Assembly: GCA_024226335.1 (NCBI GenBank)
Contig: JAAELY010000488.1
Span: forward strand, 1 to 64,000
Direction: 5' to 3'
DNA: 64,000 nt
From: a bacterium
GTDB lineage: Bacteria; Myxococcota_A; UBA9160; SZUA-336
How positions within the stretch are numbered: position 1 is the stretch's first letter; each line of letters opens with the position of its first letter. Positions 1-64,000 of this stretch are shown piece after piece. The translations under genes and the position numbers were made by a program. The notes below the pieces were generated by a model. It saw nothing but the letters and a program-made list of their open reading frames with translations, ran no database searches and was not told where the DNA came from.

Positions 1-2
1 CC

Positions 3-314
3 GGGGCCCCGTTCGTCGCGTGGGCCACCTTCCCCACCGCCGGGCTTCAGGTCACCTGCGGCCAGCTCGCACAGTATCCGTCCTCAGAACGCGTGCTGCG
101 GGGATTCTGCGCTTCGTGCGGTACCGGGATTTCGTACCGCAATCTAGATCGCAGCGAAGAGATCGACGTAGCCGTTGCCGTTCTCGACAACCCGGGCTTG
201 CTTGAACCGGAATACCACATCTGGGTCTCCCACAAGCTGTCGTGGGTGGACCTCGGCGACCGGATGCCGCAGTTCGCGGAATGGCGGACGAGCAGAGTCG
301 AACATCCGGCCTGA
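3..314 (+). CDS. Partial GFA/CENP-V-type zinc enzyme (C-terminal part)
   Basis: The reading frame is open from the window edge, so the start lies upstream. The translated piece (about 103 residues) has the C-terminal signature of the GFA (glutathione-dependent formaldehyde-activating)/CENP-V beta-fold: a 'FVAWATF' strand, then 'TCGQL' and the last zinc site 'FCASCGTGISY'. Family members are zinc proteins; a few act on S-hydroxymethylglutathione, but most have no known substrate. The specific reaction cannot be read from a fragment. The stop is TGA at 312-314. The downstream methyltransferase most likely starts after this stop. Confidence 0.75.
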   Translation, partial: GAPFVAWATFPTAGLQVTCGQLAQYPSSERVLRGFCASCGTGISYRNLDRSEEIDVAVAVLDNPGLLEPEYHIWVSHKLSWVDLGDRMPQFAEWRTSRVEHPA

Positions 315-340
315 CGAGCCCCGTTGAAATCCGCGGTTCA

Positions 341-1015
341 ATGGACCGCTATACTGATTGGCAACGACCTTCAAATCGCCGGGTAGCCGCCTCGATGCCG
401 CACGACAAAGACCTCCCTGAAGATTTTCTCGCGGGCAAGGCGCTGATAACGGAGCGCTACCTCCACAACGACGATCCCTATCTTCAATTCGGGTTCGGCG
501 GCGGGGCCGAGCGCTGGCGCAATGAGCGCCGGCCCATTCTCGAGGCCGTTGATCGCGATGGCACGATTCTCGATCTTGGCTGCGCGAACGGCTTCTTGCT
601 CGAGTGCCTCGTCTCGTGGGCCAACGAAGATGGCTTCCAACTCATCCCCTATGGCGTCGACCAGAGTGCCGCGTTGATTGAGCTTGCGCGCAAGCGCTTG
701 CCTCGCTTCCAGAAGCATCTGTTCAACGCCAATGTGTGGTCCTGGATTCCTCCGAGACGCTTTGATTTTGTCTACACTCTGGCAGACGTCGTTCCGGAGG
801 AGTTCCTCGGACCCTATCTCCGGCGACTCCGAACAGATTTCCTGGAGCCGTCGGGCAGGCTCATCATCGGATCGTACGGCAGCGACTCGCGCGGCGTGCC
901 TCCACTCCCGCTGGAGACCCTGCTCCCACAGTACGGTCTTTCCCCGATCGGCTCACTTCGGGCCGGCCCAGGTAAAATCATCCACTTCGCCTGGGTTCAA
1001 GCCGCCGCTTCCTGA
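341..1015 (+). CDS. Class I SAM-dependent methyltransferase
   Basis: This is a 224-residue protein with a Rossmann-type SAM-binding core: motif I 'ILDLGCANGFLLE', motif II 'GVDQSAALIELARKR', and a later 'FDFVYTLADVVPEEF' and 'GRLIIGSYG' pair matching the post-I and motif IV strands. The methyl acceptor is unknown. The frame is open upstream to 242, but a start there would overlap the preceding gene. ATG 341 is chosen because it lies after that gene's stop; ATG 395 is a plausible alternative, and neither has a strong Shine-Dalgarno sequence. Confidence 0.75.
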   Translation: MDRYTDWQRPSNRRVAASMPHDKDLPEDFLAGKALITERYLHNDDPYLQFGFGGGAERWRNERRPILEAVDRDGTILDLGCANGFLLECLVSWANEDGFQLIPYGVDQSAALIELARKRLPRFQKHLFNANVWSWIPPRRFDFVYTLADVVPEEFLGPYLRRLRTDFLEPSGRLIIGSYGSDSRGVPPLPLETLLPQYGLSPIGSLRAGPGKIIHFAWVQAAAS

Positions 1016-1047
1016 CGAGGCGCTGAGCGAAAAAGAAGGAATTGAAC

Positions 1048-1500
1048 ATGAAACTCAGGCCAACCGCGTTTGTCATTCTGATCGCCGCGACACTTCTCGT
1101 GTCCTGTAGCGATCATGCTCCCGACTCGAACCACGATGAAGGCGATGCCCATTCAGCTCATTCGACCCCGCCTGAAGTTGGAGTCCGCCTGAACGACGGG
1201 CACAAGTGGAAGATGGACGCTCATACGAGGTCCAGCTTTGCCCAGATGGCGAATTCCTTCCTGACAGCCGATCACTCCGCCCTGAAGGAAGAGGGCCTGA
1301 AGAAGATGGGTTCCGATCTACAGGGCGAGATCAAGAATTTGATTCAAGGCTGCACCATGACCGGTGAGGCACATGATCAATTGCACACCTACCTCGGAGG
1401 TTATGTCGCCGCCGTTGCATCACTCTCGAAGTCGGGTCGAATCGAGGATGCCAGGAAGATCAAGCACTACCTGGAGGAATACGGCGAGTTTTTCGAATAG
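1048..1500 (+). CDS. Putative His-containing lipoprotein of unknown function
   Basis: This 150-residue protein has a type II signal peptide with lipobox LVSC (Cys20), so it should be lipid-anchored. A short His/Asp-rich stretch follows ('DHAPDSNHDEGDAHSAHS'). The folded part holds one Cys in 'CTMTGEAHDQLHTYL', a His-rich helical motif that could bind a metal or haem. The ATG at 1048 is preferred over the in-frame TTG at 1042 because AGAAGGA (1034-1040) sits 7 bases upstream. No function is assigned; a periplasmic metal-related role is only a guess from the His/Cys content. Confidence 0.7.
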   Translation: MKLRPTAFVILIAATLLVSCSDHAPDSNHDEGDAHSAHSTPPEVGVRLNDGHKWKMDAHTRSSFAQMANSFLTADHSALKEEGLKKMGSDLQGEIKNLIQGCTMTGEAHDQLHTYLGGYVAAVASLSKSGRIEDARKIKHYLEEYGEFFE

Positions 1501-1561
1501 GGAAAGATCCGGAGGTGGCTCCACCGGCCGCCTCTGAAAGCTCGCCTCTCAGCAGGATCGT

Positions 1562-2704
1562 TCAGGGGCGTTCATTGCTGAGCACGATGGTCCCACTGGC
1601 AGCGAACATTCCGCCCACTCCGTGGGAGATGGAAATGCGCGCGTCGGGAACCTGCGCGGCTGCGGTTCCGCGCAACTGACGCACGCTTTCCTGGAGCGCG
1701 TACATCCCGTACATGCCGCTGTGCATATAGCTCAGACCGCCGCCATTGGTGTTGAGCGGCAGTTTTCCACCGGGGCGAGTGTTCCCGTCCCAGATGAACC
1801 GGCCCGCTTCGCCGCGGGCGACGAAGCCCAGGTCTTCCAGTCCGTAGATCGGCAGATGGGCGAAGGCGTCGTAGATCATCAGGTGGTCCACGTCGGCGTG
1901 CGCGATGCCCGCTTCGTCGAAAGCCTTGCGCCCCGACACGCGGAACGCCTTCGAACTGGTGAAGTCCTCCATCTGACTGACCAGTGGGGTTTCGACGCTC
2001 TCGCCCGTTCCAACCAAGTAGACCGGTCGGGTCGGAAACTCGTTGACGCGCTCGGATGCGCTCAGAATCAACGCTCCCCCGCCGTCGGTGACCAGACAGC
2101 ACTCGAGCTTGTGGAAGGGGTAGGCGATCATGCGCGACGACAGAACGTCGTCGACCGTGATCGGATCGCGAAACGATGCGCGCGGATTGTGGCCGGCCCA
2201 TTCCCGCTGCACCACGGCCACCATCGCCAGCTCTTCGTGGGAAAGACCGAAGTCCTTCATGTATCGCAACACCGGCAGCGTAAACATCGTCGGTGGGCCG
2301 GTCGGGCCGTAGGGCATTTCGAATTGACCCGGCCAGGTCGATGGCGCGCGAGCGGGTCGATTGCGACCGATCCCGGAACGACCGCTCTCACCGTGGGTCA
2401 CCAGCACCGTCTTGCACAGGCCTTCGCGGATGGCCGCGGCCGCGTGACGCACGTGAAGCATGAACGAACACCCGCCCACGGAGGTACCGTCGACCCAGGT
2501 CGGCGTGATTCCCAGATAGTGAGCCACGGCCGCAGTCGACTCTCCAGCCGTGGCCACGCCGTCGATATCCGCAGCCCGGATCCCGCAATCGGCCATCGCG
2601 TTCAACGCCGCGTCGGCGTGCAGTCCCAGTTGCGAGAGTTCGGGAATCTTGCCCAGTTCGGTGGTCTCGGCCGCTCCGACAATGGCTACATCGTACGGTT
2701 TCAC
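1562..2704 (-). CDS. Thiolase-like protein (SCP-x/Ltp2 type)
   Basis: The 380-residue protein has the thiolase fold of the lipid-transfer/SCP-x subfamily. The usual nucleophile segment is 'DGTSVGGCSFMLHV', the second region is 'NTNGGGLSYMHSGMYG', and the C-terminal CxGGGxG motif of true thiolases is replaced by 'SHGVGGMFAASG'. It overlaps the upstream DUF35 gene by ATGA, so the two are probably made together. Such pairs include the Ltp2-ChsH2 retro-aldolase complex of steroid side-chain breakdown and other acyl-CoA condensing or cleaving enzymes. Acyl-CoA chemistry is likely; thiolysis, aldol cleavage or another reaction cannot be decided from sequence. Confidence 0.85.
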   Translation of the reverse strand: MKPYDVAIVGAAETTELGKIPELSQLGLHADAALNAMADCGIRAADIDGVATAGESTAAVAHYLGITPTWVDGTSVGGCSFMLHVRHAAAAIREGLCKTVLVTHGESGRSGIGRNRPARAPSTWPGQFEMPYGPTGPPTMFTLPVLRYMKDFGLSHEELAMVAVVQREWAGHNPRASFRDPITVDDVLSSRMIAYPFHKLECCLVTDGGGALILSASERVNEFPTRPVYLVGTGESVETPLVSQMEDFTSSKAFRVSGRKAFDEAGIAHADVDHLMIYDAFAHLPIYGLEDLGFVARGEAGRFIWDGNTRPGGKLPLNTNGGGLSYMHSGMYGMYALQESVRQLRGTAAAQVPDARISISHGVGGMFAASGTIVLSNERP

Positions 2705-3108
2705 GCGGAGTCTCCGATCGGTCGGAAGAGCGGCAGACTGATCTCCTGATCGAGCGCTTGAAAGGTCACTTCGAGCGACATATCGAGTGGCAGGGCTTCG
2801 GGCGTCTGCTCGACCTCGACCAGGTTCGTCATCATGCGCGGGCCTTCTTCGAGTTGTACGACGGCGATGGCGTAAGGCGCGTCGAAACCCGGAGCCGGAC
2901 GGTGATTGATCACGTAGCTGTACAGAGTGGCCCGACCGCTCGCCGCGAACACCTCGACACTCCGCGAGGTACAGGCCGGGCAGAACGGGCGCGGTGGAAA
3001 GTACACCTGCGCGCAGTCGCGGCAGCGCTGCAGGCGCAGTTCACCGGCGCGGGTTCCGTCCCAGAAGTGCTGGGTTTCAGGAGTAGGCTGCGGAATGAAG
3101 CGGCTCAC
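2701..3108 (-). CDS. DUF35 OB-fold/zinc-ribbon acyl-CoA-associated protein
   Basis: The 135-residue protein has an N-terminal rubredoxin-like zinc ribbon (CRDC ... CPAC, four Cys) followed by an OB-fold with 'ATLYSYVINHRP'. This is the DUF35 (ChsH2/Ltp-partner) architecture. The frame is open upstream to 3297, but the family begins near 'RFIPQPTPET'. The GTG at 3108 with GGAGA just upstream gives the usual length. It is translationally coupled (ATGA) to the thiolase-like gene, and the two products are expected to form one complex acting on CoA thioesters. Confidence 0.85.
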   Translation of the reverse strand: MSRFIPQPTPETQHFWDGTRAGELRLQRCRDCAQVYFPPRPFCPACTSRSVEVFAASGRATLYSYVINHRPAPGFDAPYAIAVVQLEEGPRMMTNLVEVEQTPEALPLDMSLEVTFQALDQEISLPLFRPIGDSA

Positions 3109-3321
3109 GAATTCTCCGGGGCTATGGGCCCGGGGATCTTGCCGCCCGGCGATGCACGGGGTCAAGCCGGGAACCGGGCCAGACACCGACCCATGTCTTT
3201 TCCGCAGGGTCTGCGGCATTCCAGTGTGAATACTCCCTGACACCCGCCAGATCCTCGCGATCAGTGCTTGACAGGGGGTTGCTTCATCCGCTGTCATAGC
3301 TATTCGGAAGGAGTCAATGGA
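3109..3321. promoter_or_regulatory. Divergent intergenic region (DUF35 gene / sigma-54 activator)
   Basis: This 213-base gap separates two divergent genes and must hold both promoters. On the plus strand a TTGACA hexamer lies at 3268-3273, with only weak -10 candidates near 3292-3299. A strong Shine-Dalgarno GGAAGGAG (3305-3312) precedes the ATG at 3322. I see no convincing hairpin or palindrome. Confidence 0.4.
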
Positions 3322-4647
3322 ATGCAGCAGTCGGGCATCATTCTGATCGACGTGGAGCGAATATACGCAGACCTGTTCTCCGACTGGTGCGTGGCTCGCG
3401 GCCTTCCGATGGTGCGATTCGACGCCGAGACCTTTTCACCTTCCGGCAGCTTTGGCTTGTGCGTCCTGTCGATTTCGGCCGAAGACCCCAACGCGTTCGA
3501 GCGCGTGCGCGCGGCCTTCAAGACGGCCCGCTCCAGCCCGGTCGTGGTTCTGATGCGAAATCCCAAGGTGGAACTCGTGGTTCGCCTGATCCACCTGGGC
3601 ATAGCAGACGTTCTGGAACTACCGGCCCCTCCCAATCAGATCGTCGCCAATGCCATGTCGCGCTTCGCCGATTCCGGCGAAGCCAAAGGTGGAAATGAGT
3701 TCATCGGTCAGGCGCCCGCGATTCGCGAACTCAAGGCCAAGCTCAAAGACGCGGCTCGGGTGCGCTCGACCGTGCTGATCGAGGGTGAGACCGGCACCGG
3801 CAAGGGCGTGCTCGCGCGCCGGATTCACGAGATGTCCGATTTCGAGGATCGGGGTTTTGTTCACGTCGACTGCGCTGCTCTGTCTCCGAGCCTGATCGAG
3901 AGCGAGCTTTTCGGGCACGAAAAAGGCGCGTTCACCGGGGCCGCCGGAGTGCGACGCGGGCGCTTCGAAACCGCCGGGAGAGGAACGATCTTCCTCGACG
4001 AAATCGGAGATCTCGACGCGGGATTGCAGACGAAACTCCTGCGCGTGCTCGGCGACCGCTGGTTCGAACGCGTCGGCGGCTCGCAGGGAATGCCGATGCA
4101 GGCCCGCGTGATCGCTGCCACCAGTCGCAAGTTGCTCGAAGCGGTTCAGGAGAATCACTTTCGCAAGGACCTGTACTTCCGGCTCAACGTGCTGCACTTC
4201 CAGATTCCACCGCTGCGCGAAAGACTCGACGACATCCCGCTGCTCGTACAGGCCGGCTTGAATCGCATCTGCACAACCCTGGCGATTCCACTGCCCACGG
4301 TATCGAAAGAGTTCTACGAACACCTGACCGACCATCGCTGGCCGGGCAATGTGCGCGAACTGATGAACCTTCTGGAACGCGTCCTGGTGCGACGCCGCGT
4401 CAGCGAACTGCTACCAGAAGATCTCGAGAGCGTGTTGCCCTCTTCGACGGAAGAAGTCCCGCCGCCAGCGGTTTTCGACAGCTCGAATTCCAGCGAGCCA
4501 CTTGACGAAGCGGCGCAGATTGCAGCGGCCATTCACGACACCGGTGGGAATCTGGCACGGGCCGCTCGCCGTCTGGACGTGCCGCGCGGAACGCTGCGCT
4601 ACCGCATCAAGAAGTTTGGCCTCGAACACCTCGTGCCCAAGGACTGA
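3322..4647 (+). CDS. Sigma-54-dependent transcriptional activator with degenerate receiver
   Basis: This is a 441-residue NtrC-family protein. Residues 1-115 look like a receiver domain, but the central strand reads 'LCVLSISAED', without the usual phospho-accepting Asp. The AAA+ domain (about 127-360) has Walker A GETGTGKG (155-162), the sigma-54 contact loop GAFTGA (202-207) and Walker B 'TIFLDE' (222-227). A Fis-type helix-turn-helix ends the protein ('GNLARAARRLDVPRGTLRYR'). It should activate sigma-54 promoters, controlled by something other than classic Asp phosphorylation. The start at 3322 is set by GGAAGGAG 9 bases upstream. Target genes are unknown. Confidence 0.92.
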   Translation: MQQSGIILIDVERIYADLFSDWCVARGLPMVRFDAETFSPSGSFGLCVLSISAEDPNAFERVRAAFKTARSSPVVVLMRNPKVELVVRLIHLGIADVLELPAPPNQIVANAMSRFADSGEAKGGNEFIGQAPAIRELKAKLKDAARVRSTVLIEGETGTGKGVLARRIHEMSDFEDRGFVHVDCAALSPSLIESELFGHEKGAFTGAAGVRRGRFETAGRGTIFLDEIGDLDAGLQTKLLRVLGDRWFERVGGSQGMPMQARVIAATSRKLLEAVQENHFRKDLYFRLNVLHFQIPPLRERLDDIPLLVQAGLNRICTTLAIPLPTVSKEFYEHLTDHRWPGNVRELMNLLERVLVRRRVSELLPEDLESVLPSSTEEVPPPAVFDSSNSSEPLDEAAQIAAAIHDTGGNLARAARRLDVPRGTLRYRIKKFGLEHLVPKD

Positions 4648-4653
4648 TTCACT

Positions 4654-5790
4654 TCAGCCCTTCAAGAGTTCCCGCGCGATGATCATGCGCTGAATCTCCG
4701 AGGTTCCCGCACCGATCTCCATCAGCTTCGCGTCGCGCGCGATTCGCTCGACCGGATAGTCCCTGGTGTATCCGTAACCGCCCAGGACCTGCACCGCGGT
4801 CATGCCCGCGCGGGTGGCCGCCTCCGACGCCAGAAGCTTGGCCGCCGAAGCCAGCTTGCTGCACTTGGTGTCGCTGATACAACGCTGTGCTGCCTCGTAC
4901 ACCATCAGGCGGGCGGCCTCCACATCGACATACATATCGGCGAGCATCTTCTGCACCATCTGAAAGTCGCCGATCGGGCGGCCGAACTGCTCGCGCTCAC
5001 GCGCATAGGCCACGGCCTGATCGAGCGCTGCCTGGCCCAGACCCACGGAGATCCCCGCCAACGTCGCCCGTTCGACGTCGAGTCCGCGCATCATCATCGC
5101 CACGCCCTGGTTCTCGTCGCCGATCCGATTTGCCGCGGGAATCTTCATGCCCTCGAAACGAAGCTCGGCCGTAGGACTGCCGCGCATGCCCATCTTGCTG
5201 AGCGTTCGGCTCGTGGAAAACCCCTGGGCATCTCCACTCACCAGGAACACGCTCACCCCGTGTGCACCCGATTCGGGGTTCGTCTTCGCGTAGACGACAA
5301 GCGTGTCGGCCAGGTTTCCGTTGGTGATGAAGGTCTTGGAGCCGTCCAGCGTGTAGACGTCGTCGTTGCGTTCGGCCCTGGTCAGCATGCCCAGCGCGTC
5401 AGACCCCGAGCCCGGCTCGGTCAGGGCCCAGGCACCGATGTGTTCGCCCGAGCACAGCCCGGGTAGCACGGCCAGTTTCTGCTCGTGGCTGCAATCGCGA
5501 TTGATGGCGCCCATACAGAGCACCGCGTGGGCGCCGTACGAGAGCGACGCCGAACCCGAGAAGCGCCCCAGTTCTTCCATGATGAGCGTGGCGCCCACGT
5601 AGTCGCCGCCGCTGCCGCCGTACTCTTCGGGAATCAGTACGCCAAGTGCGCCGATCTCGCCCAGCTTGTGGAAGAAATCGCGCGGAAACCAGTCTTCTTC
5701 ATCGATCTTCGCGGCCAGCGGCGCGAGCTCATCCTGAGCCAGGCGGCGCGTGGTCTCGCGAATCAACTCCTGCTCTTCGCTGAACTGCAT
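4654..5790 (-). CDS. Acyl-CoA dehydrogenase, isovaleryl-CoA dehydrogenase-like
   Basis: This 378-residue flavoprotein has the full acyl-CoA dehydrogenase layout: N-terminal helices, beta domain with '[12 protein letters not shown]' (FAD and substrate loop), and C-terminal helices with '[18 protein letters not shown]'. The '[12 protein letters not shown]' segment lacks the Glu used by medium-chain enzymes, while '[10 protein letters not shown]' has a Glu where isovaleryl-CoA dehydrogenase keeps its base. That favours a branched, short-chain substrate, possibly leucine breakdown; the substrate is inferred. ATG 5790 is chosen because the family starts at '[11 protein letters not shown]' with AGGA just upstream. 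It converges on the sigma-54 activator with a 6-base gap. Confidence 0.88.
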
Positions 5791-5853
5791 ATTTCCTGAG
5801 ACTAGCAAATGCGCCGACACACGCGGGTTCCCGGACGCGCGACAGGACGGGAC

Positions 5854-6522
5854 TCAGCTCGATTGAAAAATCGATTCATCGGGCAGGCGGATTGCCGTGA
5901 GCGGACCGCCGAACACGGCGCCGGTGTCGATGCCAATCGAGTACGGCGGGTTCCAGCGCACCTGCATATCGGGCAGCGGCGTGTGTCCGTAGATGATCGT
6001 GATGCCCAGGCTGTGGGGCAGATCGGCGGTTGCGCGCATCCAGAGCAGGTCGCGCGGAGTTTCCCGAGAAAGAGCGTACTTCGGATCCGACAGGCTGAGC
6101 GCGTCTCGCGACAGACCGGCATGCAGGAACGCGTACTCCCCTTCCAGGTGGTACAGCTCGAGTTCGCGAAAAAAGCGCTCGTGATCCGGGGGCAGGCGGA
6201 AATCCGGGCCGGACTCGAAGTAGCCATAACTGGTCAGCGTCGTCTCGCCGCCGTTGTGCAGAAACGCCTCGGAACCGAAATACCCCTGCCCTTCCCAGCC
6301 CAGAAACGACAGGAACATGGCCTCGTGGTTGCCTATGAGAAAGATGCACTCGTATTGCTTCTTCAGCTCGAGCAGCAGCTCGATCGTGCCCTTGGGATCG
6401 GGTCCTCGGTCCACGTAGTCACCCATGAATACGAGTTTGTCGCCCGGCGCGAGCGGCAGGCTCTTCAGCAGTTTTGCGAGAGGCTCGCGCATGCCGTGTA
6501 TGTCGCCGATCGCGTAGATCAT
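5854..6522 (-). CDS. PPP-family metallophosphatase (serine/threonine phosphatase type)
   Basis: The 222-residue protein has all PPP-family metal motifs: GDIHG (near the N-terminus), GDYVDRG, GNHE and a later HAG, with 'YGHTPLP' for the last metal-binding His. Two metal ions would support phosphomonoester hydrolysis; homologues act on phosphoproteins (PrpA/PrpB) or on diadenosine tetraphosphate (ApaH). Length and motif spacing fit the bacterial protein-phosphatase-like group better than ApaH. Its ATG overlaps the rlmN stop (ATGA, 6519-6522), and it is the last gene of the long minus-strand run starting near 13844. Confidence 0.88.
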   Translation of the reverse strand: MIYAIGDIHGMREPLAKLLKSLPLAPGDKLVFMGDYVDRGPDPKGTIELLLELKKQYECIFLIGNHEAMFLSFLGWEGQGYFGSEAFLHNGGETTLTSYGYFESGPDFRLPPDHERFFRELELYHLEGEYAFLHAGLSRDALSLSDPKYALSRETPRDLLWMRATADLPHSLGITIIYGHTPLPDMQVRWNPPYSIGIDTGAVFGGPLTAIRLPDESIFQSS

Positions 6523-7631
6523 CCCAGTAGATCCTTATCGGAGATCGGCGCCTGATCTTTGGACACGACCTCGGAACCTTCGACCGAGTCGGCTGCCAGC
6601 GCTCCTAGTTGTCCACAGGCGGCGAAGATGTCGTCCCCGCGCGCACGCCTCAAAGTCGCGGTAACGCCCTGTGCTGCCAGGGACTCGACAAAGTCGTGAA
6701 TGCGGATCTCGGTTGGACGCCGATAGGGCGCTCCGGCGTGCTCGTTCATGGGAATGACATTGACTTTGCAACGCACTCCTCGGATCAGCTTCGCCAGGCG
6801 GATGGCATCGGCCGGGGTGTCGTTCACATCGCGCATCAGCGTGTACTCGAACGAGATGCGATCTCTGCGGGCAACCGGGAAATCCCGACAGGCCTGGAGG
6901 AGCTGCGCGATCGGAAAGCGCCGGTTGATCGGTACGAGGGTGTCGCGCACCTCGTCGGTCGTGGCGTGCAGCGACACAGCCAGACGTACGGGCACAGCCT
7001 TTCCCAGGTCCGCCATACGCGACACGACACCGGCGGTCGACACGGTGATGCGCTTGGGAGAGAAGCAGAGCCCCTGATTGTCGAGTAGAACGCGAATCGC
7101 CTGCACGACGTTTTGCAGATTGAGCAGCGGCTCACCCATTCCCATGAACACGACGTGCGACAACTCCTCGCCGCGCTCGGCCAGCACTTCCCAGCCGTGC
7201 AGGACCTGATCGACGATCTCCTCCGCTCTCAGATTGCGGCCCAGCCCGAGACGCCCGGTCGCACAGAACGAGCAGTCCAGACTGCATCCGACCTGCGACG
7301 AAACGCACAGCGTGTTGCGGCGCTGTTCGGGAATGATGACCGATTCGATGCGGGCATCGTCATCGGTGCACAAGACGAGCTTGCACGTACCGTCGGCCGC
7401 TGTGTGGACATCGGCGCGTCGCAGCGCGCTGGAACGCCAGATCTGGGCCAACTGCTTGCGCAGGGGCAGGCTCAGATTGGTCATGGCATCGAAATCGCGT
7501 ACGCGCCGCCCACACAACCAGCGTGCGACCTGCTGTCCCCGGAATCCGGGCAGACCGCGCTCCTCGAACTGCTGGCGCAACTCGTCGGACGTGTACGCGA
7601 GAAGTGACGAACGTTCGTCTGGCGAACTCAA
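6519..7631 (-). CDS. rlmN: Dual-specificity 23S rRNA/tRNA adenine-C2 methyltransferase RlmN
   Basis: This 370-residue radical-SAM enzyme methylates C2 of A2503 in 23S rRNA and A37 in tRNAs. The CX3CX2C iron-sulfur motif is C116, C120 and C123 ('GCSLDCSFCATG'). The two methyl-transfer Cys are expected at C109 ('TLCVSSQ') and in the C-terminal 'FAACGQL'. The reading frame stays open far upstream to 8348, but that part is only the shadow of trmB and sppA. The TTG at 7631 is preferred: a perfect AGGAGG lies just upstream and the TTG overlaps the trmB stop as TTGA (7628-7631). The length then fits the family. Confidence 0.93.
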   Translation of the reverse strand: MSSPDERSSLLAYTSDELRQQFEERGLPGFRGQQVARWLCGRRVRDFDAMTNLSLPLRKQLAQIWRSSALRRADVHTAADGTCKLVLCTDDDARIESVIIPEQRRNTLCVSSQVGCSLDCSFCATGRLGLGRNLRAEEIVDQVLHGWEVLAERGEELSHVVFMGMGEPLLNLQNVVQAIRVLLDNQGLCFSPKRITVSTAGVVSRMADLGKAVPVRLAVSLHATTDEVRDTLVPINRRFPIAQLLQACRDFPVARRDRISFEYTLMRDVNDTPADAIRLAKLIRGVRCKVNVIPMNEHAGAPYRRPTEIRIHDFVESLAAQGVTATLRRARGDDIFAACGQLGALAADSVEGSEVVSKDQAPISDKDLLG

Positions 7632-8251
7632 GCGCGCCTCCTGTACTCGAAGTAGACGATAACGCGGCCCTCGGCGAGCCACTCGAGTTCGTAGGCCGTC
7701 GGATTTCGCTCTGGGCGATTGGCTGACCACGGGAGCGGCTCGTGGAGATTCTCGAGACCCGACTGTTCGCGCAATACGTCGTCGATCCAGCCCGCGTAGT
7801 TCTCGTGGTCCGTGCACAGGTGCAAGATCGCCCCGGGAGCCAGCGCGTGTACCAGGCGTTCCACAAACGGTGCCTGGATCAGACGGCGTTTGTAGTGGCG
7901 TTTCTTGGGCCACGGATCGGGGCAATTGATCCAGCACTCGTGGATGCTCGCTTGCGGCAACACGCGATCCAGGACGAACTCGGCCGGCGCATTCAGCAGG
8001 CGCACGTTCGCGATACCGCGCTTTTCGGCGCGCCGGCCCGCCTTCACCACCCGCTTGCGAGAGACTTCCACACCCAGGAAGGAGCGGTCCGGGTTTTTCT
8101 CGGCCAGATCCAGGATCAACTCGGCACGACCAAACCCGATCTCCAGCACGTAGGGTGGCGGACCGAGACACTTCTCCAGACCGAGCTGAATCAGCTCTTC
8201 GGCCTCGAGCAGTGGATTCAATCCAGTGGAACCTCGGTCGGACACAGGCAC
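7628..8251 (-). CDS. trmB: tRNA (guanine-N7-)-methyltransferase TrmB
   Basis: This 207-residue SAM enzyme makes m7G46 in tRNA. It shows 'VLEIGFGRAEL' (SAM loop), 'FLGVEVSRKRV', and the diagnostic 'INCPDPWPKKRHYKRRL' substrate motif, with a C-terminal 'NPTAYELEWLAEGRVIVYFEY' region split around the usual T-x-x-E-x-x. The start used here overlaps the sppA end by 34 bases; a later start is possible but would shorten the N-terminus. It is flanked by sppA and rlmN in the same operon. Confidence 0.92.
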   Translation of the reverse strand: MPVSDRGSTGLNPLLEAEELIQLGLEKCLGPPPYVLEIGFGRAELILDLAEKNPDRSFLGVEVSRKRVVKAGRRAEKRGIANVRLLNAPAEFVLDRVLPQASIHECWINCPDPWPKKRHYKRRLIQAPFVERLVHALAPGAILHLCTDHENYAGWIDDVLREQSGLENLHEPLPWSANRPERNPTAYELEWLAEGRVIVYFEYRRRA

Positions 8252-9909
8252 TGGGCTCCGGGCGAAAGGAGATGAGTCTCCAGAGGGTTCGAGCGCAACA
8301 GCTGCGCCAGTGAACTCGCCGCGGGATAGTACACCGCTTCACCCTCATCGGAACCCAGGCCGGCCAGGGCGCGGGCGCGTTCCAGAGCCAGATCGACTCC
8401 CCCGAGCGCGTCGACCAGCTTCTTCTCGTGCGCCTGGGCTCCGGTCCAGACGCGACCCTCGGCCACGATGCGCAGATCGCGTTCCGAGACCCCGCGGCTC
8501 TCTGCGGCCTTTTTCACGAAGCTCTCGTAGATACTCTGCACCTGGCGCTTGAGCACGGCCTTGTTCTCGCGACTGCGGCGACCGGTGGCATCGTAGATAT
8601 CGGCATGGGCGCCGCGTTGCACGCCCTCACTGCTCGCACCCAGTTCGTTCAAGAATTCGTCGATGCCCAGACTTATGAGCACGACGCCGATCGAACCGGT
8701 GAGCGTGGTCGACTCGGCGACGATCTCGCGCGCAGCCATTGCGGCGTAGTATCCGCCCGAGGCGGCGGTGTCGCCCATGCTGGCCACCACGGGCTTGGCT
8801 TCGGAAAGCGTCCGCACGGCGCGCCAGATCATGTCGGACGCCAGGCTGTCCCCCCCTGGACTGTCGACGCGCAGCACGACCGCGCGCACGCGATCATCGC
8901 GTTCCAGGCGGTGCAAGAGGCCGACTACACCCTTCGGCGAGCTGCTCGCACGGCGAATCGTACCGGTCAAAGGCACCACGGCGACCTGCGCGCGACCGCG
9001 GCTGAGCGAGTGCCAGACGAAGCGCGGTCGGGCGAGCTTCAGGTAGGAGGACGTGCCAATCAAGCGGGCTTCGGGTTGTTCTTCGGCGTCGTCAACGGAC
9101 TCGAGCTCGTCGCGTTCGAGCTGCGCCAGTCGGACTGGAAGCTCGTCGGGATACAGCAACTCGTCGATCAGCCCGGCTTCGGCGGCTTCGGCGGCCAGAT
9201 AGGGACCTTCGTCGATCCAGCGCACGGCCTGTTCTTCGTCCTGGGCGCGGCCTGCGACGAGTCCGCAAACCAGCGAGCGATACAAATGCTCGACCACGGC
9301 TTCCAGCGCCTCGCGCGCCGGCTCACTCATCGAATCGCGATCGATGATGTCTGCGGCCGACTTGTAGCGACCCGCTGCGATCACTTCCGGACGGATGTGC
9401 CAGCGATCCAGCGCACGCCGGAAGAACAGACTCTGGGCGCGCACTCCAATCAGATCGAGTCGGGCTTCGGGTGCCATCCAGAAGCGATCCGCCAGACCCC
9501 CGAGCCATGCTCCGGCGTTACCCGTGCTCTCCGAATAGGCGACCAGCTTCTTTCCGGACTCGCGCAACAGGCTAAACGAGCGAGCCAGGGATGCGACCTT
9601 CGCCCAGCCCAGAGACGCGCTCCCCACGCGCACGATTACACCGCGCAGCCGGGGATCTTCCCGCGCCATTTCCAGAGCTTCCAGCGTCGAGGAAAGCGGG
9701 GGGGGTGCCGGCATGAACGATTCGAAAAAACCGGGGCGATTGCTAGGCACTTCGGTCACACCGCGGTCCAGTCGGATCACCAGCCAGTCGCGCGGAACGA
9801 AGCTCGCAAACGGGGCGACCGCAGCGTCTCGCAAGAACCCGCCCAGATTCGCGAGCGCGCGGCCCGCGATTCGCGCCGGGGCTGGTGATGTGCGCTTGTC
9901 CGTCATCAA
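8218..9909 (-). CDS. sppA: Signal peptide peptidase SppA, long (67K) type
   Basis: The 563-residue protein carries two ClpP/crotonase-like S49 domains. By comparison with E. coli SppA, the general base is Lys183 ('GRYKSAAD') in the first domain and the nucleophile is Ser384 ('GDTAASGGYYA') in the second. It would degrade cleaved signal peptides at the inner membrane. No clear N-terminal membrane segment is visible, unlike E. coli SppA, so membrane attachment may be peripheral. Its ATG overlaps the VWA gene stop (ATGA, 9906-9909). Confidence 0.9.
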   Translation of the reverse strand: MMTDKRTSPAPARIAGRALANLGGFLRDAAVAPFASFVPRDWLVIRLDRGVTEVPSNRPGFFESFMPAPPPLSSTLEALEMAREDPRLRGVIVRVGSASLGWAKVASLARSFSLLRESGKKLVAYSESTGNAGAWLGGLADRFWMAPEARLDLIGVRAQSLFFRRALDRWHIRPEVIAAGRYKSAADIIDRDSMSEPAREALEAVVEHLYRSLVCGLVAGRAQDEEQAVRWIDEGPYLAAEAAEAGLIDELLYPDELPVRLAQLERDELESVDDAEEQPEARLIGTSSYLKLARPRFVWHSLSRGRAQVAVVPLTGTIRRASSSPKGVVGLLHRLERDDRVRAVVLRVDSPGGDSLASDMIWRAVRTLSEAKPVVASMGDTAASGGYYAAMAAREIVAESTTLTGSIGVVLISLGIDEFLNELGASSEGVQRGAHADIYDATGRRSRENKAVLKRQVQSIYESFVKKAAESRGVSERDLRIVAEGRVWTGAQAHEKKLVDALGGVDLALERARALAGLGSDEGEAVYYPAASSLAQLLRSNPLETHLLSPGAQCLCPTEVPLD

Positions 9910-11534
9910 CGAATCCGCCGTCGCTTCTGGCTCAGATAGTCCACCATGACGTACTCACCGATCTGCCCCGGCGTGGTGTAGAACGCGCGCCCCTTGTTGA
10001 TGCGCGTCATGCCTTCGACAAAACTCATCAGCTCGGGTGCATTGTCCAGCATGAAGGTATTGATCGTGATGCCCTTGCGCGTAACGCGCTGCACCTCGCC
10101 GAAAGTCGCCCGGTTCGCGTGCGGGCTCGTACCGCCGGTCCCATTGGGCCACTCGACGCGCAGTTCGTCACCTGCAAAGTAGGCCGTGGGTTGGCCATCG
10201 GTGATCACGATGATCTGACTGTTCTCACTCGGATGCCGGTCGATCAGCCTCTGTGCGACCCGGAGACCGTCCTGCAGATTGGTAAACGGATCCGACATAT
10301 TCCACGACAGCTCTGGCAACTCGTCGATCTGCAACTCGCGCGCTCGCGTGTAGAAGCCGACGATGAAGAAGTAGTCGCGTGGGTAGCGCGTGCGGATCAG
10401 GTGATCCATGGCAATGGCCACGCGTTTGGCGGCCGCCCAGCGCCCCGACCACGACATGGACCAGCTCATGTCCAGCAGAAGGACCGTGGTCGTCTCGGTG
10501 GTCTGATCGGTATCGTAGACCTGCAGATCGGTGGGTTCGATTCTCAGCGGCACACCCGCGTTGCTCGGATCGCGCAGGAGCGCGTTTCGCACCGTGCCTA
10601 TGGCATCCAGGTGGGCCGGATCACCGAAGCGATACGGCTTGGAGCGCTCGACCGCCACATCACCGCCACCGCGGTACTGCGTCGCGTGTCCACCGGGATT
10701 TCCGTCCTTGAGCGAAGCGTAGATGTCGTCGAGCGCGAGTTCTCCGATTCGCCGGATCGCGCGCGGGGTCAACTCCAGACCGTTCTCGCCTTCGCGCAGA
10801 TAGCCGCCGCGCTGCAACGAGTCTTCCAGGTCGCGCAGAATCATGATGGACTGGGCGCCTTCTTCGCCGAATAGTTCGCGCATCTGCTCCATCGACAGCT
10901 CTTCGAAGTTCCCTTCCATGAGGTTCCGCGCCAGATCACTGATCTGCTCGACCTGGTTCATCAAGTCCAGCGCTTCCTCGTAACTCAGGTCGTGATCGCC
11001 TCGCATCGTCTGCTTGTTGCGACTGTAGAACTCCTCGAGGGCGCCGACGTCCTCCAGGTCTTCGAGAAGCTCGCGAAAATCCGCTTCGGCTTGCGCGTCG
11101 GCCCACTCGTAGTCCGCGAAGCGCTGGATGGCCTCCGATAGCTTGCGCGGCAATCCGTCGGATCGCTGGCGAAACTCGTTGAAGCGACTCGACTCGGTGC
11201 CCGATTGCTCGCGCACTGCCTGCTCTTCGCGTTCGAGGATCTCGTCGAGCTTCTCACGTCGCGAATCGAAGCTGTGGTCCATATTGTGCGGCGACATGAG
11301 TTCGCGCGCCTGGTCGCGCAATTGCCGGAGCATCTCCTCGACGCCCATCACGCGAAAGTCCATTCCGGCCAGATCAAAACCGTTGAAGCGCATCCAGTCC
11401 AGAGATTCCTGCGCGTCGAGGCCTTCCATGAGGAAGCGCGAAAACTCGTCGAGCGCGGCGTCCGCGTCGAGCGAGAATTCCGTCTGGCTGCCGTCCCAGC
11501 GGCTGTAGCGAATCAGGACCATGGCCTGGCTCAA
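9906..11534 (-). CDS. VWA-domain protein, partner of MoxR-type ATPase
   Basis: The 542-residue protein has a C-terminal von Willebrand A domain with an intact MIDAS metal motif DxSxS (D355, S357, S359; 'LLDMSWSMSW') and 'ITDGQPTAYF' later. The first 340 residues are acidic and helix-rich with no family I recognise. It follows the AAA+ gene directly, and VWA proteins next to MoxR ATPases act as chaperone or metal-insertion pairs, so the two probably work together. TTG 11534 overlaps the upstream stop as TTGA; ATG 11522 is the alternative start. Its substrate is unknown. Confidence 0.85.
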   Translation of the reverse strand: MSQAMVLIRYSRWDGSQTEFSLDADAALDEFSRFLMEGLDAQESLDWMRFNGFDLAGMDFRVMGVEEMLRQLRDQARELMSPHNMDHSFDSRREKLDEILEREEQAVREQSGTESSRFNEFRQRSDGLPRKLSEAIQRFADYEWADAQAEADFRELLEDLEDVGALEEFYSRNKQTMRGDHDLSYEEALDLMNQVEQISDLARNLMEGNFEELSMEQMRELFGEEGAQSIMILRDLEDSLQRGGYLREGENGLELTPRAIRRIGELALDDIYASLKDGNPGGHATQYRGGGDVAVERSKPYRFGDPAHLDAIGTVRNALLRDPSNAGVPLRIEPTDLQVYDTDQTTETTTVLLLDMSWSMSWSGRWAAAKRVAIAMDHLIRTRYPRDYFFIVGFYTRARELQIDELPELSWNMSDPFTNLQDGLRVAQRLIDRHPSENSQIIVITDGQPTAYFAGDELRVEWPNGTGGTSPHANRATFGEVQRVTRKGITINTFMLDNAPELMSFVEGMTRINKGRAFYTTPGQIGEYVMVDYLSQKRRRIR

Positions 11535-12925
11535 CTATAGAGGATTCGCTGATCCTGAACTTCCCGGTTCAGCTGATTGGACAGGTGGAGCCCCTCGAGA
11601 ATGAATTCGACGCCCGAGGCCACGCGTGCCGGGCTCGACACTTCTCCCAGCTTTTCGAGCAATGGACGCAGACCCGGAATTTGATCCACACCCTCGGCGT
11701 ACTCCTTCGACGGCATGCGATCGCCCACCTCGACCTTCCAGCCCTCGTTGAACGCGCGGACCACCGGTTCGAGGTCTTTGTCCTCGAGTAGTTCGTCGAA
11801 TACGACTTTCAGCGCGCGACGGGTGAGCGCGTCAATGATCTCCGCCTCGCTCTTCTCGGTGCCGGCGTACTCCAGCTCGATCTTCCCGCCCATCGACGCG
11901 GCCAGTCCGGGCAGATCGCTGACTCGTGGAACGGCGCTGTCCTCGCCGAGCATGAGGGCCCGGCGTTCCGCGGCGGCGATCAGGGTTTCGTAGTTGGCGA
12001 TGCTCGCACGCACCGAGACACCCGACGACTGACTGATGTCGGGGCTCTGGCGCGCCTGTAGAGTGATCTCGGCAACGACCTCCGCCAGGAAATCGGGCAC
12101 GTGTACATCGACCAGGCGCTTTTCGGGCTCGCGCAGTTCCTGCTTCATGACGTCCATCTCGAGCGCGCGCGTCAGCGGGTAGTGCGTGCGCACCTGAGAC
12201 TGGTAGCGATCCTTCAGCGGAGTGATGATGCGACCGCGTCGCGTGTAATCCTCGGGATTCGCGCTGGCCACGACCAGTACATCGAGCGGCAGTCGCACCT
12301 TGAAACCCTTGACCTGAAGATCGCGTTCTTCCATCACGTTGAACAGACCCACTTGCACCTTCTCGGCCAGGTCGGGCAGCTCGTTGATGCAGAACAGACC
12401 GCGGTTCGTGCGCGGAATCAGCCCGTAGTGGATGGTGCGTTCGTCGGCCAGGTAACGACCTTCGGCCACGCGGATCGGATCGATCTCTCCGATCAGATCC
12501 GCAATGCTCACGTCGGGTGTCGCCAGCTTTTCGCCGTAGCGTTGCTCGCGCGGCAGCCAGGCAATCGGAGTGTCGTCGCCCAGTTCTTCGACGCGCGCCT
12601 TGCCATAGTGGCTCACGGGTTTTAGTGGATCGTCGTTGACCTCACTTCCCTCAATCACCGGGACCACTTCGTCGAGCAGCTCGACGAGTTGGCGAATCAT
12701 TCGCGACTTGCCCTGTCCGCGCTCGCCCAGAAAGATCATGTCGTGACCGGCGAGGAGCGCGCTTTCGATCGCGGGCAGCACGCTGCGTTCATAGCCGATC
12801 ATATTGCGGAAGAGCGGCTCCTTGCGACGGATCCGCTCGATCAGGTTGGCACGCAATTCCTCGCGGACAGAACGTGCGCGATACCCGGAGGCCACGAGTG
12901 CCCCCAGCGTCGTCGGTCGATTCAC
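11531..12925 (-). CDS. AAA+ ATPase, MoxR/Mg-chelatase ChlI-like
   Basis: This 464-residue AAA+ protein has Walker A GERGQGKS (67-74), a Walker B-like stretch ending 'GLFCINELPDL', and a sensor 1 region 'LVVASANPEDYTRRG', typical of the MoxR/Mg-chelatase ChlI clade. Such ATPases remodel a client with a VWA partner, which here is the next gene (TTGA overlap). The frame is open to 13012, but GTG 12925 with GGGAG upstream starts at the first conserved residues. An M48 lipoprotein protease lies 43 bases upstream, suggesting an envelope-related role. That role is inference. Confidence 0.88.
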   Translation of the reverse strand: MNRPTTLGALVASGYRARSVREELRANLIERIRRKEPLFRNMIGYERSVLPAIESALLAGHDMIFLGERGQGKSRMIRQLVELLDEVVPVIEGSEVNDDPLKPVSHYGKARVEELGDDTPIAWLPREQRYGEKLATPDVSIADLIGEIDPIRVAEGRYLADERTIHYGLIPRTNRGLFCINELPDLAEKVQVGLFNVMEERDLQVKGFKVRLPLDVLVVASANPEDYTRRGRIITPLKDRYQSQVRTHYPLTRALEMDVMKQELREPEKRLVDVHVPDFLAEVVAEITLQARQSPDISQSSGVSVRASIANYETLIAAAERRALMLGEDSAVPRVSDLPGLAASMGGKIELEYAGTEKSEAEIIDALTRRALKVVFDELLEDKDLEPVVRAFNEGWKVEVGDRMPSKEYAEGVDQIPGLRPLLEKLGEVSSPARVASGVEFILEGLHLSNQLNREVQDQRILYS

Positions 12926-12968
12926 GGCCAAGCTCCCTTCGCTTCTGAAGCCTAGAACCGACGTCCGG

Positions 12969-13844
12969 TCACTCCTCGGCTTCGTCTCCCTCTTCCACGT
13001 CGATACCCGCATCCGTTCCGACGATCAATTCCAGGCGCTTCTGGATGATCGCGAGTCGACCACCATCGTCCTTCCGCGCTCGACCGAGGTCCGGCAGGGC
13101 GGCGATCTCGGATCTTGCATTTTCCATTCGATCGGTCGTCGCCGGATGACTCGCCAATAACTGCGGCGGCTTGAGCCCGCCGCCAGCCTCCTCCTTCAAG
13201 GTTTCGAACATCGTGATCAGTGCATTCGGATCGTATCCTGCGCCGCGCATCGTCTCAACTGCAAGCAAATCGGCCTCGCGCTCGAATTCCCGCGAGTAAG
13301 TCGAAAGATAGGCCTGAGCCGCAACCCTCGAAGCCATGTCGCCAGCGTTGGCCATATAGTAGTTGCCGGTCAATATCGCGATGGCCATCGAGGCGACCTG
13401 TGCAATGAAGCCCGTATTTCGCTGTCGCCGCACGTTCTGTGCCACATGACGCGCCGTGACGTGCCCGATTTCGTGGGCGATGACACCGGCGAGTTCGGCG
13501 GCGTTGTCCACGGCCTGGATGAGCCCCGTATTGACATAGATGGCGCCGCCCGGGATCGCAAAGGCGTTGAGATCTTCGCTCTCCACCACGTAGAAGCGAA
13601 AGTTGAAAGGACTGGGACGCGCGGCCGAACTCAGTTCCGCACCCAGCTTGCGGACATAGGAGACGGTGACCGGCTCGCGCATGAGCGTGAACTGCTTGGC
13701 GACCTGCCGCTGCGCCTGATGCCCGAGCTGCTTTTCTTCTTTGACCGAGATCGTTCCGCACGCGACGCTCGCACTGGTGAGGAGCAACAGAAGCGAGGTC
13801 CGGCGAATCCACCCCCTGGAAGTAGCGGGCGAGCTGTTCAACAT
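12969..13844 (-). CDS. M48-family metalloprotease lipoprotein (BepA/LoiP-like)
   Basis: The 291-residue protein has a lipoprotein signal ending at Cys29 (SVAC). Its peptidase M48 core has zinc motif HEIGH (H124, E125, H128) and a third ligand in 'EREAD' (E190). Homologues such as BepA and LoiP are periplasmic proteases that clear or help assemble outer-membrane proteins. It is the first gene of the minus-strand run leading to the MoxR-VWA-sppA block. The C-terminus is acidic ('DVEEGDEAEE'). Confidence 0.9.
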   Translation of the reverse strand: MLNSSPATSRGWIRRTSLLLLLTSASVACGTISVKEEKQLGHQAQRQVAKQFTLMREPVTVSYVRKLGAELSSAARPSPFNFRFYVVESEDLNAFAIPGGAIYVNTGLIQAVDNAAELAGVIAHEIGHVTARHVAQNVRRQRNTGFIAQVASMAIAILTGNYYMANAGDMASRVAAQAYLSTYSREFEREADLLAVETMRGAGYDPNALITMFETLKEEAGGGLKPPQLLASHPATTDRMENARSEIAALPDLGRARKDDGGRLAIIQKRLELIVGTDAGIDVEEGDEAEE

Positions 13845-13912
13845 GGATGGCTCCGTATGCCGGGGGTTGATTCGAATGAAAGGGCTTTGCTCTACCGAGC
13901 TGCTGATCTGTT

Positions 13913-15067
13913 TCAGACAGCCCCGGAGATCGACTTGTTCAAGGTCGAGATGACCGAACGGATCACCGAGAGCACGGCATTGTCGAAGTGGACGTTGTCG
14001 ATGATCGGAAGACCGTAGTTCTCGGCTTCCGCCAGGATGTGGTCCTGGATCGTCAGAATTTCCGCGAAGTGATCGATGTAGTGGTGGGCCGGTCGTTCTC
14101 GGGCGCGAACTCCACGGCGCAGGAAGCGGCTTCGATAGGCCTCTTTGTCGAGCGAAGCCGTGACCAGGAAGATGACGTGCGCGTCCTCGCGATAGCGTTC
14201 GAAGTCGACGATCCCGGGTACGAGATTGGCACCTTCGATCAGCATGCTGGTGTTCTCGGCGACAGCGCGGTCGAGCAAGGCGTGAACACCGACCGCAATC
14301 TTTTGCGCCTGCTCTCGAAAGCCGACGATCAGCGGATCGGTTCCCGAGCCCGGGTCCGGGTCCGTCGTCAGGCGCAGGTGGACATCAAAGGTGGAACCGT
14401 GGATCTCGGGCATCAGGTTCTCGGAGAACATCAGCCGCATGATCTGACGGATGGAATCGGTGCCGATCACACGCGGGATCTCGAGCCGGCGGGCGACATC
14501 GACCGCAATCGAGGTCTTGCCCACACCCGCAGCCCCACCTAGCAGAATGAAGACCGGGTGGCCGTCGTCGAGAGCCCTCCGCCATACGCGATAGCGCGTG
14601 GCGCTGTGCATACCGTGCGTCTGCTCGATCGTTTCAGCCACGCGCGTGCGCAGGTCGCTGCGCTTGATGCGCTTCATGCCCTCGCGCGCCATCCGCGCCT
14701 CCAACTCACGCGCCACGTCGTAGGCATCGCCCGGCTCGAGCCCGGCCCCCTGGAGCGAAACGGCGAGAATGCCCTTCGAGAACGGATTCGAGCTGCTGTC
14801 GTCGGACTCGACCCGTGGTGGATCCTGGAAAGGTGGGAGCGCATCGGCATCGATATCCGGATGCTCGGCTAGTTGGGCGTCCACGAGCTTGGACAGCTCG
14901 TCGATCTCCAGCCTACCCTGGCTCGCGACCTGTGCGCGAATCTTGTTGGCAATCTCCAGCGCGAGTTCGAAAGGGACTCCGCGAGAAACAAGAGACTGCA
15001 CAAGGATTCCGCGCATGAAAGGCCGGTCACCGTCGGGTCCGACAACGACGATAGATGCGCTAGACAC
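13913..15067 (-). CDS. 2-phosphoglycerate kinase-like protein with tandem ATP-cone domains
   Basis: In this 384-residue protein, residues 16-66 ('PFMRGILVQSLVSRGVPFE...') and 95-148 ('PFSKGILAVSLQGAGLEPG...') resemble each other and the ATP-cone nucleotide-sensing fold. A P-loop kinase domain follows with GGAAGVGKT (177-185). The kinase resembles archaeal 2-phosphoglycerate kinase, which makes the precursor of cyclic 2,3-diphosphoglycerate, but bacterial homologues are uncharacterised. GTG 15067 is used; an in-frame ATG at residue 18 would cut into the first cone. It lies 15 bases downstream of the Ppx/GppA gene. Confidence 0.75.
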   Translation of the reverse strand: MSSASIVVVGPDGDRPFMRGILVQSLVSRGVPFELALEIANKIRAQVASQGRLEIDELSKLVDAQLAEHPDIDADALPPFQDPPRVESDDSSSNPFSKGILAVSLQGAGLEPGDAYDVARELEARMAREGMKRIKRSDLRTRVAETIEQTHGMHSATRYRVWRRALDDGHPVFILLGGAAGVGKTSIAVDVARRLEIPRVIGTDSIRQIMRLMFSENLMPEIHGSTFDVHLRLTTDPDPGSGTDPLIVGFREQAQKIAVGVHALLDRAVAENTSMLIEGANLVPGIVDFERYREDAHVIFLVTASLDKEAYRSRFLRRGVRARERPAHHYIDHFAEILTIQDHILAEAENYGLPIIDNVHFDNAVLSVIRSVISTLNKSISGAV

Positions 15068-15082
15068 GAGGCTTGGACCTTA

Positions 15083-16024
15083 TCAAAACGCGGGGTCGCC
15101 TTCGAGAAGCCGAAGAGCGACGCCGTGCCGAACTCCCCGCCCGCTGGCTTCGAAGCCGTCGGCACCCAGCTTTTTCAGGATGACATCCAGGATCATCAAT
15201 CCCGCCACGATGACATCTGCGCGGCCGGGTTCCAGACCCGGAAGACTCTTGCGCTCGTCCACGCTCATCTTCGCCAGACCGGACAACCAGCGCGCGAGGG
15301 TCAGGCTGGACACCCGATACCCCTCGACCCGACCCGCATCGTAGACGGCGAGGTGCTGATCGAGCGCCGCCACGGTCGTGGCCGTACCCGCGACCGCAAT
15401 CACGCGCGCGCCGAGCGGCGGCTGGACCTGGCTCCCGATCGGGCTCGCGATCGACTCGATCCGGGTCCGAAGATCGATGAGTTCCGTTTCCGGCACCGGA
15501 TGGGAAGTCACGCAGGCTTCGGTCAGACGGACTGTTCCCATGGGCAGGCTAATTCCGCTCACGCGCTCATCCTGCTCCGTCCAGGCCAACTCCGTGCTGC
15601 CCCCTCCGACATCAATCACAATCAGTGGCGTTTGCCCCACGTTTCGATCTCGACGCAACGCCTCAATTGAAAACTCCGCTTCTTGATCGCTGGTTAAAAC
15701 ACACACCCGATCCAGGCCGTCCAGCGAGTGAAGGAATTTGCCCCCATCAACAGCTTTCCTTACCGCTTCCGTCCCGACGGCATCGATGCGATTCGCCCCC
15801 ATGCGACGTGCCTTGTCACTCAGGAGTTGAACGGCCTCGCGAGTGCGCGAGATCGCATCGGCGGCCAGTCGACCGGTCTCGAACACTCCCTGGCCGAGGC
15901 GCGTAATTCTTGAATCTTCAAGAACTACTTTGCCTCCGGCTTCCATCACCAGCAAGACGACAGTATTCGAGCCGATGTCGAGCACGCCGACACATGTTTT
16001 TGTATCACTGTCGCGATTGGCCAT
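15083..16024 (-). CDS. Ppx/GppA-family phosphatase
   Basis: This 313-residue member of the ASKHA fold has 'GVLDIGSNTVVLLV' (phosphate 1 loop), 'RLGQGV', and 'VIDVGGGSTELAW' (phosphate 2 loop). It is the short form without an HD domain, as in Ppx1/GppA-like enzymes that hydrolyse polyphosphate or pppGpp. Which of the two is the substrate cannot be told. It is divergent from the ParA-CBM48 gene and next to a phosphoglycerate-kinase-like gene. Confidence 0.88.
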   Translation of the reverse strand: MANRDSDTKTCVGVLDIGSNTVVLLVMEAGGKVVLEDSRITRLGQGVFETGRLAADAISRTREAVQLLSDKARRMGANRIDAVGTEAVRKAVDGGKFLHSLDGLDRVCVLTSDQEAEFSIEALRRDRNVGQTPLIVIDVGGGSTELAWTEQDERVSGISLPMGTVRLTEACVTSHPVPETELIDLRTRIESIASPIGSQVQPPLGARVIAVAGTATTVAALDQHLAVYDAGRVEGYRVSSLTLARWLSGLAKMSVDERKSLPGLEPGRADVIVAGLMILDVILKKLGADGFEASGRGVRHGVALRLLEGDPAF

Positions 16025-16311
16025 TCGTTTCGTCTGCTGCTACGCTTTTTTTTTCTGATTTGGGGGTGGTGAGCCGTGGGGCGGGTCAACCGATCTGGTA
16101 CTCACATACACGGACGGTACGCGGAATGCATCCGTTCAAGTTTCAAAAATCCGCTGCGAGTAATTCGCGGCGACGCACTCCATCCCCAACACTCTAGCCA
16201 AAGTCATTCGATGACTCGTTCCAGATGCCCCGGTTCATTCCCGTCTGGTCTCGTGTTTCGGATCCGATTCCCTGAATCAGGGAGAGTGTGACCCAAGGGG
16301 CAGGAGAGACC
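16025..16311. promoter_or_regulatory. Divergent intergenic region upstream of ParA-CBM48 gene
   Basis: This 287-base gap lies between divergent ppx and parA-like genes. It contains a T9 tract near 16047 and, close to the parA-like start, a 15-base perfect palindrome at 16269-16283 (TCCCTGA-A-TCAGGGA). The Shine-Dalgarno GGAGAG lies at 16303-16308, just before ATG 16312. I see no ORF of its own here and no convincing -35/-10 pair. Confidence 0.4.
16269..16283. promoter_or_regulatory. 15-bp palindrome, candidate operator
   Basis: TCCCTGA and TCAGGGA flank a single central A, 29 bases upstream of the ParA-CBM48 start. Size, symmetry and position fit a binding site for a dimeric regulator. No regulator for it is identified, and an mRNA leader hairpin is the alternative. 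Confidence 0.4.
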
Positions 16312-17415
16312 ATGCGTTGTATCGCTGTCATGAACCAGAAGGGTGGCTGCGGAAAGACCACGACCACTGTCAACCTTGCCGGGTGCCTGGCGGTGGAAGG
16401 GAACCGCGTTTTGGTCGTCGACATGGATCCGCAGGCCCACGCAACGCTGGGGTTGGGAATCGATCCCGAAGAAATTGATCAGAACCTGTACGAAGTCCTT
16501 TCAGAGGATCAGGACTCCGCTGCTCGACTCGACGAGATCATCGTCAACGCGAGCGACGGCCTCGATGTCGCGCCCTCGGGCGTGATCCTTTCGGCTCTCG
16601 AACAGAAGTTGACTGCGGAAGGTGCCCGAGGTCGGACCAATCGCCTGGCCTGTGCCCTTGAGAAGCTCGAACAGACCTATGACTTCGTGCTGATCGACTG
16701 CCCTCCGAACGTCGGCATTCTCACGTTCAATGCCCTGCGCGCGGCCGAAGAAGTCGTCATTCCTCTGGAAACCAGCTATTTCGCCATGCACGGCGTGGGA
16801 AAACTGCTCGAAACCGTCGGCCTGTTGGAGGACCGCATCGGACACACCTTGAAGGTCCGCATCCTCCCGACCCTTTTCGACGGTCGTACGCGCTTCGCCA
16901 AGCGCGCCCTCACGGAGATCCGCGAGACCTACAAAGACCTGGTCTTCGATACGGTCATTCGCCAGAACGTTCGCCTGCGCGAAGCCGCCCAGCGCGGCAT
17001 CTCGATCGCACAACTCGACCGGCGAAGCTACGGATTCGTCGATTACATGTCGCTGGCGCTCGAGCTGCTCTTCGACCGCGAGGAAGAAGTGCTTCCGGCA
17101 GACGCCGGTAACGAAGAGGTCGAGGGCTTCGACGACGAGGATCTGTCGGTCGGGGAAAAGGGCGTCGTGTTCGCCTACAAGGATCCCGGCGTGCGTGAAG
17201 TCCTGCTGGCCGGGGATTTCAACGATTGGATCCCGGACAAGGACGTCGAAACGCGCCTCGGACCCGGCGGAACCTGGGAGAAGATTGTCCGTCTCGGTCC
17301 TGGGGTGTATCAGTACAGGTACTTCGTCGACGGAGAATGGCAACCGGATCCCAGCAACCCACGACGCGTCGAGGGCCCTGCCGGCGGGATCAATTCAGTT
17401 CTGATCATCAGCTAG
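16312..17415 (+). CDS. ParA/MinD-type ATPase fused to CBM48 glycogen-binding domain
   Basis: In this 367-residue protein, residues 1-260 form a ParA/Soj ATPase with a deviant Walker A including the signature Lys ('QKGGCGKTTTTVN'), 'VDMDPQA' and 'IDCPPNVG'. An acidic linker leads to residues 285-367, which match the AMPK-beta/CBM48 early-set domain: 'GDFNDW' (W306), 'YQYRYFVDGEW' (R336, W343) and N361. These correspond to the AMPK-beta glycogen contacts W100, K126, W133 and N150, with Lys changed to Arg. A role in placing a polysaccharide granule or glycan-linked cargo is inferred. ATG 16312 with GGAGAG is chosen over GTG 16288. The next gene is a ParA-like partner. Confidence 0.9.
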   Translation: MRCIAVMNQKGGCGKTTTTVNLAGCLAVEGNRVLVVDMDPQAHATLGLGIDPEEIDQNLYEVLSEDQDSAARLDEIIVNASDGLDVAPSGVILSALEQKLTAEGARGRTNRLACALEKLEQTYDFVLIDCPPNVGILTFNALRAAEEVVIPLETSYFAMHGVGKLLETVGLLEDRIGHTLKVRILPTLFDGRTRFAKRALTEIRETYKDLVFDTVIRQNVRLREAAQRGISIAQLDRRSYGFVDYMSLALELLFDREEEVLPADAGNEEVEGFDDEDLSVGEKGVVFAYKDPGVREVLLAGDFNDWIPDKDVETRLGPGGTWEKIVRLGPGVYQYRYFVDGEWQPDPSNPRRVEGPAGGINSVLIIS

Positions 17416-17451
17416 CCGACGTCCCGCGCCCGGGCGTCCCGGGAGAACAGC

Positions 17452-18324
17452 GTGGAAGGAAGCGAGCACCCCCCTGGCGATCCACCGCGGGCAAATCCGC
17501 GCGCGCGGCGTAGTCGAAAGCTCACCGACGTCCTGCACTACTTCATCGACGAAGAAGAGCAGGCCGAAGCTCTCGCAGCCAGGAGCGCGACGGACCCGCC
17601 CTCCGACGTCGCTGAACCGACCGGCAGGGAATTCGAGCCGGAGGCGACGCCCGCGAACCCGGAGGACTCGGACAACCCGAAACGTGTCGAGGGACGCAGC
17701 ATGCGCTGGTGCATCGCGGCAGATCCCCAGCGCATGCTCTGTTCGGCCCTCGCTCTCGATCTGGCTGCGGCCCTCGCACGCCGCGGAAACGCCGTGCGCG
17801 TGATTTCGCCTTTCTCACCCTCGCCCGTGGTTCCCCAGCCCCGCGATGTCGAGTGGCAGACGATCGAGCACGCACTCGCGGATCCCGCGGCGATTCAAGC
17901 TGCGCTCTCCGACCTCGACGGGCAGACGGGAGCGATCGTTCTTCTGCCGCCGAACAGCGTGTCGCGTATACTCAGCGGGTTGACGCCGCAGGCGCTCGAC
18001 GGCGTCTTGCTCCCGGTCGACTGTGCACCCTCCGGACTCACGCGCGCGCTGGGTTGGCTGGGCCGACTGGGAACCGCCCTTCCGAACCTGCGCATCGGCG
18101 TCACCCTGATGGGCGCGCCGGATCGAGAAACGGCGCAGCGCCTCTACCGAAAGCTCTCGGGCGCCGCACTCCGACAGTTCGGACTGCAGATCGAACACCT
18201 GGGTGAATTGCCGCGCGATCAGAGCAGCGATCGCTCTTTACTGCTGGGCATACCCGTGGTCGACGTCGACGCCCAGGGAAACGCCGCGCGCTGCCTCGAC
18301 GCCGTGTGTGGGCGACTGCAGTAA
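17452..18324 (+). CDS. Degenerate ParA/MinD-like protein
   Basis: This 290-residue protein starts at GTG 17452, with GGGAG 7 bases upstream. Residues 1-85 are Pro/Glu-rich and probably disordered. Residues about 83-290 keep the pattern of a ParA/MinD fold ('CSALALDLAAALARRGNAVRV', then 'DLDGQTGAIVLLPPNS' and 'DGVLLPVDCAPSGLTRALG'), but the P-loop position reads 'CIAADPQRMLCSA' and has no GKGGxGKT. It therefore probably does not bind ATP in the usual way. It sits 36 bases after the ParA-CBM48 gene, so an inactive partner or regulator of that ATPase is a reasonable guess. Confidence 0.7.
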   Translation: MEGSEHPPGDPPRANPRARRSRKLTDVLHYFIDEEEQAEALAARSATDPPSDVAEPTGREFEPEATPANPEDSDNPKRVEGRSMRWCIAADPQRMLCSALALDLAAALARRGNAVRVISPFSPSPVVPQPRDVEWQTIEHALADPAAIQAALSDLDGQTGAIVLLPPNSVSRILSGLTPQALDGVLLPVDCAPSGLTRALGWLGRLGTALPNLRIGVTLMGAPDRETAQRLYRKLSGAALRQFGLQIEHLGELPRDQSSDRSLLLGIPVVDVDAQGNAARCLDAVCGRLQ

Positions 18325-18337
18325 AGCCCGGGTCCCC

Positions 18338-19168
18338 TCAGTGAGCCTCTGATCCCGCGACTTCCGGAACGCCGCGCGAATCGGACGACGCTTGCGGCGG
18401 TCCGACCTCGATCGCAAGCAGAGTTCCCGCCGTGACGAACAGCGGCAGGCACAGGAAGTTGAGTCCGGGGATCAGTAGCGTGAACAGCGCGGTCGAACCA
18501 AAACCGAGCATGGTTGTCCGGTTGCGCCAGATCCAGTCCCTGCGCTGACCAAAGCGCACGCTGCGTCGATCGAGCACATAGCCGGTGTAATCGAGCGGAA
18601 GAAACAGGGCCGTGAACAAGGCTCCCCCGGCGACCGCAAACGCTTGCGCTCCCGGAATCAGCGCAAGAACGACAAACACCAGCTGGATCGCGACGAAGAA
18701 CGCCACGCGTTTACCCTCTTCTCTCAGACTGCGCAGAGCGGAAAGCCAGATTTCACGCCAGCTGGCCGATGGCCTCGGGGACCCGTCGCCGAGACAGATC
18801 GACTCGATTCGCTCGGACAGGACATCGAGAAACGGGGACGCGATCAACGCACCAAAAACGGTGAACGCAAAATACCCCGCGACCAGAAATGCAAGCAGCA
18901 GAAGCCACTGCACCAGCCACGAGATCGCGCGCAACGGACCGACCCACAGCCACTCGTACCAGACCTGGGCCTCGGGAGCCGGAATGCCCGAGCTGATCCA
19001 TTGCGAGAGTTCCGCCAGATTCGCGATGAAAGCCCAGGCTGCGAGTCCAAAAACCAGAAGATTCAGCAGCATGGGCAACACACACAGCGGCCACAGTTCC
19101 TTGCGGGTGCGCAACAGGCGCAGCGCATCGACCAGGAATCGCGGTCCGCGGAGAACACTCACTCCCAC
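18338..19168 (-). CDS. EI24/CysZ-like integral membrane protein
   Basis: This 276-residue protein has at least four strongly hydrophobic segments, for example 'WPLCVLPMLLNLLVFGLAA', 'LVQWLLLLAFLVAGYFAF' and 'FFVAIQLVFVVLALIPG', plus the EI24/CysZ signature region 'ASPFLDVLSERIE' and 'FLPLDYTGYVLDRR'. E. coli CysZ imports sulfate; distant homologues have unknown cargo. It converges on the ParA-like pair and lies 10 bases downstream of the phosphomannomutase gene. GTG 19168 or GTG 19162 may be the start. Confidence 0.8.
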   Translation of the reverse strand: MGVSVLRGPRFLVDALRLLRTRKELWPLCVLPMLLNLLVFGLAAWAFIANLAELSQWISSGIPAPEAQVWYEWLWVGPLRAISWLVQWLLLLAFLVAGYFAFTVFGALIASPFLDVLSERIESICLGDGSPRPSASWREIWLSALRSLREEGKRVAFFVAIQLVFVVLALIPGAQAFAVAGGALFTALFLPLDYTGYVLDRRSVRFGQRRDWIWRNRTTMLGFGSTALFTLLIPGLNFLCLPLFVTAGTLLAIEVGPPQASSDSRGVPEVAGSEAH

Positions 19169-19178
19169 ACCTCTTGGA

Positions 19179-20531
19179 TCAGCCCTCGATCACCGGCAGT
19201 AGCTGCTCACAGCGGAGCTTCACTTCCTCCTCGCTGGGCGCCTCCAGATTCAGGCGCAGTAGCGGTTCGGTGTTCGAAGGCCGCAGATTGAACCACCAGT
19301 CCTCGTACTGCACGGTGAGCCCGTCGAGTTGATCGGCTTCGCCATCGGGAAAAGCCTCACGCACGCGCGTGGTAGCCGCGGCAACGTCTTTGACGCGTCG
19401 GTTGAGCTCCCCGCTTTGACTGTACTTGCGATACGGAGTCCAGAGTTCGGACAGGCGACAATCCCGAAGCTCGAGCGTCTTCATGAGCAGTAGCATCGTG
19501 GCCGCGGCATCGTCGGCAACGTATCCGGAAGGAAAACTGAAGTAGTAGTGCCCGGACAGTTCGCCACCGAAACACGCCCCGGTTTCGCGTAGCACCTGCT
19601 TCATGAATGCGTGGCCGACGCGACTGCGAATCGGGATGGCTCCACAGGCTTCAATCGTCTCGGGCACGATGCGGCTCGATCGCAGATCGTAGACGATGCC
19701 GCCTCCCTGCTGATGATCGAGCCATCCCTGTTCTACGACCGCGCACGCCAGAGCCGCGGTCATCAGGTCGGCCGGGATCGCTTCCCCAGTCTCGTCGACG
19801 AAGACCGCACGGTCGCCGTCACCGTCGAAGGCAATACCCATGTCGGCCCCCTGCTCGCGCACCGCCTTCTGCAGATCCTCCAGGTTCTCGGGTTCGAGCG
19901 GGTTGGCTTCGTGATTCGGAAAGCTCCCGTCCGGTTCGAAGTAGAGCCGCGTCTGTTCCAGCGGCAGACTGTCCAGCAAGTCCGCGTACGCCTCGCCCGC
20001 AATTCCGTTACCCGCATCGATCGCCACCTTGAGCGGGCGGCTCACGGGAAACAACTCGCGCAGGCTTTCAGCGTAGCGATCGTGGACAGACTCTTTGCAC
20101 ACGGACGCCTGAGCGGTGCCCGGTGATTCGTCCAGCAACTGGAAAGCCAGGTCGCGGATCTCGGCCAGGCCACTCTCGATGCCGATCGGGATCGCAGCGG
20201 GACCACAGAGCTTGAAGCCGTTGTAGCCGGCGGGATTGTGCGACGCCGTGATCATGACGCCGCCGGTTGCGCCGAAAGCGGCCGTGGCAAAGTAGACCAT
20301 GGGAGTGGCAACACGACCGATGTCGATCACCTCCACCCCCTCGGAACTCAGGCCCTCGATCATCGCGTCGCGCAGCTCGCCGCCGCTTTCGCGCATATCG
20401 GTTCCGATCACGATGGATTCCGCGCTCAGATGGCGCGCCAGGGCGCGACCCACTGCGTTCCCCGCGGGTGCGTCGATTTCCTGAGGGAATAGACCGCGAA
20501 CGTCGTAGGCCTTGAATATGCTCTTTTTCAT
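19179..20531 (-). CDS. Phosphomannomutase/phosphoglucomutase
   Basis: This 450-residue alpha-D-phosphohexomutase interconverts hexose-6-phosphate and hexose-1-phosphate. The catalytic phosphoserine is S97 in 'TASHNP', the metal loop is 'DGDGDR' (236-241), the sugar loop is 'GGELSGHYYF' and the phosphate site is 'RPSNTEP'. It resembles the bifunctional PMM/PGM (AlgC/ManB type). It would feed GDP-mannose, LPS or glycogen synthesis, which may relate to the nearby CBM48 protein (inference). The frame is open upstream to 20723, but ATG 20531 begins the conserved 'FKAYDVRG' segment. Confidence 0.92.
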   Translation of the reverse strand: MKKSIFKAYDVRGLFPQEIDAPAGNAVGRALARHLSAESIVIGTDMRESGGELRDAMIEGLSSEGVEVIDIGRVATPMVYFATAAFGATGGVMITASHNPAGYNGFKLCGPAAIPIGIESGLAEIRDLAFQLLDESPGTAQASVCKESVHDRYAESLRELFPVSRPLKVAIDAGNGIAGEAYADLLDSLPLEQTRLYFEPDGSFPNHEANPLEPENLEDLQKAVREQGADMGIAFDGDGDRAVFVDETGEAIPADLMTAALACAVVEQGWLDHQQGGGIVYDLRSSRIVPETIEACGAIPIRSRVGHAFMKQVLRETGACFGGELSGHYYFSFPSGYVADDAAATMLLLMKTLELRDCRLSELWTPYRKYSQSGELNRRVKDVAAATTRVREAFPDGEADQLDGLTVQYEDWWFNLRPSNTEPLLRLNLEAPSEEEVKLRCEQLLPVIEG

Positions 20532-20591
20532 GACGGGAATGTCCCCGGTCGTCGCGTTGACTTCAACCCGTGAGTTGCCGATGCTGTCCCT

Positions 20592-20774
20592 ATGTTCGGA
20601 CTCGGAGTACCTGAACTCCTCATCATCATGGTGATCGTGGTCGTCATCTTCGGCGCCACCCGTCTGCCCCAGATCGGCGAGGGGCTGGGCAAGGGAATCA
20701 AGAATTTCCGAGGAGCCATGCAAGAGCCCCCGGAAATCGATGTGACACCGGACAAGGACGACGACAAGGAATAG
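20592..20774 (+). CDS. tatA: Twin-arginine translocase subunit TatA/TatE
   Basis: The 60-residue protein has one N-terminal membrane helix ('[19 protein letters not shown]'), the conserved hinge '[20 protein letters not shown]', then a short amphipathic helix and an acidic tail. This is the TatA/E pattern; no tatB or tatC is in the window. It is divergent from the phosphomannomutase gene with a 60-base gap. A candidate Tat substrate in this window is the amine oxidase at 50861. Confidence 0.93.
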
Positions 20775-20793
20775 TCGTCCGAGCTCCCCACAC

Positions 20794-20830
20794 GAGCTCT
20801 AGCAGGCCTGCGGAAGAACGCTGCTAGCTC
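20794..20830. terminator. Candidate bidirectional hairpin between tatA and zinc-ribbon gene
   Basis: CTAGCAG (20799-20805) and CTGCTAG (20821-20827) are perfect inverted repeats, extended by GAGC/GCTC with a two-base bulge. The hairpin lies between two convergent genes and covers the stop codon of the minus-strand gene. There is no T-tract, so termination is only suggested by position. Confidence 0.35.
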
Positions 20831-22086
20831 GGGATCAGCTCGACGAGAAAGCGCCGGGCGCCGGGCGCCGGTTCAGGCAGGATCAGTGTGAACCCGTCGG
20901 CTTTTTCAGGGGCGGTCCTGGGGCCCACCGCGGCCCCTTCGCCGACCAGAGGATCCAATAGGGGATCGTCGCGACGTCCGACCGTTGCGACCCTGGGCGC
21001 GCCGAGGGGCTGGCCTTTGGCGTCGATCAGAGTAACCTGAACGAGGGGAACGGGACTCGCCGACTCGGCCTTGAGCGTCCCGCGCAATACGAGCAACCGG
21101 CGCCGGCTCGGGTCGTAGATGTGGAAGGCTTCGATTTCCGTGGCGGTCCAGCCTGCCCCTTTTACCGCTGCGGGGCCGGGAATCTCGCCAAGCCCGTGGG
21201 TCCAGGTCGTATGAACGACTCCCAGACTCACGATCACACCCAGCGCGAGGGCCAGAATCTGAATGATCGCCGCGCCCCGACGCCGGGCCGGAGCTTCGAA
21301 CTCGACCTCGGGCTCATGCTCGATCGCAGGCCGGAAGCGGGTGGAATCCCGCTCCGTCACTTTGTGGGCGGCGGCGAGTACGTTGTCGGTCCCGGCCGGG
21401 CCTGCCGGCTCGGACGGCTGGGCAGCTGCGGGAGTGGTCGGAACGGCCAGGGATCCCCAGCTGTCGTCTTCATCGTCGTCGAGATCCTTGCCCAGCACGT
21501 CTTCGAAGCTCTCGACATCACTGATGGGGGGGGGGGCCGCCTTCTCGTTGCGCTCGACCTCGAGAATAGGCATGTCATCGTCTTCCGACAGGCTGACACC
21601 CTGGGCCGCGACCGGCTCCTCGGAGTTGAGGGCCGAAGGCTCCACCCCGATCATCTGCGAATCGCGCTCGAATACGGGTGGATCTTCCTTGCGCTCGGCC
21701 GGTTCGGAATCCTCTTCAATCTGGTCGGGAGGCTGCTCCGTAGCGAGATCCGGCACCTGTTCAAAATCGAGCTGCTGCCCCCCCTGCGCCTCGCGCAACG
21801 ACGGTGCCGTCGCGGAAGTCGAAGGCCCGGGTTCGTCGAACAAGAACTCGGGGTTGTCCAGATCGGGATCTCCCGCGGACGTACTCGGGGGTAGAACGCT
21901 CGAAGACTCCAGCGTCTGCGACGCGCTATGCTCCGGTGCGTCCGATGGGGGCGTGGGTGTCGCAGGAGGCGGCGTTGCGTGGAAGCGGTGATGGCAGTTC
22001 GAACAGCGAACCCGTGCGCCTTTCGAGGAAAGACGACCATCCGCGAGATGGAACCGCGTCTTGCACTTTCCACACTCGATAACCAT
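20824..22086 (-). CDS. Zinc-ribbon (MJ0042-type) DUF3426-like membrane protein
   Basis: The 420-residue protein begins with an MJ0042 zinc ribbon ('CGKCKTRFHL' ... 'RCSNCHHRF'), followed by some 200 residues of acidic, Pro-rich, probably disordered sequence. One membrane helix follows ('IIQILALALGVIVSLGVV') and then a DUF3426-like beta domain ('GTLKAESASPVPLVQVTLID'). Such proteins are common in deltaproteobacteria, with unknown function. ATG 22086 is used because the zinc ribbon starts right after it; the frame extends upstream without conserved sequence. Confidence 0.82.
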   Translation of the reverse strand: MVIECGKCKTRFHLADGRLSSKGARVRCSNCHHRFHATPPPATPTPPSDAPEHSASQTLESSSVLPPSTSAGDPDLDNPEFLFDEPGPSTSATAPSLREAQGGQQLDFEQVPDLATEQPPDQIEEDSEPAERKEDPPVFERDSQMIGVEPSALNSEEPVAAQGVSLSEDDDMPILEVERNEKAAPPPISDVESFEDVLGKDLDDDEDDSWGSLAVPTTPAAAQPSEPAGPAGTDNVLAAAHKVTERDSTRFRPAIEHEPEVEFEAPARRRGAAIIQILALALGVIVSLGVVHTTWTHGLGEIPGPAAVKGAGWTATEIEAFHIYDPSRRRLLVLRGTLKAESASPVPLVQVTLIDAKGQPLGAPRVATVGRRDDPLLDPLVGEGAAVGPRTAPEKADGFTLILPEPAPGARRFLVELIPS

Positions 22087-22175
22087 GAAACGCTTGATTC
22101 CCCTCGGACCGGTGCGGATCTGCACCTACCCGTTCTCCGGGTCGGCGACTCCTGCGTACTGCTTGAGGTAATGGC

Positions 22176-23141
22176 TTGAATACGACGCTCGAAGAACTGC
22201 TATCGCGTCGTCTCTTGATCGTTGCGGGAAAGGGAGGCACAGGAAAGACCACCTTCGCCGCTGCGCTCGGTACTCTGGCGGCTCGCGCTGGAATCGACAC
22301 CGTGGTGGCCGAAGTCGGTGCGGAACCGGTGCTCCCACGTCTCTTGTCGGAAAAACCAGCGCATTCCAAAGACCCGGGACGCAATCCGATCCGCATGGCT
22401 CCGCATCTGTTCACCCTTCACGTGCAACCACGCGCTGCGCTCACCGAGTTCCTGGAGTTGCAACTGCGGGTGCGCGCCGTCGCCCGCGGGATCGTCAACA
22501 ACCAGGCTTTCGGCCTGTTTCTCGAGGCCGCGCCGGGCTGGCGTGAGTTGATCACGCTGGGAAAGCTCTGGTATCTGACTTCCCTGGAGACCCGAGGCAA
22601 GCCGCGCTGGCCGCTGGTCATTGTCGACGCACCCGCCACCGGTCACGGCCTTTCGCTTCTCTCGGTCCCGAACGTCGTCCTCGAAACCGTGCGTCTGGGA
22701 CCGCTGCGCCGACACACCGAGGCCGTGCAACGGCTGCTGCGCGATCCCGCAAAGACGCTGGTCCTGCCGGTCACCCTGCCCGAAGAGCTGCCGGTAAACG
22801 AAACGCTCGAGTTATGCGAGCGCATGCGAGATCTCGAACTGAGCGTCGGTCCGATGATCGCCAACGGCGTGGAGACCCCACCCGATCTCCCGGATCTCGA
22901 CGCAGTCGTGAGAAGCCTCTCGGGGCTGCCGAGTGCCGAAGCTCCCCCGTTGGCGAACCCGTCGAGCGTAAAGGAAGCGCTACAGCACCGCCTGTTGCGA
23001 TCGCGCATGCATCGGCAGTTTCTCGAACGACTGGCCAATCGAGGCGATGAGAGCTGCTGGGAATTGCCTTATCTGGCCGCGGACCTCGATGCGCCGTCCG
23101 GCATCGGACTGTTGAGCGACGCGCTGGGGGCGGCACTTTGA
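22176..23141 (+). CDS. ArsA/GET3-like ATPase, first of a pair
   Basis: This 321-residue ATPase has deviant Walker A 'GKGGTGKTT' (18-26, with the signature Lys19), and 'VIVDAPATGHGLSLL' as the switch II-like region. It lacks the Cys metal site of true arsenite pumps. Paired small ArsA proteins also occur in mycobacteria (Rv3679/Rv3680). TTG 22176 is chosen because GAGG lies 7 bases upstream. It overlaps the second ArsA gene by TTGA, so a 1:1 heterodimer is likely. Client and role are unknown. Confidence 0.85.
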   Translation: MNTTLEELLSRRLLIVAGKGGTGKTTFAAALGTLAARAGIDTVVAEVGAEPVLPRLLSEKPAHSKDPGRNPIRMAPHLFTLHVQPRAALTEFLELQLRVRAVARGIVNNQAFGLFLEAAPGWRELITLGKLWYLTSLETRGKPRWPLVIVDAPATGHGLSLLSVPNVVLETVRLGPLRRHTEAVQRLLRDPAKTLVLPVTLPEELPVNETLELCERMRDLELSVGPMIANGVETPPDLPDLDAVVRSLSGLPSAEAPPLANPSSVKEALQHRLLRSRMHRQFLERLANRGDESCWELPYLAADLDAPSGIGLLSDALGAAL

Positions 23142-24310
23142 CTGCGTGGCTGGAGCATCGCGTATTGATCACCGTCGGTACGGGCGGAGTGGGCAAGACC
23201 ACCGTCGCTGCCGCGCTGGCGTTGCAGGCCGCGCGCAGCGGCAAGAATGTGCTCGTCCTGACGATCGACCCGGCCAAACGCCTGGCCGATGCACTGGGCA
23301 TCGGCGTGTTGGACCACGAACCGCGCGAAGTACCAGCCGAACTCGTTCGCGGAGAGTCCGGCGAGAATAAGGGCCGAATGTTCGCGATGATGCTCGACAC
23401 CAAGCGCACCTTCGACGAACTGGTCGCGCGCTTTGCGCCCGACGAGGAGGCGCGCGCGCGAATTCTCGCAAACCCGATCTACCAGAACCTGACCGATGCG
23501 CTCTCAGGTACCCGCGAATACTCTGCGATGGAGAAACTCCACCAACTCGCAAGTGACAGCGAGCACGATCTGATCGTGCTCGACACGCCCCCGGCCGCGC
23601 ACGCACTCGACTTTCTCGATGCACCCCGCCGCCTGACCGGCTTTCTGGATGGACAGTTCATCAAACTTCTCCTGCACCCGGCCGCAGCAGTCGGTCGCGC
23701 CGGTTTTCGTCTGTTCCGCGCCGGCTCAGATCTGGCCTTGAAAGCACTCGAGAGAATTACGGGTCTGGAATTCCTTCGAACCATCTCGGAATTCCTGCTG
23801 GCGTTCGACTCGATGCTCGATGGGTTCATGGATCGCGCGCGCGAAGTCCAGGACATGCTGCGAGATCCTGGCTCGGGCTTCATTCTGGTGGCCGGTCCGG
23901 ACCCCGAGCAGGTCAGGCGAGCTGAATCCTTCTGGAAACGACTCGAAGATGAAAAGATCCATCTGGTCGGACTCGTGATCAACCGCATGCGCACCTGGCC
24001 ACAGAGTGGCGAGCCTCCATCCGTGGATCCCGACGCCCGAGAAGCGGCGCGTACCTGGCTCGCCGGCGCATTCGAACGAGCGGAAGTGGGCTTCGACCCG
24101 GCGAAAGCCGCCGATGTTCTGGTGTCGACGACCGCCCGGCACGCGCTGCTCGCGGCTCGCGATGCCCAGATGCTGCGCCAGTTACAATCCGCACTCCCCC
24201 TGGAAACGAGTCAGGTGCGAACGATTCCACTATTTTCCGAAGACGTGCACGCACTCGAGGGCTTGAGCCGCATGTGCGGGTTCCTGTTCGCGGAAGGCGA
24301 AGATGCCTGA
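23138..24310 (+). CDS. ArsA/GET3-like ATPase, second of a pair
   Basis: This 390-residue ATPase begins at TTG 23138, overlapping the preceding stop (TTGA). Walker A reads 'GTGGVGKTT' (14-22), so the signature Lys of the first partner is Thr here. The switch regions are 'LTIDPAKRLADALG' and 'IVLDTPPAAHALDFLDAP'. In a heterodimer only one subunit would donate the cross-interface Lys. It overlaps the following small gene by 8 bases and lies upstream of phaR. Confidence 0.85.
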   Translation: MTAWLEHRVLITVGTGGVGKTTVAAALALQAARSGKNVLVLTIDPAKRLADALGIGVLDHEPREVPAELVRGESGENKGRMFAMMLDTKRTFDELVARFAPDEEARARILANPIYQNLTDALSGTREYSAMEKLHQLASDSEHDLIVLDTPPAAHALDFLDAPRRLTGFLDGQFIKLLLHPAAAVGRAGFRLFRAGSDLALKALERITGLEFLRTISEFLLAFDSMLDGFMDRAREVQDMLRDPGSGFILVAGPDPEQVRRAESFWKRLEDEKIHLVGLVINRMRTWPQSGEPPSVDPDAREAARTWLAGAFERAEVGFDPAKAADVLVSTTARHALLAARDAQMLRQLQSALPLETSQVRTIPLFSEDVHALEGLSRMCGFLFAEGEDA

Positions 24311-24689
24311 GAAAGCGAATCGAAGTCTGCTCCATCTGATCCGAGCGGCAGAGGAACTGCTGCACGCAGGTGCAGAAGCGGCGTCCGCTGCGCGACGGCG
24401 CGTGGAGCACGAAGAGGGAGCCATCGGGAACGGCCCCGCGGAGATTCTGGCCTCCCTGGTCGGCCAGCTCGAAGGCCCGGCTCTGGCGCGGCTCAGAGGG
24501 GCCGTGCGCGACGAGATCGGTCGCTGGTCCCAGAGGGCCGCCTCGGATCCAGCCGCCGAAAAGGTTCGCGACCTGCTCGCGGCGCTTCTGGCGGCCATTG
24601 CACGGGACGAAGAAGCCGCGGAGGCCCAGCCGGTTTCACCTCGCCCACGGGCAGCCCCGCGCCGCAGCACGCGCAACAGGAACTCCTAA
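24303..24689 (+). CDS. Small hypothetical protein following the ArsA pair
   Basis: This 128-residue protein has no family I recognise. It is mostly helical and charged, with an Ala/Arg-rich middle and a basic C-terminal tail ('SPRPRAAPRRSTRNRNS'). It overlaps the second ArsA gene by 8 bases and precedes phaR by 57 bases. Coupling suggests it works with the ATPases; its helical, charged makeup could suit an adaptor or granule-associated protein, but nothing proves that. Confidence 0.6.
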   Translation: MPEKANRSLLHLIRAAEELLHAGAEAASAARRRVEHEEGAIGNGPAEILASLVGQLEGPALARLRGAVRDEIGRWSQRAASDPAAEKVRDLLAALLAAIARDEEAAEAQPVSPRPRAAPRRSTRNRNS

Positions 24690-24746
24690 GCCCCGGCCTG
24701 CTCTCGATTTGACCGGCGGCCTGAACGGGTGGGATACTGCAGCCCT

Positions 24747-25277
24747 ATGGCCGTTTTGATCAAGCGCTACGCGAACCGCAAGCTCTATAACACCGATTCG
24801 AGTCGGTATATCACGCTCAAGGGAATCTCCGAGCTTGTCCGCGAAGGCAAGGACATCTGCGTGATCGACAACGAGACCGGAGAGGAGATCACTCCGATCA
24901 TCCTCTCGCAGATTCTCGTCGACGATCAAAAGCAGAGCCGCGAGGATGGCTCGGGTGTACCCGGTCGCGTCCTGACCGAACTCGTTTCGCGCAGCAGCGA
25001 TGCGTTGTACAAGCTGGTGCGCCGCAGCATGGACGACGCGAATCAGAACCTGAACGAGGTTCGCGACAATATCCGCAAGTGGGTCAACACAGAAGATGAA
25101 CCTTCGGTCGACCTCGGCGAGGTCCAGCGCACGGTTCACGATGCGGTTGAACGCGTGCTGCGAGTTGCGGATCTTCCGACGCGTGCGGATCTGGAAGCGC
25201 TTAACAAGAATCTCGAGCGATTGTCGACTGCTTTGTCGAATTTCGAACGGCAGTTGTCGGAGCGTTCTGGTTCTTAG
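24747..25277 (+). CDS. phaR: PhaR-type polyhydroxyalkanoate synthesis regulator
   Basis: This 176-residue protein has the PHB/PHA accumulation regulator DNA-binding domain at its N-terminus ('VLIKRYANRKLYNTDSSRYI', then 'ISELVREGKDICVIDNETGE'). The last third is a heptad-like coiled coil ('RADLEALNKNLERLSTALSN'). PhaR proteins repress granule-coat (phasin) genes and bind PHA granules. No phaC or phasin is in this window. ATG 24747 starts the conserved domain; the upstream GTG 24729 extension is not conserved. Confidence 0.92.
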   Translation: MAVLIKRYANRKLYNTDSSRYITLKGISELVREGKDICVIDNETGEEITPIILSQILVDDQKQSREDGSGVPGRVLTELVSRSSDALYKLVRRSMDDANQNLNEVRDNIRKWVNTEDEPSVDLGEVQRTVHDAVERVLRVADLPTRADLEALNKNLERLSTALSNFERQLSERSGS

Positions 25278-25300
25278 TTCTCGGTTTGATTTTTCGTTGA

Positions 25301-25416
25301 GGTAGCTGAGTCGGTCGGACGCAAGCCCCTGCCGGTCGTGCTCCGCTCGCTTCGTGTGGACCTTGCAGCGCTCTTTGGTGGCTCCGAAACGCCCGGCAGG
25401 GGCTTGCGTCCGACCT
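25301..25416 (+). repeat. Stem-loop repeat element, copy 1
   Basis: This ~115-base element lies just after the phaR stop. It holds a perfect 23-bp inverted repeat (25313-25335 pairs with 25393-25415) around a 57-base loop, preceded by 'ggtagctgagtc'. The reverse complement of 26264-26377 is a second copy: the 57-base loop differs at 4 positions, and the stem sequences differ but still pair. Together the two copies bracket the PEP-CTERM-like gene in inverted orientation. I do not recognise this element; a REP/MITE-like family is the closest idea. Confidence 0.85.
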
Positions 25417-25468
25417 CCACGCCACGCTCCAATCTAGCGTCGAATTCCGGGTCTCCTGGCGACGGGAC

Positions 25469-26170
25469 TCAATCTCGACGATCGAGCAGGAGCGCAACGC
25501 AGGCGAGTGTGAGCATGACTGTGGCTCCCGCCTCTGGAACTGGGACCGTCAGGATCGCGGACAACGCATACAGACTCTCTAGATCGACTGATGGGTGTTC
25601 CGTATAGGCAGCCTGTATCCACGAGATACCCGGGTCAAAGGCCGCTCCAAGTGTCACCTTCGCCCCACCCAGCGGGAACACTGCAACGCCGGAGAAAATC
25701 GTGCCTGTGTAGACGCCAACACCTACAGGGGCGATGTTGCCATTGCTATCGACGCGTAACGGCGCATCAAGACTTGCGTCCCAGAGGTCGGCGTAGTCAT
25801 CGACTAAGCGGATGTCGTCCAGTCGGTAGATTGGAATGTCGGGAATAAGTGGGTCGGTCCCGGTGTGATCGCGTGCATCAACGGTGGCCGTGGAACCGAT
25901 GACCTGCCACGTCGTGCCTAGGGAACTCAGTTCGGGGACTGAGTTTGCCTCAGCGGTTACGAAGGCATCGTAGTCCGCGATATCCGCGGAGACTGCATTC
26001 CTAGTACCGACAGTCACGAAGGCCAGTCGGTATTGAGCGCCGGGTAGGAGGTCCGTGGGTGTTGTGATCGGAGTGGCGAAGCTCGGGGCGGCTGGAAGCG
26101 TGAGTGAGGCGATCGCGGTAATCGCGATGCAGATGCGCGACAAGCGGTGCCGAGGCGACGAATCAGCCAT
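25469..26170 (-). CDS. PEP-CTERM-like secreted protein of unknown function
   Basis: This 233-residue protein has an N-terminal signal peptide ('LSRICIAITAIASLTLPAA', then AxA-like 'SFA'). Its core of about 170 residues starts at 'GAQYRLAFVTVGTRNAVSAD' and carries 'ADYDAFVTAEAN', 'STATVDARDHTGTDP' and 'DDYADLWDASLDAPL', a module I associate with PEP-CTERM surface proteins. The C-terminus is a sorting tail: 'VPVPEAG', a hydrophobic stretch, then 'LLDRRD'. It would be handled by an exosortase, which is not in the window. The frame runs upstream through repeat copy 2; ATG 26170 at the signal peptide is the likely start. Base composition is lower in GC (53-58% in sampled rows) than its neighbours. 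Confidence 0.75.
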   Translation of the reverse strand: MADSSPRHRLSRICIAITAIASLTLPAAPSFATPITTPTDLLPGAQYRLAFVTVGTRNAVSADIADYDAFVTAEANSVPELSSLGTTWQVIGSTATVDARDHTGTDPLIPDIPIYRLDDIRLVDDYADLWDASLDAPLRVDSNGNIAPVGVGVYTGTIFSGVAVFPLGGAKVTLGAAFDPGISWIQAAYTEHPSVDLESLYALSAILTVPVPEAGATVMLTLACVALLLDRRD

Positions 26171-26263
26171 CGCCTTCCAGTGTACACCGGAAACGATCCG
26201 CCAATCCGTCAAATCCGTCAAACATCTCCACACGCCAAGAAAGTCCGGCAAAACGCAGCGGCG

Positions 26264-26377
26264 AGGTTGAAAGCAACCCCCGCCGGGCGTTTCGGAGCCA
26301 CCAAAGAGCGCTGCAACGCCCACACGAAGAGCGCGGAGCACGACCGGCGGGGGTTGCTTTCGACCGACTCAGCTACC
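26264..26377 (-). repeat. Stem-loop repeat element, copy 2 (inverted)
   Basis: This is the inverted copy of the element at 25301-25416. Its stem is 26265-26286 with 26344-26365 (22 bp, one mismatch, G-T compatible), the loop is 57 bases (26287-26343), and the flank 'gactcagctacc' is identical to the outer flank of copy 1. It lies 13 bases beyond the stop of the acyltransferase gene and upstream of the PEP-CTERM-like gene start. Confidence 0.85.
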
Positions 26378-26390
26378 GCAACCGCCGGAC

Positions 26391-27437
26391 CTATGAGAAT
26401 ACCGCAGGCCTCCGCCGCACCTCTTCCTCGAGCAAAGTCTGAACAGCACCCCGCACACGTTCCCGCGTCCGATTGACGTACAGCGGGTCATCCGCAGCCT
26501 CGGGTTCGACTGAATCGAAGTAGAAGGGCTCGCCGAAGCGGATGCGCCATTGACTGGGTAGTGGCACGAGTCCCAGTGGTCCCAGCAGCGGGAACGTCGG
26601 CGTGATCGGAACGGGAGTTCCGAGAATCCGCCTGGGCAGACGCGGCTGGAAGAGAATCGGATGGACCTCTTCGGCTCCGACGACGGCTACCGGGACGATG
26701 ATCGCGCGCTGTCGGACCGCCAGAGATACGAAACCGCCGCGACCGAAACGCTGCAGGCGATAGCGATCGCGAAACGGCTTGACCGCGCCTTTCTGCCCTT
26801 CGGGAAAAGCGATCACCGAGTCCCCCTTCTCCAGCAGGCGTTCGGCGTTGTCGCTCGACGCCCGAACACCTCCGATGCGTGCGATCGCAGGTTGCGTGAA
26901 GGGCAGAGTCATCAACCAGTCCGCAACCAGGAAACGCGGACGCTGCGCTCCGGGGACGTGCCTTTCGACAGTGCTTGCGATCATCAGTCCGTCGTAGGGA
27001 AGAATCCCGGAGCGATTCGACACGAAGAGCAGGCGCTCGGCCTGGGGAATGTTCTGGGTGTCGAAGGCCTTCACGCGGAACCAGCGCTCGTAGAGGAAGT
27101 CGATGTAGCGGCGCGCTCGGCGCAGGTAGCGTTCATCGAGTCCAAATTCGTCGACGACCGCCGACACGTCGCTCTGGCCGGGTAACGATGAGTGTTGCCT
27201 CAGCTCTTCGTACAACTCCACGACATCGAAGTCCCGAACGCGACCGACCATCTTGCGGCGCAGTCTCGCGATCAGACCCTCTTGTTCGATCTCCTCATCT
27301 TCCAGCTCGGGGTCGCCCTCTTCCACTTCCGTTGATCCGACGCCGAAGCGGCCCTCGAGTTCGCGTCGCAACGCGCTGATGGAGTCGCGCAACTCTTCGA
27401 ACTCGTCGGGCCGGGCGTCTTCTTCGCTTTCACTCAT
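26391..27437 (-). CDS. PlsC-like lysophospholipid acyltransferase
   Basis: This 348-residue protein has an acidic N-terminal region (1-55, 'EEGDPELEDEEIEQEG') and then a glycerolipid acyltransferase domain: 'NRSGILPYDG' (141-150) at the motif I position, 'RIGGVRASSDN' (motif II) and 'FPEGQKG' (motif III). Motif I has Arg142 where most PlsC enzymes have the catalytic His, a variant I also associate with mycobacterial Rv0502-type proteins. Acyl transfer to a lipid is likely but unproven given the substitution. ATG 27437 overlaps the SDR stop (ATGA). Confidence 0.85.
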   Translation of the reverse strand: MSESEEDARPDEFEELRDSISALRRELEGRFGVGSTEVEEGDPELEDEEIEQEGLIARLRRKMVGRVRDFDVVELYEELRQHSSLPGQSDVSAVVDEFGLDERYLRRARRYIDFLYERWFRVKAFDTQNIPQAERLLFVSNRSGILPYDGLMIASTVERHVPGAQRPRFLVADWLMTLPFTQPAIARIGGVRASSDNAERLLEKGDSVIAFPEGQKGAVKPFRDRYRLQRFGRGGFVSLAVRQRAIIVPVAVVGAEEVHPILFQPRLPRRILGTPVPITPTFPLLGPLGLVPLPSQWRIRFGEPFYFDSVEPEAADDPLYVNRTRERVRGAVQTLLEEEVRRRPAVFS

Positions 27438-28414
27438 CGGTAGGCTCGCAGACGCCGGCTGACCACGAAGCTCATCCAGGCTTCCTTGGTCGTGTATTCG
27501 GGAACGAAACCGAGTTCTTCGCGCGCACGTGAGGTGTCGACGACCCACAGGAAGCGGAAGAAATCGTAGAAGCCCGCCGGATCGTCCCCACTGCTGCGCA
27601 GGAAGTTCAGATACTCCAGTCGGAACAAGAGGGGATGCGGCAGGGAGAAGCTGCGCTTTCCGGCCAGGCGCAGGAGAGTCGAGAGCGGAAGCACGCCATC
27701 GCCCGCGAGATTGATCGGCCCGGGTACGTCCTGCGCAAGAGCGAGTTCGACCGCGTCGAGCAGGTCCTGCTCGTGCAGCACCTGCAGCAGCGGGTCGTAT
27801 CCGAGCAGGGTTCGAACAGAGTTGCGAGCAAAATAGCTCGAAATGAAGCTCTCACTCTCCGGGCCGAGCGTCCAGCACGGGCGCAGTGAGGTCACGGTCA
27901 TATCGGGATGGCGCGTGGCAAATACGCGCAGCAGGGATTCCATTTCAGCTCGATCCCGAACCGAACACGCACCTCCATGACCGCGCAGCGGCGCGTCCTC
28001 GCGCAAGAAGTTCGGGTTGTCGGGGTGGGCCCCGTACACCTGTGCGTGGCTCAGGACAACCAGCTTTTGAACCCGAGCAGCCGCGGCCGCATTCATCACG
28101 TGCAGGGATCCGAGGACTTCGAGTTCGTGGGCGTATTCGGGATCCGCATGGGGCTGACTGAAGAACGCGCAGTGCAGCACCGCGTCACAGCTTTCCTTCT
28201 CCAGGATCTCGGCGACCAGCGAATCGGCCGTGGGTTCGGTCAGGTCGACGCGGTGGAAGCGCATTCGCCCTTCCAGTCTTCTCGGCAGAGCTACGTCTAT
28301 CCCGATCAGGTTCTCGAGAAGCGGCGAATCGAAGAGTCTCTGCGCGATCCGGCTGCCGACGAACGTGTCCAGACCGGTAATCGCCAGGCTCCGCGGCATG
28401 CGGGTAGGAGTCAC
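27434..28414 (-). CDS. NAD-dependent epimerase/dehydratase (extended SDR)
   Basis: This 326-residue extended short-chain dehydrogenase fold has an N-terminal nucleotide loop 'ITGLDTFVGSRI' and 'VVLSHAQVYGAHPDNP'. The catalytic YxxxK is not intact where expected ('GGACSVRDRAEMES'), so activity may be altered. It is coupled to the acyltransferase gene, an order also seen in mycobacteria (Rv0501-Rv0502). GTG 28414 is used; ATG 28399 is an alternative. Substrate is unknown. Confidence 0.83.
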   Translation of the reverse strand: MTPTRMPRSLAITGLDTFVGSRIAQRLFDSPLLENLIGIDVALPRRLEGRMRFHRVDLTEPTADSLVAEILEKESCDAVLHCAFFSQPHADPEYAHELEVLGSLHVMNAAAAARVQKLVVLSHAQVYGAHPDNPNFLREDAPLRGHGGACSVRDRAEMESLLRVFATRHPDMTVTSLRPCWTLGPESESFISSYFARNSVRTLLGYDPLLQVLHEQDLLDAVELALAQDVPGPINLAGDGVLPLSTLLRLAGKRSFSLPHPLLFRLEYLNFLRSSGDDPAGFYDFFRFLWVVDTSRAREELGFVPEYTTKEAWMSFVVSRRLRAYR

Positions 28415-28473
28415 AGGTTCGTTGTATGGAGCACGTGGGCGGTGCTGTCAATCGCTTGCTAGCCTAACGGTCC

Positions 28474-29553
28474 GTGCCCAACCTGGATCCCCTTCCGATA
28501 CTGGTGCGCGATTCTCGCTTTCGCGAGCACGCATTGCCGGGCGGACACCCTGAGTGCCCCGAACGGCTCGACGCGATCGACGCTGCGCTGGCCCGCCGCG
28601 CCGCTGGCCTGCACCAGATCCAGCCCCGGGCGGCCAGCGACGACGAGATCCTGCGCGTTCATACCCGCTCTCATCTACAGACACTGGTGGACGTCGAGGG
28701 AGAGCAGACGCGGCTCGATCCCGACACGTACAGCGCTCCGCGCTCGCTCGAAATCGCACGCCTGGCGGCGGGCAGCCTGATCGACATCTCCCTGCGCGTG
28801 GCACGTGGCGAGGCCCCGAGCGGGTTCGCAGCGATCCGGCCGCCAGGCCACCACGCCGAGTCTGCCCACGCCATGGGCTTCTGCCTCTTGAACAACGTCG
28901 CGCTTGCCGTACGTGCGCTACAGGCTGAACTCGGCATCGAACGTGTGGCTATTCTGGACTGGGATGTGCACCACGGTAACGGCACGCAACACATCTTCGA
29001 GGACGAGCGCGACGTGCTGTTCGCATCGCTACACCAGTTCCCCTTCTATCCGGGCACCGGAGCACTGGGCGAACGAGGCAATGGCGAGGGTCTCGGGAGC
29101 AGCGTGAACCTTCCGTTGCCAGCCGGTTGCGGAGACGCGGAATACGGCGCGGTGTTCGACGAGGTCGCGCTGCCGATCCTGCGACAGTTTGCTCCGCAGA
29201 TCCTGGTGGTCTCGGCGGGCTTCGACGCGCATGCCCGCGATCCCCTCGGGTCGATGCAGGTCTCGACGCTCGGCTTCCGGCGTTTTGCGGAGCGGGCCCG
29301 CTCGTTAGCCGACGACGTGTGCGGCGGTCGCCTCGTAATCGCGCTCGAAGGCGGCTACGACCTGCAAGCGCTCGGCGAGTCCGTGGCGGAAGTCATCGAC
29401 ACGCTGTGCGCAGAGAGCGTCGCGGATGGGAAATTTCCGCCTGCCAGCCCGATTGGTATGCAGGTGGTAAGAGAATTTCGTCAGGCACATGCAGAAAACT
29501 GGTCGGATTTGCGCGATTCGACCTGGTCAGGCAGTCCAGACCCCAAAATCTAG
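28474..29553 (+). CDS. Class II histone-deacetylase-like amidohydrolase
   Basis: This 359-residue arginase/deacetylase-fold protein has all zinc-site motifs: 'RPPGHHAE', 'DWDVHHGNGTQ', 'VSAGFDAHARDPLG' and 'LEGGYDLQAL'. Bacterial members remove acetyl groups from lysine, polyamines or acetoin-related compounds; the substrate here is unknown. It starts at GTG 28474, divergent from the SDR gene with a 59-base gap, and its stop lies about 90 bases upstream of the mraZ promoter. Confidence 0.92.
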   Translation: MPNLDPLPILVRDSRFREHALPGGHPECPERLDAIDAALARRAAGLHQIQPRAASDDEILRVHTRSHLQTLVDVEGEQTRLDPDTYSAPRSLEIARLAAGSLIDISLRVARGEAPSGFAAIRPPGHHAESAHAMGFCLLNNVALAVRALQAELGIERVAILDWDVHHGNGTQHIFEDERDVLFASLHQFPFYPGTGALGERGNGEGLGSSVNLPLPAGCGDAEYGAVFDEVALPILRQFAPQILVVSAGFDAHARDPLGSMQVSTLGFRRFAERARSLADDVCGGRLVIALEGGYDLQALGESVAEVIDTLCAESVADGKFPPASPIGMQVVREFRQAHAENWSDLRDSTWSGSPDPKI

Positions 29554-29637
29554 GGGGTAGGGAACTGCTCAACCCCAACATACGGGGCTCGAGCGAAAAG
29601 CGAAAAAACCTGTGAAAACGCGACCTTTGGGGATCGG

Positions 29638-29685
29638 GTGGGTTGACAGAGGGATGAAGTGGGATACACTCCCATTTCAGTGGGA
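29638..29685 (+). promoter_or_regulatory. Candidate MraZ operator (periodic GTGGG repeats)
   Basis: GTGGGT (29638-29643), GTGGGA (29659-29664) and GTGGGA (29680-29685) are spaced exactly 21 bases apart, with a near match GAGGGA (29649-29654) between the first two. This is one and two helical turns. MraZ is known to bind GTGGG-type direct repeats before its own gene, and the repeats here overlap the promoter. Autorepression of the dcw operon is the likely result. Confidence 0.7.
29643..29670 (+). promoter_or_regulatory. Sigma-70-type promoter of the dcw operon
   Basis: A consensus -35 TTGACA (29643-29648) is followed after 16 bases by TACACT (29665-29670), a good -10. It lies about 110 bases upstream of mraZ and inside the GTGGG repeat array. 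The leader also carries an AGGGGGGGAG tract (29714-29723). Confidence 0.7.
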
Positions 29686-29778
29686 TCGGGTTTCACAGGT
29701 TTGGTGCTGTTTTAGGGGGGGAGCATTGAGTCTGTGGAACCCCCTCCCCCACTGGTTCGTGCGGGGGTCGAAACGCGG

Positions 29779-30213
29779 GTGTTTCTTAGCTGCTTCGATC
29801 ACGTACTGGACGAGAAGGGTCGCACGAGTCTTCCGAAGTCCTTTCGGAAGCAACTCAGTGGGTTCTCCGACGAGCCAGTACTGACAGCTCATTCGGATTG
29901 TCTGGCGATCTACCCGCCCGACGAGTTCGAACGGTTGCGCGAGCACTACTCGCAACCCGGACTCAACGATGCGCGTCAGCGGCTGAAGCGTCTGACCATG
30001 GGCCTGGCCACGCTCCTCAGCGTCGACCGCCAGGGCCGCATCCTGATTCCCGCTCGACTGCGCGAACTCGCCGGTCTGCAACGCGAAATCGTCTTTCTGG
30101 GAGTCGATCAGACCATCGAGATCTGGGATCTCGCTCGTTTCCAGCGCGATATCCGCCAGACCCAGAGCGAGTTCCCCACCCTCACCCGTGACTCGGGAGA
30201 GGTCCCTCGGTGA
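29779..30213 (+). CDS. mraZ: Transcriptional regulator MraZ
   Basis: This 144-residue protein has two SpoVT/AbrB-like repeats: 'FDHVLDEKGRTSLPKSFR' and 'LLSVDRQGRILIPARLRELA'. It represses the dcw operon in other bacteria by binding direct repeats at its promoter. GTG 29779 aligns with the family's usual first residues and length; GTG 29734, which lies 10 bases after AGGGGGGGAG, would add 15 poorly conserved residues and cannot be excluded. It overlaps rsmH by GTGA. Confidence 0.92.
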   Translation: MFLSCFDHVLDEKGRTSLPKSFRKQLSGFSDEPVLTAHSDCLAIYPPDEFERLREHYSQPGLNDARQRLKRLTMGLATLLSVDRQGRILIPARLRELAGLQREIVFLGVDQTIEIWDLARFQRDIRQTQSEFPTLTRDSGEVPR

Positions 30214-31130
30214 TCTCGGTGCACGTCCCGGTGATGGTCGAGGAAGTGTTGAATCTCCTGAACCCTCGCCCGGGAGCGCGCATCGTGGACGCGACCACCG
30301 GGCACGGTGGACACGCAGAGAAGATCCTGGAGCGTCTGGGCCCCGACGGCGAGTTGATCGGACTCGACCGGGATTCCGGCATGCTCGAAAAGGCCGCCAA
30401 GCGCCTGGAACGGTTCGGTTCGGCGGCGCGACTGGTACACGCTCGGCTCGCCTTCTTGCGCGATGTCGTTCGCGGGACGGGAAACGAAACCGTCGACGGC
30501 GTACTCATGGACCTGGGCGTGTGTTCCGAGCATCTCGACGACCCGAGCCGGGGCTTTACGTTCAGGGATGCGGGAGAAGACGTGCCTCTCGACATGCGCA
30601 TGGACACGACGCAGGGCGAGACGGCGGCGGAACTCATCGAGAATCTCGACGACGAGCGCCTGGTCGAGCTGATGCGCGCGGCCGACGTGCCCGCACCGCG
30701 GCGCGTGGTCGCAGCGATCAAGGAGAACTCGCCGATTCGCACCGCGCAGGATCTGCTCAACGCACTGCGCAGCGTGCGTCTGCCCCGAAGACGACACAAC
30801 CCGGCGACACTCGTGTTTCAGGCGCTGCGCATTGCGGTCAATGACGAGTTTGGTGAGCTGGAATCGGGCCTCGAAGCAGCCCTGGAGGTCCTGGCCCCCG
30901 GCGGTCGCCTCGCGGTACTCAGCTATCACTCCGGTGAGGACCGACGCGTCAAGCAATTCCTGCGACGCGAGCAACTCGGCTGTATCTGCCCCCCGGACCT
31001 GCCGGTATGCGGTTGCGGACGCACCCCGCGCATTCGCATTCTGGCCAAAGGCCAGGGACCCGGCGAAGAAGAGATTCGCGCCAATCCCCGAGCCCGAAGT
31101 GCGCGTTTGCGCGGAGGCGAGCGATGCTGA
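30210..31130 (+). CDS. rsmH: 16S rRNA m4C1402 methyltransferase RsmH (MraW)
   Basis: This 306-residue enzyme makes N4-methylcytidine 1402 in 16S rRNA. Visible are 'HVPVMVEEVL', the SAM loop 'VDATTGHGGHAEKIL', 'LMDLGVCSEHLDDPSRGF' and 'NPATLVFQALRIAVNDE'. GTG 30210 overlaps the mraZ stop (GTGA), and the gene ends inside ftsL. Standard second gene of the dcw operon. Confidence 0.95.
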   Translation: MISVHVPVMVEEVLNLLNPRPGARIVDATTGHGGHAEKILERLGPDGELIGLDRDSGMLEKAAKRLERFGSAARLVHARLAFLRDVVRGTGNETVDGVLMDLGVCSEHLDDPSRGFTFRDAGEDVPLDMRMDTTQGETAAELIENLDDERLVELMRAADVPAPRRVVAAIKENSPIRTAQDLLNALRSVRLPRRRHNPATLVFQALRIAVNDEFGELESGLEAALEVLAPGGRLAVLSYHSGEDRRVKQFLRREQLGCICPPDLPVCGCGRTPRIRILAKGQGPGEEEIRANPRARSARLRGGERC

Positions 31131-31462
31131 ACTCACGTCTGAAACCGGGCGGCTTCGTCCTGCACGTTCTGTTGTCGATTGCAGTCGGTGTCATGATTGG
31201 CGCGGGTGCACTGGTCCTGGCGCGCACGAAGATGACGTCTCTGCGCTACGAACTTTCCGGCTTGATGAAGGCCGAATCGGAATTGAGCGAGCAGGTCGAC
31301 AAGCTGCGTGTCGAAGTAGGGACGCTTTCTTCGCCTGAACGCGTAGAGCCCGCCGCCGTCGAACTCGGGATGACCTATCCAGAGCCGGGCCAGGTGATCG
31401 ATCTACCGGTGCCAAACACTTCGTTCACAAGGGAGGCGAGAGCTTTCGAGGCCAGGCCGTGA
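31124..31462 (+). CDS. ftsL: Cell division protein FtsL-like
   Basis: This 112-residue bitopic protein has a short cytoplasmic start, one membrane helix ('FVLHVLLSIAVGVMIGAGAL') and a periplasmic coiled-coil stretch ('ELSGLMKAESELSEQVDKLR'). Sequence identity in FtsL is always low; size, topology and position between rsmH and ftsI decide the call. ATG 31124 has GGAGG 6 bases upstream and overlaps the rsmH stop. It would join FtsB and FtsQ at the septum. Confidence 0.85.
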   Translation: MLNSRLKPGGFVLHVLLSIAVGVMIGAGALVLARTKMTSLRYELSGLMKAESELSEQVDKLRVEVGTLSSPERVEPAAVELGMTYPEPGQVIDLPVPNTSFTREARAFEARP

Positions 31463-33156
31463 AGCGAGCGCGGCGCACCCCCCGCCGCCGCCGCACAGGA
31501 CTGGCGCCGCAGCGTCTCACCGTCATCGCGCTGTTCGCGCTAACGGGCTTTGGATTGCTCGCCGTGCGGGCCGCACAGCTCCAGACGATCGACGCAGAGA
31601 GACTGGCCCGTATCGCAGAGCGCCAGTCGGCTACCCGGATGGTCATCCAGCCGAAGCGCGCCAACATCCTGGACCGAAACGGAAACCTGCTGGCGATCTC
31701 GGCCAATGTGCAATCCGTGGCCGCCGCGCCGATCAAGATCAACCCCGCACAGCGTCGCCAGACGGCGCGGGAACTGTCACGAGTCCTGGGGATCCCGGCC
31801 CGGGAGATCGAGAGGCGCATCGCGTCTCGCAAGCAATTCATCTGGATCGCTCGCTGGGTTGAGCCGGAGATCGCCGAGCACGTGCAGAGGCTAGGTCTCG
31901 ACGGTGTATTCCTGCGCAAAGAACGCCGACGCTACTACCCCAACGGAACTCTTGCGGCCGCCTATGTCGGCATCGCGGGCCGCGACGGCATCGGCCTGAC
32001 CGGGCTCGAACTCGATTTCGAACGCGAACTTCGCGGCGAATCGGCTTCGATCCCGGCGAGCAGAGACGCGCGCGGCACACGACTGCCTCACATCTCCTCG
32101 TCTGCGGATTCGGGCGAAGGCGAGCCTCTTCGGCTGACGCTCGACGCCAAGTTGCAACACTCGGCCGACAAAGCCCTGCAGCGCTCGCTGAAGCGCACGG
32201 GCGCGCGCAGCGGGAGTCTGGTGGCGCTGGACCCGCGCAACGGCGACGTACTCGCGCTGGCCCAGGCACCGACGTTCAACCCCAACCAGTTCTGGTCCGA
32301 GAACTCGAAGAACTTCCGCGTGCGAGCCATCGTCGATCCTTTCGAACCGGGCAGTACGCTCAAACCGTTCTCGATCGCAGTCGCGCTCGAGTCGGGAATG
32401 GTCGATGCCAGAGACGTCTTCGATTGTGAGAACGGCAAATGGTCCGTGCTCAATCGAACGATTCACGATATGAAACCCCACAGGGTGCTCAGCGTGCACG
32501 ACATCCTGCGCGTCTCGAGCAACATCGGCGCCGCGAAGATCGCCAATCGGATCGGCTCCAAAGAACTGGTCGTCGGCTTGCGCCGTTTCGGTTTCGGCAA
32601 GCGAACCGGTAGCGGTTTCCCCGGCGAAGCTTCGGGAGTACTGCGCAATCTGGCCGAGAACCAGCAGGTGGAGCGGGCGAATATCGCTTTTGGCCAGGGT
32701 CTCGCCGTAACGGCCCTACAGCTCGCCGGCGCCAGCGCCGTGATCGCCAACGGCGGAAACCGGGTGGTCCCGCGCCTCGCTCTTCGCGAAGGTTCGGACT
32801 CTTCCCACGCCTCCGAGGATCGCGTGATCTCTCGCGAGACAGCCGCACTCGTCTTGAAGATGATGCGCTCGGTGGTCGAAAATGGCACGGGAAAGAGAGC
32901 CGCCCTGACCGATCACAGCGTCGCTGGGAAGACCGGAACTGCGCAGAAAGTGGTAGATGGAACCTACTCCCGCGACCGTCACGTGGCTTCGTTTCTCGGT
33001 GTCGTGCCCGCAGTGAATCCGCGACTGGTCGTAGTCGTCGTTCTGGATGAGCCTGTGGGCGCGTATTCGGGTGGCGAGGTCGCCGCTCCCGTCTTCAGGG
33101 AATTCGCCGGAAGTGCGGTCCGGCAACTGGGAATCCCGGTCGGGGGCGCAGAGTGA
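31459..33156 (+). CDS. ftsI: Septal peptidoglycan transpeptidase FtsI (PBP3)
   Basis: This 565-residue class B penicillin-binding protein has a basic cytoplasmic tail, one membrane helix (about 20-40), a dimerisation domain with 'RANILDRNGNLLA', and a transpeptidase domain. The active motifs are SxxK (S299-K302, 'GSTLKP'), SxN (S353-N355, 'SSN') and KTG (491-493). There is no PASTA domain. GTG 31459 overlaps the ftsL stop (GTGA). It cross-links septal wall together with FtsW. Confidence 0.95.
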   Translation: MKRARRTPRRRRTGLAPQRLTVIALFALTGFGLLAVRAAQLQTIDAERLARIAERQSATRMVIQPKRANILDRNGNLLAISANVQSVAAAPIKINPAQRRQTARELSRVLGIPAREIERRIASRKQFIWIARWVEPEIAEHVQRLGLDGVFLRKERRRYYPNGTLAAAYVGIAGRDGIGLTGLELDFERELRGESASIPASRDARGTRLPHISSSADSGEGEPLRLTLDAKLQHSADKALQRSLKRTGARSGSLVALDPRNGDVLALAQAPTFNPNQFWSENSKNFRVRAIVDPFEPGSTLKPFSIAVALESGMVDARDVFDCENGKWSVLNRTIHDMKPHRVLSVHDILRVSSNIGAAKIANRIGSKELVVGLRRFGFGKRTGSGFPGEASGVLRNLAENQQVERANIAFGQGLAVTALQLAGASAVIANGGNRVVPRLALREGSDSSHASEDRVISRETAALVLKMMRSVVENGTGKRAALTDHSVAGKTGTAQKVVDGTYSRDRHVASFLGVVPAVNPRLVVVVVLDEPVGAYSGGEVAAPVFREFAGSAVRQLGIPVGGAE

Positions 33157-34628
33157 GCAAGAACTTCGCGAATCTTCTGGATGCGTCGGACGCCCAGATT
33201 CGCTCGGGCGCGGACACCCAGATCCTCGACATCTGTTACGACTCGCGACAGGCGCGAACCGGATCCCTATTCGTGGCCTTGCGGGGCGAGACCAGCGACG
33301 GCCATCAGTTCATCGAACAGGCGCTTTCTTCTGGCGCGGTCGCCCTGCTGGTTGAAGAAGCACCTGCTGAACTGCCACCCGAGGTCGCCTGGGCCACGGT
33401 ACCCGACACGCGCGCCGCCCTTCCCGGCCTGGCCGAACGTTTCTTCGATCATCCCGCCCGCTCGCTCACGCTAGTCGGTGTAACCGGGACGAACGGCAAG
33501 ACCAGCACGGCCCGCATGATCGAGTCGGTGCTCAATACATCGGGTCGGCGAGCCGGAAGCATGGGCACCATCTCTGTACGTTATCCCGGTTGCGAAACGA
33601 TGGCCCAGCTCACCACACCCGAATCACTCGACCTGCAGCGTACGTTCGCAGATATGCGGGCGGCGGGTGTGGAAATCGTGGCCCTCGAGGTGTCTTCGCA
33701 CAGCCTGGCGCAGGGACGCGTGCGAGGTCTGCGTTTCGAGGTCGGGGTATACACACACCTTTCTCAAGACCATCTGGACTTTCACGGGGATATGGAATCC
33801 TACGCGGATGCGAAGGCCTTGCTATTCACGCCCGAGTACCTGGCCGGAACCGCCGTACTCAATGCTGCCGACCCGCACTCGATGCGCTTCGCCGAACTCG
33901 CGCAGACAGCGGGTCGGCCCGTCATCTCCTTCGCACGCGAGGGACAGACAAAGACGGATATCCAGACGACCCGAGAAGAGGTCAAACTGGACGGCTCGCG
34001 CGTACGCCTGCAGACCCCCGAAGGCGAACGCGAACTCGTTCTTCCGCTTCCCGGCGATTTCCAGATCGACAATGCACTGGCCGCAGCCTGCGCGACACGC
34101 GCGCTGGGCCTGTCCTGGGACGAGATCGAAGCGGGGATCGCCGCCTGCCCGCCCGTTCCGGGTCGCCTGGAACGCGTCGCGAACTGCCGCCCCGTCGTGC
34201 TGGTCGACTACGCACACACACCCGATGCCCTCGACAACGTACTTTCTCGCATCCGTCCGCTGCTTGAGGACCGCTTGATCACGGTTTTTGGATGTGGCGG
34301 CGATCGGGATCGCAGCAAGCGAGTGATCATGGCGCGAGCCGCGTGTGCGAGCAGCCACTACGTGATCGCGACCAGCGACAATCCGCGCACCGAAGACCCC
34401 GATGCAATCCTGCGCGATGTTGCTGAAGGTCTTTCGGGCCCCCACGTGGTGATCCGCGATCGCCGCGACGCGATCCGCCGCGCGATCGGTCTGGCCCGTG
34501 ACCAGGACGTGGTGGTGATCGCCGGAAAGGGTCACGAGGACTATCAGATCCTCGGCACCGAAAAGGTTCCCTTCGATGATCGCGTCGAAGCGCGACGCGC
34601 GCTGCGCGAGCGGGGCAGCTTGAAGTGA
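33153..34628 (+). CDS. murE: UDP-MurNAc-tripeptide ligase MurE
   Basis: This 491-residue Mur ligase has the ATP loop 'GVTGTNGKTSTARM', 'LEVSSHSLAQGRV', 'YTHLSQDHLDFHG' and the C-terminal 'TSDNPRTEDP'. The DNPR motif marks meso-diaminopimelate rather than lysine as the added residue, giving a Gram-negative type wall. GTG 33153 overlaps ftsI (GTGA). Confidence 0.95.
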   Translation: MSKNFANLLDASDAQIRSGADTQILDICYDSRQARTGSLFVALRGETSDGHQFIEQALSSGAVALLVEEAPAELPPEVAWATVPDTRAALPGLAERFFDHPARSLTLVGVTGTNGKTSTARMIESVLNTSGRRAGSMGTISVRYPGCETMAQLTTPESLDLQRTFADMRAAGVEIVALEVSSHSLAQGRVRGLRFEVGVYTHLSQDHLDFHGDMESYADAKALLFTPEYLAGTAVLNAADPHSMRFAELAQTAGRPVISFAREGQTKTDIQTTREEVKLDGSRVRLQTPEGERELVLPLPGDFQIDNALAAACATRALGLSWDEIEAGIAACPPVPGRLERVANCRPVVLVDYAHTPDALDNVLSRIRPLLEDRLITVFGCGGDRDRSKRVIMARAACASSHYVIATSDNPRTEDPDAILRDVAEGLSGPHVVIRDRRDAIRRAIGLARDQDVVVIAGKGHEDYQILGTEKVPFDDRVEARRALRERGSLK

Positions 34629-36004
34629 GTTTCACGCTGGGCGGGCTTGCGGGTTACTGCGGTGGACGACTGAGCGGCGACGCGTCCCTGTCCATCACGG
34701 AAATCTCGACCGATACGCGCTCGATTGCACCTGGAAGCCTGTTCGTGGCGATTGTGGGCGAGAACTTCGACGGACACGAGTTCGCGAACGACGCGATTGC
34801 GAACGGCGCCGCCGCGGTCCTGATCTCGCGCGAGGTACCGGGTCTATCCGCTCCATCGATCCGCGTGGACGACAGCATTGCGGCGCTGGGTGAACTCGCT
34901 CGTGGACAGCGCGAGCGTTTCGAGATCCCGGTGGTCGGAATCACCGGATCCAACGGCAAGACCACCACAAGGGAGCTTTGCTGCGCAATCCTCGGTGCCG
35001 CCGGAGTTCGCACACACGCGACGCTTGGAAACCTGAACAACCATATCGGCCTGCCCCTGACGGTCTTGCAACTCGACGAGCGCGCTCAGGTGATGGTGGT
35101 CGAGATGGGCATGAATCACCCCGGTGAGATCGAGCACCTTGCGCGCATCGCATCACCGACCGTCGGTGCAATCACGAATGTGGCACCGGCCCACTTGGGT
35201 CCGCTCGGCTCGATCGAGGCGATCGCTCAGGCGAAAGGCGAGTTGTTCGAGTGCATCCGGCCCGAGGGCACCGCGATCATCAATATCGACAATCCGCTCA
35301 TCATCGAACAAGCTTCGCGCTTCAAGGGCGAGCACATCCGCTTCGGATGCAGCGCCGATGCGGACTTCCGCGGCCTGCCCGAAATGCCGCATGAAGGTCG
35401 GGCCGTATTCGAACTCGTCACAGCCCTGGGTCGTTGCCGGATTCAACTGGGCGCTCCGGGCCTCCACCTGATCGAAAACTCTCTGTGCGCTGCGGCCGCT
35501 GCGTTTGCCACCGGTCTGCTCACGGATGATCCACTTGGCGCCATCCAGAATGGTCTCGAGAGCTTCTCGGCCGTGTCCGGGCGTTTGAATGTGAAGCCGG
35601 CGGCCGGGGGGCTGGTCTTGATCGACGACAGCTACAACTCCAACCCGCACTCCGTGCGCGCCGCCCTTGCGACGCTCACGCAGATGCGCGCCGGGGCACA
35701 TACGATCGCAGTTCTCGGCGACATGCTGGAACTCGGGCCGCGGGAAGCCGAAATCCATGAGGAAATCGGGCGGGTCGTTGCCGAACAACCGGTAGATGCA
35801 CTGGTCGCGGTGGGCGAGCTTTCGCAGAATACGTGGCAGGCCGCACGCGATGCCGGACTGTCGCAAGTGCATCACGTGATGCTGGCCGAAGACGCGGTCA
35901 GCTGCGTCCGCGAACTGGCGAACTCTGGCGATATCGTGCTCATCAAGGGTTCACGCGGCATGCACATGGAACGAGCGGTCAATGCGCTCGTTGAAGGAAC
36001 CTGA
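34625..36004 (+). CDS. murF: UDP-MurNAc-pentapeptide ligase MurF
   Basis: This 459-residue Mur ligase adds D-Ala-D-Ala. It shows 'GITGSNGKTTTRELCC', 'VEMGMNHPGEIEHL' and 'LIDDSYNSNPHSVRAAL' with 'VLGDMLELG'. GTG 34625 overlaps murE (GTGA) and the gene ends sharing one base with mraY (TGATG). Confidence 0.95.
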   Translation: MSFTLGGLAGYCGGRLSGDASLSITEISTDTRSIAPGSLFVAIVGENFDGHEFANDAIANGAAAVLISREVPGLSAPSIRVDDSIAALGELARGQRERFEIPVVGITGSNGKTTTRELCCAILGAAGVRTHATLGNLNNHIGLPLTVLQLDERAQVMVVEMGMNHPGEIEHLARIASPTVGAITNVAPAHLGPLGSIEAIAQAKGELFECIRPEGTAIINIDNPLIIEQASRFKGEHIRFGCSADADFRGLPEMPHEGRAVFELVTALGRCRIQLGAPGLHLIENSLCAAAAAFATGLLTDDPLGAIQNGLESFSAVSGRLNVKPAAGGLVLIDDSYNSNPHSVRAALATLTQMRAGAHTIAVLGDMLELGPREAEIHEEIGRVVAEQPVDALVAVGELSQNTWQAARDAGLSQVHHVMLAEDAVSCVRELANSGDIVLIKGSRGMHMERAVNALVEGT

Positions 36005-37083
36005 TGCTCTACCACCTGCTGTACGAACTGCTTTCCGATGAAATCGGCGCATTCAACGTCTTCCGCTATCTGACCTTTCGCTCGGTCGGTGCCGCCCTGA
36101 CCGCACTCCTGATCGCCTTCATCGTCGGTCCTGCGCTGATCCGCATGCTCGAGAACCGCCAGGTCGGCCAGACGATTCGCGAAGACACCCCCGATCGGCA
36201 CCAGGAGAAGAGCGGCACCCCCACGATGGGCGGGACCTTGATCCTGCTCGCCGTGATCGCGAGCACGCTGCTCTGGGCCGAGTGGACCAACGTCTATATG
36301 TGGATCGTGGTGGGGGTCACACTGGGCTGCGGTGCGATCGGTTTCGCCGACGACTACCTCAAAGCCGTTCGCAAGAACCCCGATGGCATCTCCGCGCGCA
36401 CGAAGTTCCTGTCCCAGACCGTCGTCGCCACGGTCGCGGTGGGCGCGCTGTATTTGTGGACGGGCTTCGACTCCGAGGTTTCTCTTCCGCTGTTCAAGGA
36501 CTTCCACCCGTCACTCGGCGTGCTCTATCTTCCGCTTGCCGTCATCTTCGTCGTTGGATTCTCCAATGCGGTCAACCTGACAGACGGTCTCGACGGACTC
36601 GCGATTGGCCCCACCATGATCAGCGCCGCGGTGATCGGCGGCTACGCCTACGTAGTGGGCAATAGTGTGATTTCCGAGTACCTCGAACTGAAGTACGTGC
36701 CCGCAGTCGGAACTCTGGCAATCTTCTGCACGTCCCTGATTGGCGCGGGGCTGGGTTTTCTCTGGTTCAACACCTACCCGGCCTCGGTCTTCATGGGAGA
36801 CACGGGCTCGCTCGCACTCGGGGGCGCGCTCTCGATGGTCGCCGTCATCATCCGCCAGGAAGTCGTTCTCGTGATCGCGGGCGGTCTGTTCATCGTCGAG
36901 ATGTTCTCGGTCATCGTTCAGGTGGCTTCGTTCAAACTCACGGGAAATCGCGTCTTCCGAATGGCGCCTATCCATCACCACTACGAACTCCGGGGTTGGC
37001 CGGAGCCACAGATCATCGTGCGCTTCTGGATCATCTCCGTGATCCTCGGGCTGATCGCGATTTCGCTGCTGAAACTGCGTTGA
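36004..37083 (+). CDS. mraY: Phospho-MurNAc-pentapeptide translocase MraY
   Basis: This 359-residue polytopic membrane enzyme makes lipid I from UDP-MurNAc-pentapeptide and undecaprenyl phosphate. It carries 'GTPTMGGTLIL', the catalytic Asp pair 'FADDYLKA', 'NAVNLTDGLDGLA' and 'PASVFMGDTGSLALGG', with the final 'MAPIHHHYEL' loop. ATG 36004 shares its first base with the murF stop. Confidence 0.96.
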   Translation: MLYHLLYELLSDEIGAFNVFRYLTFRSVGAALTALLIAFIVGPALIRMLENRQVGQTIREDTPDRHQEKSGTPTMGGTLILLAVIASTLLWAEWTNVYMWIVVGVTLGCGAIGFADDYLKAVRKNPDGISARTKFLSQTVVATVAVGALYLWTGFDSEVSLPLFKDFHPSLGVLYLPLAVIFVVGFSNAVNLTDGLDGLAIGPTMISAAVIGGYAYVVGNSVISEYLELKYVPAVGTLAIFCTSLIGAGLGFLWFNTYPASVFMGDTGSLALGGALSMVAVIIRQEVVLVIAGGLFIVEMFSVIVQVASFKLTGNRVFRMAPIHHHYELRGWPEPQIIVRFWIISVILGLIAISLLKLR

Positions 37084-38393
37084 ACTACCTGGGACAGAAG
37101 ATCCTGGTGCTCGGCACCGGGCGCTCTGGACGCGCCGCTGCGGCGTTGCTCCTCGACCGGGAAGCTCAGGTCTTCGCCTACGACAAGAATGAAGCAGCCC
37201 AGGCCGATCTGGACCCGCGTATCGAACGTCTGCGCGAAATCCCCGCGAACTTCGACGACTTCGACAAGGTGGTGGCCAGTCCCGGATTTCCGGTCGAGCC
37301 GGGGCCCAAGGTTCTGCCGGAAATCGATCTGGCCGCAATCCACATCGAAGCGCCGATCGTGGGCGTCACGGGCACCAACGGCAAGAGCACGGTGACCGTC
37401 TTGATCGGACGCATGTTGGAGCAGAGCGGCCTGCGCACCGCAGTCGGCGGAAATCTGGGCGTTGCGCTGTGCGAACTCGTGGCGCTGAAGGCGGAGCGTG
37501 TGGTGTCGGAACTCTCCAGCTTTCAACTGGAGCACGCGCAGCGACTGCACGCCCGTGTCGCGGTGCTCCTGAACCTGTCCCCGGACCATCTCGATCGCCA
37601 CGGCAGCATGGAGAGCTACGGAACCGCAAAAGAGCGCCTGGCCGAACTCCAACAGCCCGATGACGTGCTGGTATTCAACCTGGACGATGCCTGGGCGCGC
37701 GCCGTGGGCGAGCGCGCACGCACGCGCACGCGGGCTTTCTCGACCCGGAGCTTGCTGGAGTCCGGCGCTTTCGTCGACGGAGACCAGATGGTGCTCGCGC
37801 GCGACGGCGAAGTCCTGTTACGCATTCCGATCTCCGAGCTTTCCCACGCCTGTCGTTCGCCGTTGGCCAACGCGCTGGCCGCGGCGAGCGCCGCCGAAGC
37901 CGCGGGTGCAACCGCTGAAGCGATCCGCAAACAGCTCACGGAATTCGAAGGCCTGCCGCATCGAAGTCAGGAAGTCTGCGTGAGTCGAGGCGTGCGCTAC
38001 GTAGACGATTCAAAAGCCACCAACCCCGCAGCTGCGGCCGCCAGCGTATCCGCCTGTGAAGCGCCGGTCATCTGGATCGCGGGCGGACGCAACAAGGGCC
38101 TGGATTTCGCACCCCTGGGCGAGGTCGCCGGTGACGTGATCGCGCTGATCACCTACGGAGAGTCGGCAGAGGATCTCGCAGTGGCCGGAGCGCAGGCGCC
38201 CGAAGTGGTGCGCTCGCAGACACTGGCAGAAGCCGTCGAGCAGGCCGTGCGCCGGGCGCGCCCGGGCTACACGGTCCTGCTCTCGCCCGCGTGTTCGAGC
38301 TTCGATCAGTTCGACAGCTTCGAGGCCCGTGGACGAGCCTTCGCCAGACTCGTGAACGAGTCCGGGGAAACTCCAGGAGGCGGCGCATGTTGA
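37080..38393 (+). CDS. murD: UDP-MurNAc-L-Ala:D-Glu ligase MurD
   Basis: This 437-residue protein has an N-terminal Rossmann part ('ILVLGTGRSGRAAAALL'), the ATP loop 'GVTGTNGKSTVTVL', 'SELSSFQLE' and 'YVDDSKATNPAAA'. The frame extends upstream inside mraY, but TTG 37080 is the likely start because it overlaps the mraY stop as TTGA and begins the conserved domain. Confidence 0.93.
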   Translation: MNYLGQKILVLGTGRSGRAAAALLLDREAQVFAYDKNEAAQADLDPRIERLREIPANFDDFDKVVASPGFPVEPGPKVLPEIDLAAIHIEAPIVGVTGTNGKSTVTVLIGRMLEQSGLRTAVGGNLGVALCELVALKAERVVSELSSFQLEHAQRLHARVAVLLNLSPDHLDRHGSMESYGTAKERLAELQQPDDVLVFNLDDAWARAVGERARTRTRAFSTRSLLESGAFVDGDQMVLARDGEVLLRIPISELSHACRSPLANALAAASAAEAAGATAEAIRKQLTEFEGLPHRSQEVCVSRGVRYVDDSKATNPAAAAASVSACEAPVIWIAGGRNKGLDFAPLGEVAGDVIALITYGESAEDLAVAGAQAPEVVRSQTLAEAVEQAVRRARPGYTVLLSPACSSFDQFDSFEARGRAFARLVNESGETPGGGAC

Positions 38394-39493
38394 GCAGGTT
38401 GGGCGCACCCCAACTACTCTGGTCGACCACGGTGTTGATGGGCATCGGGATCGTCATGGTCTACAGCTCCAGCGCAGCTCGTTCCGAATTCATCTTCGGC
38501 ACGGCCTGGGTTTACTGGCTGCGTCAATCGATGGCGCTCGCCGTAGGCGGCGCCGCGCTGTACGCACTGATTCGCGTGCCAACCCGGCGGATTTCAGGTC
38601 TCGCCTACGCCATCTGGGCGATCTCCGTCCTGGGCCTCCTGACGACTCTTTCCCCACTGGGCGTCTCCGCAAATGGCGCCTCGCGCTGGGTTCAGATCGG
38701 ACCGATCGTATTCCAGCCGCTGGAACCCGCAAAGATCGGAGTCATTCTCGCGCTCGCGCGCTGGCTGTCCTCGCATCAAGACCGGCTCGCGGACTTCCGG
38801 GTCACCGTGCTCGTGCCCGCGCTGCTGGCCGGCGTGCCATGCGCCCTGCTCCTGATGCAGCCCGATTTCGGCGGTGTGCTGCTGATCGGCCTCTTCACCG
38901 CGGTGATGGTATTCGCCGGTGGCGCGCGACTCGATCACCTGCTCGCAACCGCCTTGATCTCGCTACCGCCGCTTTTCACGCTCGCGGTGCTGCGCGAGTA
39001 CCGCTTGGATCGACTCCGGACCTTCATGGACCCGTGGGCGGATCCACTTGGCAACGGCTATCAGCTGGTGCAATCGCAGATCGCGTTCGGTGCGGGCGGA
39101 ATCACCGGAGTGGGCCTGGGCGCTGGCCAGCAAAAGCTCTTCTTCCTGCCCGAAGCCCACACCGACTTCATCTTGTCGGTCATCGGAGAAGAGGTCGGAT
39201 TGGTCGGTGTGCTGTGCGTGCTGATCTGTTTTGCGCTGCTCGCGCTGGCTTCACTAGGCATCGCAGCGACGGCTAAGTCCACTTTCGGCACACTGCTCGC
39301 CGTGGGGGTCAGCTGCCTCCTATGGCTTCAGGCGATGGTCAACGCTGCGGTTGCGATGGGTGCGCTACCCACCACTGGCACGACACTTCCTTTCCTGTCC
39401 TATGGACGGACATCGCTCGTGGTGTCGCTGGTTGCGATCGGCGCGCTGCTGAACATCGCGCGTCCGACGTCCGGGAGGTCGGGATGGCGCTGA
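38387..39493 (+). CDS. ftsW: Septal peptidoglycan polymerase FtsW (SEDS family)
   Basis: This 368-residue polytopic membrane protein has the SEDS signatures 'GVSANGASRWVQIG', 'QPDFGGVLL', 'NGYQLVQSQIAFGAGG' and the C-terminal 'LPTTGTTLPFLSYG'. It polymerises lipid II with FtsI as partner. ATG 38387 has AGGAGG 6 bases upstream and overlaps murD by 7 bases. Confidence 0.95.
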   Translation: MLSRLGAPQLLWSTTVLMGIGIVMVYSSSAARSEFIFGTAWVYWLRQSMALAVGGAALYALIRVPTRRISGLAYAIWAISVLGLLTTLSPLGVSANGASRWVQIGPIVFQPLEPAKIGVILALARWLSSHQDRLADFRVTVLVPALLAGVPCALLLMQPDFGGVLLIGLFTAVMVFAGGARLDHLLATALISLPPLFTLAVLREYRLDRLRTFMDPWADPLGNGYQLVQSQIAFGAGGITGVGLGAGQQKLFFLPEAHTDFILSVIGEEVGLVGVLCVLICFALLALASLGIAATAKSTFGTLLAVGVSCLLWLQAMVNAAVAMGALPTTGTTLPFLSYGRTSLVVSLVAIGALLNIARPTSGRSGWR

Positions 39494-40581
39494 GCGTGAT
39501 CCTCGCCGGTGGAGGGACCGGCGGGCACATCTTTCCCGCGATTGCACTGGCGGACACGATTCGTCGGCGCAATCCCGACGCGAGTGTGGGCTTCATCGGC
39601 ACACAGCGCGGACTCGAAACCCGGTACGTGCCGGCGGCCGGCTACCCGCTCTCCCTGGTGGCCAGCACGCAGATTCTGGGACGCAATCCGCTTCGCGCGG
39701 CACTCGGGCTACTGACCGTCGCTCGCGGAGTCTGGCAAGCGCGCTCGCTACTGCACGAGGCGAATGCGGATCTGGTGGTCGGTGTGGGCGGCTATGCATC
39801 CGTCCCAGCGGTCGCGGCAGCGCGCATGATGGGAATTCCAACCGCTTTGATCGAGCCTAACGCGCGGCCGGGACGTGCGAACCGGCTGCTCGGGCGCTTC
39901 GCGAAACGGGTTTTCGTGCAATTCGAAGATGCTGCCGCGTTCTTCCCGCCGGAATCCGTCAGCCTCACGGGATTTCCCACGCGCATCGGGCCCGAGCTCC
40001 GGGAAACAGGTCGGGAATCCGATGACAAAGGAGAAGACTCCCTCTGCCTCCTGACCGTCGGCGGCAGCCAGGGTGCGCGCTCCCTGAATCGGGCCATGTG
40101 CAGCGCGCTCCCACGCCTAAGAGAATTCGACGAACTCTCGATCGTTCACCAGACGGGACCGGCGGACCTCGACGAGGTCCGCGATGCGTATGCGGTGTCC
40201 GGGATCACAGCCGAGGTCGAAGCGTTCTTCGAGACTCTGCCCGAACATCTGATGTGCGCGGATCTGGTCGTTGCACGTTCGGGAGCTGCAACGGTCGCAG
40301 AGTTGTGCGTTGCGGGAGTTGCTTCAATTCTGGTCCCCTACCCCCACGCCGCGGACGACCATCAGATGGCCAATGCGCGGGAAGTGGAGCGCGTCGGTGG
40401 TTGCATCGTGATCCCCGATTCGGAATTGGGCGCGCGCCTCGCCGATGAGGTCGTTACTCTTCTCGGCGATAGCGATCGGAGACGACAGCTGGCAGCGGGC
40501 GCTGCGCGCCGCGGAAGTCCGGACGCCGCCGATCAGATCTGGGATTCCTGCGTCGCGTTGATCTCGGGGGGGGCGGCATGA
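39484..40581 (+). CDS. murG: Lipid II synthase MurG (GlcNAc transferase)
   Basis: This 365-residue GT-B glycosyltransferase adds GlcNAc to lipid I. It shows 'LAGGGTGGHIFPAIALA' (lipid I side), 'VGVGGYASVPAVAAARM', 'TVGGSQGARSLNRAM' and the UDP-GlcNAc site 'ARSGAATVAELC ... PYPHAADDHQMANA'. ATG 39484 is preceded by GGGAGG and overlaps ftsW by 10 bases. Confidence 0.95.
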   Translation: MALSVILAGGGTGGHIFPAIALADTIRRRNPDASVGFIGTQRGLETRYVPAAGYPLSLVASTQILGRNPLRAALGLLTVARGVWQARSLLHEANADLVVGVGGYASVPAVAAARMMGIPTALIEPNARPGRANRLLGRFAKRVFVQFEDAAAFFPPESVSLTGFPTRIGPELRETGRESDDKGEDSLCLLTVGGSQGARSLNRAMCSALPRLREFDELSIVHQTGPADLDEVRDAYAVSGITAEVEAFFETLPEHLMCADLVVARSGAATVAELCVAGVASILVPYPHAADDHQMANAREVERVGGCIVIPDSELGARLADEVVTLLGDSDRRRQLAAGAARRGSPDAADQIWDSCVALISGGAA

Positions 40582-41957
40582 GGGGAAGAGTCAAACGCGT
40601 TCACTTCGTCGGCATCGGCGGCGTGGGTATGTCCGGCATGGCCGAGATCCTGAAGACCAGTGGGTACGAGGTATCTGGATCGGACATGCGCGATAGCGCG
40701 GCCACGCGGCGCTTGATCGACCGTGGCATCCTCGTGACGATCGGCCACGATGCAAAGGTCGTCTCCGAAGCAGACGTGGTCGTCTACTCCTCCGCCATTC
40801 CGGCCCGCAATCCGGAGATCGAGGCCGCAGAAGCCCAGCACATCCCGGTCATCCCGCGCGCCGAGATGCTCGCGGAACTGATGCGGATGAAATACGCAGT
40901 CGCCGTGGGCGGCTCGCACGGCAAGACCACCACGACCTCACTCGTGGGCACCGTACTCGAAGCGGGGAACCTCGAACCGACCACGATCGTGGGCGGACGC
41001 GTCAAGAGCTTTGGCACCAACTCGCGCTTCGGAACAGGGGAAGTCCTGGTCGCGGAGGCGGACGAGAGCGACGGTTCGTTTCTGCGACTGGTCCCGACAG
41101 TGGTGGTAGTGACCAATATCGACCACGAGCACCTCGACCACTACGGCAGCTTCGAGAATCTGCTTTCCGCGTTCCGCGATTTTGCGAACCGCGTGCCGTT
41201 CTACGGTGCGAGCGTGCTGTGTCTGGACGATCCGAACGTGCAGACTCTTCTCCCGCAGATCATGCGCCGGACCTGGACTTACGGATTGTCCACACAGGCC
41301 GATGTCTGTGCCGATCGCATCGAGTCCGATGGCCTTTCCATGCGCTTTAGGGCGAGTGCGCGCGGTGTCGATCTGGGCGAAGCCTGTGTGCGCATGCCCG
41401 GCCTGCACAACGTGAACAACGCTCTGGCGGCCATCGCCGTGGGGCTCGAGTTCGACGTGGAGTTCGCGCGCATCGCCGAAGCTCTCGCTGAGTTTCGCGG
41501 TATCGAGCGTCGCTTCGAAGTACGCGGCGAGTGCAAAGGCGTCACGGTGATCGACGATTACGCCCACCACCCTGCCGAGATCCGCGCCACCCTGGCCGCG
41601 GCGCGCAGCCTGGACCGACGCATCGTGGTCGCCTTCCAGCCGCATCGCTATTCGCGCACTCGCGATACCTTCGACGACCTCGCGCGCTCCTTCCACGACG
41701 CCAGCGCATTGGTGCTGACCGAGATCTACGCTGCCGGAGAAGCAAAGCTCCCGGGAATCAGCGCCCACGCGCTCAGCGAAGCCGTTCGCCAGTGCGGTCA
41801 TCGCAGTGTCGAGTTCGCTCCCGAAAAGGCGCAACTCGTATCCCTGCTGGACGAGATGACCGAACCCGGCGATCTGCTGATTTTCATGGGTGCCGGTGAT
41901 ATCGGCCGCCTGGCCGACGATTTTCTGCAACTCGAAGCGGAGGGTTCCGACGATTGA
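40578..41957 (+). CDS. murC: UDP-MurNAc:L-alanine ligase MurC
   Basis: This 459-residue Mur ligase has an N-terminal 'VHFVGIGGVGMSGMAEIL' loop, the ATP loop 'VGGSHGKTTTTSLVG', 'EADESDGSFLRL' and 'VIDDYAHHPAEI'. ATG 40578 overlaps murG (ATGA). Its end carries the strong GGAGGG (41939-41944) that must serve murB. Confidence 0.95.
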   Translation: MRGRVKRVHFVGIGGVGMSGMAEILKTSGYEVSGSDMRDSAATRRLIDRGILVTIGHDAKVVSEADVVVYSSAIPARNPEIEAAEAQHIPVIPRAEMLAELMRMKYAVAVGGSHGKTTTTSLVGTVLEAGNLEPTTIVGGRVKSFGTNSRFGTGEVLVAEADESDGSFLRLVPTVVVVTNIDHEHLDHYGSFENLLSAFRDFANRVPFYGASVLCLDDPNVQTLLPQIMRRTWTYGLSTQADVCADRIESDGLSMRFRASARGVDLGEACVRMPGLHNVNNALAAIAVGLEFDVEFARIAEALAEFRGIERRFEVRGECKGVTVIDDYAHHPAEIRATLAAARSLDRRIVVAFQPHRYSRTRDTFDDLARSFHDASALVLTEIYAAGEAKLPGISAHALSEAVRQCGHRSVEFAPEKAQLVSLLDEMTEPGDLLIFMGAGDIGRLADDFLQLEAEGSDD

Positions 41958-42861
41958 AGCGCGAGTCCGAAGAGCGCTGGGCGATGTGCTCGGCAAGCAG
42001 GTGGCCTTCGACGAGCCGCTGGCAAAGCACACCTCGTTGCGGGTGGGAGGCCCTGCCGATGCACTCGCTCGCATTGATGACCGCGACAGACTGGAACGCG
42101 TACTCGAAGTCTGTCGGGAGTATCAGCTCGACCCGCTCGTACTCGGCGGCGGTTTCAACACACTGGTGCGAGATTCCGGATACCGAGGACTGGTTCTTCG
42201 TCTACAGGGATTGCGCCAGATCGAGTATCGCGACGGCGTACTCCACGCGGGGGCCGGAACCTCGCACTCGAGTATCTCGCGCTTCTGTGCGGACCAGGCG
42301 CTCACCGGCCTCGAATTCGCCGCAAGCATACCGGGAACCGTGGGGGGATGGATCGCGATGAACGCAGGTACCCGCGAACGGGAAATGGCAGACGTCGTGG
42401 CCCGAATCGAGGTCGTCGATCCCGAGACGGGCGGGGTCGAAGTGCGGGAGCGCGAAGCCCTGTCATTCAGCTATCGGCGCACGGAACTCCCCCGAAGCGA
42501 GATCGTCGCGGCCGCCAGCTTCGAGATCGAACCGGGCGACGCCGAGGTCATTCAGCAGATCACACGCGAGTTGCTCGAGAGTCGGCGCGAGACCCAGCCA
42601 GTCGACCAGCGATCGTGCGGCTCGGTCTTCAAGAACCCATCTGGAGACTCGTCCGGCCGGTTGATCGAAGCCGCCGGGCTGAAGGGCGCACGACACGGCG
42701 GCGCCCAGATCTCCACGATTCACGCGAACTTCATCGTGAATCGGGGGGACGCGACGGCTTCCGACGTGCTGGCGTTGCTCGAGCGCGCGCGCGAAGAGGT
42801 CGCGGGCCAGTTCGGCATCGAACTCGAGCCCGAGGTCTGCATTATTGGAGAGGAAGCGTGA
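41953..42861 (+). CDS. murB: UDP-N-acetylenolpyruvoylglucosamine reductase MurB (probable ATT start)
   Basis: This flavoenzyme of about 302 residues reduces UDP-GlcNAc-enolpyruvate to UDP-MurNAc. It shows 'AKHTSLRVGGPADALARI', 'VLGGGFNTLV', 'SIPGTVGGWIAMNAG' and the catalytic region 'CGSVFKNPSGDSSGRLIEAAG'. The frame has no ATG, GTG or TTG near the family start. ATT 41953 lies 8 bases after GGAGGG and touches the murC stop (ATTGA). The alternatives are GTG 41890/41896, inside murC without a Shine-Dalgarno, or GTG 41986, which would trim conserved sequence. TTG 41954 is in another frame, so a sequencing indel is also possible. Confidence 0.9.
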   Translation: MEARVRRALGDVLGKQVAFDEPLAKHTSLRVGGPADALARIDDRDRLERVLEVCREYQLDPLVLGGGFNTLVRDSGYRGLVLRLQGLRQIEYRDGVLHAGAGTSHSSISRFCADQALTGLEFAASIPGTVGGWIAMNAGTREREMADVVARIEVVDPETGGVEVREREALSFSYRRTELPRSEIVAAASFEIEPGDAEVIQQITRELLESRRETQPVDQRSCGSVFKNPSGDSSGRLIEAAGLKGARHGGAQISTIHANFIVNRGDATASDVLALLERAREEVAGQFGIELEPEVCIIGEEA

Positions 42862-43610
42862 AGAAGGACAAACAACGCGCCCAGAAACCCAAAGGCCGCC
42901 GCTCGAAACTCACTCTGCTCGGGGTCGGCAGCCTGGGAATCGCGCTGGGCGCGGGTATCGCGATCGCCGCGAATCTGGGAGGATTCGACCCAGAGCACTG
43001 GGCCACGCAGCTGCGTCAGCCGGCTCTCCGGCTGCGACACGTGGATTTCGTAGGTCTTTCTGCGCTCGAGGCCGAATCCCTCTGGGGGCAGACCGGTATC
43101 GAGACGGGTACGGCCATGATCGATCTGGATCTGGACTCGATCGAGCAGCAGATCAAGCAGCACCCGAGGGTAGCGCGCTGCGACGCCGTCCGACTTCCCC
43201 CGAACCGATTGATCATCGGCGTGCGAGAACGCGTTCCGGTCGCGGTCGACGCCGAGACGCTTCAGGGAATCGATGCTCAGGGCGAGCGTTTCGCGATCGC
43301 CGAGTCCGAGGCGGTTGGGATTCCGCGTATCCGGGGTACGGCTTCGCGAGCGCTTTTGCTCTTGGATGCGGCGGAGAAACTCGGTACCGAGATTGAATCC
43401 ATCGATGCCCAGAAGGACAACGACGTGCACTTCGTGTCGCGCAGCCCGTTGGCGCTGGTACACGTGGGCAGAGATCCGATGGTGTCACTCGCGAGCTGGC
43501 AGCAGATCCAACGCAGTGGTCTGATCGACGGCTACGGCGCGAAAGAGATCGATCTGAGATTCCCGGGGAGTGCGGTGCTGCGCAGATTGTCGGTCAAGAG
43601 GGGGGACTGA
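42858..43610 (+). CDS. ftsQ: Cell division protein FtsQ
   Basis: This 250-residue bitopic protein has a basic cytoplasmic tail, one membrane helix ('LGVGSLGIALGAGIAIAANL'), a POTRA domain beginning 'LRLRHVDFVGLSALEAES' and the beta domain with 'HPRVARCDAVRLPPNRLIIG'. GTG 42858 overlaps murB (GTGA); the open frame upstream to 42348 is only the shadow of murB. In many operons ddl lies between murB and ftsQ; here it is absent. Confidence 0.9.
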   Translation: MKKDKQRAQKPKGRRSKLTLLGVGSLGIALGAGIAIAANLGGFDPEHWATQLRQPALRLRHVDFVGLSALEAESLWGQTGIETGTAMIDLDLDSIEQQIKQHPRVARCDAVRLPPNRLIIGVRERVPVAVDAETLQGIDAQGERFAIAESEAVGIPRIRGTASRALLLLDAAEKLGTEIESIDAQKDNDVHFVSRSPLALVHVGRDPMVSLASWQQIQRSGLIDGYGAKEIDLRFPGSAVLRRLSVKRGD

Positions 43611-43613
43611 GCT

Positions 43614-44843
43614 ATGGCTCGAAACGATGAGCTGATTGTGGGTCTGGATGTGGGCACGACCAAGATCTGTGCGGTGATCGCAGAAGCGAAAGAAAACGGC
43701 CTGGACGTGATCGGGATCGGCACCCATCCATCGGTTGGAATGCGCAAGGGAGTGGTCATCGACATCGACGCAACGGTCGACTCGATCCGCAAAGCCGTAG
43801 ACGAGGCCGAACTGATGGCCGGTTGCGAAATCAACGCGGTCTACGCGGGCATCGCGGGCGGGCATATCGAAGCCCATAACGAGATCGGCATGGTGGCGAT
43901 CAAGAATCGCGAGGTCAAAGCGACCGACATCAAACGGGTGATTGAGCAGGCCCAGGCGATCGCGATCCCGGCGGATCGCGAGGTCATCCACGTGATTCCC
44001 CAGGAATACGAGATCGATGGCCAGGACGGCATCAAACACCCGCTGGGAATGTCGGGCGTGCGTCTGATTGCCAACGTCCACATCGTCACGGCTGCGGTGA
44101 CTTCCGCCCAGAATGTGATCAAGTGCTGCAACAAGGCCGGACTCAACGTGATCGACATCGTGCTGGAGCCGCTGGCTTCGAGCGAAGCGGTCCTGGTTCC
44201 AGATGAAACCGAACTCGGGGTCGCGCTGGTCGATATGGGTGGCGGAACGACCGACCTGGCGGTTTTCCAGAACGGTTCCATCAAGCATTCGGCCGTTCTC
44301 AGTCTGGGCGGCTACCACCTGACCAACGACGCGGCCGTGGGACTGCGTACGCCCTTCGACCAGGCCGAGCAGATCAAGCGGCGCTTCGGCTGCGCGGCAG
44401 CCCGTTATCTGCCGCACGACGAACTGCTCACCGTACCGAGTGTCGGCGGACGAGCGCCCCGCGATGTAAGTCGCAAGATGCTGGCGGAATTTCTGGAGCC
44501 GCGCGTCGAGGAAATCCTGACCCTGGTGCGCGATGAGCTGGAGCGCACCTCGTTCCTGAACCGCTGTCCTTCGGGAATCGTCGTGACGGGCGGCAGTAGC
44601 GCACTCGAAGGCCTGCCCGACCTCGCAGAAGAAGTCTTCGAGCTGCCGGTTCGCCGCGGTATTCCGACCGGCATCGGTGGATTGGCCGATCGCGTTCAAG
44701 GGCCAGAATACGCGACTGGGGTGGGCCTGGCGCTTTTCGGAGCCAAACGAGGCCACCGTCCACGCTTCCGTGTGTACGAAGGTGCAGTTTTTCGCAAGGT
44801 TCGTGCACGAATGCGTGAGTGGTTTTACGGAGAGATGAGCTAA
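43614..44843 (+). CDS. ftsA: Cell division protein FtsA
   Basis: This 409-residue actin-like ATPase tethers FtsZ to the membrane. It shows 'IVGLDVGTTKICAVIAEA', the 1C-domain region 'VYAGIAGGHIEA', 'VDMGGGTTDLAVF' and 'IVVTGGSSALEGLPDLAEE'. The C-terminal amphipathic helix is 'RKVRARMREWFYGEMS'. ATG 43614 lies 4 bases after ftsQ. Confidence 0.96.
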   Translation: MARNDELIVGLDVGTTKICAVIAEAKENGLDVIGIGTHPSVGMRKGVVIDIDATVDSIRKAVDEAELMAGCEINAVYAGIAGGHIEAHNEIGMVAIKNREVKATDIKRVIEQAQAIAIPADREVIHVIPQEYEIDGQDGIKHPLGMSGVRLIANVHIVTAAVTSAQNVIKCCNKAGLNVIDIVLEPLASSEAVLVPDETELGVALVDMGGGTTDLAVFQNGSIKHSAVLSLGGYHLTNDAAVGLRTPFDQAEQIKRRFGCAAARYLPHDELLTVPSVGGRAPRDVSRKMLAEFLEPRVEEILTLVRDELERTSFLNRCPSGIVVTGGSSALEGLPDLAEEVFELPVRRGIPTGIGGLADRVQGPEYATGVGLALFGAKRGHRPRFRVYEGAVFRKVRARMREWFYGEMS

Positions 44844-44938
44844 ACATATGTGGTGAGAGGTTCGAGCCGGTCCCCCCCGGTTACGGCCCTCAGTAATCTA
44901 CGCGCGGTCGTCGTCCGTGCGTTTTTGGGGGGGATTCC

Positions 44939-46099
44939 ATGATCGAATTCGAGCAGGACGAGGAGCTCCACGCGAAGATCAAGGTCGTCGGTGTCGGCGG
45001 TGCCGGAGGCAACGCAATCAACACGATGATCCGAGCCAACCTGGGAGGCGTCGACTTCGTCGTCGCAAATACCGATGCCCAGGCACTCGACCAGAACCTG
45101 GCTTCGACGAAGATCCATCTGGGTGATCGCGGCCTGGGAGCTGGCGCCAACCCGGGCATCGGCCGCATGGCCGCCGAAGAATCGCGCGATCGACTGCGCG
45201 AGGAACTGGAGGGTGCCGACATGGTGTTCGTCACCGCCGGGATGGGCGGCGGGACCGGCACCGGTGCCGCACCGATCATCGCCGAGATCGCGAAGGAGCT
45301 GGAAGCGCTGACCGTAGCCGTCGTGACCAAGCCCTTCCTCTTCGAAGGTGCCGTGCGCGGACGCCAGGCCGAAACGGGCGCCGACGCGCTACACGATGTG
45401 GTCGACACGCTGATCACCATCCCGAACGACCGTCTCCTGGCCATGGCCGGCAAGGGGACCGCCATGACCGATGCCTTCCGTATGGCAGATGATGTGTTGC
45501 TCAACGCGGTCCAGGGGATTTCCGACCTGATCACGGTGCACGGGATGATCAACCTCGACTTCGCGGACGTGCGCACGATCATGAACGAGATGGGCATGGC
45601 CCTGATGGGCACGGGACGCGGGACCGGGGAGAACCGGGCAGTGATCGCCGCCCAGGCCGCCATATCGAACCCGCTGCTGGAAGACGTGAACATCAAGGGC
45701 GCGCATGGCGTTCTGATCAACGTGACCGGCGGTCCCGACATGACCCTGCACGAGGTCAACGAGGCCATGTCGCTTGTGCGAGAGGAAGCAGCGGACGATG
45801 CCAACATCATCTTCGGTTCTGTGGTTCAGGACGAGATGAAGGACGAGGTATGCGTGACCGTCATCGCCACCGGCCTTTCAGACAGGCGCGCCAGGAGCCG
45901 CGCGGCCGATCGGCCCAGCAATGTGACCGAACTGCACCCACAGCAACAGGCCCGGGAGCCGGAGAACGCCGAAGAACTGGCCGAAACGACCCAATCAGCC
46001 GTCGGGTCGGAACCGGACTTCCTGTCGCCGTTCGAAGAGGAGTTCGACGTCCCTGCGTTCATCAGACGTCGCGGCGAGTCCGAGGAAGTCGCCGGCTGA
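44939..46099 (+). CDS. ftsZ: Cell division GTPase FtsZ
   Basis: This 386-residue tubulin-like GTPase has '[14 protein letters not shown]', the tubulin signature '[13 protein letters not shown]', the T7 synergy loop '[15 protein letters not shown]' and a C-terminal peptide 'DVPAFIRRR' that binds FtsA and other partners. The linker is Glu/Gln-rich. A 95-base gap after ftsA may hold its own promoter. A terminator-like hairpin follows 22 bases after the stop. Confidence 0.97.
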
Positions 46100-47157
46100 T
46101 CCGTACTGTTCCGAATGAACGGGGCGCGGGGCGCGGTCTGTCGACCGGGCTCCGCGCCCTTTTTCTTTTGAGCGTGTGCTCCCTCGGCCTGCTCGGCAGC
46201 GGCTGTACCACCACCTACTCGCCCGCGTCCGCAGCCCTATCACCGGTCAGCCCCGCCGGGGACCCCGCGGCCCTGCAACACGAACCCCTCGATCTGAGCC
46301 TGGCGCAAGTCTCACCCGAGCCCATAACGGTCGGTTCGAACATCGCGCTCCGCCTGTACACGTTCTTCCACCGCAAGGGCTACGGTTCCTTCCGGGTCGA
46401 TTACCCCGGAAGCACGGGAGAACCGGTCATCGGGCACTTTCTGCTGCCTCCGGGCGAAGGTCGACACCCTCTGGTCATCGTTTTTCCGATCCTCGAGGGT
46501 TCCCATGTCGTCTCTGAAGGTCTGGCCAAGGCGCTGGTGAACCGAGGCTATGCCGTCGCGCGCATCGAGCGGCGGGCCCTCCCGCTGGAGACCTCGAGCG
46601 ATCCGACTCTGGTCGCTGAAGCACTTCGGGGCGCGGTACTGGACGCGCGGCGCCTGCTCGATTGGGCCGCCAGCCATCCTCAGGTCGATTCCGGGCGGAT
46701 CGCAGCGGCCGGGGTGAGCCTGGGATCGATTCAGGCCCTTCTGCTGACGGCGGTAGACCCGCGCATTCGCGGTGGCTTCTACGTACTGACCGGCGGCAGC
46801 CTTGCCGAGATCCTCTACGACTCCACCGAGGTACCCGTACGGGTCTTCCGCGACCGGTTGATCGAGAAGCTGGATATGGTCGATCGCGAGAGCTTCGTCG
46901 CGACGATTCGCCCCCTGGCCGTGGATGTGGAACCACTGGGCTATGCGGGAATGCTCGACCGGGACAAGCTCTTGATGGCATCCGGGCGCTTCGATCGGGT
47001 GATCCATCCCGCGCGAGCGGAGCAGCTCTGGAAAGCCCTGGGCCAGCCGACCTGGATCCGTATTCCATCGGGCCACTACCAGTTCTTTCCCTATTTCTGG
47101 TGGGTGACGAATCGCGGTGCAGACCACCTGGATCGCCTCTTCTCTGCCGAGGAGTGA
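46096..47157 (+). CDS. Lipoprotein alpha/beta hydrolase after ftsZ (probable CTG start)
   Basis: This protein of about 353 residues has an alpha/beta-hydrolase fold: nucleophile elbow 'AGVSLGS' (S208), '[17 protein letters not shown]', and a C-terminal '[11 protein letters not shown]' with the likely His. The N-terminus is a lipoprotein signal ('[20 protein letters not shown]'). No ATG, GTG or TTG lies between 45850 and 46168; TTG 46168 would leave the signal without basic residues. CTG 46096, overlapping the ftsZ stop as CTGA with GAGGAA upstream, gives a proper signal peptide. Its substrate is unknown. Confidence 0.75.
46121..46169 (+). terminator. Hairpin with T-tract after ftsZ
   Basis: GGGCGCGG (46129-46136) pairs with CCGCGCCC (46152-46159), an inner GGTC/GACC pair (46135-46138 with 46143-46146) adds a second possible fold, and TTTTTCTTTT (46160-46169) follows directly. 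This is a standard intrinsic terminator shape ending the dcw operon. It also lies inside the signal-peptide coding part of the next gene. Confidence 0.65.
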
Positions 47158-47504
47158 TGGTTGTCACAGACCGGCAGACAACCGCGCCCGATGTTGTGTA
47201 TACGGGTTGAACTCGATCGCTCGGATCGTGGTTCGAGTTGTGGTGGGTCTGGCCGGAATTGCACTCGATTTCACTCAGGTTCGTCGTGGGACTTCCGAAA
47301 GGGGAAGAGATGCAAGCTCAAGATATCGAGCCAAAGAGCCACCTGAAGCGAAACCTGGTGATGGTCGCCTTCTATCTGATCGTCATGACGGTCATCGCCG
47401 CCGGCTACGCCTGAGCCTCTGACCCCTCCGGGTCCCAGCGACCCGAACCCTCTCGATGTCCCTTCTGCGTATGATGGCTTTCGTCCATCCGCAGGAGTAC
47501 CGCC
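47158..47504. other. 347-base region with hairpin and one tiny ORF
   Basis: Right after the hydrolase stop, GGTTGTC (47159-47165) and GACAACC (47177-47183) form a 7-bp hairpin without a T-tract, a weak terminator candidate. A short membrane-protein ORF lies at 47310-47414. The rest shows no recognisable element; a Shine-Dalgarno GGAG (47491-47494) serves the MBL gene. Confidence 0.4.
47310..47414 (+). CDS. Putative 34-residue single-span membrane protein
   Basis: ATG 47310 follows AGGGGAAGAG at close range. The 34-residue product has a polar, charged start (MQAQDIEPKSHLKR) and one membrane helix (NLVMVAFYLIVMTVIAAGYA). Good Shine-Dalgarno, basic residues before the helix (inside-positive) and a lone position between two genes support a real small protein. 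The size resembles small subunits of membrane complexes, but I recognise no family. Confidence 0.5.
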   Translation: MQAQDIEPKSHLKRNLVMVAFYLIVMTVIAAGYA

Positions 47505-48773
47505 ATGCCCTTGCCTCTCTGGCGATCTCGACCCACGGCCTTCGAGATGCTGCCAGCGACGAGCGTTCGAAACGGCCCGATCAACGATTTCATCTACCTC
47601 TCCGAAGGCAACTCCAACGCCTATCAGGTCGTGACCGACGAGGGCCGGGTCGTGATCAACACCGGCATGGGTTTCGAGGCGCCCGTCCACAAGGCGGTCT
47701 TTGACGCGATCGACTCCGGACCGATCCGCTACATCCTGCTGACCCAGGGCCATGTGGACCACGTGGGTGGCGTCGACTTCTTCAGGGAAGAAGGCACTCT
47801 GTTGATCGCCCAGGCCAACAACCCCGCACAACAGGCCGACGACGCGCGCATCGGGGCTTTTCGCGCGCGACGCAGCGCCTTCGCTTTCGCCGAGGCTATC
47901 GCGAAGGCCAATGAGTACGTCAAGAAGCACCACGGCTCCGCAATCTCCCCACAGAGCCAACCGAAACCGGACATTCTGGTTGATGAGAACTACGCCTTCG
48001 AACTCGGAGGCCTGCGCTTCGAGTTGATCGCGGTCCCAGGCGCCGAGACGACGGACTCACTGCTGATCTGGCTTCCCCAGCACGGCATCTGCTTCACGGG
48101 CAACGTGTTCGGTGCGCTGTTCGGACACTTCCCGAATCTGGTGACGATGCGGGGGGATCGCTACCGCGACGCACTGAAATACGTCGATACACTCGAAACG
48201 GTCATGGCACTCGAAGCGGAAATGCTCCTGGTCGGGCATCACGGCCCGGTCGTGGGTCGCGAGACCATCCGCGCAGAACTCGAGCGCACTCGCGACGCGG
48301 TACTCCACGTGCACGACGCGACGATCCAGGCCATGAATGAACGAAAGGATGTCTGGACGGCGATGCGGGAAGTGAGCCTGCCTGCCGAACTCGAGGTGGG
48401 CCAGGGTTACGGCAAGGTATCGTGGTCCGTGCGCGCAATCTGGGAGAACTATTCCGGCTGGTTCCATCAGCGATCGACCACGGAACTGTACGCGACGCCT
48501 CCTTCGAGCGTACACGCGCAACTCGTCGAGCTGGCCGGCGGGCCCGACGCGGTGGCTGGCGCCGCGCACGGGAGAGTGGAAGCCGGTATGCCCGTTCAGG
48601 CGATTCACCTGGCCGAGATCGCGCTCTCCGCCGATCCCGAACACCGCCTCGCCGCAGAGGCGAGCGTGAGTGCGCACCGAGCCCTGCTCGCGCAGAGTGA
48701 GAACTTCTGGGAAACCGCCTGGTTGCGCAAAGAGATCCGCAGGCTCGAAAAACGACTGAGCGACAGCAGTTGA
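47505..48773 (+). CDS. MBL-fold hydrolase with alkyl-sulfatase-like C-terminus
   Basis: This 422-residue protein has an N-terminal metallo-beta-lactamase domain ('VINTGMGFEAP', 'LLTQGHVDHVGGVDFF', 'LLVGHHGPVVG') and a helical C-terminal part with alkyl-sulfatase dimerisation features ('VSWSVRAIWENYSGWFH'). The metal motif reads TQGHVDH (80-86), with Gln81 replacing the first His of HxHxDH, so the zinc site may be altered. The sulfatase-like clade cleaves alkyl sulfates, but other hydrolase roles are possible. ATG 47505 has GGAG upstream. Confidence 0.82.
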   Translation: MPLPLWRSRPTAFEMLPATSVRNGPINDFIYLSEGNSNAYQVVTDEGRVVINTGMGFEAPVHKAVFDAIDSGPIRYILLTQGHVDHVGGVDFFREEGTLLIAQANNPAQQADDARIGAFRARRSAFAFAEAIAKANEYVKKHHGSAISPQSQPKPDILVDENYAFELGGLRFELIAVPGAETTDSLLIWLPQHGICFTGNVFGALFGHFPNLVTMRGDRYRDALKYVDTLETVMALEAEMLLVGHHGPVVGRETIRAELERTRDAVLHVHDATIQAMNERKDVWTAMREVSLPAELEVGQGYGKVSWSVRAIWENYSGWFHQRSTTELYATPPSSVHAQLVELAGGPDAVAGAAHGRVEAGMPVQAIHLAEIALSADPEHRLAAEASVSAHRALLAQSENFWETAWLRKEIRRLEKRLSDSS

Positions 48774-48813
48774 ATTGGCGAACAGACTGGTGCTCACAAC
48801 AGAGGAAAGCTCG

Positions 48814-49872
48814 ATGACCCCACTTCGCGATCGCATACGCTCGGCCTGGCAGGGGCGGATTTCCGGTTGTCAGCTCGGAAAGCCCGTTGAACTGCTCGCA
48901 ATGCGGCAGGGATGGGAGGCCCTGGATGCCTACCTGAAAGGAAACGACGCGTTTCCATTGCGCGATTACGTACCGGCCGCCGAGGACAGCTTCGTGGCCT
49001 CGATCGGCCTCGCTTCGTGCCGCGGACATATCACTCGCAGCGAACCCGACGATGACATCAACTACACCACCTTGGCGCTGCTCATGCTCGAAGAGCACGG
49101 TCTGGCACTGACGACCGAGGACGTCGCGCGCACATGGTTGTTGCTGCTTCCCGCGGGCGCGACCTTCACGGCCGAGCGCGCCGCCTACCGAACCCTGATG
49201 CACCGGGCGCATGAGTGGTTCGCGCAGGGCGCGGAGCCGGGCTTTGACCTGGCCGAGTGCTCCGACAATCCCTACTCCGATTGGATCGGCGCGCAGATTC
49301 GGGCTGACCTGTACGGCTGGGTCGTGCCCGGGCGCAGTGCGCTGGCCGCAGATCTGGCTCGACGCGATGCCGCGCTCTCCCATCGCGGCGACGGCATCCA
49401 CGGCGCCACATTCGTGGCTGCTCTGGGCGCGGCCATACCGGATTCGTCGACGCTATCGGCGGCCGTAGACCTGGCGCTCGAAGAAGTACCGGTCGAATCC
49501 GAAACTGCTGCCGCTGTGCAACTCGGTCGCAAACACGCGGGCGACCCGTCCGCCCACGAGACGATTCGCGACTGCTATCGCGGGCTCTCCCCGGTCCATA
49601 CCGTGAACAATCTTGCGCTGGTGGTCTGGGCTCTGTTGAGCCATCCCGACGACTTCGGAGCGGCGATCGGAGACGCGGTCGCAGCGGGTCTGGATACCGA
49701 CTGCAACGGCGCGACCGTGGGTGCCCTGTGGGGATTGCAGGGCAAAGCGATCCCCGAAGCCTGGACCGAACCCTGGCAGGGACGCGTCGGACTCTCGCTG
49801 GCTGGCTACGACGAGCTTCCCCTCGAAACACTCGTGGATCGCACGACGGCTCTGGCGGAAAAGCTCAGCTAA
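48814..49872 (+). CDS. ADP-ribosylglycohydrolase-family protein
   Basis: This 352-residue protein has the paired metal motifs of the DraG/ARH family: 'EPDDDINYTTLAL' (D79-D81, T85) and 'LDTDCNGATVGALWG' (from D294). It also contains 'RDCYRGLSPVHTVNNLALV'. Family members remove ADP-ribose from proteins, nucleic acids or small molecules; some hydrolyse other N-glycosides. ATG 48814 has GAGGAAAG upstream and is preferred over TTG 48775. It lies 40 bases after the MBL gene. Confidence 0.85.
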   Translation: MTPLRDRIRSAWQGRISGCQLGKPVELLAMRQGWEALDAYLKGNDAFPLRDYVPAAEDSFVASIGLASCRGHITRSEPDDDINYTTLALLMLEEHGLALTTEDVARTWLLLLPAGATFTAERAAYRTLMHRAHEWFAQGAEPGFDLAECSDNPYSDWIGAQIRADLYGWVVPGRSALAADLARRDAALSHRGDGIHGATFVAALGAAIPDSSTLSAAVDLALEEVPVESETAAAVQLGRKHAGDPSAHETIRDCYRGLSPVHTVNNLALVVWALLSHPDDFGAAIGDAVAAGLDTDCNGATVGALWGLQGKAIPEAWTEPWQGRVGLSLAGYDELPLETLVDRTTALAEKLS

Positions 49873-49884
49873 ACAGGGACTCGG

Positions 49885-50262
49885 CTACGAATTCGAGTCG
49901 GCGAACTCCTGCAGCACCTTCTCACTCTCGGACACCAGACCCGAAACACGCGGATAGCCGGCGTATTGCGCCAGGTGGATGACCATCTCCCGCACCTGTT
50001 CCGGGTTGAGCTCCTCGTTCTTGAGCGCGCTGCGCACCTGGATCGCCCAGGCCTCGCGTTCGCCAAGCGCTGCGATCACACCCATCGTCACCAGGCGTCG
50101 ATCGCGTTGCGAAAGCGCAGACCGCGTCCAGACCTCGCCGAAAAGCTGTTCGAGCATGACGTCGAAAAACGGCATGGCTCCAGGAGGTGGGGCCGGCAGA
50201 TCGCCGCAGTACACCTCGTTGAACTTTTCCAGACCGCGTTCGAATCGCTTCTTGTCCGACAT
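49885..50262 (-). CDS. Carboxymuconolactone decarboxylase (CMD)-family protein
   Basis: This 125-residue all-helical protein has the CMD/AhpD fold pattern ('WTRSALSQRDRRLVTMGVIA', 'LNPEQVREMVIHLAQYAGYP'). The AhpD CxxC pair is absent, so peroxidase-reductase activity is unlikely; it is closer to gamma-carboxymuconolactone decarboxylases, which work on aromatic breakdown products. ATG 50262 with GGAGG just upstream is preferred over GTG 50277. It converges on the ADP-ribosylglycohydrolase gene. Confidence 0.85.
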   Translation of the reverse strand: MSDKKRFERGLEKFNEVYCGDLPAPPPGAMPFFDVMLEQLFGEVWTRSALSQRDRRLVTMGVIAALGEREAWAIQVRSALKNEELNPEQVREMVIHLAQYAGYPRVSGLVSESEKVLQEFADSNS

Positions 50263-50337
50263 TCCGCCCTCCGTCACGTTTCGTCGGGCCGGAGTATATC
50301 CCTCCAGCGGAGTCGCCGTGTCCGGAGAGAGTCGCGT

Positions 50338-50754
50338 CTACTTGACGATATCGATCGTGCGGAAGAAGTAGGCGATCTCGACCGCAGCGGTTTCTGGCGC
50401 ATCGGAACCGTGGCATGCGTTCTGCTCGATGTTGCTCGCAAAACGCTTGCGAATCGTTCCTGCATCCGCTTCTTCGGGATTGGTCGCGCCCATCAGCTTG
50501 CGGTAACTCGCGATAGCGTCATCGCCCTGAAGACAGCTGACGACCACGGGTCCCGAAGTCATGAACTTCACAAGATCTGCAAAGAAGGGTCGCTCCTTGT
50601 GCACCTCGTAGAAGCCTTCCGCTTCTTTCTGGCTGAGGTGGAGCATGCGACTGGCGATGATCTCGAGACCTGCGGACTCGATCATCTCCAGGATTGCTCC
50701 GATGTGGTTGGCACGTACGGCATCGGGCTTGATGATGGATAGTGTTCGTTCCAT
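50338..50754 (-). CDS. ndk: Nucleoside diphosphate kinase
   Basis: This 138-residue protein exchanges the gamma-phosphate between nucleoside tri- and diphosphates. It has the full family pattern: '[15 protein letters not shown]' at the start, '[20 protein letters not shown]', and the phospho-histidine H115 in 'QNACHGSD'. It stands alone between the CMD gene and the divergent amine oxidase. Confidence 0.97.
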
Positions 50755-50860
50755 GGCGCGCGGAGGGTAGCCGCGACTTTCTCGCCGTCAACGTGGGACA
50801 GCTGCGCCAGCCCCCTGCGGCGGAGCGGCAGAGTCGGGAAAAATCTCCCAGACTCCGGTC

Positions 50861-52285
50861 ATGGATATTTCGCGAAGATCGTTCAATCACCTGGTACTGA
50901 CGGGGCTGGTGGCACCCCGACTCGGCCTCAGCGCCGCACCGCTTTCCCGCTGGGGCGTCAAGAAGAGCCGGGTTCCCGGCGGGGGTCGCGTCATCGTGAT
51001 CGGCGCCGGTTTCGCGGGCATCTCGGCTGCGCGTTCACTCCGCGATCGCGGATATCAGGTCGAGATACTCGAGGCGCGCGATCGCATCGGCGGGCGCGTG
51101 AGCACGGTCGATGGCCTGGGCACGCCCATCGACCTGGGAGCTTCCTGGTTGCACGGCGGTCCTGGGAATCCGCTCAAGCAAATCGCAGGAGACGCGACGA
51201 TCCCGGTTCACGTCACCAACTATCGGAATGCCTGGATTCGCGACATCCATGGTGGGTCTTCGGAAAGCCTTTCCAAGAAGAAGTTCTTTGCCAACGATTT
51301 CGACCATCTGCTGAGTGAGAGCGCCGCATGGCCCGTCTTCCAGCTTCGCTTGCGCCGATTGCTGCGCATGGGCGGACCGGGAACCACGCTCGCCGACGTG
51401 ATCGAGCGCAGCGCCGATGAACTCGGAGATGAAGCCACCCGTTGTGTGTTGCGTGAAGCGCTCGAGAGCATGTACGCGTCTCCCGCCGATGAACTCGGCA
51501 TCGCAGCATTACTACCCGAGTCTCGCACCGAACCCGTGGGCGGAATGCTCGCGGAGGGAGAGGAATTTGTCATCGGTGGCATGGGCCGTGTGCTCGATGC
51601 CGTGCGCGGCGATCTCGAGGTGCGCATGGGTACGCCCGTCACACGCGTCTCATTGGACGAATCTGGAGTGGTGGTGCGAGCCGGGGATGAAGAACTGAAT
51701 GCCGACGCCGTCGTCGTCACGGTTTCCGTCGGCGTTCTGAAGGCGCAGGGCATCGAGTTCGACCCACCGCTGCCAAAGAGACACCAGCGTGCGCTCGAGA
51801 CACTCGATATCGGAACCATGAACAAGATCGTCTTGCGCTTCCGTCGGCTGCTCTGGCCGAGCCGACTCGACTACTTCTTGACCTGTGGCGGCCTCTGTTC
51901 GAGTTACTGGAATCTGAAGCGCTACACCAACGAACCCATACTCGTCGGACTCGCGGGCGGTCAGCGCGCGCTGGAGATCGAGACGATGACGGACAAGCAG
52001 ATCATCGATCGCGTCGCCACGGAACTGGCTCAGGTCTTCGGTGGCCGGCGCAATAATCCCACCGACTTCAAAATCACGCGCTGGAAGTCCGATCCGTATG
52101 CGCGAGGTTCCTATTCCCGTCTGCTGCCCGGAGCGGATGGGACCGAGCGCGATGCTCTCGCACAACCGGTCGAAGGACGGCTGTTCTTCGCGGGTGAAGC
52201 CACCGACCCCACTGATCCCAAGACGGTACATGGAGCGTACTGGTCCGGACAGCGCGCCGCGGCCGAGGTTGCCGGCGAAGCTTGA
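50861..52285 (+). CDS. Tat-exported FAD-dependent amine oxidase
   Basis: This 474-residue flavoprotein has a twin-arginine signal ('MDISRRSFNHLVLTGLVAP', R5-R6), the FAD dinucleotide loop 'VIVIGAGFAGISAARSL', 'GGRVSTVDGLGTPIDLGASW' and the C-terminal FAD part 'RLFFAGEATDPTDPKTVHGA'. It matches polyamine/monoamine oxidases. Export folded with FAD by Tat fits the signal, and tatA is present at 20592. The amine substrate is unknown. Confidence 0.9.
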   Translation: MDISRRSFNHLVLTGLVAPRLGLSAAPLSRWGVKKSRVPGGGRVIVIGAGFAGISAARSLRDRGYQVEILEARDRIGGRVSTVDGLGTPIDLGASWLHGGPGNPLKQIAGDATIPVHVTNYRNAWIRDIHGGSSESLSKKKFFANDFDHLLSESAAWPVFQLRLRRLLRMGGPGTTLADVIERSADELGDEATRCVLREALESMYASPADELGIAALLPESRTEPVGGMLAEGEEFVIGGMGRVLDAVRGDLEVRMGTPVTRVSLDESGVVVRAGDEELNADAVVVTVSVGVLKAQGIEFDPPLPKRHQRALETLDIGTMNKIVLRFRRLLWPSRLDYFLTCGGLCSSYWNLKRYTNEPILVGLAGGQRALEIETMTDKQIIDRVATELAQVFGGRRNNPTDFKITRWKSDPYARGSYSRLLPGADGTERDALAQPVEGRLFFAGEATDPTDPKTVHGAYWSGQRAAAEVAGEA

Positions 52286-52314
52286 TAGGCGAGGCGCGGC
52301 TAGCGGGCTGCGGA

Positions 52315-52917
52315 CTAGAGATCTTCAGGTCGATCCAGGTCGCGACCGCGTTGCGGGTCGAGTTCGAGGCTGCGCAGATCCTCGGGATGGGCTCGGATCA
52401 CATCCCGCCCCCCCTGCCCTGCGCGTAGCGCGAGTAGCTCCTTGGCGTAGCGGCGCGCGAACAGAACCGGATTCCCGGGCCGTCCGGCATAGCTTGCGCG
52501 AATGATGCCTTTGGATCCGACTGCAAATTCCGCGATCAGCACATCGAAGTCGCGAGCCAGCAAAAAGGGCTGATCCGCAAGTGCGATCAGCACGCCTGCG
52601 TCATCCGGACGCAAGCCTGCGATCGCGGCCCGCACCGATGAAGCGCGTCCGGTCTCCCCCGGGTCGGGGGTCAACACGTCCACCTCGAACGGCTCGACGA
52701 GCCGTCGACCGTCGAGATCATCTCGTCGCAACACGACGCTGACGCGACAAGCATGACTCTGGGCCAGTTGCGAGATCACTCGGGTCAGCATCGCTTCGCC
52801 GTCGACTTTCAGCAGATGCTTGCCGCCGGGCGGAGCAACCCCTCGCATGCGCTCGCCGCGGCCTGCCGCGAGCACGACGGTGGGGATTCGCACATCCGCC
52901 TTCGCGAAAAGAGCCAA
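52315..52917 (-). CDS. MobA/MocA-like nucleotidyltransferase
   Basis: This 200-residue protein has the MobA-like NTP-transferase fold: 'VVLAAGRGERMRG', 'GKHLLKVDGEAML', 'LIALADQPFLL' and 'GRPGNPVLFARRYAKEL'. The closest types are MocA (molybdopterin cytidylyltransferase) and MobA, which finish molybdenum cofactors. No molybdenum enzyme is nearby, so the true substrate is open. It lies 18 bases downstream of an AAA+ gene in the same run. Confidence 0.85.
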   Translation of the reverse strand: MALFAKADVRIPTVVLAAGRGERMRGVAPPGGKHLLKVDGEAMLTRVISQLAQSHACRVSVVLRRDDLDGRRLVEPFEVDVLTPDPGETGRASSVRAAIAGLRPDDAGVLIALADQPFLLARDFDVLIAEFAVGSKGIIRASYAGRPGNPVLFARRYAKELLALRAGQGGRDVIRAHPEDLRSLELDPQRGRDLDRPEDL

Positions 52918-52935
52918 TGAAACGCCGGCCTCGCT

Positions 52936-53880
52936 CTACGCCCCGCCCGAAGAGATCGACTCGATCAGTTCGGGGACTCGCTCGTGCACTTCTTCGGGAA
53001 CTCGAAACGTCGTCATCCAGGCCAGAACCTGCAGGTCTTCGGGTTCGACCCGGTCGCGCCCGGCGAGCAAGGCGCGACCGCGCAAGAGCTTGACCGCCTT
53101 GACCAGAAAACTGCGGTCCGTCAGAAGTGAATTGGTTTCGTCACAAGAGTGGTCCACCACCAGTCGCCGGAGAAATTCGAGCAGGGCCTCGATCAGCGCG
53201 TCGGGTAGTTCCACGCGCCCGAGCGCCTCGTAGAGTTCATCGAAGTCGGCGCGTCGAAGTACCGGTTGGGCGATCGGTTGCTCCTGAACCGCGCCGTCGG
53301 CAAATCGGTCGATCAGGGTACGGGCGGCACTGGCGTCGCCCGATTGAATCAGTCCGCAGACCCGCAACTGAATCGCGAAACGGTCGAGATTCGCCGGGTC
53401 CAGCGGCTCGTTGTAGTACTCGTCGCGCATCGGGTTGCTGGTCGCGATCGCAGTCAAGAGCGGAATCGGCTGGTCGCCGAATTGCCGCTCGTTGAGGATC
53501 CGCAACAGCACGTTGAGCGCCTCACCGGGAGCGCGCGAGATGTCGTCGAGTACGGCGACCTCCGCGGTCAGGATTCCTCCGGGTTCGATGCGCTGATGAA
53601 TGCGCTCACCAGACCCGTCGTCGACGGGCCTGCGCTCGAGCACCACATCGCCGACCATATCGGCGAGCCGTGCATCGCGATGCAGTTGATAGAAAAAGAA
53701 GCCGAGGCTGGAGCCGCGCGCGGCCAGTTCGGCCATGCGCGTCTTGGCGGTACCGGGCGGCCCCTCCAGATAGATGTGCTCACGACACACCAGCCCGAGC
53801 AGGAGAGCGGACTTCGTCTCATCGTGGGCGATCACGTGCTGGTCCAGCAGATCGCGGAGCGCCTTGAGTTTTTCTCGCAT
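52936..53880 (-). CDS. AAA+ ATPase, MoxR/RavA-like
   Basis: This 314-residue AAA+ protein has Walker A 'EGPPGTAKT' (39-47), Walker B 'VAVLDDISRAPGEALN' and sensor 1 'LTAIATSNPMRDEYYNEPLD'. It resembles the AAA+ half of the next gene over most of its length, so the two are tandem paralogues. ATG 53880 shares one base with that gene's stop (TGATG). It likely forms a mixed ring with the AAA+-VWA protein; the client is unknown. Confidence 0.87.
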   Translation of the reverse strand: MREKLKALRDLLDQHVIAHDETKSALLLGLVCREHIYLEGPPGTAKTRMAELAARGSSLGFFFYQLHRDARLADMVGDVVLERRPVDDGSGERIHQRIEPGGILTAEVAVLDDISRAPGEALNVLLRILNERQFGDQPIPLLTAIATSNPMRDEYYNEPLDPANLDRFAIQLRVCGLIQSGDASAARTLIDRFADGAVQEQPIAQPVLRRADFDELYEALGRVELPDALIEALLEFLRRLVVDHSCDETNSLLTDRSFLVKAVKLLRGRALLAGRDRVEPEDLQVLAWMTTFRVPEEVHERVPELIESISSGGA

Positions 53881-55724
53881 CAGACTGCCACTCTTTCCGG
53901 AACTTCCAGAACGCTGAGTTTGCCCCCGGGCCTCGGTCGCGCGGTGAAGCGAAGACCTCCGGTCTCCGCGGCGATCTCGCCGAGCACGCGCGGACACTCC
54001 CCGAGTCCGAGGAATACCGTGTGTACTCTAACTCCGAGTTCCCGGGCAAGCGCGCGTTCTCGGCGTACCTCGGGATCCCCGAGAATCGGCACGCCATCGG
54101 TGAGCAGGACGATGTGGCGATTGCGTCCGCCGATACGGCTGAAATCGGCCAGCGCCGAGCGCAGGGGAGCCTCGTAGTTGGTTCGCCCCTCCGCCCGCCG
54201 ACTCGCCGCCAAACCCAGCAGCTTGTGATAGCGACGGTGGAAGAAGCGGCCTCCCGCGCTGAAACGTTCGGCATCGTGATTGAATTCGATATAGCCCATG
54301 CGCATGCCGCGCTTCGCGCAGGTGCGCACCATGCCCCAGACCACCTGCCCCGCCCAGCGGGAGAGCCGACCCTCCATCGATGCGGAAACATCGCGCAGGA
54401 CCGCGAGGGTGCCGCCCGCGTTCTCGCGACGCCGCCTGTAGACACGTGGCTGGCCTGGCAAGCGCGCCTCGAGCAGAAGCACGGCATCGACGGGATCGGC
54501 ATCGAGAATCTCGTCCAGGCGCCGCATGCGTCGATAGCCCCTTGGCTGACCCCCGGGATCATCACCGGTGTCGGCCGCACCGCGCTCGAAGTGCCCGGAG
54601 AGCGCACGCAATAGGACTTCGACTTCGGCGGCGTCATCATCGCCCCCCTTCCGCACGGTCGCAGCCGAACCTTCCAGTGTTGTGTCCGCCGTTGCCGACT
54701 CGTCCTGTGCGGAAAACCCGGCGGAACCCGCCGCTCCATCGCTGGGCGTCGCTCCGGGACGCGATATTGCGGGCGCGCCTTGTCGGTCGCCTTGTCGGTC
54801 GCCTTCGTGAATCACCTCGTCGATCAGCTCATCGACGACGCCTAGCAGGGACTCGGGAATGCGGCGGGCCAGCATATAGCGCAGGGCTCGCAGATCCTGG
54901 ATTTCGACGCGATCGGCTCCTCGAACCAACGCGTGCGCGCGCAAGATCGAGACCGCCGCCCGCCCGAAGGCGCGATCGGTCAGAAGCGTCGCTCCCTCGC
55001 ACCCCGCCTGCAGGCGAAGCCTTTGCACGAACTCGAGCAATCCGGAACGCACCGCGAGATCGAGTGAGAGCGCTGCGGCGCGAGCCTGCAGCGCAGTTCG
55101 TTCGCGGGTGTCGAGTGCCGGGTCGGCATTGAACGAACCGTTCCCTCGGCACTCGCGCTCGATGACTTCGCGGGCCGTCTGCCAGCGACCTGCATCGACC
55201 AGCCCGCGCATGCGCACCTGGACGGCGAAGCGATCGAGTTGAGTCGGTTCGAGCGGATCTGCGTGCACATCCTGGGCATCGGGAATCCCGGTGGCAATCG
55301 CACACTCCAATGGAAGTTCGCAATCCAGTGCACGGCGCTCGGCGAGGATTCGCAAAAGGGGTGCGAGCGCCTCTCCTGGAGCACGCGAAAGATCGTCGAG
55401 CACCGCCAGCTCCGCGCGGAGCAACGGCCCGGGCAGGAGTTCGCTACGGATGCGCTCCCCACGACCCAGTGAAAGCCGCCTCAACACCGAGTCCCCGAGC
55501 AACTCGGCGGGACCCGAATCCCGGTGAAAGCGCACCGCAGCGCTAATCGTCCCACTTTGGTGGGCAAAAGCGCTGGCCAGGAGGCTCTTTCCGCAGCCCG
55601 GGGGCCCCTCGAGGTACGCGTGCTCGCGAGCCACCAGCGCCAGGACCAGACCGGTCTTGGCTTCGTCCTGACCGCTCAGAACGTCATCCAGGCGGTCGCG
55701 CAGGCGTTGGAGGGGATTGGGCAT
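53880..55724 (-). CDS. AAA+-VWA fusion protein (MoxR type)
   Basis: In this 614-residue protein, residues 1-300 form an AAA+ domain with Walker A 'EGPPGCGKS' (39-47), Walker B 'LAVLDDLSRAPGEAL' and 'AIATGIPDAQDVHADPLEP'. Residues about 305-400 are a low-complexity linker with a GDRQ repeat. Residues 400-614 are a VWA domain with MIDAS 'DVSASM' (445-450) and 'GRTNYEAPL'. The second AAA+/VWA system in this window thus has both partners fused, as in Mg-chelatase BchD-like proteins. It begins the minus-strand run AAA+-VWA, AAA+, MobA-like. Confidence 0.88.
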   Translation of the reverse strand: MPNPLQRLRDRLDDVLSGQDEAKTGLVLALVAREHAYLEGPPGCGKSLLASAFAHQSGTISAAVRFHRDSGPAELLGDSVLRRLSLGRGERIRSELLPGPLLRAELAVLDDLSRAPGEALAPLLRILAERRALDCELPLECAIATGIPDAQDVHADPLEPTQLDRFAVQVRMRGLVDAGRWQTAREVIERECRGNGSFNADPALDTRERTALQARAAALSLDLAVRSGLLEFVQRLRLQAGCEGATLLTDRAFGRAAVSILRAHALVRGADRVEIQDLRALRYMLARRIPESLLGVVDELIDEVIHEGDRQGDRQGAPAISRPGATPSDGAAGSAGFSAQDESATADTTLEGSAATVRKGGDDDAAEVEVLLRALSGHFERGAADTGDDPGGQPRGYRRMRRLDEILDADPVDAVLLLEARLPGQPRVYRRRRENAGGTLAVLRDVSASMEGRLSRWAGQVVWGMVRTCAKRGMRMGYIEFNHDAERFSAGGRFFHRRYHKLLGLAASRRAEGRTNYEAPLRSALADFSRIGGRNRHIVLLTDGVPILGDPEVRRERALARELGVRVHTVFLGLGECPRVLGEIAAETGGLRFTARPRPGGKLSVLEVPERVAV

Positions 55725-55894
55725 GCTCGGGCAGGGTACCCGTTGTATGTCCGCCTATGCTCGCCCGGTCGTTCCGGGCTCGATACTCTGCCCCGGCAGC
55801 CATCTGCACGGTCACTCGGCTCGAAATGCGTACTCGCACCTCAGGAATCGATCCGTGCTGAACCGAGTAACTGAACCAAGCAACCACTAGCCGT

Positions 55895-55934
55895 CCGTCG
55901 AAAAACCCGCGCTGGCGCCAGGCTTCTTCGACGG
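55895..55934. repeat. Nested inverted repeat in intergenic region
   Basis: CCGTCGAA (55895-55902) and TTCGACGG (55927-55934) pair perfectly, and the loop contains a 10-base palindrome CTGGCGCCAG (55912-55921). It sits in the 242-base gap between the divergent AAA+-VWA and phosphatase genes. The rest of that gap shows nothing I can name. Confidence 0.5.
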
Positions 55935-55966
55935 GCTGCAAGATCGCGAAATGAGAGTCTGGACAA

Positions 55967-56566
55967 GTGCAATCCGATACCCGGCAAGCTCGATTGATTC
56001 TGGTGCGTCACGGAGAGAGCGAAGGAAACGCCAAGCGCCGTTTCACCCGGTCCCCGGAGGTCCCCCTGACCGAACTTGGACGCGCCCAGGCTCTTCGCGC
56101 AGGACAAGCGATTCGCGAGGACTTCGACCCGATAGGGGTTTTTGCCAGCCCGTACCGTCGTGCGCAGCAGACCGCGGAGATCATCGGCGGAGTTCTCGGT
56201 CTCGAAGTCGCGACTGAACACGACATCCGCGAACAACATCTGGGTGATCTGCACGGACAACCGTACGACGCGATGCTTGAGACCGAGAGTTACGGCCGCG
56301 TACCTCCCTGGGAATTTCGCCCACCTGCGGGCGAGACCCTGATCGAGGTGCAGTCGCGCGCAGTGCCCGTGGTTCTGCGCCTGGCCCGGGAACATTCCCG
56401 TGGCGATATCGTGATCGTAAGCCACGGTGGTACGACCCGGAGCGTCTGGGCCCATCTGGAGCGTGACTGGAGTACGACTCGCATCGTTCCAAACTGCTCG
56501 CTGCTGATCGTTCCGCACGACGGCACGAGCTTTGGCAAAGCGGAACTCCTTCAGACACAGGATTGA
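55967..56566 (+). CDS. Histidine phosphatase (phosphoglycerate mutase-like)
   Basis: This 199-residue protein has the RHG motif 'LILVRHGESEGNAKRRF' (R14-H15-G16), the catalytic second His in 'IVIVSHGGTTRSV', and 'FASPYRRAQQTAEI'. The fold covers cofactor-dependent phosphoglycerate mutases and many phosphatases (CobC, SixA, GpmB-like); this looks like a phosphatase. It starts at GTG 55967, divergent from the AAA+-VWA gene. Confidence 0.9.
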   Translation: MQSDTRQARLILVRHGESEGNAKRRFTRSPEVPLTELGRAQALRAGQAIREDFDPIGVFASPYRRAQQTAEIIGGVLGLEVATEHDIREQHLGDLHGQPYDAMLETESYGRVPPWEFRPPAGETLIEVQSRAVPVVLRLAREHSRGDIVIVSHGGTTRSVWAHLERDWSTTRIVPNCSLLIVPHDGTSFGKAELLQTQD

Positions 56567-56589
56567 GTCAAGCCCAGCTCGGGCCCGAC

Positions 56590-57042
56590 TCAATCGAAGG
56601 AAAAACCCAGATAGCGCTGGCCGACGTCGATGTTCGCTTCTTCGTGTCCCCAGTAGGCAGCTTCACGGGAGAGTAGTTGGCGGCGGCTATTGGGGTCGTC
56701 GGGCATCTCGGCGGCGATCGCTGGCGAGACGTTCGCGTTGCCGATCTTTTCGATTCCTGTGAACCAGAGCTTCACAGCACCGGCCGTGTACAGATCGTCG
56801 ACCAGCCTCTGCACGGCCACGGCATCCCCTTCAAAGAGGATGTTCTCGGGTTTGGCGAGCCATCCCCTGGCCGACTCACAGCGCGAGTTTTTCAGAACAT
56901 CGAGCGCCCACGTATCGACTTCCGAGGCAAACTCCTCGGGCGTGTAGTACTCCGCCTCCACGTCTTCTGGTTCGACTGGACCGCAGGCGCTCACGATCAC
57001 ACACGTCGCCAGCAGGAACCGAATGAATACGGAAACGCGCAC
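56590..57042 (-). CDS. Putative lipoprotein of unknown function
   Basis: This protein of about 150 residues has a lipobox VSAC (Cys20 when started at GTG 57042). After an acidic stretch ('GPVEPEDVEAEYYTPEEF') comes a mixed alpha/beta core with 'WLAKPENILFEGDAVAVQRL', 'LYTAGAVKLWFTGIEKIG' and 'EMPDDPNSRRQLLSREAAYW'. I do not recognise the family. The frame is open to 57189 and ATG 57111 is another start, but the signal peptide fits best from 57042. It converges on the histidine phosphatase gene. Confidence 0.65.
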   Translation of the reverse strand: MRVSVFIRFLLATCVIVSACGPVEPEDVEAEYYTPEEFASEVDTWALDVLKNSRCESARGWLAKPENILFEGDAVAVQRLVDDLYTAGAVKLWFTGIEKIGNANVSPAIAAEMPDDPNSRRQLLSREAAYWGHEEANIDVGQRYLGFSFD

Positions 57043-57218
57043 CGCTGGATCTTCGGCGGGTGAGCTTTCGGGCTTGAGTATGCCGATGATCCGGATTCGA
57101 GGCAGGGCCATGACGGGCAGAATGGAACTGAAGGTCAGGCCGGTCAAACGGTGTCTGTCTCGCCGCTCCCGAGTCGAGGTGGGCGACAAGCCGGGCTGGC
57201 GTGATCTATCCTCTGATC

Positions 57219-57857
57219 ATGGACGAAACAGAACTCGAGACTGACGGCGCACGCGAGCCCACTCGCTCCTCGCGATTGTTGCGCGACCTCATGACCGCGG
57301 CCGCTTTCGCGCTGCTGGTACTCGCCGCACGCTCGTCGCTCGCCGATCACTACGTGATCCCGAGCGGTTCCATGGAACATACTCTCGTTCCTGGCGATCG
57401 CGTCTTCGTGGACAAGCGCGCCTACGGCCTGCGAATTCCCTTCACTTGGATTGAGTTGATCAAGGGCGAAGAACCGAAACTGGGCGATGTCGTGATCTTC
57501 GACTCGCCAGAAGACGGAACCCGATTGATCAAACGTATCGTGGGCGTGGGAGGCTCGACGGTCGAACTGAAGAACGGCCACCTGAGCATCAACGGGAAGG
57601 CGATGCGCATCGATCGGGGAGAGAAGTCCGTGGAGCACCTGGGCGAGCATCTGGCGCAAATCAATCTGGCCTACGGCGGTGGGCCCAACATCGAGAAGAC
57701 GATGATCCCAGCGGGCAAGATCCTGGTTGTGGGTGACGCGCGTGGAAATAGTCGCGACGGACGTTTCTTTGGCCTGATCGAGGAGCAGGATATCTACGGA
57801 CTGGCGATCGCGCGCTACTGGCGCACAGGTACGGGTCTGGGCTGGGAGCCAATGTAG
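57219..57857 (+). CDS. lepB: Signal peptidase I
   Basis: This 212-residue inner-membrane protease has one membrane helix (about 27-42), catalytic Ser51 in 'IPSGSMEHTL' and Lys105 in 'GTRLIKRIVG', with the C-terminal box 'VVGDARGNSRDGRFFG'. The last box has GNSRDGR where many enzymes have DNSxDSR, a small variation. ATG 57219 is preferred over GTG 57201. The TPR lipoprotein gene begins immediately after its stop. Confidence 0.93.
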   Translation: MDETELETDGAREPTRSSRLLRDLMTAAAFALLVLAARSSLADHYVIPSGSMEHTLVPGDRVFVDKRAYGLRIPFTWIELIKGEEPKLGDVVIFDSPEDGTRLIKRIVGVGGSTVELKNGHLSINGKAMRIDRGEKSVEHLGEHLAQINLAYGGGPNIEKTMIPAGKILVVGDARGNSRDGRFFGLIEEQDIYGLAIARYWRTGTGLGWEPM

Positions 57858-58463
57858 ATGGGCATCGGCCGGAAAACTCGAGCTTCCACACGGTATTGGC
57901 TCGCCATCGCGTTGCTCGTGTTCGCCTGCGAGAGCGGCCCGACCACCGCGGAACGGATGAACGACGGAATCGCGCAACACAAAGCAGGAAACTACGAAAA
58001 GGCCATCGAGTCCTACACGAAGGCCATAGAGAAAGGCGCAACGGACCCTCTTTTCTGGCAGTACCGTGCAGACGCCAAGACGATGCTGAAGCACTACGAA
58101 GAGGCGATCGAAGACTACACCGCCTCGATCGAACGAGACCCGAGCCATGCGCTCGCCTACAACCGACGAGGCGAGACCTACACTTGGATCGCAGAGAATG
58201 ACAAGGCATTCGAAGACTACGGGCGTGCGCTTGCTCTGGAACCGGGTCTTTACTCCGCTCACTCGAATCGCGGCGACATCTTGCTCGAGACAAGAAATGA
58301 TCCAGAAGAAGCCATCAAGGAATATTCGCGCGCGCTAGGACTGTTTGCCGATGACTGTCGCGCGCTCCGAGGCCGCTTCCGCGCGCTCGTCCAACTCGGG
58401 CGCCAGATCGACGCGCAACCCGACATGGAGCACTTCAACAGGGTGTGCGCCCAGGACGGGTAG
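57858..58463 (+). CDS. TPR-repeat lipoprotein
   Basis: This 201-residue protein has a lipoprotein signal ending in LVFAC, then four or so tetratricopeptide repeats ('GNYEKAIESYTKAIEKGATD', 'KHYEEAIEDYTASIERDPSH', 'NDKAFEDYGRALALEPGL', 'EEAIKEYSRALGLFADD'). TPR domains bind protein partners, so it probably acts as a scaffold in the periplasm. It abuts lepB (TAG directly followed by ATG), suggesting co-expression. Confidence 0.85.
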   Translation: MGIGRKTRASTRYWLAIALLVFACESGPTTAERMNDGIAQHKAGNYEKAIESYTKAIEKGATDPLFWQYRADAKTMLKHYEEAIEDYTASIERDPSHALAYNRRGETYTWIAENDKAFEDYGRALALEPGLYSAHSNRGDILLETRNDPEEAIKEYSRALGLFADDCRALRGRFRALVQLGRQIDAQPDMEHFNRVCAQDG

Positions 58464-58515
58464 ACGCCGCGATCTGGCGAACCGGAAAAGCTCGCGCCAC
58501 GGTGAGAAATTCGGG

Positions 58516-58896
58516 CTAGCGACGTGCCTTGCGGTCGAGTCGCCGGTCGATGCGGTTGCCTTTGCGGTCGAGTCGCCGGTCGATGCGGTTTCCCTTGCGG
58601 TCGAGTCGCCGGTCGATGCGATCGCCCTTGTTGTCGAGGCGCTCGGCCAGGCGGTCGTTTCCGGCCGCGGCAGCGGCTTCCGACTTCGCGTCGAGCCGAT
58701 CGTTGATGCGATCGCCCTTTGCGTCGAGCCGATCATCGATTCGATCGCCTCTTCGATCGAGGCGCTCTTCGATGCGATCGCCCCTATCGTCGAGGGGGTC
58801 GGTCGCATCTTCATCGGCGAGCGCGGGAGTCGTCAGACTCAATGCGAAACCCAGGCTGGCCGTCATGACTGCTGCGTACAAGCTGTTCTTGATCAC
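58516..58896 (-). CDS. Secreted 11-residue-repeat polyampholyte protein
   Basis: This 126-residue protein has a signal peptide ('YAAVMTASLGFALSLTTPALA') and a mature part made almost wholly of an 11-residue repeat of the form KGDRIDDRLDA/KGNRIDRRLDR, seven copies around a short Ala-rich break. At DNA level the repeat is 33 bases and nearly identical in the last copies (58530-58625). The period fits a hendecad coiled coil, and the alternating Arg/Asp gives a strongly charged rod. GTG 58896 with GGAGGAAG upstream is the start. Function is unknown. Confidence 0.72.
   Translation of the reverse strand: MIKNSLYAAVMTASLGFALSLTTPALADEDATDPLDDRGDRIEERLDRRGDRIDDRLDAKGDRINDRLDAKSEAAAAAGNDRLAERLDNKGDRIDRRLDRKGNRIDRRLDRKGNRIDRRLDRKARR
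58530..58630 (+). repeat. 33-bp tandem repeats within a coding region
   Basis: On the plus strand the unit reads 'ttgcggtcgagtcgccggt' followed by 'cgatgcggtt' and recurs about every 33 bases for three near-identical copies, with more diverged copies to about 58780. It encodes the 11-residue repeats on the minus strand. High identity suggests recent expansion by slippage or recombination. Confidence 0.75.
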
Positions 58897-59137
58897 TGAA
58901 TCTTCCTCCGTGTGATGCCCCCCTCGGGGCTGCGGTATCCAATCAAACCGCTGGCAGCCCCTGCGGTTGCGGAGTGGCGATTGGTTTTCGAAATCGAGAG
59001 CCAGAACGGGCGTTTGCGCCATCCGCGGGAGTGCCTCCGGGGGCGAGATTCGGATCCGGCAGCCAGAAATCGACCCGGACCTGCCGACGGGATGCCTACC
59101 GGCTGCGCGGCGCTGGCTCAGCCACTAGCTTCTCGCC

Positions 59138-59980
59138 ATGCGTCTCGGAGATCTCAGTGACTATCGACGGCTCCGCCGCCTGGCGCAGAATCCCTGGCAG
59201 ATCGTCCGCTTTCGCAAGAAACGCAGAACCGGCGCTCCACTGGACGTACGACTGAGCGATGCTCACTCGCTCTCCCTCCGCGGCAATCGCCAGGACTTCC
59301 GCATGTTCCGGCGTGTCTACCTGCTGGATGAGTACAGGTTGAACGGTCGCCCGCCCGGAGGCCTGCGCTGCATTCTGGACATCGGTGGAAACGTGGGGTT
59401 GTTTGCGTGTCGAGCCGCCGGGCTGGCCCAACGACTGATCTCGTACGAGCCGGCACCGGACAACTTCATGCAGCTCTCGCGCAATACGGCCGAATTCCCG
59501 AACGTGCTCGCAGTCAACCAGGGTGTCGCTGGAAAACCGGGAACGCTGCGCGTGTACCGGCCCGATGCCCAAGCTCTCGATCACCTGGGATCGATCCGCG
59601 ACCCGGCTTGCGAGCACCACCCGAAGAACTACGACGAGGTCGCCGCCACGACACTCGACGACATTTTCGCGCATCATTCGATCGACCACTGCGATCTGCT
59701 CAAAGTCGACCTGGAGGGAGCGGAGTGCGAGATCTTGTACGGCACCAGCGACACGGTCTTAGGAAAGATCTCGGCGATTTGCGGCAGATACGACGAGCGG
59801 TGCGAAGAAGAGCCGTCCAATCGAATCGCCGCTCTCACGGCCTTCTTGAAAGGCAAGGGCTTCGAATTGGATATCGTTCATGAACCCGGCAAGGAAGAAC
59901 GCGGCGTCATTTTCGCCGAGCGCCCGGAACCATCCGGAGTGGTCGTCCCGGAACTCCTGCAACAATTCTGGAGAAGGTAA
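59138..59980 (+). CDS. FkbM-family methyltransferase
   Basis: This 280-residue protein has the FkbM-type SAM core: 'CILDIGGNVGLFACRAAG' (motif I), 'LISYEPAPDNFMQLSRNTAE' and 'DLLKVDLEGAECEILYG'. FkbM enzymes O-methylate sugars, lipids or secondary metabolites; the target here is unknown. The start at ATG 59138 lacks a clear Shine-Dalgarno. The 241-base gap upstream shows no element I can name. Confidence 0.85.
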   Translation: MRLGDLSDYRRLRRLAQNPWQIVRFRKKRRTGAPLDVRLSDAHSLSLRGNRQDFRMFRRVYLLDEYRLNGRPPGGLRCILDIGGNVGLFACRAAGLAQRLISYEPAPDNFMQLSRNTAEFPNVLAVNQGVAGKPGTLRVYRPDAQALDHLGSIRDPACEHHPKNYDEVAATTLDDIFAHHSIDHCDLLKVDLEGAECEILYGTSDTVLGKISAICGRYDERCEEEPSNRIAALTAFLKGKGFELDIVHEPGKEERGVIFAERPEPSGVVVPELLQQFWRR

Positions 59981-59986
59981 ACGCGA

Positions 59987-60394
59987 GTGACGATCCGAAT
60001 CAGTTCTGCCCTACTGCTTTGCGCGGCGCTCGCCTGCTCGACTTCGGGCAGTCATTTCGATCCCGACAGCGTGGTGCGGATCGAACCCAAGCGCAGCACT
60101 CAGGCGGACGTCGAGCAGATCTTCGGTAAACCCACGTCGCTGCGAACGCGCTCAAACGGCACGTCGCGCTACATCTACGAGTACACCGAGGAGATCAACC
60201 GGGATACGGGCACTCTGAGCCGCATCGGGCGCTGGATCGGGATACTGATTGGTGGTCGCCCCGTCTTTTCCCCGATCAACGTCCAGTACAAGAACAGCAT
60301 CCGTCACCGCCTGACGGTCCTGTTCGACCGCGACGGCGTCGTCGAAGACTACACCTACGAGCGCACCGATAAACCCACCAGGCGGGTCTACTGA
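59987..60394 (+). CDS. BamE/SmpA-OmlA-like outer-membrane lipoprotein
   Basis: This 135-residue protein has a lipoprotein signal ending near Cys17 ('ISSALLLCAALACSTSG') and the SmpA/OmlA-like fold: 'IEPKRSTQADVEQIFGKPTS' and 'RHRLTVLFDRDGVVEDYTY'. In BamE the same fold helps assemble outer-membrane proteins. The order and short length fit, but paralogues with other roles are common. It starts at GTG 59987, 6 bases after the methyltransferase. Confidence 0.78.
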   Translation: MTIRISSALLLCAALACSTSGSHFDPDSVVRIEPKRSTQADVEQIFGKPTSLRTRSNGTSRYIYEYTEEINRDTGTLSRIGRWIGILIGGRPVFSPINVQYKNSIRHRLTVLFDRDGVVEDYTYERTDKPTRRVY

Positions 60395-60417
60395 GTCAGG
60401 AATTCTTCTGCAGCCGA

Positions 60418-60720
60418 TCAGGCCGCGCCGCGGAAGCGGGACGTCTCTTCGCTGAGTTCCAATCCATCGGCCTGATCCGGATGGATCTCCTTGACGCGCT
60501 CGAACAGGGGCCCTTCTTCTTCGACGTTGTTCGGGTCGGGGACGCAGCAGTCGACCGGGCAGACTTCGGCGCACTGCTCCTTGCCGTGGAAGCCGACACA
60601 CTCCGTGCAAAGAGCGGGATTGATCACGAAAGTTTCTTCACCTTCGGTGATCGCCTCGTTCGGGCACTCGGGCTCGCAGACACCACAGTTGATGCACTCT
60701 TCGGTAATCATCGTCGACAT
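60418..60720 (-). CDS. 4Fe-4S dicluster ferredoxin (YfhL type)
   Basis: This 100-residue protein has two cluster motifs: C9-C12-C15-C19 ('CINCGVCEPECP') and C38-C41-C50-C54, the second with the eight-residue insert typical of YfhL/Alvin-type ferredoxins. Its C-terminal tail is acidic ('ERVKEIHPDQADGLELSEE'). It would be a low-potential electron carrier; its partner is not evident here. Confidence 0.92.
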   Translation of the reverse strand: MSTMITEECINCGVCEPECPNEAITEGEETFVINPALCTECVGFHGKEQCAEVCPVDCCVPDPNNVEEEGPLFERVKEIHPDQADGLELSEETSRFRGAA

Positions 60721-60747
60721 GAGGGGACTCCTTGGTTTTTCGAGCGC

Positions 60748-61155
60748 TCAGTTGGCGAGCGTCACGTCCGGATCTTCTCGCGGTATGCGGCCGGTCAAAA
60801 GCAATTGGTTTTCTCGGGCGAGTCGGAACGCCAAGGGCGCTCCGTCTCGCGACACCTCGAGCTTCAAATCAGTGGCGAGGAGCTGACGCCCCAGGCGCAC
60901 CAGAGCTTTTAGCTGAGTTGCGGCCTTCCGGTCCAGCCGGGCGATCGGAAGGGTCTTGAAGTTCGACACCGCGAGATGGACTTCGCGTACCTCGCCCGTT
61001 CCATCGCACAACGGACAGGCGCGTCCGAGGACCTCCCGCAACACTCGCTCGACAAAGGCCGTCTGATTCGGAAGCTGTCGCAGGTCCTCGACGAGGTCTT
61101 CAGAGAGCCGAAATGTGACCCGTGGGCGCCGAGATGCCTTCTCATTCGTTTTCAT
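60748..61155 (-). CDS. RHH-like protein with CxxCxGxG motif
   Basis: In this 135-residue protein, residues 10-45 ('RVTFRLSEDLVEDLRQLPNQ' and 'AFVERVLREVLGR') look like a ribbon-helix-helix DNA-binding domain. It is followed by C47-x2-C50 in 'CPLCDGTGEV', half of a DnaJ-type zinc motif that could complete on dimerisation. The C-terminal half is a charged domain without a known family. A 13-base palindrome sits 5 bases upstream of its ATG, so autoregulation is possible. The long upstream open frame is a shadow of recQ. Confidence 0.65.
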   Translation of the reverse strand: MKTNEKASRRPRVTFRLSEDLVEDLRQLPNQTAFVERVLREVLGRACPLCDGTGEVREVHLAVSNFKTLPIARLDRKAATQLKALVRLGRQLLATDLKLEVSRDGAPLAFRLARENQLLLTGRIPREDPDVTLAN

Positions 61156-61159
61156 AGAC

Positions 61160-61172
61160 CAGCAATTTGCTG
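61160..61172. promoter_or_regulatory. 13-bp palindrome before the RHH-like gene
   Basis: CAGCAA and TTGCTG flank one central base. It lies 5 bases upstream of the RHH-like start codon, where a bound dimer would block transcription or ribosome access. It is the natural candidate for an autoregulatory site. Confidence 0.4.
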
Positions 61173-61208
61173 TACAATCCGAAAGATCGCAAGATGGGGG
61201 GGACCCGA

Positions 61209-61229
61209 AGCGCAAAATGCGCTTATAAT
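61209..61229 (+). promoter_or_regulatory. recQ promoter -10 with abutting palindrome
   Basis: A perfect TATAAT (61224-61229) is directly preceded by the palindrome AGCGCA-AAA-TGCGCT (61209-61223), which fills the spacer. The -35 position is poor, so activation or repression at the palindrome is plausible. GGAGG at 61249-61253 then serves the start near 61260. Confidence 0.55.
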
Positions 61230-61259
61230 GTGGTCGCTCCCCTTTCCCGGAGGTGTGTC

Positions 61260-63137
61260 CTGGATTCGGACCACGACGGCCGCTCAGAAGCGAGCGGACC
61301 CCGAAGGCCTCGGCGACGTCGTCGACGCCGACGAGGATCGGGCAATAAGCCCAATGCGAACGCAGCCGACGCCAGCGCTGAAAGCGCGGCGCCAGGAGAC
61401 GCGCACGAAGAGCGGACGGAAACGCCGCCGAGGGCAAACCCTCGTCCGGATCTCCCTCCGGATCACCGTCCCGCGGAAACTCGCACGGACGCCGGAGAGG
61501 GCGGGCGTCCAGATCGGCCGCGCAGGCGCCGGCGAAGACGGCGCGGAGGGGGCGGGGTTCCAGACGCGCGACTCCAGCAGATGCTCGACCTGCTGCGCCG
61601 CGAGTTCGGGCTGCGACACTTCCGACCCGGTCAAGAAGAGATCATCCGCGCCGTCTTGGACAACCGGGATGCGCTAGCCGTCCTGCCCACCGGCGGCGGC
61701 AAATCGCTGACCTACCAGCTCCCCAGCCTCCTACTGCCGGGTCTCACGGTCGTGGTTTCTCCGCTGATCGCCTTGATCCGAGATCAGTTCGAAAAACTGC
61801 GCGACCAGGGGATCAAGACCGTACGCCTCGACAGTTCGCTCACCGGTACCGAAAAGGAGGAGGCGCTCTCACTCCTCGAAGAAGGCAAGCAGAAGATCGT
61901 GCTGATCACGCCCGAGGGCGCGACGGGCCCTGCGTTCAAGAAGCGCGTCGCGGACCGCGAGATCTCCATGCTGGTCGTCGACGAAGCCCATTGCGTATCG
62001 GAATGGGGCCATGACTTCCGACCCGCTTATCTCGCCCTGGGTGCGCTGGTCGAAGATCTCGGCCGTCCTACGGTCCTGGCGCTTACCGCAACGGCCCCGC
62101 CGCTGGTGCGCGAAGAGATCACCAAACGCCTCGGCCTAAAGGATCCTGCGCTCATCGTGCGCCCGGTCGCGCGCCCCAACCTGCGCTTCGAAGTCACTCC
62201 CTGCGAATCCGAAGACGAGAAACGGCGCGAACTGATCCAATACCTGCGGCGTCTGCGGCGTCCGGGAATCGTGTATTGCTCGACCGTCAAGGATGTCGAA
62301 GAACTGGGCGCGCTCTGCAAACTGGCGCGCATCCCGGCCGAGATCTATCACGGCCGACTCACGAAGGCGGAGCGCGATCACGCCCACAAACGCTTCATGT
62401 CGTCCGGCAAGCGAATCGTCATGATCGCTACCAGCGCATTTGGCCTGGGCGTCGACAAACCCGATATCCGCTATGTGATCCACTACCAGGTGCCCGGCTC
62501 GCTGGAAGCCTATGTCCAGGAGGCCGGCCGTGCGGGTCGCGACGGTCTCGCAGCCCGGTGCATCCTGCTCTGGGACGCGGAGGACATCTCTGTTCAACGT
62601 CACTTCCTTTCGGAAGGCCCGGCTTCGCGGTCACAGATCAAGAAGGTGGTGAACGGACTCTCGGCGTGGACCAAGGACGGGCGAGCGGTCGACGCCGCAA
62701 CCCTGGCCATGGCCACCGAAGTCGGCATTACCCGAACGAAGGCGATCCTGGAGGGCCTGCGCGACGCGACTCTGGTGGCGGAGAAAGACAGCGAGTTCTC
62801 TCTCGTGGGCGAGGTCGACGTGACCGAAGCGGTCAAGCTTCTGTCGCGCCGCAATGAAGAGCGCAAGACGACCGATCGTCGCCGGCTAGATAGCATCATC
62901 AACTACGCCAACAACCAGGAAGACTGCCGACTGGTCCACATCCGGCGCTACTTCGAAGACGGTGAACCACCCCCGGCCTGTGGCCACTGCGATGTATGCG
63001 AACCAAAGCTGCGCCGCAGACGACGCTCGAAGACCCGCAGAAGTGGCTCTTCGAACTTGCGCAAGGGATCGGGTGGTGGCGGTTCGCGTGGCAATAAGAG
63101 GGATGACACCGAACTCGACCCGCCCCCCGAGGATTGA
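61260..63137 (+). CDS. recQ: RecQ-family DNA helicase with Arg-rich extensions
   Basis: This protein of about 625 residues is a superfamily 2 helicase: Walker A TGGGKS (144-149), 'VVDEAHCVSEWGHDFRPAY', 'IATSAFGLGVDKPDIRYV' and 'QEAGRAGRDG'. The RQC zinc module is 'CRLVHIRRYF ... CGHCDVC'. There is no HRDC domain. The first 100 residues are disordered with two R8 tracts (18-25 and 88-95), and the C-terminus is Arg/Gly/Ser-rich. CTG 61260 lies 6 bases after GGAGG; GTG 61230 would overlap the -10 and no ATG is suitable. It is coupled to cysQ (TTGA). Confidence 0.9.
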   Translation: MDSDHDGRSEASGPRRPRRRRRRRRGSGNKPNANAADASAESAAPGDAHEERTETPPRANPRPDLPPDHRPAETRTDAGEGGRPDRPRRRRRRRRGGGGVPDARLQQMLDLLRREFGLRHFRPGQEEIIRAVLDNRDALAVLPTGGGKSLTYQLPSLLLPGLTVVVSPLIALIRDQFEKLRDQGIKTVRLDSSLTGTEKEEALSLLEEGKQKIVLITPEGATGPAFKKRVADREISMLVVDEAHCVSEWGHDFRPAYLALGALVEDLGRPTVLALTATAPPLVREEITKRLGLKDPALIVRPVARPNLRFEVTPCESEDEKRRELIQYLRRLRRPGIVYCSTVKDVEELGALCKLARIPAEIYHGRLTKAERDHAHKRFMSSGKRIVMIATSAFGLGVDKPDIRYVIHYQVPGSLEAYVQEAGRAGRDGLAARCILLWDAEDISVQRHFLSEGPASRSQIKKVVNGLSAWTKDGRAVDAATLAMATEVGITRTKAILEGLRDATLVAEKDSEFSLVGEVDVTEAVKLLSRRNEERKTTDRRRLDSIINYANNQEDCRLVHIRRYFEDGEPPPACGHCDVCEPKLRRRRRSKTRRSGSSNLRKGSGGGGSRGNKRDDTELDPPPED

Positions 63138-63925
63138 TCTTGGGCTACGAACGCGAGGTCGAAGCCGCGCGCGAGGCCGCACTCGCCGCAGGTGAAGTGG
63201 TTGCACGACACAGCCGGGGCGATCGCAGATCCTGGAATAAGGCCGAGGACAGTCCCGTGACCCAGGCCGACCTGGAGGCAAACGAGGCCATCCTGGCGGT
63301 CTTGCGTCGGTGCTTTCCCGACGACGCAGTCCTTTCCGAGGAAACGCGCGACTCACCCGAGCGCCTGCAAGCCGAACGCGTCTGGATCATCGATCCACTG
63401 GATGGCACCAAGGAGTTCATCGAGGGCGTGCCGCAGTTCGCGGTCTCGATCGCGCTCGCCGCGCGCGGCGAGCCGGTTGTAGGCTGCGTCTATCAACCGC
63501 TGACGAAAGAATGCTTCTGGGGAGCGAGCGGGATGGGAGCGCACCTGAACGACCAACACGTACAGGTCTCCGGAGCCACGGAACTGAGCGAATGCCGTGT
63601 GCTCTCGAGCCGAACGGAGATGAAGCGCGGGCAGATGGATCCCTACCAGGGCCTGTTCGCGGAGATCGAACCCGTGGGTTCGGTCGCGCTGAAACTCGCG
63701 CTGGTCTCCGCGGCTCGCGGCGATATGTGGATTTCTGCTGCACCCAAGAGCGAATGGGACGTGTGCGGTGGCGATCTGCTGGTGCGGGAGGCCGGCGGCA
63801 AGTTCATCACACTCGACCAGGGTGTTCGCATCTACAACCAGAAAAACGTACTACTGCAGCCACTGATGATCGCGGGACCACCTTCGCTCGTCGACGAACT
63901 GCGCAAACGGAGCGAGTCTGCATGA
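63134..63925 (+). CDS. CysQ/inositol monophosphatase-family phosphatase
   Basis: This 263-residue Mg-dependent phosphatase has 'DSPVTQADLEAN', the metal site 'EETRD' and 'WIIDPLDGTKEFIEGVPQF', and 'SEWDVCGGDLLVREAGG'. The DGTKEF form and size fit CysQ, which hydrolyses 3'-phosphoadenosine 5'-phosphate from sulfate assimilation, better than inositol monophosphatase (usually DGTxNF). It starts at TTG 63134, overlapping the recQ stop (TTGA). Confidence 0.88.
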   Translation: MILGYEREVEAAREAALAAGEVVARHSRGDRRSWNKAEDSPVTQADLEANEAILAVLRRCFPDDAVLSEETRDSPERLQAERVWIIDPLDGTKEFIEGVPQFAVSIALAARGEPVVGCVYQPLTKECFWGASGMGAHLNDQHVQVSGATELSECRVLSSRTEMKRGQMDPYQGLFAEIEPVGSVALKLALVSAARGDMWISAAPKSEWDVCGGDLLVREAGGKFITLDQGVRIYNQKNVLLQPLMIAGPPSLVDELRKRSESA

Positions 63926-64000
63926 AGCATCCCATGCTAAAGATCGAAGCCGTATCCGATGAACTCTACGAAGTCTCCGACCTGCTCGTGGAACGTTTCT
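63922..64000 (+). CDS. Partial CDS cut by the window end
   Basis: ATG 63922 overlaps the preceding stop (ATGA). The first 26 residues read MKHPMLKIEAVSDELYEVSD and on; too short to name. The overlap suggests it is co-translated with the CysQ-like gene. Confidence 0.6.
   Translation, partial: MKHPMLKIEAVSDELYEVSDLLVERF

Follow-up and report, generated by a model that had tools for sequence, protein, structure and literature searches.

What is the segment of DNA that separates phaR from an acyltransferase gene in this bacterial genome, and did it arrive there as a mobile unit? The two outer genes are convergent, and a single gene lies between them, bracketed by two inverted copies of a structured repeat. 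In the first-pass annotation of the window (the whole stretch of DNA that was analysed, 64,000 nucleotides long), the segment was taken for a small mobile or recombination-prone cassette carrying a surface protein. The features of the locus are listed below in order of position.

24747..25277, plus strand: phaR (PF07879, E 1.3e-26), with its stop codon 18 nt from the L end.
25296..25438, plus strand: the L end, a terminal inverted repeat consisting of GTTGAGGTAGCTGAGTCGGTCG, the hairpin, and about 20 nt of inner flank common to the copies, as seen in the seven-copy alignment.
25313..25415, plus strand: hairpin of the L end, with a perfect 23-bp stem and a 57-nt loop.
25368..25389, plus strand: invariant loop block of the L end, 22 nt (GCGCTCTTTGGTGGCTCCGAAA), identical in the seven good copies.
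25469..26170, minus strand: the cargo gene, encoding a 233-aa secreted or surface protein with a C-terminal tail read as exosortase-type (VPVPEAG, a hydrophobic segment, and RRD).
26263..26382, minus strand: the R end, a terminal inverted repeat and inverted copy of the L end (model R1, 137.9 bits).
26265..26365, minus strand: hairpin of the R end, its stem sequence unlike that of the L end, with pairing kept.
26290..26311, minus strand: invariant loop block of the R end, 22 nt.
26391..27437, minus strand: the acyltransferase gene (PF01553, E 1.4e-10), convergent with phaR, with its stop codon 8 nt from the R end.

The first-pass annotation described two inverted repeat copies, each just past the stop codon of its outer neighbour, and no transposase at the locus, and all of this holds. 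The L copy (25296-25417, plus strand) and the R copy (26263-26382, minus strand) are 88.5% identical over 122 bp (E 1.5e-36), and each copy is internally palindromic. Arms of 77 and 34 nt shared by the two copies were also recovered in a separate inverted-repeat search, and model R1 matches the L end at 25296-25420 with 138.5 bits. The palindrome arms are located at 25313-25339/25389-25415 in the L end and at 26265-26290/26340-26365 in the R end; in both copies the stem is 22-23 bp and the loop 57 nt. Fold z-scores of the hairpins range from -4.9 to -6.8, with none of 200 shuffles folding equally well, and folding is much stronger than in shuffled sequence on both strands. One 23-nt stretch of the loop is present at just two places in the whole window, the L and R ends, with none expected by chance. 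A GGTAG or GGCAG motif is found 5' of the stem, about 12 nt away. The exact ends of the cassette are uncertain by a few bases.

The same element is found elsewhere in the genome. There are seven good copies: two in the window, two in contig C529, one at the end of contig C94, one at the start of contig C157, and a single one in contig C494. An eighth, decayed copy exists in contig C79 (C79:8635-8750, 32 bits), giving eight copies in 5.75 Mb of genome. Six of the seven good copies are paired around cargo genes at three loci (window, C529, and C94/C157). In all three pairs the outer ends face outward and the cargo gene reads towards the L end. All three cassettes sit between convergent genes, and every copy (eight of eight, both single ones included) lies closely downstream of a stop codon, in the same orientation as the gene. 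Among 1.17 Mb of sampled genome sequence, just two pairs of inverted repeats measure 35 bp or more and are spaced 200-5000 bp apart, and these are two of the cassettes. Note that mobility is judged here within one assembly of 556 contigs, and that three cassettes are few.

In C529, the same inverted arrangement surrounds a homologue of the window cargo gene. The two cargo genes have 66%, 49%, and 69-74% identity in three pieces, and the C529 gene has stop codons and is broken. The third cassette is split over C94 and C157, whose sequences share a 267-bp overlap located within the cargo gene. The overlapping ends (L021 end, L023 start) differ by about 1% and by a short tandem duplication of about 16 bp, which suggests strain variation inside this cassette.

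Do related bacteria keep the insertion sites without the cassette? Together, phaR and the acyltransferase gene were located in 19 relatives, 7 from the same family and 12 from the class. In all 19 the two genes are convergent neighbours, and their stop codons are separated by -4 to 159 bp. Here the stop-to-stop gap is 1113 bp. Because the spacer is short in all 19 relatives, the window cassette is an insertion into a site that these relatives keep empty. A second empty site is found in relative G007, where the genes that flank the C94/C157 cassette (NrdJ, a small gene, GGR, and ETF-QO) are contiguous without it; this also supports the joining of C94 to C157. The gene pair next to the C529 cassette is not conserved in relatives, which leaves no empty site to point to there. 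In another relative, G004 (L081 2056-2220), the phaR-acyltransferase spacer is filled by a different palindrome of about 160 bp, which does not resemble the window hairpin in sequence. The spacer may be prone to insertion of palindromes.

The segment 25296-26382 is probably a non-autonomous, transposon-like gene cassette with a single passenger and no transposase. According to this proposal, the two terminal inverted repeats of about 120-140 bp, each with a hairpin, enclose one passenger gene and would act as transposition ends. The unit of end, gene, and inverted end would have been copied or moved to at least three places in the lineage, with each insertion entering a short spacer where two genes converge. 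By analogy with mobile insertion cassettes, the unit would have been moved by a trans-acting enzyme that recognised the hairpin ends (stem and invariant loop). RecA-type recombination between the ends could in addition invert the gene; the assembly itself contains no sign of the opposite orientation.

Mobile insertion cassettes, such as MIC231 of Bacillus cereus and mic-qnrD, have inverted repeats around a single passenger gene and no transposase; they are found at several places and are thought to be moved in trans (PMC3913671). The window, C529, and C94/C157 units resemble them in having a passenger between inverted repeats without a transposase, and in occupying several genomic locations, with both occupied and empty sites. 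However, the ends are about 120-140 bp here and contain a long hairpin, whereas mic-qnrD has 24-bp imperfect repeats (PMC3913671). The units described here also differ in that no target duplication is seen, no partner IS was identified, and the passengers are surface-protein genes. MITEs, including the CTAG-ended palindromes of the same genome, likewise have palindromic non-coding ends and no transposase. The window unit, in contrast, carries a gene between two palindromes, and its sequence is unrelated to the other palindromic families of the genome. Integron cassettes are another type of single-gene cassette. Their attC sites recombine as folded single strands, in which the structure is conserved while the stem sequence varies; these sites are single, in direct orientation, and arranged in arrays at the attI site. 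The likeness is that of single-gene cassettes with structure-conserved, stem-variable sites, but here each gene has two inverted copies, the sites are scattered, and no array is seen.

In favour of the mobile cassette suggested by the first-pass annotation are the other copies paired around cargo and the empty sites in relatives; against it are the lack of a target-site duplication and of a matching transposase gene. No direct repeats were found outside the ends at any of the three cassettes, although such repeats may have decayed. The assembly yielded neither a transposase or recombinase gene with these ends nor an intact element with them. The unit now appears to be old and mostly immobile, because its ends differ by about 12-17%, the passenger in C529 is broken, and the end in C79 has decayed. 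No sign of activity at present was seen.

The single copy in C494 adjoins an IS-like end and a 24-aa transposase-like C-terminus, a fragment too short for any family model. A relative of this fragment in G001 has a similar IS end. The C494 copy may be a lead to the parent element and is not proof of it. The IS end itself, CTAGCAGGCTGCKGAAAAA, was rejected as the parent end of the cassette, since it is part of other palindromic elements and is associated with no copy of the repeat except the one in C494.

Outside the genome, model R1 finds no copy in 90 genomes of class relatives, and a DNA search finds none in 40 relatives. None is found in IMG/VR viral contigs or in plasmids and phages either. 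The exact 19-mer core of the loop, searched in GTDB r220 contigs, gives no structured copy and one match only, in a Bacteroidaceae MAG; this match was rejected, as the stem is absent. Other matches were rejected as well. A weak DNA match in a relative (L025) is coding sequence, an R1 match in C240 lies inside an enoyl-CoA hydratase-like gene and is attributed to chance, and an Rfam match is to a microRNA and is sub-threshold only.

The cassette ends look functional, judging from a co-varying stem and a conserved loop. Six stem pairs have changed on both sides with pairing kept, a level reached by none of 500 shuffles, and the signal is removed by sliding the partner; as it rests on seven related sequences, this co-variation is indicative. 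In the loop, 22 bases are invariant in the seven good copies, whereas the two related passengers differ by about 0.84 substitutions per synonymous site and the inner flanks of the ends vary considerably (see below). Template-switching correction of imperfect palindromes, which acts without selection, could be an alternative source of the stem co-variation.

The sequence common to the copies extends past the hairpin on both sides. When corresponding ends of different cassettes are compared, their inner flanks have 47-76% identity. In the inner-flank columns the L ends cluster with one another, and in the loop and outer columns there is partial clustering of the two ends that belong to the same cassette. 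The numbers are small, and the pattern is consistent with multiplication of one ancestral cassette whose ends were distinct, followed by some end-to-end exchange. In C94/C157 the two ends are closely alike. Statistics on conversion of L and R ends within a cassette are too thin, except in the case of C94/C157.

Could the hairpins instead belong to the host? They may be elements of gene 3' ends, that is, bidirectional terminators or RNA-stabilising stem-loops, with the cargo spread by homologous recombination between hairpins that existed beforehand. The position of all eight copies, close behind a stop codon and in the orientation of the gene, agrees with such a role; strong hairpins with co-varying stems are compatible with a function in RNA; and in one relative a separate 160-bp palindrome lies between phaR and the acyltransferase gene. 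However, eight copies in a genome of 5.75 Mb do not make a general terminator, and no U-tract terminator is predicted. Hairpins with stems of at least 18 bp are also rare in this genome (21 in 1.17 Mb, counted in a non-random sample of long contigs). In ten segments, 5 long hairpins are found in the real sequence and none in a Markov control, and the other long hairpins of the genome mostly belong to unrelated palindromic families, several of them CTAG-ended. Moreover, six of the seven good copies are paired around cargo, no paired hairpins without cargo were seen, and the common sequence reaches beyond the hairpin on both sides. A host origin of the hairpins is considered unlikely.

REP elements are palindromes of 20-40 bp with a GTAG-type tetranucleotide at the foot of the stem and a high copy number (PMC3733652, PMC2817692). 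A REP/RAYT-like or IS200/IS605-like origin, in which a Y1 (HUH) transposase in trans would read the hairpin ends as single-stranded DNA, is very unlikely for the cassette. Such systems typically have inverted pairs of extragenic palindromes, and subterminal hairpins that their transposase recognises (PMC3116915, PMC2817692, PMC6006769), and the pairs described here resemble REP/BIME/REPIN and RAYT loci in lying near convergent gene ends. The GGTAG or GGCAG motif 5' of the stem also recalls them, but this GTAG-like motif is about 12 nt from the stem and not at its foot. The 103-nt hairpin, with its 22-23-bp stem and 57-nt loop, exists in eight copies and contrasts with high-copy palindromes of 20-40 bp. 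A passenger lies between the pair, no RAYT gene was seen, and no copy flanks a Y1 transposase gene.

It is hardly credible that the unit is an invertible phase-variation cassette, in which the surface-protein gene is turned round by recombination of the inverted ends, with a switch in its expression: the inverted ends (about 120 bp, 88.5% identity, about 970 bp apart) are good recombination substrates, inversion via terminal repeats is documented for bacterial IS elements (PMC3004938), the C94/C157 ends are as closely alike as conversion between them would make them, and known invertible cassettes also have a surface-protein gene between inverted repeats, but there is no recombinase in the vicinity, any promoter would flip along since the upstream region of the gene is within the cassette, the flanking genes converge on the cassette and offer no outward promoter to switch, and neither the presence of the unit at three different places nor an advantage of flipping is explained.

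To return to the mobile cassette, what does it carry? The label PEP-CTERM-like, given to the cargo in the first-pass annotation, rests on the tail VPVPEAG-hydrophobic-RRD; the tail VPVPEAGATVMLTLACVALLLDRRD fits by eye, and the protein has no profile match among Pfam and NCBIfam models. The genome has two strong exosortase matches (PF09721, E 1.6e-50 and 2.7e-49), and the cargo is a probable exosortase-sorted surface protein. One of these matches (G000:C529:63355-64110) is about 3.4 kb from the C529 cassette, perhaps by coincidence. The low GC content noted for the cargo gene is only mildly true: the ORF has 59.7% and the window 63.1%, and 6.5% of 702-bp segments are equally low. Homologues of the cargo are found in cassette C529, in contig C34, and in G055, G084, and G085. 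No long inverted repeats bracket those in C34, G055, G084, and G085. Between the passengers of the window and C529, dN/dS is about 0.4 (a rough value from 185 codons, some of them from a doubtful alignment piece), implying that the cargo gene was under selection for part of its history. The synonymous divergence of this pair is about 0.84 substitutions per site.

The passenger of the C94/C157 cassette is a different one. It encodes a 277-aa protein for which no similarity to the window protein could be detected (E 0.13 for the best local match). Nevertheless, the DNA of the two cassettes has 80% identity over a stretch that starts just outside the hairpin and reaches about a dozen codons into the 3' end of the gene. 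The shared codons specify the last part of the hydrophobic segment together with the basic tail of the exosortase-type signal, as assigned by eye. The passenger appears to have been exchanged at least once.

A broader proposal is doubtful in its full form and is offered tentatively. The unit could represent a distinct class of bacterial gene cassette, in which long-hairpin ends with a conserved loop are moved by a putative hairpin-reading recombinase, and exosortase-sorted surface-protein genes are swapped via shared sequence that includes the C-terminal sorting tail. If the mobile-cassette reading itself is confirmed, single surface-protein genes would spread and be swapped within a genome without a transposase of their own, by means of ends that have a structure and are not just simple inverted repeats. 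A search for the enzyme would then have a concrete recognition site in the conserved loop and co-varying stem. The shared tail plus end suggests how different passengers may join one sorting system.

The genome has other palindromic and dispersed elements. A CTAG-ended, palindromic MITE-like family (CTAGGGAAYCTCTGCACAGGGAGG..., about 170 bp, 97-100% identity) has 18 matches in 1.17 Mb; examples in G000 contigs are L167:8507-8675, L160:5567-5737, and L203:1-169. Its members are often located at contig ends, and the family probably breaks the assembly. At L123 (G000:C297:8659-9790), a YdjC-like gene (PF04794, E 9e-44) is closely preceded by the end CTAGCAGGCTGCGGAAAAA and closely followed by a 156-bp MITE-like element that carries this end as well. 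This YdjC-like unit is possibly a second kind of passenger cassette. Beside the decayed hairpin copy in C79 is a small-gene unit (L184 7709-8518), which is repeated in C240:1-738 and partly in C295 and is another dispersed gene-bearing repeat.
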